Positions 1 to 64,000 of a stretch of DNA of 64,000 nt are shown here, one piece after another. The stretch lies in assembly GCF_014697025.1 (NCBI RefSeq), contig NZ_JACJRC010000005.1:124001-188000 (forward strand), given 5' to 3'. Under the pieces are notes generated by a model that saw only the letters and a list, made by a program, of their open reading frames with translations, did not search any database and was not told the origin of the DNA. A program made the position numbers and the translations under genes. This DNA is from Alkalinema sp. FACHB-956. Lineage in GTDB: Bacteria; Cyanobacteriota; Cyanobacteriia; Leptolyngbyales; Leptolyngbyaceae. How positions within the stretch are numbered: position 1 is the first letter of the stretch; each line of letters opens with the position of its first letter.

Positions 1-528
1 TTTGCCCCGTTTGCGATCGAGTTCCAAGACAGAGGCGCTGAGGGTAGACCCAATCAAATTTTCTAAGTTATCCCGCTCATTGACGTGCGATCGGGGAATG
101 AAGCCTCGCAAACCCAGAGCATTCACCGTAATGCCGCCCTTGTTGACATCCAAAACGCGCACTTGGATACTTTGCTTGCTCTCTTGCAAATCTCCCAGTT
201 TTTCCCAAATCCGCCGTTCTTCCAGCCGTCGGATGGAGACTGTAACTTGGCCATCTTCGTTTTGATCGCGGATAATCAGGAATTCCCGTTCTTCTTGGAG
301 CTGGATAACGGTCGTGATATCGCTAATTTTGTAGACACTCGCTTCATCCACAGGCAAAAAGGCAGGGGATTTACCACCAATATCAATCAAGGCTCCGTCA
401 TTCTCATAGCTAAAAGCTTTCCCCGTGACGACTTGCCCTTTGGCAAATTCATAACCATGGGTTTCCAGGGCTTTTTCAAAGTCAGCCATGGAGAAAGCGG
501 ATTGAGATTGAGTGTTCTTCTGAGCCAT
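1..528 (-). CDS. rpsA: 30S ribosomal protein S1 homologue, N-terminal part (runs off the window)
   Basis: The reverse strand is open from the ATG at 528 to the window edge (176 codons, no stop). The protein starts MAQKNTQSQSAFSMADFEKA. A first S1 (OB-fold) repeat lies at about residues 28-97 (KGQVVTGKAFSYENDGALID, then GGKSPAFLPVDE) and a second begins near residue 115 (GITVNALGLRGFIPRSHV). S1 proteins bind mRNA on the 30S subunit and help initiation. Cyanobacteria carry two S1-like proteins; the MADFEKAL start resembles the shorter Rps1B-like type, but with the C-terminus missing I cannot decide between them. Confidence 0.9.
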   Translation of the reverse strand, partial: MAQKNTQSQSAFSMADFEKALETHGYEFAKGQVVTGKAFSYENDGALIDIGGKSPAFLPVDEASVYKISDITTVIQLQEEREFLIIRDQNEDGQVTVSIRRLEERRIWEKLGDLQESKQSIQVRVLDVNKGGITVNALGLRGFIPRSHVNERDNLENLIGSTLSASVLELDRKRGK

Positions 529-640
529 AACTATTCAAAGGTTTAGATACTGTCAGTGTAGTACGCGGATGCAGGTAAGTGTGACTGCAACATCCTAGGT
601 CAAGCCCTGGGGGTGTAATCGAGGGAACACTCCGGACGAT

Positions 641-1390
641 CTAGACCGATCGCGCCATTTGGGCAAAGAGCTGCTTAATGTGTTCCCAGGCATCCGCAGC
701 GGCGATCGAGTTATAGGATGCCCGTTGATCACAGAAAAAGCCATGGCCTGCATCATAGCGAAAGATTTTGTGATCGGTCCCCTGGGTTACAAGTTCGGCA
801 GCGATCGCGTCTACTTGCTCGTTGGGAATCAGTGGATCCTGGTTACCAAAGAAGGCATAGACAGTCCCTTGAATCTCCGCTGTGCGGGTGAGCGTGGGTG
901 CCCCACCACCGGGAGTCATCACCGCAATTCCACTGCCGTACAGCGTGGCCACAGCACGAATCTCCGGCAGCGTTCCCACGAGGTAGGCCATATGGCCCCC
1001 AAAGCAAAACCCGATCGTGCCAATGGGTTGCTGTTGTACATAGGGCTGCAATCGTAGGTAATCCATCACCGCTTGGGCATCGGCCAGAATCGTCTCAGCG
1101 GTCGTCTGATCCTTGTGGCTACGACCGAGGGCTAGGTCAGCATCGCCATAGCCTAGGTTCAACCCAGGAGCCGTGCGCTGGAACCAATTGGGCGAGATCG
1201 CCACATAGCCTTCCTGGGCAAGGCGATCGGTGACTGCTTGGATGTGGGCATTGACCCCAAATACTTCGTGAATCACAATCACGGCGGGAAATTGTTGAGA
1301 TTCGGGGCCTTGGGGAATCGCTTGGTAGGCATCGATCGTAATAGCTGGGCCAGGAATTTTGATCCACCTGGATTCAAGCTGATAGGGCAT
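641..1390 (-). CDS. Dienelactone hydrolase family protein
   Basis: A 249-residue alpha/beta hydrolase. The nucleophile elbow is GFCFGGH with Cys129, the acid is Asp185 (GNQDPLIP) and the base is His216 (DAGHGFF). Glu42 in IHEVFG is the glutamate that in this family interacts with the catalytic cysteine. The Cys-Asp-His triad is the signature of carboxymethylenebutenolidases. Length is normal for the family. The cyanobacterial substrate is unknown; a cytosolic hydrolase of lactone-like or ester compounds is the safest description. Confidence 0.9.
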   Translation of the reverse strand: MPYQLESRWIKIPGPAITIDAYQAIPQGPESQQFPAVIVIHEVFGVNAHIQAVTDRLAQEGYVAISPNWFQRTAPGLNLGYGDADLALGRSHKDQTTAETILADAQAVMDYLRLQPYVQQQPIGTIGFCFGGHMAYLVGTLPEIRAVATLYGSGIAVMTPGGGAPTLTRTAEIQGTVYAFFGNQDPLIPNEQVDAIAAELVTQGTDHKIFRYDAGHGFFCDQRASYNSIAAADAWEHIKQLFAQMARSV

Positions 1391-1961
1391 AGGAATAGAA
1401 GGTATTTACGTCGATTGGCTGAAGTTGCTGCGGTGAAACCAAGTTAGCGCAAGACTCGTTAGCGCAAGACTCAAGATTCGCGTTAGCGTAAAGGCCAACG
1501 TTCACGTTAACGCGAAAGCCAACGTTCACCCCCAACCTAACGCAGAAGCCAGTCATGCTGAGCATCTGGAGGGGGCGATCGCTGGATGAATCTGCTAGAT
1601 GCCTAGGAATTATCCTGCATCTCTAACAAAGTCCAAGGTAAGCAAAGTTAAGTACAAGAAAGTTAAGCCTGAAAAACCATGATCTGCTCAATTTAGTCTG
1701 AAGAGCTTAGAATAACTGGGGGATTTGGATCATTATTTGAAGAAAACTTCAAGTTTAGAGATTTAAGCGAAATGGCTGAAATCCATCCAAAACCTTGACG
1801 AATGTCAGTAAAACCGTTTTTGGTTATTTTTCTGACTCCTCTCAAGTGTTTAGCTTCTGTAGGGGAATTTTAGAAAAAAATGTACTTACTGACTTCCTCG
1901 CGTAACATCATTAAGTGATGAACAGAGAACCGTTTTCTTTGCGAGACTCAGAGGACTGGGC
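1391..1961. other. Intergenic region with short tandem duplication
   Basis: No gene is recognised. It contains a perfect 15-bp tandem duplication (GTTAGCGCAAGACTC at 1443-1457 and 1458-1472) followed by two copies of a near-identical 15-mer ending in CCAACGTTCAC (1491-1505 and 1515-1529). The rest is AT-rich and should hold the divergent promoters of the hydrolase and the GntR gene; I could not fix them. Confidence 0.6.
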
Positions 1962-2945
1962 ATGATCAGCTTCCATATCCAGCCAGATAGTGATATTCCG
2001 GCATCCACACAACTTTATAACCAGATTTTGTTCGCGATCGCGTCGCGGCAATTTCCGCCGGGGCACCGTCTTCCCAGTACTCGGCAACTCGCGATGCAGA
2101 CGGGGCTGCACCGGAACACGGTGAGTAAGGTCTATCGCCAACTGGAAGAAGCCGGTGTGGTGGATGCCCAGGCTGGCTCGGGGATCTACGTACGGGATCA
2201 CGTAGCCGAAGGGGGCGCACAGGTTCAATCCCCCTTGCTCCAGCAGTATCCCCAGGCCCACAAGTTGATCCAAGGAACCGTTGATGAGCTACTAAAACAG
2301 GGCTGTTCTCTCAGTTTGACGCGCGAACTGTTTCTGGCGGAGATTGACTGGCGGTTGCGTTGTAGTGCGCAGGTTCTCGTAACGGCTCCAACCCACGATT
2401 TGGCCGCAGGGGAAATGATGCTGCGGGAGTTGGAAAAGGCGCTGAACATTCCCATGCAACTTGTGCCGATGGAAGACTTAGCGCAAGTGCTTGATCAAAC
2501 TCGGTCTAGCACTGTGGTCACTAGCCGCTACTTCATTGCCCAGGCAGAGGCGATCGCTGCTCCCAAGGCCGCTCGGGTGATTCCGATCGATATTTACGAC
2601 TTTGAAAAGGAACTCAAAATCATCAAGGGTTTACCCAAAGGGCATTGTTTGGGGATTGTTAGCCTCAGTGCCGAAACCGTTGGAGTTGCATCGGTGATTA
2701 TCCATAGTCTGCGTGGGGATGATCTGCTGTTGATGGGGGCGCAGGTCAACGATCGCTATAAATTAGATGCGATTATCCGCAATGCCCAAACGATTATGTG
2801 TGATGAGCCGAGTCAAACTCAGGTGAAAGCCGCCATTTTAGCTGCACGGGAAGATATTATCCGTCCGCCTCAATTGTTGATTTGCGATAGTTTTATCGTG
2901 GGCAAGTCGGTTAATTTATTGAAACGAGAATTGGGATTGGAGTAA
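1962..2945 (+). CDS. GntR family transcriptional regulator
   Basis: A 327-residue protein. Residues about 9-78 form a GntR winged helix-turn-helix: STQLYNQILFAIASRQFPPG, then LPSTRQLAMQTGLHRNTVSK and YRQLEEAGVVDAQAGSGIYV. The remaining ~240 residues resemble neither an aminotransferase (MocR) nor a clear UTRA domain; a GntR regulator with a long uncharacterised C-terminal effector region is, to my knowledge, common in cyanobacteria. It is monocistronic and followed by a strong terminator. Its ligand and targets are unknown. Confidence 0.85.
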   Translation: MISFHIQPDSDIPASTQLYNQILFAIASRQFPPGHRLPSTRQLAMQTGLHRNTVSKVYRQLEEAGVVDAQAGSGIYVRDHVAEGGAQVQSPLLQQYPQAHKLIQGTVDELLKQGCSLSLTRELFLAEIDWRLRCSAQVLVTAPTHDLAAGEMMLRELEKALNIPMQLVPMEDLAQVLDQTRSSTVVTSRYFIAQAEAIAAPKAARVIPIDIYDFEKELKIIKGLPKGHCLGIVSLSAETVGVASVIIHSLRGDDLLLMGAQVNDRYKLDAIIRNAQTIMCDEPSQTQVKAAILAAREDIIRPPQLLICDSFIVGKSVNLLKRELGLE

Positions 2946-3026
2946 TGCTGGTGTGCTGTCTAAGCAGTCACCGACCCAGCCCTCCGTGAGAATCTGGAGT
3001 CCTTAAGCGTAAGACGACTCAAAGAA

Positions 3027-3070
3027 AAGCGTTTCCAATGCGGTTGAAATTCCCCTTGGAAACGCTTTTT
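3027..3070. terminator. Rho-independent terminator, likely bidirectional
   Basis: A perfect 10-bp inverted repeat GCGTTTCCAA (3029-3038) / TTGGAAACGC (3056-3065) is flanked by AAAA on the left and TTTTT on the right. It ends the GntR transcript and could also end the opposing DUF4278 transcript, whose stop is at 3241. Confidence 0.85.
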
Positions 3071-3240
3071 AAGTACTGTTTTGAGTACTGTTTTGATTGA
3101 ATCCTGTTGCTGAAACTGTCTTTTTACTGAACGAGTTACTGAACGAGTCGAGAATGACTACATCGAAAGATTTTCGGTGCAGCTTGATGCAAGACAACTC
3201 AGCAGGCTGAACTCATAGCAGCTGAACTCATAGCACAAGA

Positions 3241-3603
3241 TTAAGCTCGGCAGAGCAGTTCTTCAAATTCGTTTTCTAAGGCTCGGACTAAGGCTTGATT
3301 CCCTTGGGATTGGGCAGCCTGTAAACGTCGTTCAATATTGTGGCGGAGATTAGCATAGTGCAACCGCCGGACTTCTGGCAGAATGCTGAACTGTGTCCGA
3401 TGGGGAGCCGGGATCGCAGGGATTTCAGCCTGAGACGGCGCAGACACCGGATGATTGTGCAGCGATCGCACAGGTGCGCCATTATCAACGACCGTTCTGC
3501 ATCGCCACTCCACGCCCCGATAGCGGCCACAGATTTCTCCTTCTGTGACTTCTAGGCTAGGAGGAGTGTATTCGTAGTGAACACCACGATAGGAAAGTTT
3601 CAT
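3241..3603 (-). CDS. DUF4278 domain protein, PirA-like
   Basis: A 120-residue protein whose N-terminus MKLSYRGVHYEYTPPSLEVT followed by CGRYRGVEWRCRTV is the DUF4278 motif. The middle is Pro/Ala-rich and the C-terminus (LHYANLRHNIERRLQAAQSQ) looks helical. From memory, the Synechocystis member PirA (Ssr0692) binds the PII protein and tunes arginine synthesis; that protein is much shorter, so equivalence here is inferred. Support comes from a glutamine riboswitch in the leader (3644-3725), which links expression to nitrogen status. The SD-like GAGG lies at 3613-3616. Confidence 0.8.
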   Translation of the reverse strand: MKLSYRGVHYEYTPPSLEVTEGEICGRYRGVEWRCRTVVDNGAPVRSLHNHPVSAPSQAEIPAIPAPHRTQFSILPEVRRLHYANLRHNIERRLQAAQSQGNQALVRALENEFEELLCRA

Positions 3604-3643
3604 ATCAAGTCGCCTCTGGGTAGGGTTTGGAGAATGGGGAGGC

Positions 3644-3725
3644 GCGTTCCTTCAGGAAGGGATTTTCCCTACTTCCGTCCTCCGAAGCACTCCATTACAT
3701 AAGAGCAGATGCTGGAAGATGAACG
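3644..3725 (-). promoter_or_regulatory. Glutamine riboswitch (glnA RNA motif)
   Basis: Read on the - strand, all hallmark elements of the glnA-type glutamine riboswitch occur in order. P1 is CGUUC (3725-3721) pairing with GAACG (3649-3645). P2 is UCUUCC (3719-3714) with GGAGGA (3683-3678). The conserved CGGAAGUAGG is at 3677-3668, P3 is AGGGA/UCCCU (3670-3666/3662-3658), and the conserved GAAGGAACGC is at 3653-3644. Just downstream CGCCTC (3644-3639) can pair with GAGGCG (3616-3611), covering the likely ribosome binding site of the DUF4278 gene, so translational control is plausible. A possible -10 (TAAAAT, 3747-3742) lies about 20 nt upstream. An extra UUCC-UGAA-GGAA hairpin option near P3 is unusual. 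Confidence 0.88.
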
Positions 3726-3867
3726 TTATACTTTATTCTGTATTTTAAGATACCGAATTAATCTTTGTCGATGATTTAAGAAAGCTTTAACTTTGATCTA
3801 AGGCTCAGAAAAGCTTGATATAAGAGCATCTCCGGGAAAACTCGTAAATTATTGATTTTTTATGAAT

Positions 3868-3961
3868 TTCTTGAAGTTCCTGTGAGTTCCCCAAGCTGCC
3901 GGACTACGCTTGAGATCCAAGCGGTGTCTTGGAGGGCTGCGGGATACCCCGAACCCAAGAT
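3868..3961. ncRNA. Candidate structured RNA, rod-like fold
   Basis: This segment upstream of the HAD gene can fold into a long interrupted rod on the + strand. The outer stem is TCTTG..GTTC (about 3869-3879) with GAAC..CAAGA (about 3950-3960). A middle stem is CCCCAAG (about 3889-3895) with CTTGGAGGG. The apical hairpin is CGCTTG/CAAGCG (about 3908-3924). The architecture recalls 6S-type RNA, but I recognise no family consensus and no terminator. It could equally be a structured leader or a - strand RNA. Confidence 0.3.
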
Positions 3962-4097
3962 CACTGTGGGTAGAGTAATCTAGATTTAAGGGGAGTCTGC
4001 TATCGTGCTCAGTCACTGGGTCAGCTCATACAAGCCGGAAACACCTACCAAAATGTTGATCCCATCCAACCATTCATCGATCCCATCAACCTATCCC

Positions 4098-4742
4098 ATG
4101 CGTCCCCAAGCAATTGCTGGCACAGTTATTTTTGACTTTGATGGAACGATCGCAGATAGCTTAGCGGCGGGGATCAAGATTGGTAATCAACTGGCCAAGG
4201 AGTTTGGCTTAGAGCCGATCACCATGGAAAAACTGCGCCGTTGGCAGAATTTAAGCTCTCAACAAATTCTGAAGGAAGCCAAGATTCCCTTTTTCCGAAT
4301 TCCCCGATTATTGAGTCGGTTCCGGGTGGAAATGAATCGAGAAGTACCGCAGCTTTGCCCCATTCCAGGGATTCAAGAAGCGCTGCTGGCCTTGAAGCAA
4401 AATGGCTATCGACTCGGTATTGTTTCGTCTAATTCGGAAAATAACGTTTGGGCCTTTCTCCACGCCCGTCAGTTGGATCATCTCTTTGATTTTGTCGTAT
4501 CGAGTCCGCGAGTTCTGGGCAAGAACAAAGTTTTGAAACGATTAATTAAGGAATATCAGCTTCATTCAGATCATGTTTTTTACATTGGGGATGAAACCCG
4601 TGATGTGGAAGCGGCGCACAAAACGGGGGTGAAATCGATCGCAGTTTGTTGGGGTTTTAACTCACCCCACGCCCTGCGCTCCCATAATCCCGATTTTCTG
4701 CTGCGCGATCCCCAGGAATTAGTTGCGTTGCTCTGTCCCTAA
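4098..4742 (+). CDS. HAD superfamily hydrolase, phosphoglycolate phosphatase-like
   Basis: A 214-residue HAD phosphatase. Motif I is FDFDGT with nucleophile Asp13 and acid Asp15 (counted from the ATG at 4098), motif II is GIVSSN, a motif III lysine lies near KNKVLKRLIK, and motif IV is YIGDETRDVEAA. A helical cap between motifs I and II fits subclass IA. The frame stays open upstream to an ATG at 4005, but the added residues look non-coding, so 4098 is preferred. Phosphoglycolate salvage from photorespiration is one likely role; other phosphomonoesters are possible. Confidence 0.85.
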   Translation: MRPQAIAGTVIFDFDGTIADSLAAGIKIGNQLAKEFGLEPITMEKLRRWQNLSSQQILKEAKIPFFRIPRLLSRFRVEMNREVPQLCPIPGIQEALLALKQNGYRLGIVSSNSENNVWAFLHARQLDHLFDFVVSSPRVLGKNKVLKRLIKEYQLHSDHVFYIGDETRDVEAAHKTGVKSIAVCWGFNSPHALRSHNPDFLLRDPQELVALLCP

Positions 4743-5134
4743 AGTTACTAAGTCCTTGCTAAGTCCCTAAAGTTGCTAAGTCCTTCGTTAGGATGCAGGT
4801 TGGGGATGATGGCTCGTGGGATCCGTCAATCGCATCTGGCCAAGCATTACGACTCTGGGGGGACACCGCATGGGACACCGTATGAAGAGGCTGGGGCGCG
4901 ATCGCCAACTGAAACAATTACTAACAATTTTGCGTTTCTATAATTTCCCCTACGATTTCCCGACAGTCTAAAACTCCGTTCCTAAGATAGAGGTAGGGAG
5001 AAATCTAAGTGATGACTCTCATCTAGATTGCGTTTTTGAAACGTTTCATTCCCAGCGCTTCAAAGGAAGCCTGGTCTAGTGCAATCGTTCAACACTGCAA
5101 TATTTTCAATCCTTTATTCGAGGAGTGGAGCATA
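4743..5134. other. Intergenic region upstream of fbp
   Basis: No gene is seen. It begins with short imperfect direct repeats of AAGTTRCTAAGTCC (4743-4785) and should contain the fbp promoter. An AGGAG ribosome binding site at 5121-5125 precedes the fbp start by 9 nt. Confidence 0.5.
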
Positions 5135-6220
5135 ATGTCGAATCCCTCCAACGGTTTTAAGTTTCAAGTCTCAGAGCAAGTGCATTCCCTCGATCGGGAG
5201 TGCATGACACTATCTCGCCACGTCCTGCAACAGTTACAGAGTTTTGGGCCAGACGCTCAGGACTTGAGTGCGCTGATGAGCCGGATTGCCTTGGCGGGGA
5301 AGTTGATTGCGCGGCGGCTGAGCCATGCGGGACTCATGGACAATGCCCTAGGGTTTACTGGAGCCACCAATGTACAGGGCGAGGCCGTCAAAAAGATGGA
5401 TGTCTATGCCAATGAGGTATTCATCTCGGTCTTTGAGCAGAGTGGCTTGGTCTGTCGACTGGCCTCCGAGGAAATGGAACAGCCCTACTACATTCCCGAA
5501 AACTGCCCGATCGGTCGTTATACCTTGCTCTATGACCCGATCGATGGCTCGTCCAATGTAGACATCAACATTAACGTAGGATCGATCTTCTCCATTCGCA
5601 AGCAGGTGGGCGAAGACTTAGATGGGACGGCCAGCGATTTGCTACAACCAGGCCGTAATCAAATTGCAGCAGGCTACATTCTCTACGGCCCCAGCACGAT
5701 TCTGGTCTACTCCCTCGGGCAGGGGGTGCATTCCTTTATTCTGGATCCGAGTCTGGGTGAATTTATACTGTCCAGTGAAAATATTCGCATTCCCGACAGT
5801 GGTGCCATCTACAGTGTGAACGAAGGAAACTTCTGGCAATGGGACGAGCCGATTCGGGACTACATTCGCTATATGCATCGCCATGAAGGATACACCGCTC
5901 GTTACAGCGGGGCGATGGTGGGCGATCTCCATCGAATTTTGTTCCAGGGGGGTGTGTTTCTCTATCCAGGAACTCAGAATAAGCCGGAAGGGAAGCTGCG
6001 GTTGCTCTACGAGGCGGCTCCTATGGCCTTCCTGATGGAACAGGCGGGTGGCAAAGCGAGTACAGGCCACAGTCCGATTTTGGATGTGCAAGCCAGTCAT
6101 TTGCATCAACGGGTGCCCCTGATTATTGGCAGCTCCCAGGATGTGGCCTTGGTCGAGTCCTTCATCCACGATCGGGAGCAGGAGATGATCCCCGCTGGCA
6201 ACCGAACGATCGGGGCTTGA
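5135..6220 (+). CDS. fbp: Class I fructose-1,6-bisphosphatase
   Basis: A 361-residue enzyme that hydrolyses fructose 1,6-bisphosphate in gluconeogenesis and possibly the Calvin cycle. The metal-binding signature [20 protein letters not shown] lies near residue 130 and the substrate/metal segment [20 protein letters not shown] near residue 290. The start at 5135 ([12 protein letters not shown]) is preferred over the upstream in-frame ATG at 5036 because AGGAG sits 9 nt before it and the resulting length matches the family. It heads the fbp-tal-zwf-opcA cluster, an arrangement known from Nostoc and Anabaena relatives. Confidence 0.95.
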
Positions 6221-6280
6221 TTCAATCGATGAAGCTCACGGATAGAGGCCGTCGTTTCAGAAGTTTCAGGGCGTTAACGT

Positions 6281-6325
6281 TTAACGATGTTGCGGTTAAC
6301 GATGTTGCAGTTAACGATGTTACTT
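6281..6325. repeat. 15-bp tandem repeat, three copies
   Basis: Three consecutive copies of TTAACGATGTTGCGG (6281-6295, 6296-6310, 6311-6325; the second has one change and the third is degenerate in its last four bases). A related GGTTAACGAATGTTGCGG follows at 6343-6360. It lies in the 504-bp fbp-tal spacer (6221-6724), where no gene is seen; the tal promoter should lie in its 3' part. Confidence 0.75.
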
Positions 6326-6724
6326 GCGATGAATAAGATTGCGGTTAACGAATGTTGCGGTGCAATGACCTGAAAATCCCCTGAAATAGAGTGTCGGGTT
6401 AACGGTCTTCTGTGGACAATGGTTGAAACTAACGTTGAAAGTCTTGCGAAGCCAGATTGATGATGAATGAGTCTTGTCAATGGGAGGCAAAACTGTACCG
6501 TAAACCCATGGAAAATTCCAGTTAACTTCAGGTTTTATTCAGAATTTTCTCGATCGGCGGATGCATACTGTAGATGAGGTGATATTAGATTCTGATCGAC
6601 ATTCTGACCGACAATCCAGATTCTGACTGATAACTCTGACTAACAATCCAGTGGTATTGACCCTAGGTAAATTTTCATTACCCCTCTACAACAGACTGAA
6701 GTATTTAGGAAAGGAGAAGCGCTC

Positions 6725-7876
6725 ATGACGACGGTTGCTAAGCCCATCTATGACATTGAGCAATTGGGTCAAAGCATTTGGATGGATAATTTAGCTCGCG
6801 ATCTGATTCAATCCGGCGAGCTACAACGCATGATTGAAACCCGTGGATTACTGGGGATCACGTCGAATCCTGCGATCTTTGAAAAGGCGATCGTGGGAAA
6901 TAAGATCTACGATGCAGCGATCGAAGCGGGGATTCGAGCCAATCAATCTTTGATGGAGATTTATGAATCCCTGATTTTTGAAGATATTCGTAATGCCTGC
7001 GATGTCTTTATGCCAGTCTACGAAAAATCTAATGGATTAGACGGCTACATCAGCATTGAAGTGCCCCCCACGATCGCGCGCAACACCGAAGACACCATCT
7101 CCGAAGCCAAACGGTACTTTGCAGCGATTGGGCGGCCCAACGTGATGATCAAAATTCCTGGTACGCCAGAGGGACTACCCGCAGTCACAGAAGTGATTGC
7201 AGCAGGAATCAATGTCAACGTCACGTTGCTGTTTTCGGTACAAAGCTATGTAGATACCGCATGGGCCTATATTGCAGGGTTGGAAAAACTGAGTGAGGCC
7301 GGTAGAGATGTCAGCAAAATTGCATCCGTTGCCAGCTTCTTCCTAAGCCGGATTGACAGTAATGTCGATGGTCAACTCGATAGCTTGCTGAAAAATTCAG
7401 ACTTGTCGGAGGCAACACGATCGAAGCTGGAAAATCTCAAGGGTAAGATTGCCATCGCCAACGCCAAGATTGCCTACCAGGAATACAAGAAGATTATTGC
7501 GAGTGATCGTTGGCAAGCCTTGGCTGCGAAGGGAGCTAAGGTACAGCGGTTACTCTGGGCTAGTACGGGCACCAAGAACCCTAACTACAGCGATGTCATG
7601 TACGTGGATGAACTGGTGGGCGCAGATACAGTGAACACGCTACCGCCGCAAACGATCGAAGCCTGCGCAGATCATTGTGATGTCGCGCCTCGGGTGGAAT
7701 CAAACATTGAAGATGCCTATGCCATGGTTGCGGCTCTGAAGGATCCTGATGTGAACATTAACCTCGATCGGGTAATGGATGAGTTACTGGCTGACGGGAT
7801 TGAGAAGTTCGTTCAACCCTTTGAAACGTTGATGCAATCGCTTCAGGATAAGGTCAATCAGTTGGCAACCGTTTAG
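6725..7876 (+). CDS. tal: Transaldolase
   Basis: A 383-residue transaldolase of the long cyanobacterial type. It moves a dihydroxyacetone unit between sugar phosphates in the non-oxidative pentose phosphate pathway. The Schiff-base lysine is Lys143 in MIKIPGTPEGLPAV. Other conserved blocks are GITSNPAIFEKAI near residue 46, ASFFLSRID near residue 200 and LLWASTGTKNP near residue 278. AGGAG lies about 8 nt before the ATG. It sits between fbp and zwf. Confidence 0.95.
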   Translation: MTTVAKPIYDIEQLGQSIWMDNLARDLIQSGELQRMIETRGLLGITSNPAIFEKAIVGNKIYDAAIEAGIRANQSLMEIYESLIFEDIRNACDVFMPVYEKSNGLDGYISIEVPPTIARNTEDTISEAKRYFAAIGRPNVMIKIPGTPEGLPAVTEVIAAGINVNVTLLFSVQSYVDTAWAYIAGLEKLSEAGRDVSKIASVASFFLSRIDSNVDGQLDSLLKNSDLSEATRSKLENLKGKIAIANAKIAYQEYKKIIASDRWQALAAKGAKVQRLLWASTGTKNPNYSDVMYVDELVGADTVNTLPPQTIEACADHCDVAPRVESNIEDAYAMVAALKDPDVNINLDRVMDELLADGIEKFVQPFETLMQSLQDKVNQLATV

Positions 7877-8197
7877 AACAGCCGTTTAGCACAGAGATGC
7901 AAACGCTGAAGCGTAAAAGCTGAGGCATCAATAAGGCATAAAAGCTGATTGCCTGATTCCGTGGCAAATACCCAGCTCCTGTGTGATTGCGGCTCGTGCT
8001 GATCCCCCTAAATTCCCCTGAATCAGGGGGACTTTGCAAGAAATGACGTGAATTCTCCCATTATTCAGGGTTAGGGAGATCAAACTGATTGCAATGATCC
8101 TTCGAGGCGCATCACGCTTATGTCTCACTCTTTCAACTTGACTGGATTCGGTTTGTATTTTTAGCTTCGATCGCTCAGTTCTTCATTCGCAATTCCT
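7877..8197. other. tal-zwf spacer with a GC-rich hairpin
   Basis: No gene is seen. A hairpin CCCCTG-AAT-CAGGGG (8015-8029) sits within CCCCCTAAATTCCCCTGAAT, continuing into CAGGGGGACTTTG. From memory this resembles a dispersed palindromic repeat frequent in cyanobacterial intergenic DNA. It may act as an RNA processing or termination signal between tal and zwf. Confidence 0.5.
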
Positions 8198-9730
8198 ATG
8201 GTGACTCTTCTTGAAAATCCGCTGCGGGTTGGCCTACAACAACAACGCATTCCTGAACCGAATATCATTGTCTTTTTTGGAGCCTCCGGTGATTTGACGA
8301 AACGGAAGTTGGTACCCGCGATTTATAAGCTGAAACGGGAGCGCAAGTTGCCGCCGGAGTTAACGATCGTCGGAGTAGCACGGCGAGAATGGAGCCATGA
8401 ATATTTCCGGGAACAGATGCGGGAAGGGATTCAGGAGTTTTCCGATGGGATTGGCAGCGAAGAACTGTGGGAAGACTTTGCAAAGGGGCTGTTCTACTGT
8501 CCCGGTGACATGGACAATCCGCTGAGTTATCAAAAACTCAAAGCCTTCCTTGGCGAAGTGGATGGGATGCGGGGCACGCGGGGAAATCGGGTGTTTTATC
8601 TATCGGTTGCACCGAAGTTTTTCCCGGAGGCAATTCGGCAGTTGGGTGATGCGGGCATGTTGGAAGACTCGCAGAGAACGCGCTTGGTGATTGAAAAACC
8701 CTTTGGCCGCGATCTCAGTTCTGCCCAGGCGCTGAACCGAATTGTCAATCAGGTTTGCCGAGAGGAACAGGTTTACCGGATCGATCACTATCTTGGGAAA
8801 GAGACGGTACAAAACCTATTAGTGTTCCGGTTTGCCAATGCAATTTTTGAACCGTTGTGGAACCGTCAGTATATCGATCACGTTCAGATTACCGTTGCCG
8901 AAACGGTCGGGGTGGAAGATCGGGCGGGCTATTACGAATCGTCCGGTGCGTTACGGGATATGATGCAAAACCACTTGATGCAGGTGTTTTGCCTCACAGC
9001 GATGGAAGCACCTAACTCCATGGAGGCGGATGCGATTCGGACAGAGAAGGTGAAAGTATTGCAAGCAACGCGGTTGGCGGATTTGGAGAATCTCGATCGC
9101 TGTGCAGTGCGGGGGCAGTATACGGCGGGTTGGATGAAGGGGAAACAGGTACCGGGCTACCGGGAAGAAAAGGATGTGAATCCCCAATCGATGACACCGA
9201 CCTATGTGGCCTTGAAGTTAATGGTGGATAACTGGCGCTGGCAAGGGGTGCCGTTCTATCTGCGTACGGGCAAACGGTTACCGAAAAAGGTGAGTGAAAT
9301 CGCGATTCAATTCCGCAATGTGCCGCATTTGATTTTTCAACAGGTGGCCAAGCAGACCAATCCCAACATTTTGACTCTACGGTTGCAGCCCAATGAAGGC
9401 ATTGCCATGAAGTTTGAAGTGAAGATGCCAGGAGGCGATTTGCGCAGCCGATCGGTGGAGATGGATTTCAGCTACGGCAGTTCCTTTGGCAAGTCTTCGG
9501 GGGGGGATGCCTACGATCGCCTCTTGCTGGACTGCATGATGGGGGATCAGACGCTGTTTACCCGATCGGATGAGGTGGAAGCGGCTTGGCGGGTGGTGAC
9601 ACCGATTCTGTCCTCCTGGGAAGTGCCCACCGATCCGAACTCGATTCCGCAGTATGAAGCGGGAACCTGGGAACCGAAGGAGGCGGAGGAATTGATCAAC
9701 CAAGATGGTCGTCGTTGGCGACGGCTGTGA
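8198..9730 (+). CDS. zwf: Glucose-6-phosphate 1-dehydrogenase
   Basis: A 510-residue NADP-dependent enzyme for the first step of the oxidative pentose phosphate pathway, which supplies NADPH in the dark. The N-terminal Rossmann motif is [18 protein letters not shown] (near residues 27-44). The active-site motif [13 protein letters not shown] near residue 193 carries the substrate-binding lysine and catalytic histidine. EKPFGRDL near residue 165 is also conserved. Full length. The next gene encodes OpcA, needed for assembly and redox control of this enzyme in cyanobacteria. Confidence 0.97.
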
Positions 9731-9886
9731 TGAACAGTCGTGATCAATCCATTACGACTAATGACTGTTGGGTGATTGGTGCATTTGCCTATTCATGTGT
9801 TGTCTCTCGGTTGTCTCTCGGTTATCTGAAGCTTATCTTGCTTGTTTTTCACCGTTTACCTTACTGTTTATCCTGGTTGATCAACT

Positions 9887-11257
9887 ATGACTCCTACTCC
9901 TTCTGCTCCTGTGGTTCCTTTACAAGCCCCGAAGGATGTTTCCCTCGGACAAATCCAGGCGGAACTGGATGCAATCTGGACAACCTATGAAAAACCCAGC
10001 GCAGATGGTTCAACGCTGGGGGCTATGAAGGCCACAACGTTTACGTTAGTGGTTTACGAACCGGAAGAAACGCAGCAATTATTAGCGGAGTTAGGCTACT
10101 ACACAGGGCCGATCGATGGCATTGGGGGGCCTCGGATGGATGCGGCGATCCGAGCGGCCCAACAGCGCTATGGCTTTGACGTGAATGGGAAGGCGTCTTC
10201 TGCGTTGTTGGATAAGTTGCGGCGGGAAGTTGCCGTGTGCCGGGGCATTGATGTGCAGGAGGGGGATACGTGCAATCTGTCGCTGTACAGTCGGGATGCC
10301 CAGGGTTCGGGGTTAGCAGATGCGATCGCGGCACAAAATCCCTGTCGCATTATTTCGCTGTTTCCGGGGAATGGCTCCGATGAGGGGGTTGCTGCTCAGG
10401 TTTCGGCCTATTGCCCCATTCAAAAACGGGCGTCTAATACGCTGGTATGCTGTGAGTACATTACGCTGAAGGGAACGGAACCGGCCTTGGAACGGGTGAC
10501 GGGGTTGGTCAATTCCTTGATGATTAGTGAGTTACCCAGCTTTTTCTGGTGGAAGGGGAGTCCAAATTTAGATCAGGACTTGTTTCAAAACCTAGCGAAG
10601 AGTTGCACGATGCTGATTGTGGATTCCAGCCGGTTTATGACCGATGGGGAGCAGGATTTGGCGCGGTTGCAGCAGTTGCGCAATGACGGGGTCCAAGTAG
10701 CGGATCTGAACTGGCGGCGGCTGGCTCCGTGGCAGGAACTGACGGCGGAAGCATTTGATGCGCCGGAGCGGTGGCAGGGGCTATTGGAGATCGATCGGGT
10801 GACGATCGACTATGAGCGAGGCAATGCAACACAGGCCTTGATGTTTTTGGGCTGGTTGGCGAGTCGGTTAAATTGGCAGCCGCTGACCTATAACAAGGAA
10901 GGGGGCGATTACGATATTCAACGGATTACGTTTACGAATGAGATGGGGAAAGCGATCGAGGCGGAGTTAGCGGCAATTCCGACGGCAGATCCCGGTGTGG
11001 TGGTGGGGGATTTGTTGGATTTGCGTTTGACTTCGACGAATCCAGATGCGGATTGTTGTACGGTGCTGTGTTCGGAGACGACGGGCTGTATGCGGATGGA
11101 GTCTGGCGGTGGGGCGCAGTCCTGCTGGGTGAATCAGGTAACTTCGTTAGGGGATGAGAAGGCAGAAACTTTGTTGAGTGAGCAGCTTCGCAGTACGATG
11201 CGGGATTTGCTGTATGAGGATAGTTTAGCGATCGTGGCTAAGATTGTGAACCTGTAG
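9887..11257 (+). CDS. opcA: Glucose-6-phosphate dehydrogenase assembly protein OpcA
   Basis: A 456-residue OpcA. Residues about 60-110 (LLAELGYYTGPIDGIGGPRM, then AAIRAAQQRYGFDVNG) resemble a peptidoglycan-binding-like fold found in cyanobacterial OpcA. The C-terminal two thirds carry OpcA blocks such as LPSFFWWKGSPNLD and a cysteine-rich segment near residue 385 (DADCCTVLCSETTGCM) that could be redox active. OpcA allosterically activates and oligomerises G6PDH. It begins 156 bp after zwf. Confidence 0.95.
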   Translation: MTPTPSAPVVPLQAPKDVSLGQIQAELDAIWTTYEKPSADGSTLGAMKATTFTLVVYEPEETQQLLAELGYYTGPIDGIGGPRMDAAIRAAQQRYGFDVNGKASSALLDKLRREVAVCRGIDVQEGDTCNLSLYSRDAQGSGLADAIAAQNPCRIISLFPGNGSDEGVAAQVSAYCPIQKRASNTLVCCEYITLKGTEPALERVTGLVNSLMISELPSFFWWKGSPNLDQDLFQNLAKSCTMLIVDSSRFMTDGEQDLARLQQLRNDGVQVADLNWRRLAPWQELTAEAFDAPERWQGLLEIDRVTIDYERGNATQALMFLGWLASRLNWQPLTYNKEGGDYDIQRITFTNEMGKAIEAELAAIPTADPGVVVGDLLDLRLTSTNPDADCCTVLCSETTGCMRMESGGGAQSCWVNQVTSLGDEKAETLLSEQLRSTMRDLLYEDSLAIVAKIVNL

Positions 11258-11275
11258 TGCGGCAAATGGGAGGCT

Positions 11276-11347
11276 CAAGGGGGGGGCTAGGGATTACTTG
11301 ACTGCTGTGCCCCCAGAATGACCTAGCCCTCTGGGGATAGCCCCTTG
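11276..11347. terminator. Nested inverted repeat after opcA
   Basis: CAAGGGG (11276-11282) can pair with CCCCTTG (11341-11347), and inside it GGGCTAGG (11284-11291) with CCTAGCCC (11322-11329). The structure lies 19 bp after the opcA stop and has no T-tract, so it is a weak terminator or an mRNA-stabilising element. Confidence 0.4.
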
Positions 11348-11730
11348 ATGCTAGGACGAAGCCGCATCGTTTTTGCCACTGCTTTAGAAGGCAAGTCGTT
11401 GTTAACACTTACCGTTAAATGCCTGGAAGAATTGTTCACCTTTGTAAAGTGGGATTGACAGGCATGGGCGTTTATTTGTACTGTGTTCAGTCATAGCGAT
11501 CGCCATGGACATCCTTCTTTCGTGAGACGGTTTGGCATGAAGCATGGGGTCGCTGGGATCCTAAAAATTTAGGGCACTACCCTTTGTTGGTGAGACAACT
11601 CCGGGTAGCTATTCCCCCGCGCTGTTCGTGGCAGCAAGGAGGCTTGATGAGGATTTTAGCATCTGACCGAGCCACTCTTGTTTGTGATGTCAAACGGGGT
11701 GGCTCTAAATTTTTGGGCTTTCTTCCGCAG

Positions 11731-11775
11731 CCCTCATCCCCGACCCTTCTCCCACACGCGGGCGAAGGGAGCAAG
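11731..11775. repeat. REP-like palindrome
   Basis: CCCTTCTCCC (11744-11753) and GGGCGAAGGG (11760-11769 region) form a hairpin within CCCTCATCCCCGACCCTTCT... From memory, elements of this type are scattered through many cyanobacterial genomes. The surrounding spacer 11258-11821 holds no clear gene. Confidence 0.55.
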
Positions 11776-11821
11776 ATTGCAGCAGGGATGGGATTCACTA
11801 CAAACAGGAGAAGCTCACATT

Positions 11822-12034
11822 ATGGCGAAAGGTTCTAGCGATCGGAATGATCGCTCGATCGAACAGTTGCATCCATACTATCGGTTACAACTTTTTGGCA
11901 CTAAGGAAACGGTAGAGTCAATCATTAACCGATTGCATTCGATCGGGTTTGTGGACAGGGTTTACTGGGGAAAACCGATGCCTGTGCCTGGGGTGGAAGG
12001 CGAATGGGTTAGCGTGTTGCAACGGCGTTGGTAA
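11822..12034 (+). CDS. Conserved small cyanobacterial protein (70 aa)
   Basis: The ATG at 11822 (MAKGSSDRNDRSIEQLHPYY) lies 9 nt after an AGGAG at 11808. The core HPYYRLQLFGTKETVESIIN followed by RLHSIGFVDRVYWGKPMPVP and EWVSVLQRRW has the pattern of a small single-domain protein that I associate with cyanobacteria, but I know no function. No signal peptide or membrane segment. An upstream in-frame ATG at 11678 would include repeat-derived residues and is rejected. Confidence 0.7.
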   Translation: MAKGSSDRNDRSIEQLHPYYRLQLFGTKETVESIINRLHSIGFVDRVYWGKPMPVPGVEGEWVSVLQRRW

Positions 12035-12341
12035 AGGCTGAGGCGTAGGTGTCCCGCAGGTTTGCTTATCTTGGAGTCTGTGGGTACCTCGCTCAAATGA
12101 GGTATCCGATTCCTAGCGAATCGACCTAAATCGATCTAATTAGAATTTTTGGATATTAGGCGGCAAAGGAAGCTGAGGAGAGTGGAAGAAATGCTGAAAT
12201 CTCCAGAATTTTGATTTGTCAAGGGTTAATATACGGAGAATCTATTCATCCTAATGTCCCATTTTTCCAATTAGATAGAATTTTTCTATCCATTTGGTGT
12301 CTATGGGGGTATTAGGCAGAAAAAATCGATCCAATAATATA
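12035..12341. other. Intergenic region before the first cassette
   Basis: No gene or attC is seen. The DNA is AT-rich. It ends at GTTAGGC (12342-12348), which matches the GTTRRRY core site that marks integron cassette junctions. No integrase or canonical attI was recognised in it. Confidence 0.5.
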
Positions 12342-12342
12342 G

Positions 12343-13049
12343 TTAGGCGTCAAAACATTCAGCGTCACGCGAATACGGCCCATTTGGGCGCAATTGTGCT
12401 ATAGGATGAACTCATGCTTTATCGCTTTGCAATTCTTGCCGTGGTTTGGACTACAGCCGTACCAGGGTTTGCACAGAACGTGCTCAGCACACAAGCTGTA
12501 ACGGCAAGGGTGATTCAAGCTGCCGCTAACTATCAGGCGGCGATCTCATGCAATGACATACCCCCAGAGGCGAAGAATATTGCGGCGCTTGTTCCGTATA
12601 GGATACACGAAGATCGAATGAATGCAATGTATGCAGTTTTCTGGAGCGGAGATATCGGGTGCAATGGCGGATCAGGTACGACGTTTATGAATTTGTCGAT
12701 CGTAACAGTCGGTGTTGCAGATACGTTTATTGTCGACCCACTACGGTCATCACCTGCGGTGTCTATTGATTTCCCATCGAGAGGGTATGAAAGAATTGTC
12801 GGAAACACCAAGGACTCAATAATAATTGATGCCGCTGATTATGGGCCGAATGATTCCAACTGTTGTCCTTCTCTTCGATTCCGATACACGCTGAAGCTCG
12901 ACGAAAAGGGGAACTGGAATCAAGTCGCGAAGAAGCAGTTGCCGCCAAAGAGGTAATCTCAGGGAGTTGCCGATGTATACAACAAGCAACGTTGACGCCT
13001 AACACCTCAGTCAACCGGACCCGCCACGGCAGGCCGGTTACTTCGAGCG
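12343..13049 (+). mobile_element. Integron-type gene cassette 1
   Basis: The unit runs from inside the core site G/TTAGGC (12342-12348) to the G of G/TTATGC (13049-13055). It holds one ORF in the + direction (12414-12956) followed by an attC site, the standard cassette plan. The 707-bp length and the short 5' leader (71 bp) are typical. No integron integrase is present in the window, so this would be an integrase-less attC cluster (CALIN-like) or an isolated insertion. Confidence 0.7.
12414..12956 (+). CDS. Exported hypothetical protein, cassette-borne
   Basis: A 180-residue protein with a Sec signal peptide (MLYRFAILAVVWTTAVPGFA, cleavage likely after GFA|QN). The mature part has four cysteines (SCNDIP, DIGCNGG, SNCCPSLRF) that could form disulfides, and ends in a polar stretch RYTLKLDEKGNWNQVAKKQL. 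I do not recognise a family. The style resembles proteobacterial (Xanthomonas/Lysobacter-like) cassette proteins more than cyanobacterial ones; this is an impression only. Confidence 0.7.
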   Translation: MLYRFAILAVVWTTAVPGFAQNVLSTQAVTARVIQAAANYQAAISCNDIPPEAKNIAALVPYRIHEDRMNAMYAVFWSGDIGCNGGSGTTFMNLSIVTVGVADTFIVDPLRSSPAVSIDFPSRGYERIVGNTKDSIIIDAADYGPNDSNCCPSLRFRYTLKLDEKGNWNQVAKKQLPPKR

Positions 13050-13055
13050 TTATGC
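12997..13055 (+). repeat. attC site (59-base element)
   Basis: Exactly 59 bp. R'' is GCCTAAC (12997-13003) and R' is GTTATGC (13049-13055), complementary at 6 of 7 positions. L'' AGTCAACCGG (13009-13018) pairs with L' CCGGTTACT (13034-13042) except for one unpaired C in L''. On the folded bottom strand that is the single extrahelical G that sets polarity in attC sites. The spacers (ACCTC, TCGAGC) have normal length. It lies 41 bp after the stop of the cassette ORF, in the correct orientation. Confidence 0.85.
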
Positions 13056-14496
13056 TTCTAATTGGGTATGAGGAAAAATATTAATGTCCTGTCGAATTCT
13101 TCATTGCGGGAAGTCACTTAATAATTACAATCTTTGTATTGAGTATTCAGTTGCTGGTTTCGGTACGCGAGGGCCAGAAAAAGATGACATTATTTTTCTC
13201 GCAGTCAACCATGAAAAGCAAACTCTTTGTGGACTTCGGGCAAGGCTAGGCGAACCAACGGATCAACAGCCGTGGCCCGATGCGGATCGTTATGTGTCAG
13301 CCTATAAACTTATTGATATTGAGTATGCTAATCCCTTTGATATTCGTTTCCTTGTAGACTACGGCGGAAAGTACTGGCCTCTTAAGTTTCTACAAGGTGC
13401 TAAAGCTATAAAAGATGAAAAGGCTGTCCAAGCACTTCATGATGCTTTTGACAAACACCGTGTCGAACAACCTGTGCGGTTACTTAAGGGAAATGACTTA
13501 AATACTGAAGAGAAGGAAGAGGAAGAGGATACTCTTCTAGAAGTCGATTCAAGTGAACTGTCAGAAGTGCTTTTAGAAGTTCCGGAAGCCAAAATTAATG
13601 TTATGGGGACGTTTCAGACAATTCCATTCAAAAATGAGACAGATGCTCTTCGTGGTCTCGAAAGTCTAGTAAACGAGAATTTTTACAACCTATTTCCTCG
13701 CTATAGCTCTAATCAATCCTTGCTGATTCCAGAAAATCGCTTATTTTTATCGTCTGGCGTTGAAGCACGTGGCGAAAGACTAATTAAAGGCATTAGATCT
13801 ATTCCTGATGCACTTTTGATCGTCTATAGTGAGTATGAAAAGCAGCCCTTTAAAATTGCACTAATTGAATACGAATGCTTTGGCGAGAACAAGACTCGTT
13901 CTCAGGAAAAGTCAAATTATCTCAACGGGCAAGTGATTCCTCAACTCATGCGATTTGCATCTGCATTTAGTATAGTCACTGATAAGCAGATCCGAGATCA
14001 GACTATTAAGATGTGGGTTGATAAGATTATACAGTACATATACGTGACTCCAGAATATATTAGCAAGTTTTCAGGTTGGATTAAACAAATTCGTCCAGAA
14101 CTTTCAGACCAACTGGTTGGGCGAGAGATCGATCGAGTTCTCACTGAAGCTTTTCAAAAAGCCCTGCAAATTCTTTTGATTATTGATGATTTGAGTGACG
14201 AACAAAAGGACACAATTACTAACGTAATTCGAGCATTTAAGCTTGAGAGTGGTGAGAGTATAGAGTTTATTTCGTACATTGTCCGTCTTGAACAACGTAT
14301 TCGGGTTTCAGATGCTGATGCGGAATATGCTCTATCAGTTCAATAATAAACAGTGGAGAGTGTAGGAGTTGATTCTGAATGGTTTTGCTCACATGACAGT
14401 TCTCGGTTGAAAAGCATAAAAATCCGCTTGCACACTGACCGTATCAAGTTGGTTGGCTGAGTCCGAAAGGTTACTGTCGGTGGGTGAAGCGGAACG
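13050..14496 (+). mobile_element. Probable integron-type gene cassette 2
   Basis: Starts inside the R' of the first attC (G/TTATGC) and contains one + strand ORF (13084-14346) with a 34-bp leader. Its 3' boundary is less certain: an attC-like inverted repeat ends in GTTAGAA (14496-14502), which breaks the consensus at the last base. The unit looks more AT-rich than its surroundings. Confidence 0.5.
13084..14346 (+). CDS. Hypothetical protein, possible PD-(D/E)XK-type nuclease
   Basis: A 420-residue protein I cannot assign by name. Residues about 14-95 (KDDIIFLAVNHEKQTLCGLR and DRYVSAYKLIDIEYANPFDI) have the spacing of PUA-superfamily folds such as EVE/ASCH domains. Residues 141-165 are a highly acidic linker (TEEKEEEEDTLLEVDSSELS). 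Residues 240-265 read IPDALLIVY...IALIEYEC: Pro241-Asp242, then Glu262-x-Glu264, compatible with a PD-(D/E)XK core of the ExE type. The following helix (SNYLNGQVIPQLMRFASAFS) is also compatible. The C-terminal 120 residues are helical. The function is inferred only; defence or DNA-modification sensing is a testable guess. Confidence 0.6.
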   Translation: MSCRILHCGKSLNNYNLCIEYSVAGFGTRGPEKDDIIFLAVNHEKQTLCGLRARLGEPTDQQPWPDADRYVSAYKLIDIEYANPFDIRFLVDYGGKYWPLKFLQGAKAIKDEKAVQALHDAFDKHRVEQPVRLLKGNDLNTEEKEEEEDTLLEVDSSELSEVLLEVPEAKINVMGTFQTIPFKNETDALRGLESLVNENFYNLFPRYSSNQSLLIPENRLFLSSGVEARGERLIKGIRSIPDALLIVYSEYEKQPFKIALIEYECFGENKTRSQEKSNYLNGQVIPQLMRFASAFSIVTDKQIRDQTIKMWVDKIIQYIYVTPEYISKFSGWIKQIRPELSDQLVGREIDRVLTEAFQKALQILLIIDDLSDEQKDTITNVIRAFKLESGESIEFISYIVRLEQRIRVSDADAEYALSVQ

Positions 14497-14502
14497 TTAG
14501 AA
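14414..14502 (+). repeat. attC-like inverted repeat (degenerate)
   Basis: TCCGCTTGCAC (14423-14433) pairs with GTGAAGCGGA (14484-14493) leaving one extra G in the left arm, and ACCG (14438-14441) pairs with CGGT (14478-14481). The right end is GTTAGAA (14496-14502). The layout mimics an attC with one extrahelical base in L'', but R'' (GCATAAA) pairs poorly with R' and the spacers are only 2 nt. It could be a decayed attC or an unrelated hairpin. Confidence 0.35.
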
Positions 14503-14688
14503 CTCCACGCGCTGACGCACCATCAGGGTGGAAGGAATTGATTTTCTGATGAGTAGTTATGCTTGTTGAAAATCTAAACTTAGAATCTGTTGTAAATACT
14601 GAAAGAGCTGATCAACGTGCCGTAAGTTAGACCGTAAAAGTTCATTACTAACGAGTAGTTTAAAGCAGCATTCATCAAGGAGATGCCT

Positions 14689-15216
14689 GTGAATAAAGTT
14701 GCTGTGTTTGGTAATGCTGGAGGTGGGAAGTCTACTCTCAGTAAACGTTTAGCAGAAATGACAGGTTTGCCTATGGTCGCTTTAGATCTTCTGAAGTATC
14801 AACCTGGCGGTGGCGAAGTTCCCTACGAAGAATATAAAGCTGCTCATGATCAACTCCTCCAGAAAGACCAATGGATCATTGATGGATATGGATCATTAGA
14901 TACGGTATGGGAACGACTGGAGGTTGCAGATACCTTGGTCTATGTGGATATGCCAGTTCTCCAGCACTATTGGTGGGTAACGAAGCGATTCTTGAAAGGC
15001 TTTCTAGTGCCACCAGAAAATTGGCCTAAGAATAGTCCGCTCTTGAAGGGTACGCTAAACAGTTATTATACGGTTTGGCTATGCCATAAGAAGCTGACTC
15101 CACAGTATCGAGAGTACGTGCAGAAAGCTAAGGCAAGTAAGCGGGTTTATCATCTTCAGTCCCCTCAGCACGTAAAAGAGTTCTACCAAGCTATCAAAAT
15201 AGAACGTGCAAAATAA
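14689..15216 (+). CDS. P-loop kinase-like protein (adenylate kinase/topology modulation family)
   Basis: A 175-residue protein with a Walker A motif GNAGGGKST (residues 8-16) and a DGYGS segment after a central helix. The overall pattern (deep P-loop, YVDMPVLQHYWWVTKRFLKG lid-like region) fits the adenylate kinase-like family often labelled topology modulation protein. The GTG at 14689 is preferred: AAGGAG (14677-14682) lies 6 nt before it, whereas the in-frame ATG at 14683 directly abuts that SD. The substrate is unknown. It follows the cassette region but I found no attC after it. Confidence 0.75.
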   Translation: MNKVAVFGNAGGGKSTLSKRLAEMTGLPMVALDLLKYQPGGGEVPYEEYKAAHDQLLQKDQWIIDGYGSLDTVWERLEVADTLVYVDMPVLQHYWWVTKRFLKGFLVPPENWPKNSPLLKGTLNSYYTVWLCHKKLTPQYREYVQKAKASKRVYHLQSPQHVKEFYQAIKIERAK

Positions 15217-15622
15217 AGGTGATTGGTGGTGTTCAAAAACGCTCAAAGAGCTATGTGCCCTTCCAAAACTGCCCACGAGGCGATTTGCCAGATGAGATTG
15301 GAGGAACGTAGTGCATCTCCAGCCAACACGTCATGGCAAGAGCAGAGCGCCCAGGAGGTTGGTAGTAGGGCAGTAACAAGAGGCACCTCAGTTTCCATCT
15401 GTCTTCACACAGAATTGACATTAGCTATGAAAACACTGAAGAATTAATGTTTTTTTGACAAAGCTCGACGGGAACTCTAGATAATTTCCGGCAGTTGAGT
15501 AAAGTATTGAAGAGCTACATTACTTCTTTGAAAAGAAGCTGAAAAGCCTTTTCAAGCTGATGTAGAACAGCATCTACCTTCGTGCTCAAGCTGATTTTAT
15601 ACAAACGAAGGAGATTTAATTC
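15217..15622. other. Intergenic region, no gene recognised
   Basis: 406 bp between the P-loop gene and the PTPA-CTERM pseudogene. A 74-codon frame at 15223-15447 has no recognisable similarity, no good ribosome site and an implausible composition. An AAGGAG at 15608 serves the next reading frame. Confidence 0.4.
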
Positions 15623-16285
15623 ATGGCTCAGTTGCAATGGATGTCCGTTGGGTTAGTCACGGCTGCGGCTCTTGCTCTTGCTCCGGTTAACGCTGCCCAT
15701 GCGTTGCTGATCACTGGAGTCACCGCCTCAACTGATATGGCTTCATTTTCAGGTTCTAATATTCAAAACACGGTGAATGGAGTAGGATTACCAGGCAACA
15801 CCCCCAGCCTGACATGAGATCATGCTGTTGCTGATTTGAGCAATGCCTGGATCAGTAGTGTTGGTACTACGACTGGAAATATAAACTTCAACCTGGGTGG
15901 AGAGTACAGTCTTCAAGGGTTTAGTTTTTGGAACTTCAATAGCTTCGACCCACCAGGGCCAGGGATCAAAGATGTAAACATCTTTACGTCCCTTGACAAC
16001 ATCACTTATACTCCCTTAAGTGGTGCGCCAACGGTGTTTAATCAGGGAGTAGCTTTCAATTTAGAGCCTCCTCAAACGTTTTCTTTTTCGCCTGTGCTAG
16101 CTCGATATGTCCGCTTTCAAGTACTGAGTAACTATGGAGGAAGTACTATTGGGTTTGATGAAGTGCAATTTTTTGATAGCACTTCCACTCCCATTCCGAC
16201 TCCAGCTTTAGTGCCAGGACTGCTGGGTCTGGGTGGGGCGATATGGCGTAAGCGCAGGGCTGAAGCGGCAGAGGCTAGAGAATAG
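15623..16285 (+). pseudogene. PTPA-CTERM exported protein interrupted by in-frame TGA
   Basis: One frame of 221 codons is broken only by TGA at 15815-15817. Before the stop: signal peptide MAQLQWMSVGLVTAAALALA...AHA followed by ITGVTASTDMASFSGSNIQN. After it: DHAVADLSNAWISSVGTTTG and a discoidin-like beta domain (GGEYSLQGFSFWNFNSFDPP, ARYVRFQVLSNYGGSTIGFD). The tail PIPTPALVPGLLGLGGAIWR is the PTPA-CTERM sorting signal: motif, hydrophobic helix, then Arg/Lys cluster. Both halves look otherwise intact, so the lesion is a single recent nonsense change, a sequencing error or read-through. An intact product would be exported and processed. Confidence 0.8.
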
Positions 16286-17135
16286 AATTTTGATCGAGCA
16301 ATTTTTAGAAGGCAGTCATCTTCCTCCACAGCGAATGTTGGCGCGATTCATATTGCGACAGCGGCCCGATCGCGCAGGGTATGGATGATTTGCTGACGTT
16401 GCTGAATTGGGATATGAATCGTCGATCGCGATATCGACAGTCAGGGCACTCAATTGGATTGTTCCTACAATATTTATCCCTTGAATCAGGGTGTTGCTGA
16501 TTGGTGGTATGAATTCTTAGACAGTATTCCCTTAGCAAAATTCCCTTAACAAGGTTCTTAAGCCCCTTGCCTAATTAACAATTCATACCTAGATTCAGCA
16601 ACACCTTAATCAGCAAGGCGATCGGTGTGTCTCTCAGCTATGGCAAATTATTAGAGTAGCAATGCAAGCTAACATCCCACTCCACCGGAACGAAGTCAAG
16701 TTATCGGTGAGATACAAGGGTTATCTGTGTCTGGTGAGCAGGGTCGTTATGCTGACTGCCCAGAGAGAAACAAGCTCTTCCATTCTCTGTCTTTCCAGCA
16801 TTTCAGCTTACGTTTCAGAATTGCGGTAATTACGATCGCTCCTGTAATCGCAGCATCAATGTCATTCGAGACTCGGCGCGGACTCATCGATCGAGGCTTT
16901 TGCGACATTGATCCGTTTGTTTTCCCAGCATTCGATCGAGATTTCAGCACAAATAACTGGCTCATCGACCCAGAAACCCATCTGCGAAAGCAGCGCTCCG
17001 ATCGCCCTATTCCACATCGATCGAGCATCTCCGCTAAAATAATAACGAAGTAATTTCTTGTTAATACCGGATTTTGGCTTGTCTTAGCCAACGATCGGGC
17101 CAGATGGGGCACTCTCAGCAAAAAATAGACAAACT
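16286..17135. other. 850-bp region without a recognisable gene
   Basis: Contains the inverted-repeat element at 16490-16605. A 124-codon - strand frame (16747-17121) and a 108-codon + strand frame (16727-17053) overlap each other; neither resembles a known family. The segment 16850-17060 is rich in CGATCG, which opens spurious frames. It may hold decayed mobile DNA. Confidence 0.4.
16490..16605. mobile_element. MITE-like element with ~27-bp imperfect terminal inverted repeats
   Basis: The left end reads GGTGTTGCTGA-5 nt-GGTATGAATT and the right end, reverse-complemented, reads GGTGTTGCTGA-5 nt-GGTATGAATT as well; similarity continues into TTA after one mismatch. Total length is 116 bp with no coding capacity. 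The flanks TGAATCAG (16482-16489) and TTAATCAG (16606-16613) are near-identical 8-mers and may be a target duplication. From memory the termini resemble ends of a cyanobacterial insertion sequence, which would make this a non-autonomous derivative. Confidence 0.6.
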
Positions 17136-17444
17136 ATGCAGCCTACTCTACCCATTCAAATTTCTCAAACTAAAGTTGCCGAGTTTTGCCAGCACCATCA
17201 CATCCGCAAGCTCTCTTTGTTTGGCTCCGTCTTGCGCACTGACTTCACCCCCCAGAGTGATATTGATGTATTAGTCGAATTTGAGCCAGGAAAAACGCCT
17301 GGATTTGCTATTATCACTCTCCAGCAAGAACTTTCTTATCTCATGGAGAGTCGAACTGTTGATCTACGAACCCCCCATGAACTAAGCCGCTACATCCGCG
17401 ATCGTGTCCTCGCTGAAGCTCTGGTGCTCTATGTCCAACCTTGA
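17136..17444 (+). CDS. MNT-type nucleotidyltransferase (antitoxin of HEPN/MNT pair)
   Basis: A 102-residue minimal nucleotidyltransferase. The motif GSVLRTDFTPQSDIDVLVEF gives Gly30-Ser31 and the metal-binding Asp42 and Asp44; Asp76 (RTVDLRT) is the likely third carboxylate. MNT antitoxins neutralise their HEPN partner by adding AMP residues to it. It overlaps the HEPN gene by 14 bp, so the two are translationally coupled. Confidence 0.88.
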   Translation: MQPTLPIQISQTKVAEFCQHHHIRKLSLFGSVLRTDFTPQSDIDVLVEFEPGKTPGFAIITLQQELSYLMESRTVDLRTPHELSRYIRDRVLAEALVLYVQP

Positions 17445-17775
17445 CGACGCCACTCGACTACGCCACATGCGCGATGCCGCAGTAGAAGCGATCGGGTTCA
17501 TCCGAGATCGTAGCCGATCTGATTTGGAGGGCGATCGTATGCTGACATTAGCCCTAGTCAAAGATATCGAAATCATTGGAGAAGCCGCAGGCAGAATTTC
17601 AGCCGATCTTAGAACCAGGTACCCACATATTCCCTGGGTACAAATGATCGGAATGCGCAACCGCTTAACCCATGCCTATTTTGAGGTCGACTTAGACATT
17701 GTCTGGGAAGTTGTGACTCGTGATCTACCACCTTTAATAGTTGAATTAGAAAAAATCATTTCACTTGAAACCTAA
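17431..17775 (+). CDS. HEPN (DUF86) RNase toxin
   Basis: A 114-residue all-helical protein with the RX4-6H ribonuclease motif RNRLTH (Arg76-His81), followed by AYFEVDLDIVWEVVTRDLPP typical of DUF86. The ATG at 17431 gives MSNLDDATRLRHMRDA and fits relatives better than the frame start at 17404. With the upstream MNT gene it forms a type VII-like toxin-antitoxin module that cleaves RNA when released. It lies in the accessory region, consistent with horizontal spread. Confidence 0.88.
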   Translation: MSNLDDATRLRHMRDAAVEAIGFIRDRSRSDLEGDRMLTLALVKDIEIIGEAAGRISADLRTRYPHIPWVQMIGMRNRLTHAYFEVDLDIVWEVVTRDLPPLIVELEKIISLET

Positions 17776-17793
17776 GTTTAAGGAGTTTAAGTC

Positions 17794-18247
17794 TTAGGAA
17801 CCTGCCATCCTCAACCAACCGAACACTTGATTAACCGTTAACACCAGCAAGAGCGGCGGCAGCACCGATGGGCAATCCTCCCCCCGCAACAAAATGGGTT
17901 GCTGTCCCGCCTTAAAATCAAGAATCGATCGGATCAATCAACCAACCCAACTGACATCCCTGCTCCAGACAATAAAGAATCTTGCCAATCACCCGATTAG
18001 AACTCCGGTCAGGAGACAAAATTTCCACCACCCAATCCGGCACCAACCGGAAATCATCCGGGACTTCCCCATCCCCATCAAACGGAATTCTCTCCCACCG
18101 GAACACCGCCACATCCGGCACCAGCGATCGATCGCCAAAATGACAGCACAACTTTGGGAAAGCATAGGCAACCTGCCCACCTTCAGCAGCAGTATTAATG
18201 CAATGACAAAGCTGAAGCCGCAACCGACTATGCTTTCCTACTGTCAT
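17794..18247 (-). pseudogene. Uma2 family (DUF820) endonuclease-like gene, truncated and frameshifted
   Basis: The first frame (18247 to about 17918) encodes GKHSRLRLQLCHCINTAAEG...SLVPDVAVFRWERIPF...PDWVVEILSPDRSSNRVIGK...GWLIDPID, the PD-(D/E)XK-like core of Uma2 proteins, then stops. Shifting frame at about 17920 continues the family pattern: ILDFKAGQQPILLRGEDCPS...LLVLTVNQVFGWLRMAGS, stop at 17794. The usual ~40 N-terminal residues are missing as well. Two lesions make it a dead copy of a family that is highly multiplied in cyanobacteria. Confidence 0.85.
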
Positions 18248-18279
18248 AAGCTTGAGTCATGGACTCTCTAACAATTTCC

Positions 18280-19593
18280 CTATAACACCCGCAACACACT
18301 TGCCACCTTCGCCACCGCTGGCATTTGCTCAATTTCCGCCAACGCCTTACGGAAGTTGCCCTCCTGCACATCGTGGGTCACCACCACAATTTCCGCCAAC
18401 CCATCGCGAATCCCCGCCTGCACCACCGACTCCAGACTCACCTGATGATCCCCAAAGCAAGTCCCCAACTTGCCAATCACCCCCGGATAATCCTGGGTCA
18501 AGAACCGCGCATAGAACCGCGTCACCAAATCATCCATCGGCGCGATCGCGCAATAGTCATGGTGCGAACAAGCCAACAACGGATCAAGCAACGGCGTCCC
18601 ATCGGCCTGCTTGGCACAATCGCGACCCACCTTCAGCAGCGCCGCAATATTGAGAATATCCGACACCACCGCACTCGCCGTCGGGCCAGCCCCCGCCCCT
18701 CGCCCAAAGAACATCACCTGACCCACCGGATCGCCTTCCACCAAAATGGCGTTATAGACATCATTCACACTCGCCAAAGGATGGGCCTTGGGCACCAGGG
18801 TCGGATGAACCCGCACTTGCAACGCCTCCGCCGACTCAGGCCGTTTCGCGATCGCCAACAGCTTAATCACAAAGCCCAACTTATCCGCATAGGCAATTTC
18901 CGCCGCACTCACCTCACGAATCCCTTCACAGGAAATCGCCTCGCGATCGATGCGACCGCCAAAGGCCAACGAGGCCAAAATCGCAATCTTATCCGCCGCA
19001 TCCCAACCATCCACATCTGCCGTGGGATCCGCCTCCGCATAGCCCAACCGTTGCGCATCGGCCAGCACCTCACCAAAGTCCGCCCCCTCCTGCACCATGC
19101 GGGTCAGGATGTAATTCGTCGTCCCGTTGATAATCCCAGTGACACTGTTAATCCGGTTAGCACAGAGGGACTGCTTCAACGGCTCAATTACCGGAATGCC
19201 ACCGCCCACCGCCGCTTCCAGCAAGACATAGACCCCATGCTTCGCCGCTGCGGTAAAAATTTCTTCCCCAAAGCGAGAAATCGCTGCCTTATTGGCCGTG
19301 ACAACATGTTTCCCCTGCTCGATCGCCTTCAGCATCAACGATCGGGCCGGTTCCAATCCCCCCATCACTTCAACGACGATATCCACCTCAGGATCGGTCA
19401 CGATCGACTCTAAATCGGTCGTAAGTTTGTCAGCGGGAATCTCGACGGTGCGCGGCTTATCCAGCGATCGCACCCCGACTTTATGAATTTCCAATTCCTG
19501 CAAGAGGGGATGGCGTTGGCTTGGGGTGCTTAAAATCTCCACAGTGCCAGTGCCAACGGTGCCGAGTCCCAACAAACCAACTTTGAAAGCCAC
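18280..19593 (-). CDS. hom: Homoserine dehydrogenase
   Basis: A 437-residue enzyme reducing aspartate semialdehyde to homoserine for threonine and methionine synthesis. The N-terminal NAD(P) fold has GLLGLGTVGTGTVE. The central catalytic region has NGTTNYILTRM and GYAEADPTADVDGWDAADK. A C-terminal ACT domain (DYPGVIGKLGTCFGDHQVSL) implies threonine feedback. The start chosen is GTG at 19593, giving the usual (M)AFKVGLLG start; the frame stays open far upstream but those residues are unrelated. asd and dapA of the same pathway are 42 kb away. Confidence 0.95.
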   Translation of the reverse strand: MAFKVGLLGLGTVGTGTVEILSTPSQRHPLLQELEIHKVGVRSLDKPRTVEIPADKLTTDLESIVTDPEVDIVVEVMGGLEPARSLMLKAIEQGKHVVTANKAAISRFGEEIFTAAAKHGVYVLLEAAVGGGIPVIEPLKQSLCANRINSVTGIINGTTNYILTRMVQEGADFGEVLADAQRLGYAEADPTADVDGWDAADKIAILASLAFGGRIDREAISCEGIREVSAAEIAYADKLGFVIKLLAIAKRPESAEALQVRVHPTLVPKAHPLASVNDVYNAILVEGDPVGQVMFFGRGAGAGPTASAVVSDILNIAALLKVGRDCAKQADGTPLLDPLLACSHHDYCAIAPMDDLVTRFYARFLTQDYPGVIGKLGTCFGDHQVSLESVVQAGIRDGLAEIVVVTHDVQEGNFRKALAEIEQMPAVAKVASVLRVL

Positions 19594-19707
19594 AGCGTTC
19601 TTCGCAATCACAACAGCCCTTTCATTGTAGGGGATGTGGTCGGTGCGTTCACCCACTGCGCTACGAACAGGGGCTAGAAATTGCCATCCCCCACCGACTA
19701 AACTCCC

Positions 19708-20781
19708 ATGGCACAATTGAAAGCGATGGTGAACCCTATGAGAAAGCCCCCCAGAATGTTTCCGATCGCCCGCTCGATCACGCGTCCAATCGCCCGCCCG
19801 ATCGCCCAACTGTGCGGCTGCTGGCTCGGTATTGTGATTGGCTGTACGTTGCCCAGTGCAGGCCACTTGTCCCCAGCCCTGGCTGTGGAACCCCAGTCCG
19901 ATCAGCCCGTGCAATCGGCTCGGGTGATCGTGCCTTCCGGCGGAGTTTCCCCCAGTTCATCCCTGGAACGCCCCGTGGCCGAGGTTTTGCAGCAACTCGC
20001 CCAGGCCCAAGTGGTTTACCTTGGCGAAGTCCATGATAGCGAAGCCGATCACCGGGCCCAGCGCTTTATTCTGGAACAACTCCACCACCAGCGTCCCCGC
20101 CTGACGATCGCGATGGAAATGTTCCAACGGCCTTTCCAGTCAATCCTCGATCGTTACCTCCAGGACAAAATCAGCGAGCAGACCTTATTAGACCGCACTG
20201 AATATCAAAAACGGTGGGGCTTTCCCTGGCGGTTCTATCAGCCGATCGTGCAATTTGCCAAACAGCATCAATTACCCGTGGTTGCCCTCAATGCCCCCAG
20301 CGAAGTGGTGCGCCAAGTGGGCCGCAAAGGGCTGGATAGTCTCAAGCTGACCGATCGTCGCTTTATTCCCCCTTTATCGGCCATTCGCCTAGAACCAGAT
20401 TCCTATCGCCAGCGGTTGCAGCAGCTTTACAACGACATGCACCAAGGCAAAGGCAATAGCCAACAGTTCGATCGCTTTTTCCAAGCCCAAGTGCTGTGGG
20501 ATGAAACCATGGCAGAACGCATCAGTCAGCTTGTGCAAGCCCATCCCGATCGGTTAGTCGTCGTCCTCGTGGGGCAAGGCCATGTGACCTACGGTGAAGG
20601 CATTCCCCAGCGGGTCGCCCGTCGGCTGCGCGATCGCTTTCCCAAGCTGGCCCAGTTCACCCTACTGCTCAATCCCAGCCCTGATCTGCAAGCCCCACCG
20701 ACCGCAGGCCCACCGATCGCCGACTTTTTCTGGATGCAGCCTTTGCCTCCATCCGCCACCCCGCCACCTGCTTCACCTTAA
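19708..20781 (+). CDS. ChaN family lipoprotein (DUF399)
   Basis: A 357-residue protein with a basic N-terminus, hydrophobic helix and lipobox IVIGC (Cys46), so likely lipid-anchored. The ChaN core begins VVYLGEVHDSEADHRAQRFI near residue 110, continues with AMEMFQRPFQ and WGFPWRFYQPI, and ends VVLVGQGHVTYGEGIPQRVA. ChaN proteins bind haem pairs and are linked to iron uptake. The N-terminus may start at a later Met (7 or 11). It is transcribed divergently from hom, 114 bp apart. Confidence 0.85.
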   Translation: MAQLKAMVNPMRKPPRMFPIARSITRPIARPIAQLCGCWLGIVIGCTLPSAGHLSPALAVEPQSDQPVQSARVIVPSGGVSPSSSLERPVAEVLQQLAQAQVVYLGEVHDSEADHRAQRFILEQLHHQRPRLTIAMEMFQRPFQSILDRYLQDKISEQTLLDRTEYQKRWGFPWRFYQPIVQFAKQHQLPVVALNAPSEVVRQVGRKGLDSLKLTDRRFIPPLSAIRLEPDSYRQRLQQLYNDMHQGKGNSQQFDRFFQAQVLWDETMAERISQLVQAHPDRLVVVLVGQGHVTYGEGIPQRVARRLRDRFPKLAQFTLLLNPSPDLQAPPTAGPPIADFFWMQPLPPSATPPPASP

Positions 20782-20814
20782 GGCTTTCCGCAAATTCACC
20801 CAGTTTGAAATGAT

Positions 20815-21354
20815 CTAAGCCTCAACCTTTTTGGGCAGGAGGTAAATCAATCCCGAAACCCACGTCAGCACCACAGAGCCCCAAAAAGTCACAAGGCCCA
20901 GAGGTTCATAGGCCGATGGTAAGGGGGCAATCAACAGCGCGATTGCAATCATCTGCACTACGGTTTTTACCTTACCCCACAGATTCGCCGCTGGCACCGA
21001 CCCCGTTTGCAGAGAAGGATTGACCCGCCAACCCGCGATCGTCAACTCCCGCGCCAAAATCAGAAACACCCCCCAAGCTGGAATCTGACCCAATTCCACC
21101 AGTGACATCAACGGTGCAAGCACCAGCAACTTATCTACTAGGGGATCCAAAAATTTCCCTAAATCCGTAACCTGATTCAACCGTCGCGCTAAATACCCAT
21201 CTAACCAGTCCGTCCCCGACACCAGCACAAAAATCCCAACCATCCACCAGCGCAAAGAATCGGACGGAGTTTGCAACCCATAGAGCAAAATAGGGACGCC
21301 CAACAATCGCGAAATGGTGATCCAAGTGGGTAAGTTTATTTTGGGTAAATTCAT
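20815..21354 (-). CDS. pgsA: CDP-diacylglycerol--glycerol-3-phosphate 3-phosphatidyltransferase
   Basis: A 179-residue membrane enzyme with the CDP-alcohol phosphatidyltransferase motif DGYLARRLNQVTDLGKFLDP, ending LVDK (D-G-x2-A-R-x8-G-x3-D-x3-D). It makes phosphatidylglycerol phosphate, the precursor of phosphatidylglycerol, an essential thylakoid lipid. About four to five membrane segments. It ends 34 bp from the convergent ChaN gene. Confidence 0.93.
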   Translation of the reverse strand: MNLPKINLPTWITISRLLGVPILLYGLQTPSDSLRWWMVGIFVLVSGTDWLDGYLARRLNQVTDLGKFLDPLVDKLLVLAPLMSLVELGQIPAWGVFLILARELTIAGWRVNPSLQTGSVPAANLWGKVKTVVQMIAIALLIAPLPSAYEPLGLVTFWGSVVLTWVSGLIYLLPKKVEA

Positions 21355-21502
21355 CCAAATTCCTTCATCCTGTCTTCTATTCTTACCCTACACCCGAGGG
21401 CTAACACCAAGACCAAGGGATGGCCAAAGGACATTTTGATCACCTTGATTCACCCCTCGCTGAGTCAACCCCTCAAATCCTGACTAGAAAAGACTACCTA
21501 TG

Positions 21503-21529
21503 AAAAAAGGAGCCCGATTTGGACTCCTT
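21503..21529 (-). terminator. Rho-independent terminator of the sugar transferase gene
   Basis: On the - strand AAGGAG (21529-21524) pairs with CTCCTT (21512-21507) around an 11-nt loop and runs straight into a T-tract (21508-21503). It lies about 50 bp after the sugar transferase stop. Confidence 0.8.
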
Positions 21530-21581
21530 AAACCATGAACTCAGGGATAACTTTAAAAACCTAGATAAGGTATGACAAGAA

Positions 21582-22337
21582 TTAGCAAGCACCACTTTTG
21601 GTAAATACAATAAGAACTGTTTTCAGGATTAGGCGTAAATCATATTGAACCGACCACTTACGCTGGTATTCGAGATCGAGGTGGACAATATCTTCAAAAT
21701 CTTTGATCGATGACCGTCCGTTCGCTTGCCATTCACCGGTAATTCCTGGCTTCACAAGTAGGCGCTTCCAGTGGTGAGCTTCATACTTAGAAACTTCATC
21801 GGTGCTGGGAGGCCGAGTTCCAACCAAGCTCATGTCACCTAGCAGAACATTCAGAAACTGAGGAAACTCATCCAAGCTGGTTTTGCGAAGAAACTTGCCA
21901 ACGCGGGTCACTCGCGGATCATTTTCCATTTTGAAAACATGACCTGATGCCTCATTGCGATCTTGCAACTTTTGCTTTAGGACATCAGCGTTAGTGACCA
22001 TGGAGCGAAACTTCCAAATCCGGAAAACTCGGCCATTCAATCCACAGCGCCACTGGCTGTAAAGAATCGGGCCGGGATTATCAATCTGAATCGCGATCGC
22101 GATGGGAAGGAAGAGAATCGCTGTAATCAGCAGACCAATGACTGCACCCGCAATATCAATTAGTCGTTTTGCTTTGCTGTGAATTGATGGGTGGGGCCGA
22201 TCAATCACAGCCGATCGTGTAGATGGAGCTAGAGGAAAAGGAGCACTCATACCTACTTCTCTGGAACGAAGAGGAATTGGGCTTTTAGTCATCAACTTAG
22301 GGGCGGAAGCTAGTTTAGAGGGAGTAGTGGTAATCAC
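21582..22337 (-). CDS. Sugar transferase (initiating glycosyl-1-phosphate transferase)
   Basis: A 251-residue protein of the bacterial sugar transferase family (PF02397 type). After a disordered N-terminus (about 55 residues) comes KRLIDIAGAVIGLLITAILF, a membrane helix, then GPILYSQWRCGLNGRVFRIW and KFRSMV, the catalytic DEFPQFLNVLLGDMSLVGTR, and KPGITGEWQANGRS. Such enzymes load the first sugar phosphate onto undecaprenyl phosphate for exopolysaccharide or O-antigen synthesis. It lacks the large N-terminal sensor region of WbaP/CpsD types. No polysaccharide genes adjoin it; those at 39.5-42.8 kb may be partners. Confidence 0.9.
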   Translation of the reverse strand: MITTTPSKLASAPKLMTKSPIPLRSREVGMSAPFPLAPSTRSAVIDRPHPSIHSKAKRLIDIAGAVIGLLITAILFLPIAIAIQIDNPGPILYSQWRCGLNGRVFRIWKFRSMVTNADVLKQKLQDRNEASGHVFKMENDPRVTRVGKFLRKTSLDEFPQFLNVLLGDMSLVGTRPPSTDEVSKYEAHHWKRLLVKPGITGEWQANGRSSIKDFEDIVHLDLEYQRKWSVQYDLRLILKTVLIVFTKSGAC

Positions 22338-22798
22338 GGGTAGCAGTCAGGGATTAAATAAACGACTCATGTCTCTCTTGCACACATCTTAAGAGGGACA
22401 ATTAGCTGGAAGCCAGCATTCATAGTCGCTTTTGCTTAATCTTTGAACTGCTAAGGGGTTTTATGAAGTTCAGGTATAATCCCTCAGAAATTTTCCTGAG
22501 CCTCAATTTCTTCATCCCTACTAAGGCTGACATGTCTGCTCTCCTTCCTAATCAAGCAAGATAGTCAAGCAGCCTAGGAAGGACTCTTGGTGAAGTGGCG
22601 GGAACATTTACGCTGGATTGCGGAATTTAGCGGTCATGAGACCGACTTCACACCCCATGCGTTCCAACGGCTCAGTTGACGGTGAATCTGGGTACGGTGA
22701 ATCTGGGTGCTCTCTTCATCAGCATTACTGACTGCTTGAGCACTTCTCGGGTACGGCTTCAGGCCGTGGGGGAAAACGCTGATGTCAGTAGACCTGCA
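22338..22798. other. Leader/intergenic region of the sugar transferase gene
   Basis: 461 bp with no gene recognised. A duplicated GGTGAATCTGGGT (22681-22693 and 22696-22708) is present. It separates two - strand genes and probably carries the sugar transferase promoter. Confidence 0.4.
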
Positions 22799-24103
22799 TT
22801 AACTGGCACGATCGGACTTTGCCCTGCTAGGAGATGCATCTACGGAAGGGATATCTGCAAAGATTGCATGAATTTCATCCAGGGTCAGGTCATCAGACTG
22901 TCCTTCATTCAGTGATCGATCGGATACTGGCGGTATCACATTGGGGGCAGATGATGGCTGAGTCATTGGCTGAGTCATTGGCTGAGTCATTGAAACTGGA
23001 GCCTCTGTTGGTGAAGCGGCGAGCCAATCAGAACTTTCAAATAGCGTATCCATGGTGACTTGGCTAGCGTCATCATTCACAATCGAGGGTTCATGGATGA
23101 ACAAATCATCCATGTCGCTCAAGGTCAGATCTTCCATAGAAATCTGATCAGGCTCGGTTTGCACAACTTCAGATGGTGTGACCTCCGCAGCGCCAGGGGA
23201 TGGTAAATCGTCGTCTTTGCTCCCCCAGATGTTAAACAAGTCGGAAAGGTTGTGAATCGTATCGGATTCAGCTGCTGCTGCGACCCCCTCCGCCTTAGGG
23301 CCGGGTTGCGCCTCGATCGGAGAGGCAAAAGCATCGTCATCCTTGACGAACACTTGATTCGGTGGAGACTGGGAAGGCACATCCCTTGGGGGTGCAGTCG
23401 AAACTAAGGTGGCAGTCGGTGGTACCGTCTTGAGCACTGTCGGATCCATCGATTCCAATTGAGGAGGATGAATATAACTTGAGGCTTCACGACCGAGCTG
23501 CTGAGCCAGATGATTGATGAGGGAACTAAACAGAACTTCCCCTTGATGCCCTAGTCCATGCATACGATCAATCCCTTGCGCTAGGGACTCCTGGTAGGTA
23601 TCGAGATTTCTTTGCAAGGAAGTTAAGGCTAGATCCAGACTGGTATCCATGCTAGTGAGGAGAGAGTCTGTCCGATCGCGCAGCGCTTGCAACCGTTCTA
23701 TTTCTCCACGATCGAGGATTGGCTGGGAAGGCGCTTCAAGCTGGGCTTTGCGAATTTCTAGGGTGCGAACTTCTTGTAACAGGCTATCTCGCTGTTGAGA
23801 GAGCCGAGTAATTTCGGTTTGGAGAGGCTGGACAAGATGGAGCCGCAATTGTTCCAATTCAGTATTGAGGCTGGCAAGGGAAGCAACCGCAGGAGGTGGT
23901 GTTTTTGCCGCTGCCCCAACTAGCGGTGGAGCCGGAACTGGGGGCCGTTGTTGCATGACCAGAAAATTACGAACTCGTTCTAGCGTGCGATTCTGAAGCC
24001 GAAACCGCGTCAAATAGGCCCAAAATCGGAAGCCTTTGGGTTGACGCAGGGCACGATCGATCTCAGAGATTAGGGCTTGAACTTGCTCAGTTTGGTAGGT
24101 CAC
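22799..24103 (-). CDS. Hypothetical coiled-coil protein with acidic C-terminal motifs
   Basis: 434 residues, family not recognised. Residues 1-50 (LISEIDRALRQPKGFRFWAY...RLQNRTLERVRNFLVMQQ) form a small basic helical domain. Residues about 80-220 are a long coiled coil (LRLHLVQPLQTEITRLSQQR and onwards). The C-terminal 200 residues are acidic and low-complexity but contain related short motifs: LSDLFNIWG, LTLSDMDDLFI, VTMDTLFESS and LTLDEIHAIFADI. A 12-bp tandem repeat (22956-22991) encodes MTQP repeats. Likely a cytosolic scaffold or adaptor; the function is unknown. Confidence 0.7.
   Translation of the reverse strand: MTYQTEQVQALISEIDRALRQPKGFRFWAYLTRFRLQNRTLERVRNFLVMQQRPPVPAPPLVGAAAKTPPPAVASLASLNTELEQLRLHLVQPLQTEITRLSQQRDSLLQEVRTLEIRKAQLEAPSQPILDRGEIERLQALRDRTDSLLTSMDTSLDLALTSLQRNLDTYQESLAQGIDRMHGLGHQGEVLFSSLINHLAQQLGREASSYIHPPQLESMDPTVLKTVPPTATLVSTAPPRDVPSQSPPNQVFVKDDDAFASPIEAQPGPKAEGVAAAAESDTIHNLSDLFNIWGSKDDDLPSPGAAEVTPSEVVQTEPDQISMEDLTLSDMDDLFIHEPSIVNDDASQVTMDTLFESSDWLAASPTEAPVSMTQPMTQPMTQPSSAPNVIPPVSDRSLNEGQSDDLTLDEIHAIFADIPSVDASPSRAKSDRAS
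22956..22991. repeat. 12-bp in-frame tandem repeat
   Basis: Three perfect copies of GGCTGAGTCATT inside the coiled-coil gene, encoding repeated Met-Thr-Gln-Pro on the - strand. The unit is a multiple of three, so copy-number change keeps the frame. Confidence 0.85.
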
Positions 24104-24250
24104 ACAGCCATCCTCAAATAACTTTCAACTTCACCCGTCGATTTCATCCGTCGATCGCTCTAACCCAGCGATCGCACTAGCAAGGAGCCCATCGACGACA
24201 TCCCAACAATCTGGGAGGGGAGCACTAGGAGAGAATCATCATTTGCCGTC

Positions 24251-24384
24251 ATTCCTTGCAGTCATTACCTTGGATTCCTTGCAGTCATTACCTTGGATTC
24301 CTTGCAGTCATTACCTTGGATTCCTTGCAGTCATTACCTTGGATTCCTTGCAGTCATTACCTTGATTCCTTGCAGTCATTACCT
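24251..24384. repeat. 23-bp tandem repeat, six copies
   Basis: Four perfect 23-bp units start at 24251, 24274, 24297 and 24320 (each ATTCCTTGCAGTCATTACCT plus TGG), then a 22-bp unit at 24343 and a 20-bp partial unit at 24365. There are no spacers, so this is a simple tandem array, not CRISPR. It is non-coding, of the VNTR type. Confidence 0.95.
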
Positions 24385-24490
24385 ATAGTCATTGTGGCCA
24401 CCCACCTTTCCATTTTCGGCTGATGAATAGAATTTGTGAAATTAAAATTGCAGGCGCTCCGTAAATTTAGTGAAATTCAGCTTGTCAGCC

Positions 24491-24529
24491 ATGCCTAACA
24501 TTCATGCCTAACATTCATGCCTAACATTC
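24491..24529. repeat. 13-bp tandem repeat, three copies
   Basis: ATGCCTAACATTC at 24491, 24504 and 24517, followed by a partial ATGCCT. Non-coding. Confidence 0.9.
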
Positions 24530-25178
24530 ATGCCTTAGCCTGACTGGCATCAGATTGCCAGATTTTACTTAACATGCCCGAATACAGTCGGCTTGTCACA
24601 GCAAACCTAACACCCAGAATTTGCGCCATCGCCCCTTCCCAGAAATAGGCCAACGCCCCTACCCGTGACAGGCACCCCCCCCGCGATCGTAAAGATTGCG
24701 CGATTGTGAAGATTGGGGGAAGAAAAGTGATAAAAATGGTTAGCCTAGATGGAAGGGAGACCAAGCTAGCAGGGTATGCTGGGCCTAGGGGCAGTGACTT
24801 TTCTGGAGATCCGTCAGGGGAATCGCTGATTACCGTGTAAATTAGGTGGTCTTCTCTGCAATGATTGAGGGAGGAGTAAGCTAGCGATTTAACATCGCTG
24901 GGGATCTAGCAACGTCAAACTTAGACGTAAAACTTAAAGATGCAAAGTAGGATTCACAGCCTAGAATGAATCCGTTGTGCGAGGGGCCAGTGATCCTGTC
25001 TACATGGAAGTCATCCTGCCATAGGTCATCCTGCCTCCAGTAGAAAGGTTAGCACTAGTCTCTAGAGCCCCAATTTCTTTCACACTCGTGGAGGTGAGGG
25101 GCAACGTTCTGTTCCTGAAGCAATTGCCAACCGCATGGGTCAATAGAGTTCGCATATTGGATGTCTGGTTAGGGGGTT

Positions 25179-25877
25179 ATGGAAGATTGGTCATCACGGG
25201 AATCTAATGGCGACATGCTGATTCGATCGGCTCCCTTTTTTCAGGGGTTGCCTGAGGAGGCTGTGGAGCGCGCTGTTTGCCACATGGTGACGCGCAGTCA
25301 TCCCCCGAATCAAGTCATTCTGCTGGAAAATGATTGGGGAACTTCTGTCTATTTCATCCTGAGTGGATGGGTGAAAATTCGTACCTATAACCTCGATGGG
25401 AAAGAAGTCACCTTAAATATTTTGGGCAAAGGTGAACTGTTTGGCGAAATGGCTCCGCTGGATGAAGTGCCCCGATCGACGGATGTGATCACCTTAGCTC
25501 CCACGTTGATTGGCAACATGCCTGCCCAGGATTTTGTCAATTTATTAAATAGCGAGCCCCAAGCGGGAATTCGTCTAGCTCAGCTAATGGCACGGCGGCT
25601 GCGGCAGGTTAATCGGCGGTTGCGGTTGCGCGAATCTGATAGCACCTCTCGGGTGGCGGATGTCCTGCTCTTTTTAGCGGAGGGGCAAGGGGTCAAAGTT
25701 GCAGGCGGGATTGAGGTTCCCAACTTGCCCCACCGCGAACTCAGTAGCCTCAGTGGCTTGGCGCGGGAAACGGTGACGCGGGTACTGAGCAAATTGGAAA
25801 AGAAAGAGCTCATCCTACGAGATCGGGATGTCATGCGGATCCCTGACACCCATGCCCTTGAACGGCTAATGCTGTAG
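25179..25877 (+). CDS. CRP/FNR family transcriptional regulator
   Basis: A 232-residue regulator. The cyclic-nucleotide-binding barrel (about residues 20-135) includes WGTSVYFILSGWVKIRTYNL and GKGELFGEMAPLDEVPRSTD; the FGE and PRST residues correspond to the phosphate-binding cassette that contacts cAMP in CRP, so cAMP binding is plausible. The helix-turn-helix is LPHRELSSLSGLARETVTRV followed by LSKLEKKEL. It is not NtcA, whose HTH and sensor sequences differ. The start is preceded by a GGGGGTT stretch. Targets are unknown. Confidence 0.88.
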   Translation: MEDWSSRESNGDMLIRSAPFFQGLPEEAVERAVCHMVTRSHPPNQVILLENDWGTSVYFILSGWVKIRTYNLDGKEVTLNILGKGELFGEMAPLDEVPRSTDVITLAPTLIGNMPAQDFVNLLNSEPQAGIRLAQLMARRLRQVNRRLRLRESDSTSRVADVLLFLAEGQGVKVAGGIEVPNLPHRELSSLSGLARETVTRVLSKLEKKELILRDRDVMRIPDTHALERLML

Positions 25878-25910
25878 TCCCATCAAACTGTCATCATCAA
25901 ACTGTCCCCA

Positions 25911-27563
25911 TCAAACTCGGGCAGGTTCAACCTCCAAGATGGGAACCAATTTGAGGTGATATTCTGCCTCAAAGCTGGGCTTTTTATAGGTCAAGCTCCA
26001 GAGCTCTAGGGCACAGTCATCACTGGGCTGGACGGGGCTGATGAACAGGCGCATTTCCTGACGCTCAGGCAACATTTGACAGCGCACAGATTTGATCGAG
26101 CCAATTTGCCGCCGATCGAGGGCAACAGCAAGGCGCAATAAGGGATGTAATTGCTCCACCACGCGACGGTGTTTTTTGCTGGTCAGGTTGCGATAGGTAT
26201 CGTGTTTCTTTTTGGGCGAGTTTTTGCGGTGATAGCGGGCGAGATTGGCGATCGTTTCCAGTTCCATCTCGTTGTACCCCAGCAAATCTGCATGGCGGAT
26301 CAGGTAATAGGAATGCTTGTGATGAGCATCATGACTGACGTGATGCCCACAGTTATGCAAAATTGCTGCGGCCCAGAGCAAGTCCCGTTCTTCGGATCCC
26401 CACTGGTGTAATTTCCCTTGGGTTTGATCAAAGAGAGCGATGGCAAACTGAGCCACCCGTTCGCTATAGGTCAAATTCACCTGATATTTTTGGGCCGTTT
26501 TGTAGACACTTCGTTGACGCACAGACCCTTGGTAGCGGAGGCGATCTTCAATCAACCCGTGGGTAATCATCCAATCGACTACCACCCCTTCCCGTAGCGA
26601 TCGTTCACAGATCGTGATGCTGTCTACGCCCAGTAAGGTCATGGCTTCTTGAAGAACTAAGCCCCCCGCCAAAATAATTTCTGCCCGCCGTTCGGACATC
26701 CCCGGAATTGCTACCCGTTCTGCAAACTTCATCCGGCGCAGACGGTGCAACCAATCCCGCAACTCCGCCAAACTGATGGAGTAGCCATTCAGCGGATTTG
26801 GGACAGTCCCAAATTTTTCTCGGGCGTGGAGGTTGGCAAGGGCTTCGATCGTGCCAGACGTGCCGACCATTTTGATCCTTTCACCCGGTTTAATCTGGGC
26901 TTGAATCTCTTCGATCGGGCGTTCCAGCATCCCACGGATGTAGGCTTGGAGGGCCAGGAATTCCATTGAACTAATGGGATCCGTAGAGATAAAATCTGCG
27001 GTCAAGCGTACCGCCCCGACCTTCGTGCTGCTGAGGCTGCGGGGTTCGTGGCCATCGCCCAAAATCAGTTCTGTGGATCCTCCACCAATGTCAATAATGA
27101 CGTGGGGTTGGGCATTGAGCGTCATGCCAGAAAGGACACCGAGGTATATTCGGCGAGCTTCTTCTGGGCCAGAAATTAAGTTAATCCACAGCCCTAAGGC
27201 TTTTTCAACGGTCTGTAGGAATTCCTGGCCATTGGGGGCCTCCCGCACCGCGCTTGTGGCAACGGCAATAATCTCATCCGCGTGCAGACTAGTCGCAATT
27301 TCCTGGCATCGCTTGAGGGCTGTAATCGCCCGCTCCATGGCGGCAGGGGTGAGATTACCCGTCAGTTTGTCCCGATCGCCGAGCCGCACCGTTGATTTAT
27401 CGCGAGCCACGATCGTAAAGGCCGGAATCGATGGCTGCACCTTGACCACCACCATGTGAATCGAGTTGGTGCCCACATCAATGGAGGCCAGAATGTAGTC
27501 ACGATCGCTAGACAAATCAGAATGCATAACGGTGGGGGGCAGAGGCTGGCTGGAGTTCACCAT
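25911..27563 (-). CDS. ppx: Exopolyphosphatase, Ppx/GppA family
   Basis: A 550-residue protein. The ASKHA ATPase fold (residues about 28-330) has phosphate-1 motif ASIDVGTNSIHMVVVKVQ and phosphate-2 motif VIIDIGGGSTELILGDG, plus AVATSAVREAPNG. The C-terminal part contains an HD-like metal site (AAILHNCGHHVSHDAHHKHS) as in long Ppx proteins. It releases phosphate from polyphosphate chains, or acts on pppGpp. The start may be at Met13 of this frame. Confidence 0.92.
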   Translation of the reverse strand: MVNSSQPLPPTVMHSDLSSDRDYILASIDVGTNSIHMVVVKVQPSIPAFTIVARDKSTVRLGDRDKLTGNLTPAAMERAITALKRCQEIATSLHADEIIAVATSAVREAPNGQEFLQTVEKALGLWINLISGPEEARRIYLGVLSGMTLNAQPHVIIDIGGGSTELILGDGHEPRSLSSTKVGAVRLTADFISTDPISSMEFLALQAYIRGMLERPIEEIQAQIKPGERIKMVGTSGTIEALANLHAREKFGTVPNPLNGYSISLAELRDWLHRLRRMKFAERVAIPGMSERRAEIILAGGLVLQEAMTLLGVDSITICERSLREGVVVDWMITHGLIEDRLRYQGSVRQRSVYKTAQKYQVNLTYSERVAQFAIALFDQTQGKLHQWGSEERDLLWAAAILHNCGHHVSHDAHHKHSYYLIRHADLLGYNEMELETIANLARYHRKNSPKKKHDTYRNLTSKKHRRVVEQLHPLLRLAVALDRRQIGSIKSVRCQMLPERQEMRLFISPVQPSDDCALELWSLTYKKPSFEAEYHLKLVPILEVEPARV

Positions 27564-27842
27564 AGCTACTTAAACGGTGAAAAAAGGAACAGGGACAACC
27601 GAGGAACTGGACTCAATGGGTTGACCCATGGGTTAATCCATTGAGATCGATAGATCGCAACCATTGGCTGCTCACAGGTATCTTACTGGCTTCTTCGATT
27701 TTTTTGATCAGGGAAAGGATAGCTTTTGAGTTCCCCCCCTCTTGTGTCACTTCCGATCGCCTCCTACGATAATTCCAGTTCGGTGCGTCCCATTCCTGAA
27801 ATACCAGGTCAGTTGCCTAGGTGACTTCGTTCCCATTGCGTT

Positions 27843-27900
27843 TTGGACTTGTTGCGTCTTGGACTTGTTGCATCTTGGACTTGTTGTGTCTTGGACTTGT
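27843..27900. repeat. 16-bp tandem repeat abutting the polyprenyltransferase start
   Basis: TTGGACTTGTTGCGTC (27843), TTGGACTTGTTGCATC (27859), TTGGACTTGTTGTGTC (27875), then the partial TTGGACTTGT (27891-27900), ending immediately before the ATG at 27901. Variation here would change the untranslated leader. Confidence 0.9.
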
Positions 27901-28830
27901 ATGGCTATATTTCGCGATCGTCAGTCTCAATCCATGTCTCCCGAATCTCTTTGGTGGACGATTGTTCGTTTGCTGCGCTGGGATAAACCAGAAGGGCGAT
28001 TAATTTTAATGGTGCCAGCCCTGTGGGCGGTGTTTTTGGCGGCTAGGGGCTATCCTTCCGCCTTACTGGTGGGGATTATTATCCTGGGATCCTTGGCAAC
28101 GAGTGCAGCGGGCTGTGTGGTCAACGACCTCTGGGATCGCAACATTGATCCCCAGGTAGAACGCACGAAGAATCGCCCCCTCGCCTCCCGTGCCCTCTCG
28201 GTTCAGGTGGGAATCGGCGTCATGCTAGTTGGCTTTCTGTGCGCCTATGGCCTCGCCCTGTTTCTCAACCCCCTCACCTTTTGGCTCTGTGTGGCAGCGG
28301 TTCCTGTCATTGTGATTTACCCCGCCATGAAGCGGGTGTTTCCGGTACCGCAATTGGTGCTGTCGATCGCCTGGGGATTTGCGGTATTGATTAGCTGGAG
28401 TGCGGTCAGTTGTGGCCTCACCCCCAGTGCCACGGCTTGCTTAGGGCAGGAAACCTGGTTGTTGTGGGGGGCCACGCTGTGTTGGACGATGGGGTTTGAT
28501 ACGGTTTACGCCCTTTCCGATCGGGAGGACGATCGCAAGTTAGGCGTCAATTCCAGCGCGCTGTTCTTTGGCACCTATGCCCCCCAAGCGATCGCGGTCT
28601 TTTATATAGCCACGACGATCATCCTCGGCAAATTGGGGCAAGTGATGCAACTGGACTGGCCGTTTTGGGTCAGTTTAGCGATCGCGGCGATCGCTTGGGC
28701 TTGGCAAGCGCTGAAATTAACCCAACCGCGCATTCCCCATCCGTTCTATGCCGCCGCCTTTAAACAAAACGTTGGAATTGGGTTCGTCTTGCTAGCAGGC
28801 ATGATTGCGGGTGTTTGGTGGAATGGGTGA
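27901..28830 (+). CDS. ubiA: 4-hydroxybenzoate polyprenyltransferase (solanesyltransferase)
   Basis: A 309-residue UbiA-type membrane prenyltransferase. The first Asp-rich motif is NDLWDRNIDPQVERTKNRPL and the second is YALSDREDDRKLGVNSSALF. Between and around them are about eight to nine membrane helices. It closely follows the pattern of Synechocystis Slr0926, which attaches the solanesyl chain to 4-hydroxybenzoate for plastoquinone-9. ATG 27901 is used; ATG 27934 (MSPESLWWTIVRLLRW) is an alternative. No clear SD precedes either. Confidence 0.92.
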   Translation: MAIFRDRQSQSMSPESLWWTIVRLLRWDKPEGRLILMVPALWAVFLAARGYPSALLVGIIILGSLATSAAGCVVNDLWDRNIDPQVERTKNRPLASRALSVQVGIGVMLVGFLCAYGLALFLNPLTFWLCVAAVPVIVIYPAMKRVFPVPQLVLSIAWGFAVLISWSAVSCGLTPSATACLGQETWLLWGATLCWTMGFDTVYALSDREDDRKLGVNSSALFFGTYAPQAIAVFYIATTIILGKLGQVMQLDWPFWVSLAIAAIAWAWQALKLTQPRIPHPFYAAAFKQNVGIGFVLLAGMIAGVWWNG

Positions 28831-28846
28831 AATTCAAGGGGTGGAA

Positions 28847-30148
28847 TTAATTGACGTAATAATCGCGAGTCCCTTTTGCATCGATCGCTTCTCCTAGCCG
28901 CTGGAGCGCATGGACATAGGCCGCTGCCCGCATGGAAATTTTCTGGCGTTGAGCAATCTCCCAAATGCGCTCCGTTTCCTCAATGATTCTGCGCTGGAGA
29001 CTTTGGTTCACCTCACCCAAAGACCAGTACATGCCATTGCGGTTTTGCACCCACTCAAAATAGCTCACGGTCACCCCGCCTGCATTGACCAGAATATCTG
29101 GAAATACCTGAATGCCTTTAGCTTCTAGAATGGCATCGGCCTGGGAGGTAATGGGGCCATTGGCCACTTCAAAAATGAATTTAGCCCGGATTTTATCAGC
29201 ATTGTTAACCGTGATCTGTTTCTCCAATGCAGCTGGAATCAAAACATCCACATCTAAGGTGAGCAGATCTTCATTACTGATCACATCATGGGCAGTGAAG
29301 TTGCACACACTACCATCACAATAGACAGCTTGCAACTTGCGCGTTGATTCTTTCAATTGTCGTAATGTTGGAATATCCAATCCAGATTTGGCATAGAGAC
29401 CACCTTGGGAATCGCTGATCGCAACGACTTGATATCCCGCTTGGTAGAGAAACTCCGCCAAAGCTGCGCCTGCATTCCCAAACCCTTGGATAGCAACTGT
29501 TGTATGTTGAGGCACCCGATCGAGCTTGGGCAACAGGGTTTGCATGACAAAAAATGCGCCCAGTGCCGTTGCATCCTCCCGCCCCAAACTGCCCCCGAGG
29601 GTGATTGGTTTTCCGGTGACGACCCCAGGGCTGTAGTGGCGTTTAATCGTGCTGTATTCGTCCATCATCCAACCCATAACCATGGCATTGGTGTAGACAT
29701 CCGGGGCCAAAATGTCCGTGTCCACCCCAATAAAATCCGCGATCGCGCTAATGTAGCCTCGGCTCAACCGTTCCAATTCCATCTTGGACAACAGTTTGGG
29801 GTTAACCGTGATGCCGCCCTTCGCCCCTCCAAACGGGAGATTTAATGCGGCACATTTAAACGTCATCCAAAAGGCCAAGGTTTGGACTTCATCTAGGGTG
29901 ACATTGGGGTGATAGCGCACACCGCCCTTGCCGGGGCCACGGGTATCGTCATAGCGCACCCGATAGCCTTGAAACACTTGTAGCGAACCATCATCCATCC
30001 GAACCGGGATAGAAACACTCAGGCTGGCCTTGGGAGATTGCAGCGATCGAATGGCATCCTCGGAAATCGTTGCATATTTGAGAGCTAGGTTCAGCCGTTG
30101 GCTCGCATCGGTTAGCAGAGAGGGGGATGGAGTGACTATTTGGTTCAT
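28847..30148 (-). CDS. gdhA: Glutamate/leucine dehydrogenase family protein
   Basis: A 433-residue enzyme with the substrate-binding segment GPGKGGVRYHPNVTLDEVQT, the catalytic region FKCAALNLPFGGAKGGITVN with its active lysine, and an NAD(P)-binding domain starting VAIQGFGNAGAALAEFLYQA. It interconverts glutamate and 2-oxoglutarate with ammonium. The length fits the hexameric type. It is convergent with ubiA (16-bp gap). Confidence 0.93.
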   Translation of the reverse strand: MNQIVTPSPSLLTDASQRLNLALKYATISEDAIRSLQSPKASLSVSIPVRMDDGSLQVFQGYRVRYDDTRGPGKGGVRYHPNVTLDEVQTLAFWMTFKCAALNLPFGGAKGGITVNPKLLSKMELERLSRGYISAIADFIGVDTDILAPDVYTNAMVMGWMMDEYSTIKRHYSPGVVTGKPITLGGSLGREDATALGAFFVMQTLLPKLDRVPQHTTVAIQGFGNAGAALAEFLYQAGYQVVAISDSQGGLYAKSGLDIPTLRQLKESTRKLQAVYCDGSVCNFTAHDVISNEDLLTLDVDVLIPAALEKQITVNNADKIRAKFIFEVANGPITSQADAILEAKGIQVFPDILVNAGGVTVSYFEWVQNRNGMYWSLGEVNQSLQRRIIEETERIWEIAQRQKISMRAAAYVHALQRLGEAIDAKGTRDYYVN

Positions 30149-30694
30149 ACCAGGATCCTTTGAAGCGAACAGATATCACAGTAATGGAGTGAATGGAGTG
30201 AGATTATCGAACGAGATTATGGCGCGCAGTGATGAAGTGAGGTCATGGCGTGAGTGAGATCATTCGAGGGATTGGAGATTGAGCCTCACAACGGTTTATT
30301 CACGAAAGTTTATTGAAGGAGTCTAGATCAATCATAGAAAGGCTGAAATCGACTTGTCACACTGAAATAACAAATCTTGAGTCTACAAAATAATTTTCAC
30401 CTTTCTAGAAAAAATGCCACACTTAACAGTGAATCATTGGAACAGTGAGTCATTAGACGGTCGGCCTTGGCTCAATCGTGGAATAAACAGTAGATTTGAG
30501 TAAACCTATGGTTTTCCAGATGCTGAGTTATCTCTAATCACCCATTCTCTCTAATCGCCCATTCTCCATAGGCGTTGTCAGGATAGCCGATCTACCAGCC
30601 GATCTACCATCGGTCGTAACCCCATCGGTTGCGAAAATCAGCTAACGAGAGATTTTTATTATTCAACTACCTTGTATTTTTTGTCCTATTTTCC
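30149..30694. other. Intergenic region between gdhA and the DUF4126 gene
   Basis: No gene is recognised. It contains short direct repeats such as AATGGAGTGA (30183-30203) and paired phrases CCATTCTC and CGATCTACCA near 30541-30612. Divergent promoters are expected. Confidence 0.4.
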
Positions 30695-31297
30695 ATGATT
30701 GAGGTTATCCTAGCCGTTCTTTCCGTGTCCGCAGCGGCAGGTCTTCGGATCGCACTCCCACTGTTGATGATTGGGCTATTATCCGGCCCCCAACTGTGGC
30801 AACAAGTTCCTCTACTATCCATGCTCTCCCCCGCCTTAGTTTTAGGCGTTTTGGTAAGCTGGTCGTTCTTCGAGCTCATTGCCTCCAAGGATCGGGTTGG
30901 CATTCGACTCGTCCAAATCCTTCAATTATTTTGTAGCCCGATCGTCGGTGGCATTATGGGTGTCGCGATCGCCCGCGCCATGGATGCCCCAGCCGATTTA
31001 GTCGCGCTGTTGGGAGTGGTAAGTGGATTACTCGCCTTCGTCTTACAACTGGTACAAGTGGGCTGGTTCTATCGCTTGCGGAATGGCATTCCGGTTTGGG
31101 TTTTGTTGATTCAGGATGCTCTCTGTATTGCGCTGGTTTTGTTCGCCTTAGATTCACCGAAGCAGGGAGGATTGATTGCTATGTTGCTGTTGTGGTTTGC
31201 GATTCGGAGTTCCAAAGCTTGGCGAGACTGGTATCGTGCCCAAGCCCATCCCCGCGATCGACTACATCCTCGCTACGGGAAGCAAGAGCCTGACTAG
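30695..31297 (+). CDS. DUF4126 family membrane protein
   Basis: A 200-residue integral membrane protein starting MIEVILAVLSVSAAAGLRIA, with about five to six hydrophobic helices and the DUF4126 pattern SAAAGLRIALPLLMIGLLSG. The frame is open further upstream, but ATG 30695 matches the usual start. The C-terminus is polar (AQAHPRDRLHPRYGKQEPD). Function unknown. Confidence 0.8.
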   Translation: MIEVILAVLSVSAAAGLRIALPLLMIGLLSGPQLWQQVPLLSMLSPALVLGVLVSWSFFELIASKDRVGIRLVQILQLFCSPIVGGIMGVAIARAMDAPADLVALLGVVSGLLAFVLQLVQVGWFYRLRNGIPVWVLLIQDALCIALVLFALDSPKQGGLIAMLLLWFAIRSSKAWRDWYRAQAHPRDRLHPRYGKQEPD

Positions 31298-31324
31298 GAT
31301 CTCTTAGCCTAGTTAAGAGATCCT
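31296..31324. terminator. Hairpin between convergent genes
   Basis: A perfect 11-bp inverted repeat AGGATCTCTTA (31296-31306) / TAAGAGATCCT (31314-31324) with a 7-nt loop overlaps the DUF4126 stop and lies 20 bp from the end of hemH. It has no strong T-tract; a bidirectional terminator or 3' end stabiliser. Confidence 0.6.
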
Positions 31325-31343
31325 AATTCAACAACCGTTTTTC

Positions 31344-32507
31344 CTACAGCAGGCCAACGGCGTGTAAAGGCCCACGACCGATCAGCAATTCCGCAAGTAA
31401 AGCCAAGATGCCCAGCATGGCCAACCGCCCGTTCCACACTTCGGCAGACGTGGTCAAGCCCCATTCCCAACGCTCCTGGGGATAGAGCTTGGTATCTTCC
31501 GACGGCTGAACCGTTTCGGCAAACAAGATGGGTCGATCGTGCAATGCTTTTTGCACTAAATCCGCCAGGGCTTGGATAAACGTGGGATCCGTATCGAGCG
31601 CTGGGACACGGGAGAAGATTTCAATGCCTGCTTCTTCAGCCACTTCACGGTATTCCTGGTCAATTTCTTCCAGGGTTTCAATGTGTTCCGAAACAAAGCT
31701 GATGGGTACCACCACCAACTCTTTGACCCCTTTTTCAGCCAGTTCTTGGATGGCCTCATCGGTGTAGGGCTTGAGCCACTCCACGGGCCCCACTCGACTT
31801 TGGTAGGCCAGGGTGTAGTCATTCGATCGGCCCAGGGTTTTCATGATTAACCCCGCGCAGGCTTCAATTTCCTTCTGGTAAGGATCACCCGCTTCTTCCA
31901 CATAGCTGACGGGAACTCCATGGGCACTGAAGAACACATGGCCTTGAGCAGGATCCGGCAAACTATCAATTCGTTGACCAATCAGCTTGGCCATGGATTG
32001 CAAGTATCCGGGGTGGTTGTACCAGGAAGGGATGACGGTGTAGGGAATTTTTTGCAGATCTGGATCAACATTCCACATCCGTTCCAAAACACGGAAGCTG
32101 GAGCCGCTGGTACTAATAGAAAACTGAGGATAGAGGGGCAGAATCACCAGCCGCTCGGGCTTATCTCGCTTAATTCGAGCGATCGCCTCTTCAGTAAAGG
32201 GGTGCCAATAGCGCATCCCAATGTAGACGGTAGCCTCCTGCCCCGATTGGTTCAGCAGGGATTCCAAGTCTTTGGCCTGGGCCTCAGTAATGCGCCGCAG
32301 GGGAGATCCCCCACCAATTTTTTTATAATTTTCTTGAGATTTCTTTGCACGCAAGGTAGAGATCAGCCATGCCAAGGGGCTTTGGAGCCAGGGAACGGGC
32401 AGGCGAATAATCTCTGGATCAGAAAATAGATTATAGAGAAAAGGCCGCACATCTTCTAGGCGATCTGGCCCTCCCAAATTCAGCAATAAAACGCCGATTC
32501 GCCCCAT
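31344..32507 (-). CDS. hemH: Ferrochelatase with C-terminal chlorophyll-binding (CAB) helix
   Basis: A 387-residue ferrochelatase that inserts Fe2+ into protoporphyrin IX. Conserved parts are [35 protein letters not shown] with the metal-site His, [19 protein letters not shown] and [17 protein letters not shown] with catalytic Glu residues. The last ~35 residues ([20 protein letters not shown]) form a CAB-like transmembrane helix found only in oxygenic phototrophs and linked to pigment sensing and photosystem II repair. Confidence 0.97.
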
Positions 32508-32769
32508 AGCAATGTCTCGCCCCTTAGTTTAAGTCTCAGGTTTGTAAATGATTTTAACATTCTCCATTCGTCGAGGCTTGGGTTTTACAGGTGCTCTGAT
32601 AAAAAGCAGATCCGAATCAAACCTTGCGCCGTTGAACGATCGAGGTTGAACGATTGATAATGACCGTGTGACATTAACTTTGCTTATCATGCCATCGATA
32701 CAAATATCAAACTTAGTTGACATTTCTTTGCATTAGCGACTAATTTGCGATCGTAATTTTTAGGAAATA

Positions 32770-33948
32770 ATGGCCGAATTTGACGCTCTAGATAGCAAAA
32801 TCACCCAATTGAATCTACGCCTCAAGATGGCCCGATTAGGGGTGCAAATCGAACGGCGGGGCACCAAGTTAAATCTACGGGGAACCTTGCCGCCCCGCCC
32901 CGGCTGTGGGCGACTCCGTCCCTACCAACAGCGGTTGAGCTTGGGGCTCCCTGCGACACCGGCGGGTCTGAAGCAAATTGAGCAGGAAGCCAAAATTATT
33001 GCGGCTCAGTTAATCCAGAAGAGTTTCGATTGGCGGGATTATTTGACGATCGAGGCGGGTAAACGGCTCAGTCAACTGGATCTGGTCGAGCAGATCCAAG
33101 CCTTTGAACGCCAGTTTTTCGCAGCCAGCGATCGGGTCAGCAAGCCCGCCGCCACCAAAACGACCTGGAATGCGGCCTATGCGCCCTATCTCCGCAAGTT
33201 GGCAGGCATGGCCCAAGATCACCCAAAGCTGACTTTGCCGGAGTTAATTTACAAAACCGTGCACAGTACGGCGATCCAGTCCCGCAGTCGGCAGGTCTGC
33301 TGCACAGCCTTGTCGGCCTTTGCGGAATTTCTGAATCTGGAATTGCCCACGGAGTTGAAAACCCTCGCAGGGAGCTATAACAACAGCCGCACCCAAGCCC
33401 GGAATTTACCCAGCGATGAGGCGATCGTGCAAGCCTGGGCCCAGATTCCTAATCCGGCGTGGCAGTTTGTCTACGGCATCATGGCAACCTTTGGACTGCG
33501 GAACCATGAGGTCTTTTTCTGCGACTATACCCAACTTCAGCAGGGGGAAACGAGCATTCAGGTACTGGACACGACCAAAACCGGCAGCCATGAGGTTTGG
33601 GCCTTTTATCCGGAATGGATTGAGGAATTTCACCTGCGATCGATTCAGTTACCGGAAATTAATACCGATTTATCCCAAACCACCTTGCAACGGGTAGGAC
33701 AACGGGTGACGGCACAGTTTCGGCGTTATGGCGTGCCTTTTTCGCCCTACGATTTGCGCCACGCCTGGGCTGTGCGGACGATTCACTTTGGCTTGCCGGA
33801 TACCGTCGCCGCTAAGATGATGGGGCATTCCGTTGCAGTCCATACCCGCACCTATCACCAATGGATCACCCGCCGTGATCAACAGGCCGCCGTTGAAGCC
33901 GCGATCGCGAAAAATTCCCGTTCTGCCCCCACCCTTTCCACTTCCTAG
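32770..33948 (+). CDS. Tyrosine recombinase/integrase, XisA-like variant
   Basis: A 392-residue recombinase. Catalytic residues seen are Arg244 (FGLRNHEVF), Lys270 (TTKTGSHE), Arg330 (YDLRHAW), His353 (MMGHS) and the nucleophile Tyr362 (RTYHQW). The usual box-II His is replaced by Tyr327. From memory the same substitution is described for the heterocyst excisases XisA and XisC. The N-terminal 200 residues hold the arm/core-binding region. No att sites or phage genes adjoin it, so it may be a resident chromosomal recombinase. Confidence 0.85.
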   Translation: MAEFDALDSKITQLNLRLKMARLGVQIERRGTKLNLRGTLPPRPGCGRLRPYQQRLSLGLPATPAGLKQIEQEAKIIAAQLIQKSFDWRDYLTIEAGKRLSQLDLVEQIQAFERQFFAASDRVSKPAATKTTWNAAYAPYLRKLAGMAQDHPKLTLPELIYKTVHSTAIQSRSRQVCCTALSAFAEFLNLELPTELKTLAGSYNNSRTQARNLPSDEAIVQAWAQIPNPAWQFVYGIMATFGLRNHEVFFCDYTQLQQGETSIQVLDTTKTGSHEVWAFYPEWIEEFHLRSIQLPEINTDLSQTTLQRVGQRVTAQFRRYGVPFSPYDLRHAWAVRTIHFGLPDTVAAKMMGHSVAVHTRTYHQWITRRDQQAAVEAAIAKNSRSAPTLSTS

Positions 33949-34042
33949 GGTTCCTGCCAAGGGTTCTAGCCCACGGCCTTCTCTGGCCCACTATAAGCAA
34001 TTACATCAACTAGCAATTACATCAACTAGCAGGTCAACAATT

Positions 34043-34669
34043 ATGGCAACGATTTTACGGGATTGGAGTTATCGCTATCAGTGGCTCTACGATGGCATTT
34101 CCCGCATCGCATCGCTGGCCGTTGGGGGGGAAGCCCGCTTTCGACAGTTGGCATTAGAGGGCATTGACATTACACCGGAATCGACGGTGCTGGATCTGTG
34201 CTGCGGTTGTGGACAAACGACGCAGTTTTTAGTGCAACGATCGCGGCAAGTGACGGGGTTGGATGCCTCACCGTTTTCGATTCAACGGGCCCAGCGTAAT
34301 GTGCCCGAAGCAACCTATGTGGAAGCCTTTGCGGAGGCAATGCCCTTTGCGGATGCCACCTTTGACATTGTCCACACCAGTGCGGCCATGCATGAAATGA
34401 CCCCGAAAAACCTGCAACGGATCTTTCAGGAAGCCTATCGCGTGCTGAAGCCAGGGGGCTATTTTCTGATTGCAGATTTTCACCGTCCCCAACCTTGGAT
34501 GATGCCAGGTATTGCGCTATTTTTTGGTCTATTTGAAACGGAAACCGCTTGGCAATTGTTAGATCTGGATTTGGTGAAAATGCTTCAGGAAGCGGGTTTT
34601 ACGCACTGCGATCGCCAACTCTACGCTGGCGACAGTTTACAAGTCCTGCAAGCCCAAAAGAAATGCTGA
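34043..34669 (+). CDS. Class I SAM-dependent methyltransferase
   Basis: A 208-residue methyltransferase. Motif I is VLDLCCGCGQTTQFL (near residue 50), followed by VTGLDASPFSI (acidic residue binding the ribose), the ADATFDIVHTSAAMHEM segment and the post-motif EAYRVLKPGGYFLIADFHRP. It resembles the UbiE/MenG-like group but lacks signatures that name a substrate. The true start is the ATG at 34043; the frame runs on upstream into the integrase gene, from whose stop it is separated by 94 bp. Confidence 0.85.
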   Translation: MATILRDWSYRYQWLYDGISRIASLAVGGEARFRQLALEGIDITPESTVLDLCCGCGQTTQFLVQRSRQVTGLDASPFSIQRAQRNVPEATYVEAFAEAMPFADATFDIVHTSAAMHEMTPKNLQRIFQEAYRVLKPGGYFLIADFHRPQPWMMPGIALFFGLFETETAWQLLDLDLVKMLQEAGFTHCDRQLYAGDSLQVLQAQKKC

Positions 34670-34729
34670 TGACATCACTAGTCATTTTCAGATTTGACAC
34701 GCTGGAGAATGTTACGAAAATTCGAACCG

Positions 34730-35074
34730 CTACAGCAAATGCAAGACAAAGGGATACCGGAAGGGCCGATCGGGATTAGCCGCACAACCCACGATCGCGA
34801 GAATGGGCAAAATCACGTTTAAGATAATCAACGGAATCAGTGCTAAAAAACCGATTAATACAAGACACAGAATTCCAACAATAATGCCGTAGATAAAAAA
34901 GGTCAGTTGAAAATTGACCGCTTCCTTAGCATTTTCCTGCACAATATAATCTTCAGACAAAAGTAAAATGACGATCGGAATGGAAATCGACACGATCGAA
35001 AAAGTCAGCAACCCTGCGCCATGGCTGACAATGCAAAGTAACTTTTGTTTGGTGCGGTCTTGGTGACTATGCAT
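34730..35074 (-). CDS. DUF4870 domain membrane protein
   Basis: A 114-residue protein, MHSHQDRTKQKLLCIVSHGA onwards, with three hydrophobic helices and the DUF4870 segment ENAKEAVNFQLTFFIYGIIV. The ATG at 35074 gives a normal family N-terminus; the frame is open to 35176 but the added residues look random. Function unknown. Confidence 0.78.
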   Translation of the reverse strand: MHSHQDRTKQKLLCIVSHGAGLLTFSIVSISIPIVILLLSEDYIVQENAKEAVNFQLTFFIYGIIVGILCLVLIGFLALIPLIILNVILPILAIVGCAANPDRPFRYPFVLHLL

Positions 35075-35396
35075 AGTGGTGGGTAAAGTGAGGGGATCGG
35101 GTGTCCTTGCTCTGATTGGCACTCTCTGGGCGAGTTCCCTTGGACGGATACCAACTAGTCTAAGAGATGCCATCATCTACAGTCAGACTACAGTCAGAGA
35201 TAAGCCAGACTACCTACAGTCAGAGATAAGTCAGACTACAGTCAGAGATGGCATCATTCCCGATCGCTAGGTGCAGAAAACCTTATTGATTTCTGATCTG
35301 AGATCGCCCCCAAGTGAAAAACGATCGCTTCCCTAAGAAAAACGATCGCCCCTCAAATCAACTTTAAATCAACCTCAAATCAACCTCAAATCAACC
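35075..35396. repeat. Repeat-rich spacer between DUF4870 and argJ
   Basis: Three copies of CTACAGTCAGAGAT (35188, 35214, 35236; the first two extend to 17 bp with AAG) are bracketed by inverted GATGCCATC (35166-35174) and GATGGCATC (35247-35255). Further right, AAATCAACCTC is repeated (35365-35398). No gene is seen. Confidence 0.8.
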
Positions 35397-36746
35397 TCAA
35401 GTGGTGTATTCTGCGTTGATCTTGACATAGTCATAGCTAAGGTCACAGCCCCATGCTTTGCCCTGGCCTGACCCCTCACCAACCCTGACCCGAATGATCA
35501 CAGGATGGTTGACGAATTGAATACTTGCTGCCTCCCGATCGAACACGGTGGGATAATTGCCTTCTAGCACCAATAGCTCGTTGCTATTTTCAGTGCTGAC
35601 AACCGATTTGCCCGCCAGTGGACTGATGCTAGCGTTGGCCTGTTGTACAAGATAGGCATTGGCTCCGGCCCGATCGAAGGCTAAGGGTTGTCCATTTTCC
35701 ATCAGGCAAAACTCCCCTAACCAAATGCTAAGCTCCTCTTGGTTAAAGGGCACTCCGGCGCGTCCTGCCGCCCCCGCAATGCGTCCCCAGTTCGGATCCC
35801 GGCCAAAAATCGCAGACTTGGTTAGGGAAGATCCGGCGATCGTGCGGGCAATTTGTCGCGCCGCCGAATCACTGCTGGCCCCGGTCACTTGAACTTCGAT
35901 CAAGCAGGTTGCCCCTTCCCCATCCCGCGCGATCGACTGCGCTAAATAGGTACAAACCTCCGTCAGCATGGCTTCCAATTTCTCTGCTTCCGGTCCCATT
36001 TCAGTGATGACCGGCGTGCGAGATTGGCCATTGGCTAGGGCGATCAGGGAATCATTGGTACTGGTATCCCCATCCACCGTGATTTGGTTGAAGCTCTTAT
36101 CCGCCGCGCGATGGAGCATTTCCTGCCACAGGTGGGGAGCCACAGCCGCATCGCAGGTAATGAAAGCCAGCATCGTTGCCATATTGGGATGGATCATGCC
36201 GGAACCCTTGGCAATTCCCCCAATTCGCACGGGGCGATCGGCAATCCGAGTTTCCAGGGCGATCGACTTCGTAACTAAATCCGTGGTCGTAATCGCCTTG
36301 GCTGCACTATCGGATCCAGTTTCGCTCAGTGCTGCAACGACGTTGGGAATTCCCGATCGCAAGCCTTCCATCTTAATCCGCTGGCCAATCACGCCCGTCG
36401 AGGCCAACAGAACCGCGTTCGGTGAAATCTCTAGGGCTTGGGCCAGCAATTGCGCACTTTCGATCGCGTCTTCCAGACCCTGTTGCCCCGTGCCCGCATT
36501 AGCCTGTCCCGCATTACACAGAATGGCACGGGCGTAATGTTTCGCTTTGAGGCGTTGACGGCAGTAGTCCACACAGGCAGCCCTCACACAACTGGTGGTA
36601 AACACTCCCGCCGCGATCGCATCCACATCCGACACAATCAGTGCCAAATCAGGTAACCCTGAGGGTTTCAATCCGGCAGTAATCCCCGCAGCGCGAAAGC
36701 CTTTAGGAGCCGTTACTCCCCCTGTGATCATTTGCCAATCCGCCAT
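35397..36746 (-). CDS. argJ: Bifunctional ornithine acetyltransferase / N-acetylglutamate synthase
   Basis: A 449-residue ArgJ, moving the acetyl group from N-acetylornithine to glutamate in the cyclic arginine pathway. The self-cleavage site is MIHPNMA|TMLAFITCDA with the nucleophile Thr191. Other blocks: STGVIGQRI and QITVDGDTSTND, with a conserved C-terminus. ArgJ is split autocatalytically into alpha and beta chains. It belongs to the pathway that PII/PirA tunes; a PirA-like gene is at 3.2 kb. Confidence 0.96.
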   Translation of the reverse strand: MADWQMITGGVTAPKGFRAAGITAGLKPSGLPDLALIVSDVDAIAAGVFTTSCVRAACVDYCRQRLKAKHYARAILCNAGQANAGTGQQGLEDAIESAQLLAQALEISPNAVLLASTGVIGQRIKMEGLRSGIPNVVAALSETGSDSAAKAITTTDLVTKSIALETRIADRPVRIGGIAKGSGMIHPNMATMLAFITCDAAVAPHLWQEMLHRAADKSFNQITVDGDTSTNDSLIALANGQSRTPVITEMGPEAEKLEAMLTEVCTYLAQSIARDGEGATCLIEVQVTGASSDSAARQIARTIAGSSLTKSAIFGRDPNWGRIAGAAGRAGVPFNQEELSIWLGEFCLMENGQPLAFDRAGANAYLVQQANASISPLAGKSVVSTENSNELLVLEGNYPTVFDREAASIQFVNHPVIIRVRVGEGSGQGKAWGCDLSYDYVKINAEYTT

Positions 36747-36911
36747 TCCTACTTCTCCGCCTAAATCGCCTGAATCGCGATTATATCAGGGGCAAAGAAG
36801 ACATGGGCCAAGGCAGTCAACTTTCCCAAACAATCAATTGCTTAAGCGCATCATCTCAGACTGTCGCGCAGCGTCTTGAGATGGAACTTTTTAGGGCATA
36901 ATTATCGAATT

Positions 36912-36949
36912 CAAAGAAAAAAGGGAGGGTTGCTAGGGCAACTCCCCCT
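36912..36949 (-). terminator. Orphan rho-independent terminator, possible small RNA or argJ attenuator
   Basis: On the - strand GGGGGAGTTGC-CCTA-GCAACCCTCCC is followed at once by TTTTTT. It lies about 165 bp upstream of the argJ start and downstream of the lexA terminator, so it ends some short - strand transcript. A -10-like TATGCC/TACTAT stretch lies at about 36970-36985. Confidence 0.65.
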
Positions 36950-37165
36950 ATCATCAGGGTGCATCTACTAGGCATAGTATGCCACATTCGGGGTGGGGGG
37001 TAACACCCCTCATCTTGAAAAATTCGAGAAGAATTTACTGAACTTTTGGTAAAGTTATTCCCAAAATCCGTAGTTTTTCGTATAGACGATCGCGCAGTTA
37101 GTTCCCCTATCTGATTTACACCGTTGAATGACGAGCCTAGCGAGGCCCTACGTTAAAAATTATTC

Positions 37166-37238
37166 CCCAAAAAAATAAGGAACTCACCCAACTTGGAGTT
37201 AGCGAACCCTAAGCTAGCTGAATGAGTTCCCTTTTATG
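37166..37238 (-). terminator. lexA terminator
   Basis: On the - strand AAGGGAACTCA (about 37233-37223) pairs with TGAGTTCCTT (37186-37177), followed by ATTTTTTT. The loop is long (36 nt) and contains its own palindromes. It lies 20-90 bp after the lexA stop. Confidence 0.7.
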
Positions 37239-37258
37239 GAATAGGCATTGGATCCAAC

Positions 37259-37891
37259 TTATTTGCAGTTGCGCCACACAGCAACCAAAACCCCTTCGAT
37301 TTCCACGTCGGATGCATTGACCTCGGTGATAGGGTAGGTTTCACGATCGGGGTTTCCAGGCATTAAAGTGACTTTCTTGCCTTTTTTCTGGTAGTACTTC
37401 AATGTGATTTTGCTTTCCACACGGGCTGCCACGATCGTGTCGTTTTTGATGGCTTTCGGATCGGTGACGGGTTGCATGATCACAATATCACCATCATCAA
37501 TTAGCGCATCAATCATGCTGTGACCACGAACCTTTAAGGCAAAGTGTCCCGGCTTCATCATGATGTTGGAGAAGTCGAGATGCTCCACTTCCGTGTCATT
37601 AAAGGTTTCTACCAAGCTCGTTGCCGCGATCGCGCCAACCACTGGAATCCCCTTAGGTCGTGCGTGAAGCAGGCGAATGGTTCTTGCTTGACCCTCTTCC
37701 CAGGCAATGTAGCCCTTCTTTTTAAGATGATCCAGACGACTTTGTACCGGCGCTGGAGACCTGAGATCCATAGCCCGCATCATTTGTCGGATCGAAGGGG
37801 AGTGCTGATGCTCGTTGATGTACTCAGTCAGCCAGTCATAGAGTTCTTGCTGGGCTTCCGTCAAAGGCTCTAATCGTTCTAAAGGTTCCAT
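37259..37891 (-). CDS. lexA: LexA repressor-like protein
   Basis: A 210-residue S24-family regulator. The N-terminal winged HTH is HSPSIRQMMRAMDLRSPAPV then QSRLDHLKKKGYI. The protease dyad is intact: Ser125 (VRGHSMID) and Lys165 (ITLKYY). The scissile site, normally Ala-Gly, reads Ala90-Thr91 (VGAIAATSLVE), so self-cleavage may be weakened or shifted. In several cyanobacteria LexA no longer runs a classic SOS response, which would fit. A LexA-box-like site upstream suggests autoregulation. Confidence 0.93.
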   Translation of the reverse strand: MEPLERLEPLTEAQQELYDWLTEYINEHQHSPSIRQMMRAMDLRSPAPVQSRLDHLKKKGYIAWEEGQARTIRLLHARPKGIPVVGAIAATSLVETFNDTEVEHLDFSNIMMKPGHFALKVRGHSMIDALIDDGDIVIMQPVTDPKAIKNDTIVAARVESKITLKYYQKKGKKVTLMPGNPDRETYPITEVNASDVEIEGVLVAVWRNCK

Positions 37892-37934
37892 AGCGGTTTG
37901 GGGTGAAATGCGTTTAGGGATAATAACCCACCAT

Positions 37935-37948
37935 AGAACACTTGTATC
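37935..37948. promoter_or_regulatory. Putative LexA box upstream of lexA
   Basis: Read on the - strand GATACAAGTGTTCT matches 13 of 14 positions of the cyanobacterial LexA box as I recall it (RGTACNNNDGTWCB); the mismatch is the second base. It lies 44 bp before the lexA start, a suitable operator position. Confidence 0.5.
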
Positions 37949-38205
37949 CTAAAACATTTGCACTTGTCTAGGACTTTGTTAGAAAACTTTGCTAGTCCTT
38001 GAATATCCGTCCGCCCGCCGACAGGACTGGGGCAGAATAAGCCAGCATAAGTCCGATCTACAGGTCATGCCCCAGCATCCTTCCCCTGAAGGATCGTTGC
38101 TTTACATTGCTGAAACTGAATTTCCCCCTGAACTTACGGTAGAATCCATCAACTTAAATCAATCTTTATGATTGCGAAAAGTTGATTCTCCTAGGAGGAG
38201 TGTTT
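37949..38205. other. lexA-sbtA divergent promoter region
   Basis: No gene is seen. A very strong ribosome binding site AGGAGGAG (38193-38200) precedes sbtA. Direct repeats ACTTGT and TTAGAAAACTTTGCTAG occur near 37970-37995. CO2-responsive operators could lie here but I cannot identify them. Confidence 0.4.
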
Positions 38206-39183
38206 GTGGACACAAGTTTGTTGCTGTTCAACATTCTTAACCCGCCTGTCTTGTTCTTTTTCTCGGGGGTGCTGGCCAAGCTGGTGAAGTCGGATCTCGA
38301 AATCCCTGCACCCTTGCCGAAGCTATTTTCACTCTATCTACTCATGGCGATCGGCTTCAAAGGCGGCTACGAAATTGCGGAAAGTGGCTTTACTAACGAA
38401 ATTGCCCTAACCTTGGCAACCTCCGTGGCCATGGCCTGCCTGATCCCAATCTACTCGTTTTTCATTCTGCGGCTCAGGTTAGATGTTTACAATGCAGCGG
38501 CGATCGCGGCAGCCTACGGATCCATTAGTGCGGTTACGTTTGTCACTGCAGGCTCCTTTTTGAACAAATTGGGCATCGACTTTGGCGGCCATATGGTTGC
38601 AGCCCTTGCCTTAATGGAATCTCCCGCAATTATTGTTGGGCTGCTGCTCGTTCGGATGCATGCGACTAAACCACAGGGATCGGAGTCGATGTCTTGGAAG
38701 GAACTCCTGCGGGAAGCTTTTCTAAATGGGTCCGTTTTCCTGCTGATGTGTAGCTTAGTGGTCGGCTTGCTGACTGGGGAAGCGGGCTGGAGCAAGATGA
38801 AACCTTTTGTGGAAGATTTATTTTACGGGGCTTTGGCCTTTTTTCTACTGGATATGGGGCTCGTTTCCGCAAAGCGCCTGAGTGATCTGCGCAAAGCCGG
38901 GTCCTTCGTGATTGCCTTCTCTGTTTTTATGCCAGTCTTCAATGCAGTCCTAGGAATTTTGATTGCCCGTTTCTTGGGAATGACCTTAGGGAATGCACTG
39001 TTATTTTCAGTACTTTGTGCCAGTGCATCCTATATTGCCGTTCCCGCCGCTATGCGGATGTCGGTACCGGAGGCCAATCCCAGCATTTACATTTCCATGG
39101 CTTTGGCCTTAACCTTCCCCTTTAACATTGTGGTAGGAATTCCCGTTTATCTAGAGATCATTAAACAGATTTGGGGAGTATAA
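38206..39183 (+). CDS. sbtA: Sodium-dependent bicarbonate transporter SbtA
   Basis: A 325-residue inner-membrane transporter with ten hydrophobic helices in two inverted halves. Typical segments are NILNPPVLFFFSGVLAKLVK, AIAAAYGSISAVTFVTAGSF and ALALMESPAIIVGLLLVRM. It imports HCO3- with Na+ for the CO2-concentrating mechanism. The start chosen is GTG at 38206 (VDTSLLLFNILN) because AGGAGG lies 7 nt upstream. sbtB follows after 2 bp. Confidence 0.95.
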   Translation: MDTSLLLFNILNPPVLFFFSGVLAKLVKSDLEIPAPLPKLFSLYLLMAIGFKGGYEIAESGFTNEIALTLATSVAMACLIPIYSFFILRLRLDVYNAAAIAAAYGSISAVTFVTAGSFLNKLGIDFGGHMVAALALMESPAIIVGLLLVRMHATKPQGSESMSWKELLREAFLNGSVFLLMCSLVVGLLTGEAGWSKMKPFVEDLFYGALAFFLLDMGLVSAKRLSDLRKAGSFVIAFSVFMPVFNAVLGILIARFLGMTLGNALLFSVLCASASYIAVPAAMRMSVPEANPSIYISMALALTFPFNIVVGIPVYLEIIKQIWGV

Positions 39184-39185
39184 AC

Positions 39186-39518
39186 ATGACAACGCCGGAA
39201 ATCAAACAGGGAACTAAACCGGTCAAGCGAATTGAAATTGTTGTGCCAGCCGTTGAGCTACGCAAGATTTTAAAAGTGCTCGATCGTATTGGGGTCGGTT
39301 ACAGCATTTTTCGCAATGTTATGGGCCGGGGGGATTGTGGTCAGTCGGTGGATGATTTTGACCTAGGCACCGATTTAGCCAATGATTACATCCTGACCCT
39401 TTGCGATCGCGATCAGGAAGAGAAGATTGTGGAGGGAATTCGACCACTCCTAGAACGCTATGGTGGGGTCTGCTGGACTTCCGATGCCAACTGGGTCATC
39501 CATACGCTGTCTTGCTAG
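39186..39518 (+). CDS. sbtB: PII-like protein SbtB
   Basis: A 110-residue PII-superfamily protein that binds adenyl nucleotides and gates SbtA. The N-terminal beta strand is VKRIEIVVPAVELRKILKVL; the T-loop region is RNVMGRGDCGQSVDDFDLGT. It lacks the C-terminal CGPxGC redox hairpin known from Synechocystis SbtB and ends WVIHTLSC. The ATG is 2 bp after the sbtA stop, so the two are translationally coupled. Confidence 0.88.
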   Translation: MTTPEIKQGTKPVKRIEIVVPAVELRKILKVLDRIGVGYSIFRNVMGRGDCGQSVDDFDLGTDLANDYILTLCDRDQEEKIVEGIRPLLERYGGVCWTSDANWVIHTLSC

Positions 39519-39550
39519 TTAAAGCTTGAAATTAGCTAACCAACTTATTT

Positions 39551-40213
39551 TTAGTTACGTTTTTCAGTTGCGTTTGGGTCATTCATCACCCGTCGATAAC
39601 GAGGGCGGCAGGGGCTGCCCCAACACACTTGCTGACTCGGCAGGGAAGTGAAAACGTTGCTGCGAGCTCCAACCACAGTATTTGCCCCGATCGTCACCCC
39701 CGGAGCAATAAAGCAATCCGCTGCAATCCAACTCCCGTTCCCGATCGTAATTTCTGCGGTTTGTAAACCAAAACTACGATCGGTCATATCATGGCTCCCT
39801 GTACAAAGGTAACTTTTTTGGGAAATGACACAGTGATTGCCAACGCGAATGGTATCTAAGCTGTACAAAACAACATCATCGCCAATCCAACTATAGTCAC
39901 CAATTTCCACCTTCCAGGGATAGGTCAATCGGGCTGTGGGCCGAATTAACACCCCTTTCCCAATTTTGGCCCCAAAGCAACGCAGAACCCAGCAACGAAA
40001 TCCACTGGCAGAATGTAAACTGAGGGGAAACGCGATCGCCTGCACCAGCCACCACAGCAAAATAAACCAGCTTGGTCGCCCGCGATCGAACCAAGATTGA
40101 TCATAGGTGCGCAGATCAACCCAAGCAGGCATTTCGAGTGGAACAAGCTCGACGGGCTGGGCTGTCTCTTCTGCCATGGAATGAGTGGGTTGAGAGGGAG
40201 GGTTTGGGAGCAT
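39551..40213 (-). CDS. WcaF-type colanic acid/hormogonium polysaccharide acetyltransferase
   Basis: A 220-residue left-handed beta-helix acetyltransferase. After a hydrophobic helix (SWFILLWWLVQAIAFPLSLH) come hexapeptide repeats (RPTARLTYPWKVEIGDYSWI, VISQKSYLCTGSHDMTDRSF, IAPGVTIGANTVVGARSNVF). It fits the WcaF family, annotated in cyanobacteria as HpsU-like. It likely O-acetylates an exopolysaccharide repeat. First of three same-strand polysaccharide genes. Confidence 0.85.
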   Translation of the reverse strand: MLPNPPSQPTHSMAEETAQPVELVPLEMPAWVDLRTYDQSWFDRGRPSWFILLWWLVQAIAFPLSLHSASGFRCWVLRCFGAKIGKGVLIRPTARLTYPWKVEIGDYSWIGDDVVLYSLDTIRVGNHCVISQKSYLCTGSHDMTDRSFGLQTAEITIGNGSWIAADCFIAPGVTIGANTVVGARSNVFTSLPSQQVCWGSPCRPRYRRVMNDPNATEKRN

Positions 40214-40311
40214 GGGAGGTTAAATGAGAGCGACAGGGCATGACTACCGTAGCCATGCCCTCATACATCACTTTTCACGGATCTTGTTCAATCGAGAACC
40301 TATGCTGGAGC

Positions 40312-41271
40312 CTAAGCTTCGGGTTGGGGCACAGGCGATAATGTCATCCGATCTGTGAGCGTATCGGTTTGATTCAAAACGCCTCCCAATTGCTCCAATT
40401 CAAATAGCTTAACGCCAATCTGATATTCATACTGGCTGAGCAAGCGGGCATAGGTATAGCCTGCTTGCCCGTCTAGAAATCCTAACCGTAGGATATAGAA
40501 CAAAATGAACCGCAGCAAAGGTCTGAAGGGTAAGCGCACCCAGATCTTTTTAAGAAAACGCTTGCGCTGAACGGCTCCCCCAAACAAATTGGCCCCGATC
40601 GTGCCTGCGTGATCCTTGCCATTGCGCAAATTGTAATACACTTGAGCTTCCCAATTGGAGTAGCGGTTGTGGCGCTCTAACCAATGGTAAATATCCCGGA
40701 AGTCAATGTGGAGCATGTCATTTTTCAGATAGCCCACTTCCCCCTGCAACACAACGTGCTCGTGGACTTCGTTGTCCCCCGTATTGCGCATTCCTTCAGT
40801 CCCTAGGTTTTCGTAGCGACCTTGGGCATGTTGGAACAGGCGAAGATTCCAGTCAGGATATTTCCCGCCATAGCGAATCCACTTACCCAGGAAAAAGACT
40901 TTACGGTTGAGGTAATAGCCTTGAAACGCTGGATTCTGGATGGCTTCAGCAATTTCTTCCCACAATTCCGGGGTGATCCGCTCATCACAATCCACAATCA
41001 ACACCCAGGGATTGCGAAAAGGTAGATTTTCCAAGGACCAATTTTTCTTTTTGGGATAGCGCCCATTGAACTGGAATTGCACCACCTGAGCGCCATAGCT
41101 TTCCGCAATTTCAACGCTCCGATCGCTGCTTTGCGAATCCACAACAAAGACTTCATCCGCCCGCGCCACACTTTGCAAACAAGCCGGTAAGTTGGCTTCT
41201 TCGTTCCGGGCCGGGATCAGGACAGAAACAGGAATTTTGGATGAATTAGACGGAGTTTTGGCGTGGGTCAT
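40312..41271 (-). CDS. Family 2 glycosyltransferase
   Basis: A 319-residue GT-A enzyme. It starts with VSVLIPARNEEANLPACLQS, then DEVFVVDSQSSDRSVEIAES and the metal-binding VLIVDCDERITPELWEEI. The C-terminus resembles LPS core/WaaE-like enzymes (GFLDGQAGYTYARLLSQYEY). It probably adds a sugar to an exopolysaccharide together with the adjoining WcaF- and WcaI-like proteins. Confidence 0.88.
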   Translation of the reverse strand: MTHAKTPSNSSKIPVSVLIPARNEEANLPACLQSVARADEVFVVDSQSSDRSVEIAESYGAQVVQFQFNGRYPKKKNWSLENLPFRNPWVLIVDCDERITPELWEEIAEAIQNPAFQGYYLNRKVFFLGKWIRYGGKYPDWNLRLFQHAQGRYENLGTEGMRNTGDNEVHEHVVLQGEVGYLKNDMLHIDFRDIYHWLERHNRYSNWEAQVYYNLRNGKDHAGTIGANLFGGAVQRKRFLKKIWVRLPFRPLLRFILFYILRLGFLDGQAGYTYARLLSQYEYQIGVKLFELEQLGGVLNQTDTLTDRMTLSPVPQPEA

Positions 41272-41531
41272 AACCGTTAAAACTGAAGGACTGGCCTAAA
41301 GTGGAAAATTCGGCATGGGAAATCGTTGCCTTAGTGTGCCCCAGGGACCGTTGATTCGCTCGATCAGCCTGTAATTTTTGGCTGGTGCAACCTGTAATTT
41401 TTGGCTGGTAGGGCCGTCCCAGCCACGACCAGCCCCAAAAACGCTAATACTATAAAACGATCGAGACGGCCCTAGGGGAATCTCGATCGTGTAAACCCAG
41501 TGATCTTGTCGAACCTTTAACGGACTTGGAG

Positions 41532-42824
41532 CTAGCTGCCTGACTTCTCAGGGCTGAGGGTGTAGGTTTCCACTAAGTCGGCTTCCTTAATGGTCGATCG
41601 CGCCGTTGCTTGCTTAAAGAGTGCTTCGTATTGATTGAGCGCTTGTTCAAAGGAATAGCGTTCAAGGGCAAATTGTCGGCCCTGGTGTCCTAGTGTTTCG
41701 ACCAATTGTGGATTCTGATAGAGCTGGAACAAAGTATTGGCAAGGGCTTCTGCATTTTCCGGCTCAACGACCACGCCACCGTGACTTTTTTCGATCGCCT
41801 TTGCTGCGCTACCTGTGCTGGGAACCGACGCCACAACCGCTCGACCACTGGCCAGTAAAACTTGGGTCTTGGATGGCATATTAAACGAAACGACATTGCG
41901 CTTTTGCACAATTAAACCCACATCTGCCGCAGATAACATTTCGGGTAATTTCTCCCGAGGTTGGAAGGGGAGTAGTTTAACGTTATCCGTCCCGTAATGA
42001 TTGCACAATTCCTGTAATTTTGCGATCGCCTTCGATTCGCCCACAATCACAAACACAATCTCGCTCTGATGTTTGAGTTGGGCGGCTGCTTGAATAACCG
42101 TTTCCAGCCCTTGGGTGAGGGCTATATTGCCGGAATACATGACCACAAACTTGTCTTCGAGGCCATGGGCTTTGCGAAACGCATTATTAGTTTTGGGAAG
42201 GGGACGAATAAACTGCGTATCGACCCAATTGGGAATGCAGGTAATTTTGCTGGCTGATACGCCTTTGCCGACCAGATTATCAATAAAGCCATCCGCAATG
42301 ACGCTGATCGTATGGGCCGATCGATAGGCGAATTTTTCAAGTTTTTCTAACACCTTAATCAGCGGTTGATTGCGCAGTAATCCCAAGTGAACCGCCGCTT
42401 CCGGTAAAATATCTTGCACGTTCAGCACGACTGGCGCATTATAAATCCATCCCAGTACCGTCGCAGGCACACACACGGGTAAGGGGGGAACGGTTAAAAG
42501 AATGACATCCGGTCGCCACCCTCGCAACGCTTGCACAAAACTTGTGAGCACAAAACTGCCATCAAGAAGAATGCGATCGAGGAGACTTGGACGAGGCTTG
42601 ACCCAAATATAGCTGCGTTGAATGGTGACCCCGTTGCGTTCTTCAGTCAGGTAAAGCTTGTTGCGGTATCCCTCGTAAATTTGGCGTTGGGGATAGTTGG
42701 GCATACCAGTCACTACTCGAACTTCATGCCCCTTGCTCACAAGCCCTTCCGCCAACTCTGTCATCAATGGGGCAATCCCGATCGGCTCCGGGTAATAGTT
42801 GTAGGCGTAGATCAAAATTCGCAT
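41532..42824 (-). CDS. WcaI-type family 4 glycosyltransferase
   Basis: A 430-residue GT-B enzyme starting MRILIYAYNYYPEPIGIAPL, the typical WcaI start; a frame start 21 bp upstream is disfavoured. NVQDILPEAAVHLGLL and the nucleotide-sugar region FVVMYSGNIALTQGLETVIQ are conserved. WcaI-like enzymes add fucose or related sugars to colanic acid-type polymers; the sugar here is unknown. Confidence 0.87.
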   Translation of the reverse strand: MRILIYAYNYYPEPIGIAPLMTELAEGLVSKGHEVRVVTGMPNYPQRQIYEGYRNKLYLTEERNGVTIQRSYIWVKPRPSLLDRILLDGSFVLTSFVQALRGWRPDVILLTVPPLPVCVPATVLGWIYNAPVVLNVQDILPEAAVHLGLLRNQPLIKVLEKLEKFAYRSAHTISVIADGFIDNLVGKGVSASKITCIPNWVDTQFIRPLPKTNNAFRKAHGLEDKFVVMYSGNIALTQGLETVIQAAAQLKHQSEIVFVIVGESKAIAKLQELCNHYGTDNVKLLPFQPREKLPEMLSAADVGLIVQKRNVVSFNMPSKTQVLLASGRAVVASVPSTGSAAKAIEKSHGGVVVEPENAEALANTLFQLYQNPQLVETLGHQGRQFALERYSFEQALNQYEALFKQATARSTIKEADLVETYTLSPEKSGS

Positions 42825-43230
42825 ATTTGAGTGTCGCGCTGGCACAGAGAAGATTCATTCAGAAGGTTCCAGCTTCCTCAAAACTGAGGGAGCATCTGCC
42901 AGAAAACCGAGTCCCACTAAATCCAAGGAGATCATTGGTAGATTGAGAATCTAATGCCACAGTAGCGACAGACAAACTTTCCGGAAAAGACCCGAGGGGC
43001 TGAGTTCAGGGAATCTTTGTCTGATTCTAGACTGGCCTAAAGATTCTTTAAAGATTCCTCGTGATTTCTACGGGGCTACAGCAGCTTTCTAGGTAGCATT
43101 AATCACTTAATCCATAGATCAATGCGCTGGCCCGTACAGGCCCAGAAATATCATTCCATGGAGGTACGTGAGGTACTGTAGCCCAGTTTAACGAGGGGGT
43201 TTTAGGGCTTCCTCTGTGCAAACACTAAAC
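42825..43230. other. Intergenic region, nothing recognised
   Basis: 406 bp between two - strand genes. No ORF, RNA or repeat stands out. It likely holds the promoter of the glycosyltransferase gene. Confidence 0.4.
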
Positions 43231-44109
43231 TTACACCCGGCTAGATGACGGGGAATGATGAATCGCTGCGAATATTGCGGAATAGTCTTTGTCAGCCCAG
43301 CCTTGCTCGATCGCCGTTTGTAAAATTTGCTGCACCCCTGCCATCGCCTCTACTGAGAGCTGCTGCGATCGCGCCGTCTCAATGACTAGATTCATATCCT
43401 TGAGGAGGTGCTTGGTGGGGAAGTTTGGATTGTCATAATTCCCGTCCAGCATTCGTTGGAGCTTTTTATCAAACGTAGGCGCATAGAGGGCGCTCTGCCG
43501 CAGGATATCCATAAAGGCTGACACATCTCCCCCCGTCTGTTGAACCAAGGCTAAACTCAGCGCAAAGGCGGAGGTTAATGAGCCAATCAACTGATTCAAT
43601 GCCAGTTTGAGGGTGGAAGCGCTGCCGACGGGGCCAATTAGCCGAGGGGATGCCCCCAGGGCTTGCAGGATGGGTAGGCAGCGATCAAAGGATTGGGGTT
43701 CCGCCCCCACCATGACCAGCAGCGTACCCTTTTGGGCTTCCGGAATGCTGCCTAATACGGGGGCTTCTAGGTAATCTCCCCCGATGGACAAAATTTGATC
43801 CCGAATTTCTAAGCTATCCGCTGGGGCGATCGTGCCCATTTGAATCACGGTTTTGCCCGCCAAACCGGGACGATTTTCGGGGGTCAGTAATGTGGCATGG
43901 ATGGCCGCTGCATCCGTCAGCATTAAAATTAGGTAATCCGCATCGGCGATCGCTGCTTGGGGAGACGGGGCAATTTGGGCACCCGCTTGCTGCAACGGCA
44001 CGACCTTTTCCGCAGTGCGATTGTAGGCAATTACCGAATGTCCAACTTCTAGCAAACGCTGGGCCATCGGTAATCCCATCAAGCCTGTCCCAAAAATTCC
44101 CAGTTGCAT
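43231..44109 (-). CDS. NAD(P)-dependent beta-hydroxyacid dehydrogenase family oxidoreductase
   Basis: A 292-residue protein of the 3-hydroxyisobutyrate dehydrogenase family. The Rossmann motif is GIFGTGLMGLPMAQRLLEVG, followed by YNRTAEKV; the Arg after Asn suggests NADPH. The substrate-site segment EAPVLGSIPEAQKGTLLVMV and the catalytic lysine in STLKLALNQLIGS are conserved. The likely function is succinic or glyoxylic semialdehyde reduction, by resemblance to Slr0229-type enzymes. Confidence 0.88.
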   Translation of the reverse strand: MQLGIFGTGLMGLPMAQRLLEVGHSVIAYNRTAEKVVPLQQAGAQIAPSPQAAIADADYLILMLTDAAAIHATLLTPENRPGLAGKTVIQMGTIAPADSLEIRDQILSIGGDYLEAPVLGSIPEAQKGTLLVMVGAEPQSFDRCLPILQALGASPRLIGPVGSASTLKLALNQLIGSLTSAFALSLALVQQTGGDVSAFMDILRQSALYAPTFDKKLQRMLDGNYDNPNFPTKHLLKDMNLVIETARSQQLSVEAMAGVQQILQTAIEQGWADKDYSAIFAAIHHSPSSSRV

Positions 44110-44203
44110 TTCGATTCCGCTCCCTTGTCGTGACCGTAATTAGCCTACTACGGGAATTTGCGTTCTCGAAATCTGAAAAATTAGCCTAACCGGGCAAGCT
44201 GAC

Positions 44204-44902
44204 CTACCGCGACTCCTGATGGTTCAGTTGACGACCCAATGCCGTAGCCAGGTCTGGATATCCTGCATCAATCAAGGCTTTGTCACGAATGCGGCAGGAG
44301 TCACACAGTCCGCAAGGTTCGCTTCCCCCTTGGTAGCAAGACCAGGTTTGAGCGATCGGAACCCCCAATTTCACGGCGCGATGCACAATATCAACTTTGC
44401 TGTCTAGAACTAATGGAGCTACCAACCGAGGGGCATGGCCTTCTAATCCTGCTTTAGACGACAGTTGGGCTAATCTTTCAAACGCCGCTAGATAGTCGGG
44501 CCGACAGTCGGGATAGCCAGAATAATCCACGGCATTAATGCCTAGGTAAATCGCCTCTGCTTGTTTGGCTTCTGCCAGAGCAAGGGCGATCGCGATGAAG
44601 ACCGTATTGCGACCGGGGACATAGGTGGAGGGAATCACATCCGATTGGACGCCTTCGGTGGGAATCTCAATTTGCCGATCGGTCAATGCTGATCCGCCCC
44701 ACTGGGACAGATTCACATCTAAAATAAAGTGTTCACTCAGGTTCAATGCTGCAACAAGGTCTCGGGCGGCTTGGAGTTCGCGATCGTGGCGTTGACCGTA
44801 GTAGAGCGACAGGGCAATCACTTCGTAGCCATCGGCGATCGCTTGGGCCGCAGAAGTTGCAGAATCTAAGCCACCGGATAAGAGAACCACCGCTTTTTTC
44901 AC
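44204..44902 (-). CDS. queC: 7-cyano-7-deazaguanine synthase
   Basis: A 232-residue QueC producing preQ0 for queuosine. The PP-loop is SGGLDS (residues 9-14) and the zinc site is [20 protein letters not shown] with four cysteines. The start is chosen as GTG at 44902 ([11 protein letters not shown]), 9 nt after GGGAGG; a GTG at 44908 and an ATG at 44944 are also in frame. Confidence 0.93.
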
Positions 44903-45006
44903 AGGCACTTGCCTCCCGTTCACAACACAAAAGTCACAGAACAAACAAAAGAATTTATCATAAAAGCTACATTCACAGCGTTAGTCTAATCACACGAAAA
45001 TAATTG

Positions 45007-45768
45007 CTAGATGGAGGAATGCTCCATGAGCGCCTCGACCGCCGATCGTGGGTAGAGTAACGTCCGACGATGACTCGATTCTCGAGGTTCAATGCCGGCT
45101 TGTTGCAAGCGCAGGGTGGCCGCTTGGGGTTTGCATTGTAATATCCGCGCAACTTCCGCGAGGGGTAACCACTGTTGCCCAAATCGTTCGAGCAAAACCC
45201 TATCCTCGGTATCCAAGATCTCCGTCAGCAGTCGCTGGGCCAATAGCCAGCAAGCTAGGGCATCCGCTGCCGCCCGATGCGATTGACCGACCGTAAAACC
45301 AAAATGTTTGACTAAATCCGGTAAGCTGCGCGAGGGCAAGTCCGGCAGCATTAATCGCGCCAGTTGCAGGGTACAAAAACGCTCTTGCTTAAATTTAGAG
45401 AAATCAATTTGACAATGGCGCAGCTCTGCTTTGAGAAATGCATAGTCAAACTCTAAATTATGGCAGGTGAGAATTCCAGGTTGGAGCCACGGCCAATACT
45501 GCGGCCATAGCTCGCTCGCGAGCGGGGCATTATCCACCATCGTTTGGCGAATGCCGGTCAATTGGACAATGAACTCAGGAATCTGGGTTTGGCTATTCAT
45601 TAAACTGGTTTGCTGGAAGGTGATGCCTGTTTTGAGATTGGCATGAATTACCGCAATTTCTGTCACCCTTGCTTGGGGCGGCTTATAACCCGTGGTTTCC
45701 AGGTCAACGATCGTCAAATCTTGCTGGGCAATGTGGCGATAAAAGGTAAGCAGATCGGTGGATAGCAT
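45007..45768 (-). CDS. DnaQ-like 3'-5' exonuclease with C-terminal HTH-like extension
   Basis: A 253-residue protein. The DEDDh exonuclease has ExoI TIVDLETTG, ExoII CHNLEFDYAFLKAEL and ExoIII GQSHRAAADALACWLL. After it, residues about 195-253 (LPLAEVARILQCKPQAATLR, QQAGIEPRESSHRRTLLYPR) look like a helix-turn-helix. It could be a proofreading or repair exonuclease; cyanobacterial replicative epsilon activity is otherwise uncertain. Confidence 0.82.
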   Translation of the reverse strand: MLSTDLLTFYRHIAQQDLTIVDLETTGYKPPQARVTEIAVIHANLKTGITFQQTSLMNSQTQIPEFIVQLTGIRQTMVDNAPLASELWPQYWPWLQPGILTCHNLEFDYAFLKAELRHCQIDFSKFKQERFCTLQLARLMLPDLPSRSLPDLVKHFGFTVGQSHRAAADALACWLLAQRLLTEILDTEDRVLLERFGQQWLPLAEVARILQCKPQAATLRLQQAGIEPRESSHRRTLLYPRSAVEALMEHSSI

Positions 45769-45787
45769 GGTTGGAGTCTAAACAAAT

Positions 45788-45814
45788 AAAAGACGTGCCA
45801 ATGACACGCCTTTT
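45788..45814. terminator. Terminator of the RNA helicase gene
   Basis: AAAAG-A-CGTG-CCAATGA-CACG-C-CTTTT is an almost symmetric hairpin with A and T tracts at both ends. It lies 57 bp after the helicase stop (- strand) and just before the exonuclease start. Confidence 0.7.
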
Positions 45815-45870
45815 GATTCCGAATTAATCTAGGTTAACCGATGCAGAGCGCACCGATTGCCGATTGCTGA

Positions 45871-47373
45871 TTATTTTTTCAACACAGGACGGGGTACGTT
45901 CCCGCGATCTGCATTGTTTCTAGGCCGACGATCGCCTCCGCGATCGCTACGTCCCCGGACACCACTCCCACGTCGATCGTCGGAGCGGAAACGGCGGCTT
46001 CCACCCCCCCCATTGCGCATTGGGCGATCAGCAGCCAATTCTTCCGGGGTCGGATCTGCCGACGCATTCATCCAGTTAGGACGGGTCTTGTCGTAGTAGA
46101 GTTGTAAGGCTGCAGCTGCGATCGCATGGGTTTCGTAACCCTCTTCCGACAACTGGGAGACGATCGGCAGGAAGGAAGCCATCCGCTCACCCGCCACGGC
46201 TTCCGCCAGTTGGGTTTTCAGTTTTTCAAGATGCTTCGCCTCAATTTCCGCACGGGTGGGGACATTGCGAATATCTAGCTTCTGGCGAATATGGTTCTCA
46301 ATGTCGCGCAGTTTCCGCTTATCGAGGGGATGGACGAGGGAGAGAGCTGTCCCTTCTTTACCCGCCCGACCCGTCCGACCAATCCGGTGCACGTAGTTAT
46401 CTACACTGTCCGGCAGATCGTAGTTGATAACATGGGTCAGGTCATCGACGTGAATCCCACGGGCTGCGATATCCGTTGCGACAATCCAACGAACTTGGCG
46501 TTGCTTAAACCGCAGTAAGAGGCGTTCCCGCTGGCTTTGGGTCAGGTCACCATGGTACTCATCCACGCTGTGCCCTGCGGCTTGCAGTTGGCTGGTCAGT
46601 TCTGCTGCCGCCTTCCGAGTCCGGACAAAGATGATTGCGGATTCTGGATCTTCCAATTCCAACACCGGCTGCAACGATCGCGACTTCGTCCAACCCCGTG
46701 GCACCATATAGACCACTTGATTAATCCGGGAGGGCGCAGCCTTGGGCTGTTCGATCGTCACGTTGACCGGAGAGCGCAGGAACTTCGCAACTAGCTTGCG
46801 GATAGAAGGATCCATCGTCGCAGAGAAGAAGGCGGTTTGCCGTTCGCTGGGGGCTTGGCTGAGGATTTTCTCCACATCCTGAATAAAGCCCATGTTCAGC
46901 ATTTCGTCTGCTTCGTCCAGAACGAACCAGCTAATTTGATCGAGCTTTAGGTCGCCCCGGTTCATCAGGTCAATGACCCGACCCGGCGTACCTACCACAA
47001 TTTGCACGCCCCGTTGCAGTCGAGAGATTTGTAAATCGATCGACTGACCACCGTAGATGGGAAGAATCCGGACCCGACGATCGTCTGCAAAGCCACGGAC
47101 TGCGGCACAGACTTGCACCGCAAGTTCACGGGTAGGGGTCAAAATCAAGGCTTGGACAGCATGGTTACGGGGATCAATCCGTTCCAGGATCGGCAGGGAA
47201 AACGCCGCTGTCTTACCCGTTCCCGTTTGCGCTAATCCCATCACATCGCGACCGGCTAGCAGTTGAGGAATCGCCTGAGCCTGAATGGGCGTCGGGTTTG
47301 AAAATCCCTGCTGCTCCAGAAATTGAACGCGAGCTTCAGAGAGTCCAAGGCTTTGAAACGAAAGAGTCGTCAT
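45871..47373 (-). CDS. DEAD-box RNA helicase (CrhR/CsdA type)
   Basis: A 500-residue helicase with all motifs: Q motif FSNPTPIQAQAIP, I AQTGTGKT, Ia PTRELA, II VLDEADEM, III FFSATM, V ATDIAARGIHVDD, VI HRIGRTGRAG. The C-terminal ~55 residues are Arg/Gly-rich (RNGGGGSRRFRSDDRRGSGV), suited to RNA binding. In cyanobacteria such helicases are cold- and redox-induced and remodel mRNA. The start ATG 47373 (MTTLSFQSLGLSE) is preferred: AGGA is about 7 nt upstream. Confidence 0.93.
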   Translation of the reverse strand: MTTLSFQSLGLSEARVQFLEQQGFSNPTPIQAQAIPQLLAGRDVMGLAQTGTGKTAAFSLPILERIDPRNHAVQALILTPTRELAVQVCAAVRGFADDRRVRILPIYGGQSIDLQISRLQRGVQIVVGTPGRVIDLMNRGDLKLDQISWFVLDEADEMLNMGFIQDVEKILSQAPSERQTAFFSATMDPSIRKLVAKFLRSPVNVTIEQPKAAPSRINQVVYMVPRGWTKSRSLQPVLELEDPESAIIFVRTRKAAAELTSQLQAAGHSVDEYHGDLTQSQRERLLLRFKQRQVRWIVATDIAARGIHVDDLTHVINYDLPDSVDNYVHRIGRTGRAGKEGTALSLVHPLDKRKLRDIENHIRQKLDIRNVPTRAEIEAKHLEKLKTQLAEAVAGERMASFLPIVSQLSEEGYETHAIAAAALQLYYDKTRPNWMNASADPTPEELAADRPMRNGGGGSRRFRSDDRRGSGVRGRSDRGGDRRPRNNADRGNVPRPVLKK

Positions 47374-47488
47374 CAGATTTCCTAAAAACAAAGAAGGTTA
47401 GGCAAACGGGTGCGCGATGACCGCTAGGCGCGACCTGATTTACGCACCAATCCCAAATTTTTTAATGGGAAAGGAAAAAATTGAGAAA

Positions 47489-48844
47489 CTACCGAGCCAG
47501 CACGGCTTGGTGCGAAACCAAATCGGCGGCAGTGGCAATATGTCCATAGAGATCGTAGACATCTGCATCATCAATGCGTACAGGCACTAGAGATCCTAGG
47601 GATGCCTCGCCCTGCACGTACACTAAACCATCCACTTCCGGAGCAAAGCGAGCCGATCGACCCACTAATTCTCCGGTTTCAGGATTTTCTTGCTCAATCA
47701 ACACATCTACAACTCGGCCAATTTCCGATCGGTTGCGCCGTAGGGAAATCGGTTGTTGCAGTTGCATTAGCTCATCTCGCCTTGCATCCATCACTGCTTG
47801 GGGCACTGGATTCGGCAAGTCGTAGGCAGGCGTCCCTTCTTCCGCAGAAAAAGTAAACACACCCACGTGATCAAACTCGTGGCGTTGGACAAACTGCTTC
47901 AGATGCTCGAAGTGTTCATCCGTTTCCCCAGGGAAGCCGACGATAAAGGTCGTCCGCATGACAGCGTTGGGAATGGCTTCCTTGATACGCTCGATAATGC
48001 CATCGTTCACTCGACCTTGCCAGGGACGATTCATCGATCGCAGAACCTCCGGGTGGGAATGTTGCAGCGGCAAATCGAGATAGGGCAGCACATTGGGGGT
48101 TTCCCGAATGGCCTCAATCACCTTGGGGGTCAACCCGGTGGGGTAGGCATAGTGCATCCGAATCCAAGGGATGTCTACCTTCCCTAGGGCTCGCAGCAGT
48201 TCCGCTAATTTCGGTTCACCATAGATATCCAGACCATAGTTGGTTGTGATCTGAGAAATGAGAATGGCTTCCTGCACCCCTTGGGCTGCTAAAGCTTCCA
48301 CCTCTGCAACGATCGACTCAATGGTTCGGGAACGTTGTTTGCCGCGCAGGTGGGGAATGATGCAAAAGGCGCATCCGTAGTCACAACCTTCCGCAACCCG
48401 TACGTAGGCAACTCCCTCTGTGGTGGTGCGATAACGGGGTGTGGTTTCATCGGCAATGTAGGTTGGCTCTAGGGAAACCTCTTTGACGCGCTCCCCTGCT
48501 TCAGCCCGATGAATCACATCCACAATCTTGTGATAATCCCCAGTACCCACTAGGGCGACAGCCTCGGGCAATTCTTCCAACAACTGATCCTGGAAGTGTT
48601 GAGCCATGCAGCCCGTAATCACAATTTTTTTATTAGCTTCTGCAAGTTCAACCAAGGTGCGAACCGACTCTTCCCGAGCCGCTTGGATGAAACTACAGGT
48701 GTTAACAATAACGTAATCCGCTAAGGCTTCGTTAGCATCCACATGATAACCCGCTTGAACCAGCAGACCCAACATGTGTTCGGTATCAACTCGATTTTTT
48801 TCACATCCCAAGTGGGAAACGGCGATCGTTGGCTTATTGCCCAT
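47489..48844 (-). CDS. rimO: Ribosomal protein S12 methylthiotransferase RimO
   Basis: A 451-residue radical-SAM enzyme that adds a methylthio group to an aspartate of ribosomal protein S12. The N-terminal UPF0004 domain ([19 protein letters not shown]) binds one FeS cluster; the radical-SAM cluster motif is [11 protein letters not shown]; a TRAM domain ends the protein. The HLGCEKN start and EHMLG distinguish RimO from MiaB. Confidence 0.95.
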
Positions 48845-49560
48845 GTATTCAGCTTATGCTCGATGAGTAAACGAAAGGAATAGAAGGTGGTGTATGCCAC
48901 TGCGATCGCGCCCCAAAACGGTCTAACCTTCCGTATCATCACCCTCCGGAAACTCTTCGGGTGCATAGCCGCAATCGCTGTATAAATCGGCCCAGAACAC
49001 TCTAACGCATCAACGTGCACTAGAGCATGCCTTAGAGAGGCCGTGTTGTTTCCTATCCTAGACGCAATTGTGAATTATTACAATCTGTTACACACAATTT
49101 AGATCAAAATACAGCCTCAGCCACTGCCCCATTAAGGAAATTTGCTCTCTCAAAGCACTCTGTCAGCAAACAATAACAGCACACAACAATTGAAAAACCA
49201 GTGTTGTTTTGCGGAGACTACGGGAGAAGTTCTATGAAGAAATTTGAAATTTTCTATGTGCATCCGTATTTTTTTGGGCACTCTGACCCTAGCGAATGTT
49301 CCAGATTGACACACACTTTGGAGCACGATCGGGAATTTGTGGGTTTGCAGATCTGAATGATTCCGCATTATCCCGACGCAAGAAGCCCGTTGAGCGACAC
49401 GGAGTGGATCCTGAGTTTACTGAAATCACCGACATCATGACTGAAGATCCCGTTCTGAACATTAAGTTCTGAGCATTGCTGATCATGAAAGTCAGGAATG
49501 TATTGAAGTCGTGAATGTTAAGTACTGTGCTTTGAACTGAAGGCTGAGAGATCAAAAATC
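48845..49560. other. 716-bp region upstream of the porin gene
   Basis: No recognised gene except the possible small ORF at 49234-49356. The stretch 49050-49130 is AT-rich and promoter-like. No Fur box could be assigned with confidence. Confidence 0.4.
49234..49356 (+). CDS. Possible small protein (40 aa)
   Basis: ATG at 49234 preceded by GGGAGAAG (about 5-nt spacing). It encodes MKKFEIFYVHPYFFGHSDPS, then ECSRLTHTLEHDREFVGLQI, ending in TGA. Composition is plausible, but no family is recognised and nothing supports translation beyond the ribosome site. Confidence 0.25.
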   Translation: MKKFEIFYVHPYFFGHSDPSECSRLTHTLEHDREFVGLQI

Positions 49561-51294
49561 ATGCAGACATCGAAACCATTGGCTCAAGTTGCTGCAATGA
49601 TCCCCTGGATGGTGATGAGCGGATTGGGGGTCAGTGTTTCCGCAGTTGCGCAAACAACCCAGCCGGAATCTCAGACTGCTCACCCGATTACCCAAAATCC
49701 AGTCCCGACGGACTTCAGTTCAAACACCCATTCTATTTTTGAGCAGATTGAAGCCCTCGGAACAGAGACCGCTACCCCGATCGCGGGGATGGAGCAGGTG
49801 ACTGCAACGGCCCAATTAACGGATGTCCAGCCCCAGGACTGGGCTTTTCAAGCGTTGCAATCGCTAGTGGAACGCTATGGATGTATTGCAGGCTATCCCG
49901 ATCGCACCTTTCGAGGTAACCAAGCGCTAACACGCTACGAGTTTGCCGCTGGCTTGAATGCTTGCATGGATCGCGTGAGTGAATTGGTGAATGCTGCCAC
50001 CGACTCCTTGGCACAAAAGGAAGATTTAGTAACCCTGCAAAAGCTACAGGAAACCTTTGCTGCGGAGTTAGCAACCCTGCGGGGGCGCGTTGATGGCTTA
50101 GAAAGCCGAACTGCCACCTTGGAGAAGCAGCAGTTTTCCACCACCACGAAATTGATGGGGATCACGATCGTGGGATTTCAGGGAACTAGCGAAAATACGG
50201 CGCGGCGCGGTGGACAAGCAACTCGAGACACCAGTACCAACGTCAATCTCATCAACTGGAACTATCTCATCCTCAACACTGCCTTTAGTCCCACCAGTGT
50301 CTTAACCACCAGTTTGCTCAACATTAATGGCAACGGGGGACCGAAGGGATCATTTGTCCGATCGATCAATGACGATCGGGTGGGGTATGACTTTTTTGAT
50401 GTGCCTGGTTTGCAGCTTTTCGATCTGAATTACCGCTTCTTGGTGGGCAATAAATTGGCTGGCTTTGTGGGCACGGAAGGCATCTATACCTATGCAGCCT
50501 TCCGAGGCCCCAACCGAGTTGAAAGTGCTGCCACCGGGCCGATTTCCCTCTTTGCCCAGCGAAATCCCATCCTCAATCTGGGTTTAGGTCGCGGGGGGGC
50601 AGGGTTTGACTGGCAATTTGCTAAACGGGCCAGCTTGCAAGGGGTCTATCACACCAATATTCCGGGTGTGTTTCCCAGTGCATCCGGCCCCAAAGGTCAC
50701 AACACCTTCGGATTTCAGTTGGCGCTCACCCCGATCGATCCCCTGGATATCAATATTTACTACGTCAATAACTATGCACCTGATGGCATTCCCCTCGGGT
50801 TTGTTGGGGATGATATTCTGACTGCGCCCAATCTCACCACAGGTAACTTTCCCCCCCTGTCCACCCATGCGATCGGCACTAGTGTGAACTGGCAAGTCTC
50901 GCCCAAACTGTCCGTCGGTGGCTGGTTTGGCTATACCAACTCCCATATTCCGGGGCAGTCCGGCAATGTGGAAACCACAAATTACATGGCGTATCTGAAC
51001 TTCCCAGATTTGTTTGGCAAGGGCAATCTGGGGGGAATTTATGTCGGCCAACCCCCCAAAATTGTCAGCAGCAATTTACCGATCGGGAGCAATTATCCCG
51101 ATTTCCTGACAACAGGTGCAGGACGGGCGGGCGGACAACCGGGAACCAGTACCCATGTGGAAGTGTTCTATCGCTGGCAGGTCAACGATCGCATCAGCAT
51201 CACGCCAGGATTCTTTGTGGTTTTCCAACCGGGACATTCTCCAGATAGTGACCCGATCGCTGTTGGTGCCCTGCGCACAGCTTTTACTTGGTAG
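49561..51294 (+). CDS. SLH-domain outer membrane porin, iron-uptake type
   Basis: A 577-residue outer-membrane protein. After the signal peptide an SLH domain (LTDVQPQDWAFQALQSLVER, IAGYPDRTFRGNQALTRYEF) anchors it to peptidoglycan/pyruvylated polymer. A short coiled coil follows (LAQKEDLVTLQKLQETFAAE), then a ~370-residue OprB-like beta barrel ending in a C-terminal aromatic strand (RTAFTW). Proteins of this type (Slr1908-like) are major cyanobacterial porins implicated in iron and small-solute uptake. Confidence 0.92.
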   Translation: MQTSKPLAQVAAMIPWMVMSGLGVSVSAVAQTTQPESQTAHPITQNPVPTDFSSNTHSIFEQIEALGTETATPIAGMEQVTATAQLTDVQPQDWAFQALQSLVERYGCIAGYPDRTFRGNQALTRYEFAAGLNACMDRVSELVNAATDSLAQKEDLVTLQKLQETFAAELATLRGRVDGLESRTATLEKQQFSTTTKLMGITIVGFQGTSENTARRGGQATRDTSTNVNLINWNYLILNTAFSPTSVLTTSLLNINGNGGPKGSFVRSINDDRVGYDFFDVPGLQLFDLNYRFLVGNKLAGFVGTEGIYTYAAFRGPNRVESAATGPISLFAQRNPILNLGLGRGGAGFDWQFAKRASLQGVYHTNIPGVFPSASGPKGHNTFGFQLALTPIDPLDINIYYVNNYAPDGIPLGFVGDDILTAPNLTTGNFPPLSTHAIGTSVNWQVSPKLSVGGWFGYTNSHIPGQSGNVETTNYMAYLNFPDLFGKGNLGGIYVGQPPKIVSSNLPIGSNYPDFLTTGAGRAGGQPGTSTHVEVFYRWQVNDRISITPGFFVVFQPGHSPDSDPIAVGALRTAFTW

Positions 51295-51814
51295 AAGTTT
51301 TACTTGGTAGAAGACGCCATCCCCAATCCCACGCTCCGTAGATTTGCTGCGTAAATTTACGGGAAGTTTGCCTCTGTTGAAGTGACTTCAACGATTCTCA
51401 AGTCACCTCAACGAATCCCGATAAATGGATGGATCATCTCAATCTAGCCTCCATCCAAGTGTTATCAAACCTACACTGGGGCACTTTCAGCAGAGACTGG
51501 GGTACTTGCGACTGCGGGTGGCACCCGATGACTGGATACCTTACAAAACTTCAAGACGCGACCCTGCCGGATTCCGTGAAAGTTCGCTTATGGGATCTTG
51601 AGCACACTGGCTAGACTTTCCATAGATTGGGTGTCGCAGGGCTCAATGGCCGCTAATACTTTCTACTGTAGCTATGAATTGAAAGCGTGACTTCACCCCA
51701 ACGGGTTACCGGGTTACCTACAGCTTTTTGGACAGGCTTTCTATCCATTCATAAACGCGGTCATTTGCCAGCGATCGGTTGCTCTGAATATGCAAATTGG
51801 AAAGTTTCAACATC
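51295..51814. other. Intergenic region after the porin
   Basis: A 12-bp duplication TTTTACTTGGTA occurs at the porin end (51283-51294 and 51298-51309), and AAGTGACTTCAACG/AAGTCACCTCAACG at about 51380-51414. A 61-codon frame (51429-51614) has no recognisable content. No RNA gene was seen. Confidence 0.45.
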
Positions 51815-52147
51815 ATGATGAAATTAATGCCTTGTGCCGTTGTGGCAGGTGTCGTGGGCTGTGTTGTGCTGGGGAGTGCACCTGCTAAGGCCGAGAATTT
51901 AATAACCGAGGAATTGCGATCGACTCCCTCTTCGCAGCTTGTAGCTGAGGAGTCTAATAATCCCCCCCAATCCGCCACAGAAAATCTGAACCGTCAAGAA
52001 CAACTGCCTTCAGGTCGATCGGAGACGCAGGTGGAAGTCGCTCAAGCTGAGGCTGAGACTCCGGTCAATGCTCCCGCTGCAAAACCCGCTAGTGTGCGGA
52101 TTCCGATGATGAGTCGGATTTTTCCTTGCCCGTCTATGATGCAGTAG
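51815..52147 (+). CDS. Small exported protein, possibly frameshifted at the 3' end
   Basis: A 110-residue protein with signal peptide MMKLMPCAVVAGVVGCVVLG...AKA|EN. The mature part is Gln/Glu/Pro-rich and low-complexity (QVEVAQAEAETPVNAPAAKP). The last 15 residues in frame (RIPMMSRIFPCPSMMQ) are unlike the rest. The shifted frame from 52099 reads DSDDESDFSLPVYDAVVIES then TPST and a stop at 52171, just before a strong terminator, so a frameshift is possible. No family recognised. Confidence 0.55.
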   Translation: MMKLMPCAVVAGVVGCVVLGSAPAKAENLITEELRSTPSSQLVAEESNNPPQSATENLNRQEQLPSGRSETQVEVAQAEAETPVNAPAAKPASVRIPMMSRIFPCPSMMQ

Positions 52148-52177
52148 TTATTGAATCTACCCCGTCAACTTGACTTC

Positions 52178-52214
52178 ATCCTCTAGGACTTCAATTCGTC
52201 CTAGAGGATTTTTT
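52178..52214 (+). terminator. Strong rho-independent terminator
   Basis: A perfect 12-bp inverted repeat ATCCTCTAGGAC (52178-52189) / GTCCTAGAGGAT (52198-52209), 8-nt loop, then a T-run. It follows the small exported protein gene. Confidence 0.9.
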
Positions 52215-52341
52215 ATACGCCTAATGCTATCTAAAGGATGAGCGATCGGGGGTGCCTTGAAAACCTGCAAAACCCTAGCGGAAAACCGGGGTATACTAGA
52301 GTTAATCATTTTGTAGTTGCCGAACGGGCTTAGCTTCAACT

Positions 52342-52788
52342 GTGGAACTGTCCTGTAAAAGTGAGTATGCGCTCCTAGCCCTACTGGAACTTGCTATTCG
52401 CTACCAGAGTAGTGAGCCCCTGCAAATTCGCCAAATTTCAGCCCAGCAAAATATTCCCGATCGCTACCTAGAGCAATTACTAGCGACATTGCGCCGAGGT
52501 GGCATTGTGAAGTCTCAACGGGGCGCAAAGGGGGGCTATCTGTTAGCGCGGGAACCCTGGAAAATTTCCCTATTCGATGTGTTGAATTGTCTAGAAGGTG
52601 TGGAAGCTCGGGACGATGAGGGCGATCGGGAAGGTAACGCCAATAGGACACTAGAAAATAAGGTTGTGGATGAAATTTGGCAGGAAGCCTGCCAAGCGGC
52701 CCATGCCGTTCTCCAAAACTACACCCTCCAAGAACTCATCGATCGCCGGGACGCCTGCCGGCAGCTGGATTTGATGTACTACATCTAG
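52342..52788 (+). CDS. Rrf2 family transcriptional regulator
   Basis: A 148-residue Rrf2 protein starting at GTG 52342: (M)ELSCKSEYALLALLELAIRY. The winged HTH is LQIRQISAQQNIPDRYLEQL then LATLRRGGIVKSQRGAKGGY. It has no Cys triad in the usual position, so it is not an FeS IscR/NsrR type. Lying 151 bp upstream of cysK, it resembles the CymR arrangement of Gram-positive bacteria, in which the regulator senses cysteine status with CysK. That link is inference. Confidence 0.88.
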   Translation: MELSCKSEYALLALLELAIRYQSSEPLQIRQISAQQNIPDRYLEQLLATLRRGGIVKSQRGAKGGYLLAREPWKISLFDVLNCLEGVEARDDEGDREGNANRTLENKVVDEIWQEACQAAHAVLQNYTLQELIDRRDACRQLDLMYYI

Positions 52789-52939
52789 CTAGTTCGATGC
52801 ATCCTTGGTTAGTCAATTTTCGTCTTAGTCAAAATTTTGTCTCAGTCGATCTGCGGCTAATCAAGCTTCGAGTTGCGATCGGTCAAGGGATCGGTTAATC
52901 GGTATTACACCCGAGTCGAATATTTCAGCGAAAACCATT

Positions 52940-53893
52940 ATGCACATTGCCCAAAATATTACCCAACTCATCGGTCGGACTCCCCTAGTGCGGCTCAATC
53001 GCATTCCCCAAGCGGAGGGCTGCGTTGCTGAAATCGTCGTTAAGTTAGAAAGTATGAATCCCTCGTCTTCCGTGAAGGATCGCATTGGGATCAGCATGAT
53101 TGAAGCCGCAGAACGGGAGGGGCTAATTACACCAGGTAAAACGATACTGGTGGAACCCACGTCAGGTAATACGGGCATCGCCTTGGCCATGTCAGCCGCC
53201 GCCAAGGGCTACCGTTTGATTCTGACAATGCCAGAGACGATGAGTGCAGAAAGACGGGCCATGTTGCGGGCCTATGGAGCCGAGTTGGAGCTGACTCCCG
53301 GCATTGAAGGTATGGCAGGTTGTATTCAACGGGCCCAAAAAATTGTGGATACGACCCCCAATGCCTACATGCTGCAACAATTTCGCAACCCAGCGAATCC
53401 AGCCATCCATCGCCGCACGACCGCAGAAGAAATTTGGGCAGACACCGATGGGCAGGTGGATTTCCTGATTGCTGGGGTTGGGACAGGCGGCACCTTAACG
53501 GGCGTTGCAGAGGTGATTAAACAGCGAAATCCTAAGTTTCAGGCGATCGCGGTGGAACCCCTGAATAGTCCTGTGCTTTCTGGCGGTAAACCAGGGCCCC
53601 ATAAGATTCAAGGGATTGGTGCGGGCTTTATTCCCCCCGTTTTGAACACTGCCTTAATTGATGAAGTGATTCAAGTGGCCGATGAAACCGCGATCGCGTT
53701 TAGCCGTCGTCTGGCCCGCGAGGAGGGTTTGCTTTCCGGTATTTCTACCGGAGCTGCCCTCAAAGCAGCCCTGGAAATTGGTCAACGCCCAGAAAATGCT
53801 GGCAAATTAATCGTGATGATTCAACCCAGTTTTGGAGAGCGCTATCTGAGTACGCCCCTCTTCCAAGACCCCGAATTTTTGCCTAATGGTTAA
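52940..53893 (+). CDS. cysK: Cysteine synthase A (O-acetylserine sulfhydrylase)
   Basis: A 317-residue PLP enzyme making cysteine from O-acetylserine and sulfide. The PLP lysine is Lys46 ([11 protein letters not shown]); the substrate loop is [14 protein letters not shown]; the glycine-rich phosphate site is [11 protein letters not shown]. Full length. It probably forms a functional unit with the preceding Rrf2 gene. Confidence 0.95.
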
Positions 53894-54008
53894 CCCATTC
53901 CCGGCTAATCCTATTTCCGGCTAATCCCATCCCCATTTTATGATCCGGGTAGGGAGGAGAGAGGGATTGCAGGGCAGGAGCAGCAATCGTCCAGGGTAAA
54001 ATGGGGTC

Positions 54009-54713
54009 ATGGCGACCTCTTCTACCCATTACGACACGCTTGAATTGCCGCCGACGGCTACCCAAGACGAAATTAAGCAAGCTTATCGACGGCTTGCGAA
54101 AAAATTTCATCCCGATCGCAATTCCACTGCGGCTTGCCAGGAGACTTTTCAGCGACTGAGTGCAGCCTATGAGGTATTGGCCGATCCGCTTTCCCGTCGA
54201 TCCTATGACCAGCAATTGCGCTATGTCCCAACGGTCGATTTTTCCGATCGGCAGACGCGATCGGCAGACGCTCAAGCATCCTATCGCCAACAACGCCAAG
54301 CTGAGAAAGATAGTGATGAGCAACTGCGGCAGTGGCTGAATCGAGTATATACTCCGGTGAATCGGCACCTGAACCACATCATCAAGCCCCTTCGGGGACA
54401 GATCAAGGAGCTTTCAGCAGATCCGTTCGATGATGAATTAATGGCAGCGTTTCAAGCCTATATCGAAACGAGTCGATCGACCTTAGATAAGTCCCAAACC
54501 GTCTTCAAATCCATCCCCAATCCGCCCATGACAGCGGGTGCTGCCGCCCATTTGTACTACTGCATGAACCAGTTGGGCGACGCCCTAGACGAATTGGAAT
54601 ACTTCAGCCACAACTATGACGAAACATACCTACATACCGGGTATGAAATGTTTCGAATTGCTGAGGGATTGCGTAAAGACGCGCAGGCCGCTGTCAGAAG
54701 CCTTCGACCATAA
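54009..54713 (+). CDS. J-domain protein
   Basis: A 234-residue protein with an N-terminal J domain (residues about 7-73): HYDTLELPPTATQDEIKQAY, then FHPDRNS with the HPD motif and VLADPLSRRSYDQQLR. It lacks G/F and zinc-finger regions, so it is a type III J protein. The C-terminal ~130 residues are helical, uncharacterised, and may select the client of a partner Hsp70. Confidence 0.88.
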   Translation: MATSSTHYDTLELPPTATQDEIKQAYRRLAKKFHPDRNSTAACQETFQRLSAAYEVLADPLSRRSYDQQLRYVPTVDFSDRQTRSADAQASYRQQRQAEKDSDEQLRQWLNRVYTPVNRHLNHIIKPLRGQIKELSADPFDDELMAAFQAYIETSRSTLDKSQTVFKSIPNPPMTAGAAAHLYYCMNQLGDALDELEYFSHNYDETYLHTGYEMFRIAEGLRKDAQAAVRSLRP

Positions 54714-55268
54714 TTGTCCATAACTTACATACCTGTGCATGAAGTCATTGCGCATGCATTAACTGTGCATGAATTATGCATGGGGCAGTGCAGCCATTGT
54801 TTGCTACAAGCAGAAATGGCTCTTCGAGATCTGGAAAACTCGATCGAAACATTGTGGATCTCAGTGTGGATTTCAGTGCGTCCTTGTCATCTGCCCTCCA
54901 CCACCTTCAACTTCTGAGTTGGCGCTTACTCAGGGAGATTGAGGCACGATCGATCGACATGATGCAGCCAAATGCTGCACCAGAATTAAGCAGAGATACG
55001 CCGATATGTCATGGGAATCTGATGATCTTTACCAGAAAAACATCAAAAATCTGATAAAGTACCCGACTTTTTTCCAGGTTAATGCTAGGTTAAATATAGG
55101 TTAAGCAAATAAGAGTTCAATCCTTGCTGAAAGGGGAGACCACTTGATGGAGCAAAAACTGACGTCCTAAATGTTGATGAATGTTGATAAAACAATTCAT
55201 CCCCTAGGAATAAGGTGAAGCAGACATAGTCAATGTCAATCACTCAATGAGAGAAGGCGGTTAAAAAG
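54714..55268. other. Intergenic region with GTGCATGAA repeats
   Basis: No gene recognised. Near 54735-54785 the octamer TGCATGAA/TGCATG recurs four to five times. Promoter elements for the DUF7219 gene should lie near its 3' end. Confidence 0.4.
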
Positions 55269-55532
55269 ATGTCTGATAAGTTTGACTTTATTAATCCTCG
55301 TAGCCGGTACCGAGGCCAAGTCAAGCCGGAAAACCTTGTATTTAATGCAAATCTTCAAGAGTTTGCTCAACGAGTGATGACGATTTCAAATCTTGAAACC
55401 GGGGGCAAAATCTCTCCAGAGCAGTCCTACGAGCAAATCAAGCTTCTGTGGAAAGAATTAAAGCGCAGCAAAAAAGCCCTTGGCATTGGCAATAATTCTC
55501 CTTTCAACGGAGGATCTGCGGAGGCAAGTTAA
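55269..55532 (+). CDS. DUF7219 family small protein
   Basis: An 87-residue protein, MSDKFDFINPRSRYRGQVKP onwards, with a helical core (LQEFAQRVMTISNLETGGKI, SPEQSYEQIKLLWKELKRSK). The pattern matches a small conserved cyanobacterial family I know as DUF7219. Soluble, no signal peptide, function unknown. Followed by a strong terminator. Confidence 0.75.
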   Translation: MSDKFDFINPRSRYRGQVKPENLVFNANLQEFAQRVMTISNLETGGKISPEQSYEQIKLLWKELKRSKKALGIGNNSPFNGGSAEAS

Positions 55533-55599
55533 TGGATTCGGCCATTTCACTGGTTGTTGGACTCTTGAATAGATTCAGCCAACTAGATTTGTGAATCCA

Positions 55600-55649
55600 G
55601 AAGAGGCGCTCAAGTAGGCTGATTGTTCAGCGGTCTTGAGCGCCTCTTC
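55600..55649. terminator. Bidirectional terminator between DUF7219 and sqdX
   Basis: A perfect 15-bp inverted repeat GAAGAGGCGCTCAAG (55600-55614) / CTTGAGCGCCTCTTC (55635-55649) with an inner stem GCTGA/TCAGC in the loop. It lies between convergent genes. Confidence 0.88.
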
Positions 55650-55731
55650 CTTTGTCATGAGTGCGGTATTTACCAGTGTCGTGATTACGGTATCTATCAA
55701 CACGGTATCTATCAACGTAGTTAAAACGTAG

Positions 55732-56859
55732 TTAAACCGCGATCGGAACTTTGCCAATCACCTGTTCGTAGTACCCCTGAAGTTGACGGGTAGCGGCAGA
55801 CCAACTCCAGCGCTCTGCCTCAGTTCGAGCGTTCTGGCGTAGAAGATTACGCTCTTGGGGATTGGCGAATAACCGTTGAGTTGCTTTGATGGCCCCTGCT
55901 TCATCCTGGGGTTCAAAGAGAAAGCCGTTGACTCCGTCCGTCACGATATCAGGGATGCCACCGGAATTGGCGGCAATGACAGGACACCCTGCGGCCATTG
56001 CTTCTAGGAGTACCAGTCCTAAGGTTTCTGTACGGGAAGGGAAAATAAAGGCATCAGCAGACGCATAGGCAGAACCCAGTTCTTTCCCTTGTAGATAACC
56101 GACAAAATGGGTGCGGGTGCCTGCAAAGTGAGCTTCCAAATTTTTACGATTGGGGCCATCCCCCACAAGGGCTAACCGGGCGTTTGGAATAGCTTCTAGG
56201 ACGGGTTTAATGCGATCTATTTCCTTCTCTGCTCCTAGGCGGCCCACGTAGAGTAACAGCGGATCCTCAGGATGGCCTTGGGAGAGATGGTGGCGCATCT
56301 GCTGACTCATCAAGCTGGGTTCGAAGGTTTCGGTATCCACTCCCCGCTGCCAGAGATCCACTCGCTCAATGCCGCGTTCGACTAATGCTTCTACCATAGC
56401 TGTGGAAGTACACAGATTCAGCCGCGCCTGATTATGGGTCAATTTCAGGAGTTCCCAGAGTACCGGTTCCAATAGCCCCAAGCCATAGTGCTCCAAATAT
56501 TTCGGGAGATGGGTATGGTAGGACGCCATTAAAGGAACGTTATGGGCCTTGGCATAGAGCACGCCCCCCACGCCTAAAATTGCGGGATTAACCACATGGA
56601 TGATGTCCGGCTGAAATTGTTTGAGCGCTTCTCCGATCGCCGGTCTGGGAAAAGCCATTTTCAATTCTGGATACCAAGGTAAGGGATAACCCGAGACACC
56701 ATAAATCCGTGCCCCTTGATATTCCGTTAACCCACCATCTGGACAAAACACCATCACCTCATTGCCCAAACGTTGGAGATGCTCAACGGTATGCTTGAGG
56801 CGAGTCACAATACCGTCTACTTTGGGCAGAAAGGTTTCGGTAAATAGGGCAATTTTCAT
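55732..56859 (-). CDS. sqdX: UDP-sulfoquinovose:diacylglycerol sulfoquinovosyltransferase
   Basis: A 375-residue GT-B (family 4) enzyme that makes the thylakoid sulfolipid SQDG. It starts MKIALFTETFLPKVDGIVTR; ASYHTHLPKYLEHYGLGLLE and GRLGAEKEIDRIKPVLEAIP are typical of SqdX, and FPSRTETLGLVLLEAMAAGC carries the donor-binding glutamates. Starts at 56862 (ATG) or 56865 (GTG) are also possible. It is the last gene of the sqdB-membrane protein-sqdX operon. Confidence 0.93.
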   Translation of the reverse strand: MKIALFTETFLPKVDGIVTRLKHTVEHLQRLGNEVMVFCPDGGLTEYQGARIYGVSGYPLPWYPELKMAFPRPAIGEALKQFQPDIIHVVNPAILGVGGVLYAKAHNVPLMASYHTHLPKYLEHYGLGLLEPVLWELLKLTHNQARLNLCTSTAMVEALVERGIERVDLWQRGVDTETFEPSLMSQQMRHHLSQGHPEDPLLLYVGRLGAEKEIDRIKPVLEAIPNARLALVGDGPNRKNLEAHFAGTRTHFVGYLQGKELGSAYASADAFIFPSRTETLGLVLLEAMAAGCPVIAANSGGIPDIVTDGVNGFLFEPQDEAGAIKATQRLFANPQERNLLRQNARTEAERWSWSAATRQLQGYYEQVIGKVPIAV

Positions 56860-56868
56860 CATCACTGA

Positions 56869-57180
56869 TCAAGGTTCAAAGGATTTGGAAGAATGGGGCA
56901 GTCCACAAAGGCCATGGATCCCGATCGTAACCATTGTCCAACCCAGCAAAACTCCCACCCCTTCAGCAAAGCAATTGATGCGATGGCGATCTTCAGCAGC
57001 CTTGGCAAGCAATACCTGCTGAACGGTAGGCTTACCATCCGCGATCGTGGAAAGGCGAGTGACTGCCCGATCTAATTCCTGCCAATCCAGCAATAGATTG
57101 TGGGCGCTATACCCGGTTAAACCCAATCCTGGGGCGATCGTGGTTGTGCAGATGAGAGCAATGCGTATGATAGGGTTCAT
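56869..57180 (-). CDS. Small membrane protein encoded between sqdB and sqdX
   Basis: A 103-residue protein with two hydrophobic segments, the N-terminal one (IRIALICTTTIAPGLGLTGY) and one near residue 75 (AEGVGVLLGWTMVTIGIHGL), joined by a charged helix (LAKAAEDRHRINCF). Its stop is 9 bp before the sqdX ATG and its start 70 bp after sqdB, so it is co-transcribed. I know no function; a membrane partner in sulfolipid synthesis is a fair guess. Confidence 0.7.
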   Translation of the reverse strand: MNPIIRIALICTTTIAPGLGLTGYSAHNLLLDWQELDRAVTRLSTIADGKPTVQQVLLAKAAEDRHRINCFAEGVGVLLGWTMVTIGIHGLCGLPHSSKSFEP

Positions 57181-57250
57181 CGGATTTGGGATAGCTACAA
57201 CGACCGAAGGGTCATGCTCAATAGCTACCCCATCAATCCAGTGAACTCCG

Positions 57251-59003
<1,753 letters not shown>

Positions 59004-60788
59004 CTAAGAAGCAACTTTGGCGGTGACCCGTTGGCGAGTCGCTCGAGTTTTGGTGGGAGCCCCGATCGGATCATCCTGGGGGGTATCGGGCGTTTGCATC
59101 AAGAAGACGAGCAACGGACTGCTTTGGACTTCACGACGTAGGGTTCGCTGGACTTCCCGTTCGACGTGGTATTGCAAGCCCACCCAGTCAATATCCAATT
59201 TGCCCCCGTCCTTAATGGGTCGAGCATACTCACTCCAGCGATCGCCCAGAACATGCTCGATGCTGTTTTGGATTTTAGCCTGTAAAATTTCGCGGCTTAA
59301 GGTGGTGACCACACCCCGTAGGTGGACTTCCGGCTTGGTCATCAGTTTGCCGTTCCAATTGACGGTAGCCGCCACGGTGACCACACCATCCCCTGCCAAG
59401 TGTTGCCGCTCCTTCAAAACTTTGTCATCGACAACACCCGATCGAGAGGTATCCATTAACTCAATCCCCGCTGGTACCCGATCGCCCTTACGAATGGCAT
59501 CCTTGGTCAGTTCAACAGTATCACCGTTATCAATGATGACCATATTTTCCGCAGGTATCCCCATGGACTGTGCCGTTTGGGAGTGCTTGACCAACATCCG
59601 GTGCTCACCATGGACGGGTAGGAAAAAGCGGGGCTTGGTCAGGGCTAACATCAGTTTTTGGTCTTCTTGGCAGGCGTGGCCGGAAACGTGGATTCCCGCC
59701 TCTTTTCCGTAAACCACCTTGGCACCCTGCATCATCAGCTTGTCGATCGTATTGACCACGGCGATCGTGTTACCCGGAATCGGATTCGCTGAGAAAACAA
59801 CGGTATCGCCTTGCCGCACTTTAATTTGGCGGTGTTCCTGATTGGCGATTCGGGTTAGGGCAGACATGGGTTCGCCCTGGGAGCCCGTGGTTAAAATCAC
59901 CAGTTTGTTATCAGGCATTTTGGAGGCCATATTCAGCGGCACCAAGGTATCATCCTTGCACTTGATATACCCCAAGGTGCGGGCATGGGCAATCACGTTC
60001 AACATCGATCGCCCTAAGACTGCCACCGATCGGCCATACTTCTCCGCCAACTCCAAAATCATGTTGACGCGGTGAACGGAAGACGCAAAGGTCGTAATGA
60101 TCAACCGTCCCTGGGCTTGCATGTAGACTTTTTCCAAGTTCGGGAATACCGCCCGTTCCGAAGGTGTAAACCCTGGGACTTCTGAGTTGGTTGAGTCGCT
60201 AATTAAGCAATGCACACCCTTTTCACCATACTCAGCCAACCGTTGCAGATCGAAGCATTCCCCATCCACAGGGGTGTGATCGAACTTGAAGTCACCCGTG
60301 TGAATCACCACCCCCACGGGCGTGTGCAGGGCGATGGAGAAACTATCCGCAATGGAATGGGTATTCCGAATGAATTCCACTAAGAAGTACGATCCAATTC
60401 GGATGAAATCCCGAGGACCCACAGGACGCAGTTCGGTGCGATCGGCTACGCCCGCTTCCTGTAACTTCCCTTCTAGCAGGGCGAGGGCGAGCCGAGGCCC
60501 GTACATGACAGGGATATTAATTTGTTTGAGGTGAAAGGGAATCCCCCCAATGTGGTCTTCGTGGCCGTGGGTAATAATCATTCCCTTGATCTTGTGCTGA
60601 TTTTCCCGCAGATAAGTCATATCAGGCAGCACAATATTGACCCCGTGCATTCCATCGGTTGGGAAGGCCAACCCGGCATCTAGGAGTAAAATTTCATCTC
60701 CGTATTCAAAGACGCAGGTGTTTTTGCCAATTTCGTGCAAACCACCGAGGGGAATCACTTTGAGGACTTCTTCGTTCGTTTTAGACAT
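59004..60788 (-). CDS. rnj: Ribonuclease J
   Basis: A 594-residue metallo-beta-lactamase/beta-CASP RNase with endo- and 5'-3' exonuclease activity in mRNA decay. The zinc motif is THGHEDHIGG (His74, His76, Asp78, His79). The beta-CASP region includes SDSTNSEVPGFTPSE and TTGSQGEPMSALTRI; the last motif is HVSGHACQEDQ then FFLPVHGEHRML. The C-terminal tail is short and basic. In cyanobacteria RNase J works with RNase E. Confidence 0.95.
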   Translation of the reverse strand: MSKTNEEVLKVIPLGGLHEIGKNTCVFEYGDEILLLDAGLAFPTDGMHGVNIVLPDMTYLRENQHKIKGMIITHGHEDHIGGIPFHLKQINIPVMYGPRLALALLEGKLQEAGVADRTELRPVGPRDFIRIGSYFLVEFIRNTHSIADSFSIALHTPVGVVIHTGDFKFDHTPVDGECFDLQRLAEYGEKGVHCLISDSTNSEVPGFTPSERAVFPNLEKVYMQAQGRLIITTFASSVHRVNMILELAEKYGRSVAVLGRSMLNVIAHARTLGYIKCKDDTLVPLNMASKMPDNKLVILTTGSQGEPMSALTRIANQEHRQIKVRQGDTVVFSANPIPGNTIAVVNTIDKLMMQGAKVVYGKEAGIHVSGHACQEDQKLMLALTKPRFFLPVHGEHRMLVKHSQTAQSMGIPAENMVIIDNGDTVELTKDAIRKGDRVPAGIELMDTSRSGVVDDKVLKERQHLAGDGVVTVAATVNWNGKLMTKPEVHLRGVVTTLSREILQAKIQNSIEHVLGDRWSEYARPIKDGGKLDIDWVGLQYHVEREVQRTLRREVQSSPLLVFLMQTPDTPQDDPIGAPTKTRATRQRVTAKVAS

Positions 60789-61318
60789 GGATTTTGGGTT
60801 GTTCAGTACAGTAAAAAATTAGAAATATGAAACTTTAGAGTGAGCATCCACTGAGAACGAGCATTCACCATGGTGCTGGGAGAAGGCAGATCTGAGGCTG
60901 TTGGCTCAGAGATTGCGCCCACCGTTATCGAGGCTCATCGGCGCAGTCTCAAGCCGTCTGGCTCCCCATCCTGGCAAATGGTTGAACGAGGGAAGCCATC
61001 AGCCTGAATGCAGAGGAGGCTGAACCCAACGATCTAACCTGTCGGTCGCAAAGGAATCGCATGATAGGAATTCGGGGTGTTCAAGCAGTGATAGGACATA
61101 AGGACGATCGTGAAATTAGGCATAAGCAAGTGAGATTCGGTGACTGTTTTGCAGACATTGACTGTTTTGCAGACATTCATCGGCAAGTTATTCAATTGTC
61201 AAAACTTTTTCCACCAGAGCTTGAATGGGTTCAATGCGGGTTCGTTTCTCATCCGCCAGCATTGGTGGATTGATTATTCAAGGTTGAGAGGTCACCGTCA
61301 TGGAGCGGTAGCCATCCC
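60789..61318. other. Intergenic region between dapA and rnj
   Basis: No gene recognised. An 18-bp perfect tandem duplication GACTGTTTTGCAGACATT lies at 61141-61176. If dapA and rnj are co-transcribed, this is a long leader; more likely rnj has its own promoter here. Confidence 0.5.
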
Positions 61319-62203
61319 TTAGAGAAGATGCAGATCATGCAGCACTTGTTTTAACTCTGTAACGAGTGACTCAGGAGCTTCACCCAAGGGGAGACGACAG
61401 GATCCTACTTCCCAGCCCATTAATCGCATGGCAGCTTTCACAAGGATTGGATTCGTGGTTAGAAAGAGGGCTTTACATAGCGGTAAAAGCTGAATATGCA
61501 AGTCTCTTGCCACCGTAGTGTTGCCTCGCTCAAATGCTTGGATCATTTGTTGCAACTGATTACCCGCGACATGACTGGCCACACTAACTACTCCGCATCC
61601 CCCCACTGCCAAAATCGGCAACGTGAGCGAATCATCCCCGGAGTAAATCAAAAACTCTGGGGGAGTTAACCGCCGAACTTGACTAACTTGATCAAGATTC
61701 CCACTTGCCTCCTTTATAGCAACAATATTGGAAATTTCGGCTAGACGGGCCACAGTTTCCGGCAACAAATTTTGACTGGTACGTCCTGGAACGTTGTACA
61801 GCATGATGGGCAAGTCTGGAGCCGCCTCAGCGATCGCTCGAAAATGCTGATACAACCCATCCTGTGGGGGCTTGTTGTAGTAGGGAACCACTTGCAGCGA
61901 TCCATCCAACCCCAAGGCTTGGGCTTTTTGGGTAGCCGCGATCGCCTCCTGCGTGGAGTTGGATCCCGTGCCTGCCATGACCTTAGCTTTACCGGCCACT
62001 GCAGATTGAATCACTCGAAATAGCTCGAACTCCTCATCCCAACTCAAGGTCGGGGATTCCCCCGTCGTTCCGCAGACAACTAGCGTGTCACTACCGTTGT
62101 CCGCTAGATGGATTGCGAGTTTCTCTGCGATCGCATAATCGACCCGCCCCTCTGTATCAAAGGGGGTAATCATTGCTGTCAAGATCCGTCCAAAATTCAC
62201 CAC
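61319..62203 (-). CDS. dapA: 4-hydroxy-tetrahydrodipicolinate synthase
   Basis: A 294-residue aldolase-type enzyme condensing aspartate semialdehyde with pyruvate in lysine/diaminopimelate synthesis. Schiff-base Lys164 (VAIKEASG), Tyr136 (MLYNVPGRT) and Thr46-Thr47 (CGTTGESPT) form the active site. It lies 214 bp downstream of asd, which makes its substrate. Confidence 0.96.
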
Positions 62204-62221
62204 ACCCGAATTTCACTCCTT

Positions 62222-62264
62222 GTTATTTGCCGTGAGTTATTTGCCGTGAGTTATTTGCCGTGAG
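62222..62264. repeat. 14-bp tandem repeat in the asd-dapA spacer
   Basis: GTTATTTGCCGTGA occurs three times in a row (about 62222-62263), followed by GTTCCC. It lies in the dapA leader. Confidence 0.85.
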
Positions 62265-62417
62265 TTCCCTACAGTCATCCTAGGGGGATGCATCCATGGA
62301 GCCTTGGCCCCTTTCAAAAACAACCCGCAGTCTGACCTAATCCAGCCCTTAGGTCATTCATCAATGAGGTCTCTGCATTAATCCTGACAAAATTTGCCAT
62401 TGAGTCCACTTGTCCCC

Positions 62418-63452
62418 TTAAGCAGCAACAGCCGGTTTCAACCAACTTTTCTCCACGAGCAACTCGGCAATTTGCACGGCATTGAGGGCGGCACCTTTGC
62501 GAATTTGATCCCCGCAGAGCCATACTTCTAAACCATTTGGATTGGAAATGTCCTGACGAATCCGGCCAACAAGGACATCATCTTTCCCACTAGCATCCAT
62601 CGGCATCGGGAAATAATTCTTCTCCCAGTCTTCTACCAGTTCAACTCCGGGAGCCTGACGGACTAATTCGCGGGCTTTTTCCACATCGAAGGGGCGATCG
62701 AACTCCAGGTTCAGTGCCTCAGAGTGGGCACGGAGCACCGGAACTCGCACACAGGTCGCTGTAATCCGCAGGTCAGACGCACCAAAGATTTTGCGGGTCT
62801 CGTTGACCATTTTCATTTCTTCTTCGCAGTAGCCGTTGTCGCCCAACTTTGAGTTATGGGGGAACAAATTGAAGGCTAAGGGGTAAGGCAAAATTTCTGG
62901 GGTGGGAGTTTCTCCATTAAGGATAGCCTGGGATTGGACTCTAACCTCTTCCATGGCCCGCGCGCCCGCACCACTCGCGGACTGGTAGGTGGCTGCAACA
63001 ATCCGCCGGATGGGCTGCACCTGATGGAGGGGGTAAATCGCCACGGACATGAGAATCGTGGTGCAGTTGGGGTTAGCAATCACGCCCCTGTGGTTCCTAG
63101 CCGCCTCAGGATTCACCTCCGGCACAACTAAAGGAATCTCGGGTACCATGCGAAAGGCACTGGAATTGTCGATCATGACTGCGCCTGCTTCGACAATGCG
63201 ATCGACCCAAGCTTTGGAAATGGAAGCCCCGGCAGAGGCAAGAACAATGTCAACTCCCTTAAAGGAGTCCTCATTGACGGCTTCAACTAAAATATTTTGA
63301 CCTTGAAAAGGTAAAGTCACTCCTGCAGAGCGGGGAGATGCCAGCAATTTTAATTCCGAGATGGGAAACTGCCGCTCCTCCAACAGGGCCAGAAGCTCTG
63401 TTCCCACTGCACCTGTCGCGCCTAGGATGGCGACGCGATACGACTGACTCAA
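62418..63452 (-). CDS. asd: Aspartate-semialdehyde dehydrogenase
   Basis: A 344-residue enzyme reducing aspartyl phosphate to aspartate semialdehyde. The NADP motif is AILGATGAVGTELLALLEER; the catalytic cysteine is Cys130 (NPNCTTILM); the later block RVPVLRAHSEALNLEF carries the catalytic His. It supplies both dapA (next gene) and hom (18.3 kb). Confidence 0.96.
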   Translation of the reverse strand: MSQSYRVAILGATGAVGTELLALLEERQFPISELKLLASPRSAGVTLPFQGQNILVEAVNEDSFKGVDIVLASAGASISKAWVDRIVEAGAVMIDNSSAFRMVPEIPLVVPEVNPEAARNHRGVIANPNCTTILMSVAIYPLHQVQPIRRIVAATYQSASGAGARAMEEVRVQSQAILNGETPTPEILPYPLAFNLFPHNSKLGDNGYCEEEMKMVNETRKIFGASDLRITATCVRVPVLRAHSEALNLEFDRPFDVEKARELVRQAPGVELVEDWEKNYFPMPMDASGKDDVLVGRIRQDISNPNGLEVWLCGDQIRKGAALNAVQIAELLVEKSWLKPAVAA

Positions 63453-64000
63453 ACCGAACCTCCTACAATCGAACCGTTTCTAGGGAAAACTTTTAATCTC
63501 AAACCCTGACTATTAATCTCAAAAATAGTGAGGAATCTCAAAAATCCAGTGAGTCTAAAATCCAGTGAGCCTAGAATCAACTGATTACAATCTTGACCCA
63601 AGCCCTTCTTACCGAATATTACCAATCTAATTACTGACTCTAAAAAATAATTGAACAACTGACCTCAAGGGGAAATCTCTATACTCCTTAAGTTTTGCGA
63701 TCGTCCTTAACATAAGCCTCCCGAGGAGAGTTTCACAGGACCGCATCGGATCATTATCAAGAATTGCACGACCAAAGGACTCCCTCACGAGATTCATTCT
63801 TGCCCCTTACTTGATACCTCTTTCAGGTGCAGCCAGTTCTTCTCCTCAGCTCTTTTCCAATGCTCAGGTATTGCTCTAATGCTTCAGAAACCCATAGCTT
63901 CAGGAACCCATAGGTTGAACTTCCAGCAATGTGAAGTTAAAAGCTCCTAGGCCAGTAATTATACTTACTATTCAATTGAGTTTTCTGAATTCTATCGAAC
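63453..64000. other. Window end, no gene recognised
   Basis: 548 bp upstream of asd. It contains duplicated short phrases (ATCTCAAAA, CCAGTGAG, AACCCATAG) and is AT-rich. No ORF with recognisable content reaches the window edge on either strand. Confidence 0.4.

Follow-up and report, generated by a model that had tools for sequence, protein, structure and literature searches.

How does a string of gene cassettes come to lie in a cyanobacterial chromosome at a place with no integrase gene beside it? An earlier note on a window of 64,000 nt from Alkalinema sp. FACHB-956 (the whole stretch of DNA that was analysed, on contig C5) had described two integron-type cassettes there, called them an integrase-less cluster (CALIN) in a host group where integrons are uncommon, and offered capture from an aquatic proteobacterial pool as one explanation. 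The locus is a string of mobile gene cassettes at a landing site where an integrase gene is lacking. We consider it likely that the stretch from 12092 to about 16998 represents an integron platform that lacks an adjoining integrase, made up of an attI-type site, three attC-bearing cassette units, and a truncated fourth, whose intI would have been lost by decay, which would have been copied to other places, and which an IntI acting in trans would serve. The third attC, the truncated cassette 4, the attI-type site left of 12342, and the integrase elsewhere in the genome go beyond the earlier description. The features of the locus are as follows, with the crossover point between G and TT written G/TT.

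11441 to 12091, + strand: repeat A, dispersed; a non-coding stretch, in which a terminator-like hairpin is seen by eye, and a 70-aa ORF (11822-12034)
12092 to 12342, + strand: attI-type leader and insertion site, crossover G at 12342 (G/TT); attI model R2, copies on C17, C20, and C42
12343 to 13049, + strand: cassette 1; left core GTTAGGC is the reverse complement of R'' GCCTAAC
12414 to 12956, + strand: ORF1, 180 aa; no family match over a cut-off, 34% identical homologue on a Thiodictyon plasmid
12997 to 13055, + strand: attC1, 59 nt; attC model R1 31.1 bits, E 1.2e-5, and fold
13050 to 14496, + strand: cassette 2; common to loci L047 and L048 in other contexts
13084 to 14346, + strand: ORF2, 420 aa, of a family of unknown function; no family match over a cut-off
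14414 to 14503, + strand: attC2, R'' box degenerate (GCATAAA); R1 49.7 bits, E 1.7e-10, and alignment, poor fold alone
14497 (putative left end) to 16746, + strand: cassette 3, possibly two fused cassettes; attC3 at its right end
14683 to 15216, + strand: P-loop kinase-like ORF in cassette 3; match below curated cut-offs
15836 to 16285, + strand: second ORF in cassette 3
16667 to 16753, + strand: attC3, R'' AGCTAAC and R' GTTATGC; R1 50.1 bits, E 1.3e-10
16747 to about 16998, + strand: truncated cassette 4 (TTATGCTGACTGCCC...); not followed by a recognised attC in the window

The modular plan of core site, ORF, and attC that had been read from the sequence was borne out: the core sites lie at 12342 (GTTAGGC), 13049 (GTTATGC), and 14496 (GTTAGAA), the ORFs are as described, and both attC1 and the second repeat score as attC sites. 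As had been stated, attC1 is exactly 59 nt long, and its R'' (GCCTAAC) and R' (GTTATGC) boxes pair at 6 of 7 positions; GTTAGGCGTCAA (12342-12353) and TTGACGCCTAAC (12992-13003) are perfect inverted repeats of each other over 12 nt. For the model score that had been proposed as a check, we used R1, a covariance model trained, without window sequence, on 46 attC sites found near intI in other genomes of the family. Its 78 recruited sites were reduced to 56 by removing near-duplicates and to 46 by dropping nine that came from the window, L004, L047, or L048 and a weak one from L030; the window's second attC was one of the seven seeds, and window sites also took part in the recruiting rounds, though they are not in the model. 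The three window sites (16667-16753, 14414-14503, and 12997-13056) scored 50.1, 49.7, and 31.1 bits, while the next place in the 64 kb reached 11.0 bits (E-values of R1 are rough). In the R1 stem, 87.5% of the cells are paired, compared to 67.8% after shuffling (0 of 500 shuffles as high), covariation is 0.469, compared to 0.135 shuffled (0 of 500) and no more than 0.118 when slid, and 13 of 15 L-arm pairs have changed on both sides; two of the five stem measures did not rise above the shuffles, namely the number of doubly changed pairs, equalled in 53 of 500, and that of further pair types, equalled in 146 of 500. The attC1 bottom strand folds at -13.1 kcal/mol, with 2 of 200 shuffles as good. 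On its own, attC2 folds poorly (z -1.7, 16 of 200 shuffles as good; z 0.08 for a longer stretch), and its R'' box, GCATAAA, is without the AAC triplet; L047 and L048 have GCATAAC. A crude pairing scan for attC proved unspecific, with control matches outranking true sites, and served only for viewing R''/R' pairs in a locus of the Thiodictyon plasmid (L080).

Cassette boundaries in the arrays of the family follow a rule by which the left core is the reverse complement of the cassette's own R'': of 39 consecutive pairs compared at 11 loci, 29 agree at 7 of 7 positions, and shuffling gave a mean of 5.7 and a maximum of 14 in 5000. L046, whose repeats are nearly identical, was excluded from this comparison. 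In the window, cassette 1 fits at 7 of 7 positions and cassette 2 at 6 of 7; the left core of cassette 3 is unmatched by its R'', so the left end of this unit is putative. Cassette 2 is also a module bounded by G/TT that ends in attC and occurs in other contexts, and cassette 1 is assigned as a gene cassette by the core rule only. We found the ORF2 module in two metagenome-assembled genomes, Spirulinaceae SM2_1_0 (L047, 98% amino acid identity) and Phormidesmis priestleyi Ana (L048, 95%), with DNA identities of 91.7% over 13048-14500 and 90.9% over 13049-14488, respectively, and flanks that differ on either side. In L047, the module lies among five attC matches, between its neighbour's attC and its own intact attC. 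On sequence comparison, the presence of this module at about 91% DNA identity beside other neighbours in two genomes confirms the cassette reading. In L047, the shared stretch extends from GTTATGC to 14500. A third ORF2 relative (L049, 82% amino acid identity) matches 13071-14346 only and has no attC match, and a search of 386 genomes of the phylum, drawn from a larger group, returned ORF2 itself, one 70% relative, and one short match. Family profile searches gave no match over a cut-off for ORF1 or ORF2, and the predicted structure of ORF2 was useless (mean pLDDT 33), with a single solved-structure match at E 0.28. The poor stand-alone fold of attC2 is what one would expect if the resemblance were due to chance and these were ordinary genes with no integron history, a reading that we regard as practically negligible since it is contradicted by the model scores, the coincidence of junctions in L047 and L048, and a comparison with the same site on C17 (see below).

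The array is more than a bare CALIN because it begins at an attI-type site. In the family, units like TTAGGCGGAAA...TTCAGTCTAA and AATAATAG/TT mostly precede the cores that are predicted beside intI from the first R''. We built an attI model, R2, from 14 of 22 intI loci, all in other genomes; the genome's own C24 site, five sites without attC on the array side, and two ambiguous ones were excluded, and for L027 and L046 the second-listed of two equal cores was chosen by eye. The sole R2 match at E below 1 in the window was 12225-12345 (33.4 bits, E 4.4e-4, with a 41-base insertion relative to the model), and the arrangement of units in the left flank, TTAGGC-GAAA...TC-ATC/GTCTAA, is that of intI-adjoining attI sites, so that the left end of the array looks like an attI site. 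Genome-wide (E up to 0.5), R2 found seven places: C7 (65.0 bits), C3 (54.6 bits), C6 (48.5 bits), C24 beside intI (40.2 bits), C17 (35.9 bits), the window site on C5 (32.2 bits, E 0.07), and C21 (31.0 bits, E 0.12). Sites on C20 and C42 gave 29.6 and 23.6 bits in a local search. Eight orphan attI-type sites are therefore indicated, on C3, C5, C6, C7, C17, and, weakly, C21 by the genome-wide search and on C20 and C42 by similarity and the local search. Only C24 among the nine contigs with attI sites has a match to the integrase profile TIGR02249 (E up to 0.001), and its attI differs from the orphan type. Matches to attC lie behind the sites on C3, C5, C7, and C17; none was seen downstream of those on C6, C20, C21, and C42 in the stretches searched, and C42 ends about 1.5 kb behind its site. 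In terms of known classes, the locus has the three attC sites (12997-16753, by our own covariance model and not that of IntegronFinder) and the lack of a nearby integrase that characterise a CALIN; like a complete integron, it has an attI-type site at the array start, according to a sequence model that is weak genome-wide (E 0.07), but no intI adjoins it.

Copies of this site carry different contents. On C5, C17, C20, and C42, the copies are 87-95% identical over the 250 bp left of G/TT and 49-51% identical over the 250 bp right of it (the latter value stands without an unrelated-sequence control), and none has intI beside it. On C17, the left flank (11794-12355) recurs at 93% and the right flank (16745-16993) at 91%, with one different cassette and its own attC between them. 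A query in which the two flanks were joined (junction at 279) had 15 matches in the genome. None spans the junction, and 11 have one end there: four left halves (C5, C17, C20, and C42) end at 282-285 and seven right parts (C5, C17, C7, C41, C6, and two on C33) start at 279, and four further matches lie inside the right part. No empty site was found; the match across the junction in genome G004 (C86, 252-471) reflects an attI-type site followed immediately by cassette 4. Different attC sites precede cassette 4 (TTATGCTGACTGCCC...) on C5, C17, and C7 and at the start of C33; three copies (C33:55773, C41, and C6) have no attC before them. The idea that 16747-16998 is the right half of the platform was ruled out, because in G004 this sequence forms a cassette followed by an attC of its own.

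These copies bear on the possibility that the cluster arose by cassette insertion at a secondary chromosomal (attG) site, with no attI present. We favoured this reading at first, as attC sites proved to be scattered over the genome (15 in the genome-wide R1 search, two with filters off, and attC1, giving 18 on 11 contigs in a count of sites of at least 28 bits). It agrees with the lack of intI nearby and the moderate R2 score, and attG insertion is cited in PMC12444791 as an established route. An attG target has no attI architecture, however, and here the left flank has the attI unit layout and four copies carry different contents behind the same base, so we now hold this origin to be quite improbable.

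The sequence left of the attI-type site is itself repeated. A repeat A query (11506-11853) gave 53 matching segments in the genome, with similarity from 11441 in some copies and downstream sequence that varies from copy to copy; on C5, C6, C7, C17, C20, C21, and C42, repeat A lies about 440-515 bp upstream of the attI core on the same strand. We rejected repeat A as the landing pad itself, as its other copies precede unrelated sequence or a cassette 4 tail, none is near the C3 site, and the intI loci L027-L046 and L132 yielded no match to its small gene (70-72 aa, two types about 38% alike). The repeat often lies upstream of an orphan attI or before a cassette 4 tail. A supposed scar of an intI 3' end near 12050-12100 was also discarded, since the similarity to C24 there is a hairpin also present in copies that have no intI. 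The assembly is a draft in 59 contigs, and on C20, C32, C33, and C42 attC or attI-type sites near contig ends suggest arrays broken in assembly. The array and platform may, alternatively, have been copied by ordinary recombination or transposition, with contents diverging by deletion or gene conversion and with no action of IntI after the loss of cis intI. The dispersal of the flanking repeat A, the truncated cassette 4 common to C5 and C17, and the C20 and C42 sites with no attC behind them fit such a history; the switch of contents at G/TT in each copy would not be expected from deletion or conversion alone, and we consider ordinary copying unlikely as the whole account. Cassette exchange without a cis integrase is the simplest account, because the copies on C5, C17, C20, and C42 have the same left structure, have no intI, and differ in contents from G/TT onward.

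A candidate integrase for such exchange is encoded elsewhere in the genome. As had been noted, there is no intI in the window (none found with TIGR02249), and the suggested search beyond it identified a 320-aa, intact-looking IntI at C24:34325-35263 (453.7 bits), the sole TIGR02249 match over the cut-off; there are two weak matches (33 and 24 bits), and all matches at E up to 0.001 are on C24, C15, and C35, with none on C5. The C24 IntI aligns over residues 11-319 of 320 with Vibrio cholerae IntI4. The description of the cluster as an integrase-less CALIN therefore stands locally but not for the genome, since C24 encodes a full-length IntI, and it omits the attI-type site that the locus has kept. 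Divergent from the C24 intI, in first-cassette position, is a lincosamide nucleotidyltransferase-like ORF (L004:7476-8015, - strand; match below curated cut-offs) with an attC of 72.2 bits behind it.

Contrary to what had been assumed, integrons are not uncommon in the family of this host: intI over the TIGR02249 cut-off is present in 28 of 42 genomes of the family, and R1 found attC in 41 of 41, with 3 to 94 sites each. Across the phylum, 23 of 386 genomes have intI over the cut-off. Integrons in Cyanobacteria have already been published (PMC2426708), and a cyanobacterial attC model exists (PMC8352920). In the relative G015, loci L028 and L046 contain runs of equal-score attC spaced mostly 306-308 bp apart, which are many copies of a very short cassette.

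Orphan attI sites occur in relatives as well. R2 matches that do not lie beside a full-length intI were likewise obtained in G011, G015, and G024, each a single contig, and five of the eight that we fetched keep only parts of intI alongside: residues 1-115 and 251-313 in G011 (at 1.65 Mb), 1-105 and 1-82 in G015, and 1-63 and 1-44 in G024, each extent being that of whichever of five IntI queries matched furthest. At the remaining three there was no intI remnant (nothing better than E 0.7). Behind the attI of the remnant-bearing sites, attC is found in three cases (L135, L137, and L138); L139 has attC only upstream and L140 has none. One of the three remnant-free sites has a weak attC behind it (L142, 26.4 bits). 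Because intI fragments of differing extent lie beside persisting attI sites, decay of intI is seen in several stages. No remnant was detectable at the window site (best E 0.09) or at the sites on C3, C6, C7, C17, C20, C21, and C42.

From these comparisons, the locus is probably an integron that lost its cis intI, kept its attI and cassettes, and is served in trans. The intI once beside the window attI would have been lost by decay, and the platform would have been copied to other places in the genome. An IntI encoded elsewhere, on C24 or by a gene since lost, could then insert and remove cassettes at the orphan sites in trans, recombining folded attC bottom strands with attI at G/TT. We further propose, tentatively, a distributed integron in which one IntI may serve many scattered attI sites that have no integrase of their own, giving several independent arrays, each behind its own leader. 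Several findings count against the reading of the locus as a platform served in trans: the window site is weak in the genome-wide R2 search (32.2 bits, E 0.07), the C24 attI is unlike the orphan type, four of the eight orphan sites show no attC downstream over the stretches searched, attC2 is degenerate, the left core of cassette 3 is unmatched, no intI remnant is detectable at the eight orphan sites of this genome, and the assembly is a draft.

The locus shares features with known systems and differs from each. CALINs, in the accessible descriptions, likewise have at least two attC and no intI nearby; the window locus differs in having kept at its left end an attI-type site that recurs elsewhere in the genome with other contents. 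The intI-bearing chromosomal integrons of the family have the same attC type and attI layout, with intI beside attI, whereas the window locus has intI on another contig. In attG insertion, as Loot et al. 2024 are said to have described it, cassettes are placed away from the intI locus. That location is common to both, and the window site differs in its attI-type architecture and its copies. In Xanthomonas, CALINs away from ilvD have been described at seven loci in different species; they too are groups of attC sites apart from the intI locus, and the accessible part of that report mentions no attI at these clusters, unlike the attI-type site in the window (PMC12444791). From the accessible text on it, IntegronFinder does not detect attI sites outside class 1. 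In the literature searched, in which subscription journals were thinly covered and some sources partial, we found no paper that describes a single genome with several orphan attI platforms. The family attI profile suggests that some integrase-less clusters still carry attI, multiplied in single genomes, and that intI decays in stages around attI sites. It makes directly testable the question of whether such clusters stay live, fed in trans by one integrase.

The origin of the cassettes was the last point raised by the earlier note. Capture of the whole cluster from an aquatic proteobacterial pool gains something from ORF1, which has no convincing relative in the 386 phylum genomes (itself and two weak partial matches of 26-27%) and which found two matches among 72,556 plasmid records, the better of them (34% identical) on pTs485 of the gammaproteobacterium Candidatus Thiodictyon syntrophicum, where it is surrounded by attC-like sites about 97 nt long. 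The rest of the cluster speaks otherwise: attC2 and attC3 score about 50 bits with the attC model of the family, and the DNA-level relatives of ORF2 are cyanobacterial metagenome-assembled genomes. Capture as a unit is thus very improbable, and of all the cassettes only cassette 1 may be foreign, an origin that fits the lack of a convincing ORF1 relative in the phylum and the pTs485 match, with the source unproven. The attC1 site, which may be of either type, also matches R1 (31.1 bits). R1 gave only 12-15 bits for three of the pTs485 attC-like sites, a 73-nt stretch with attC1 had no match among the plasmid records, and nothing was found for ORF1 in viral contigs. On pTs485, the array of attC-like sites of about 97 nt is absent from the listed features, and a run of hypothetical genes and a DarT-like gene lie beside it.

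Ten named proteins of the window are of housekeeping types or unmatched. To the right of the array, a small ORF (17136-17444, + strand) matches the candidate defence family PDC-S09 (PADLOC) and overlaps a short ORF at 17404-17775, and on the far left of the window there is a glutamine riboswitch (3641-3727, - strand; Rfam RF01739, 48.1 bits).
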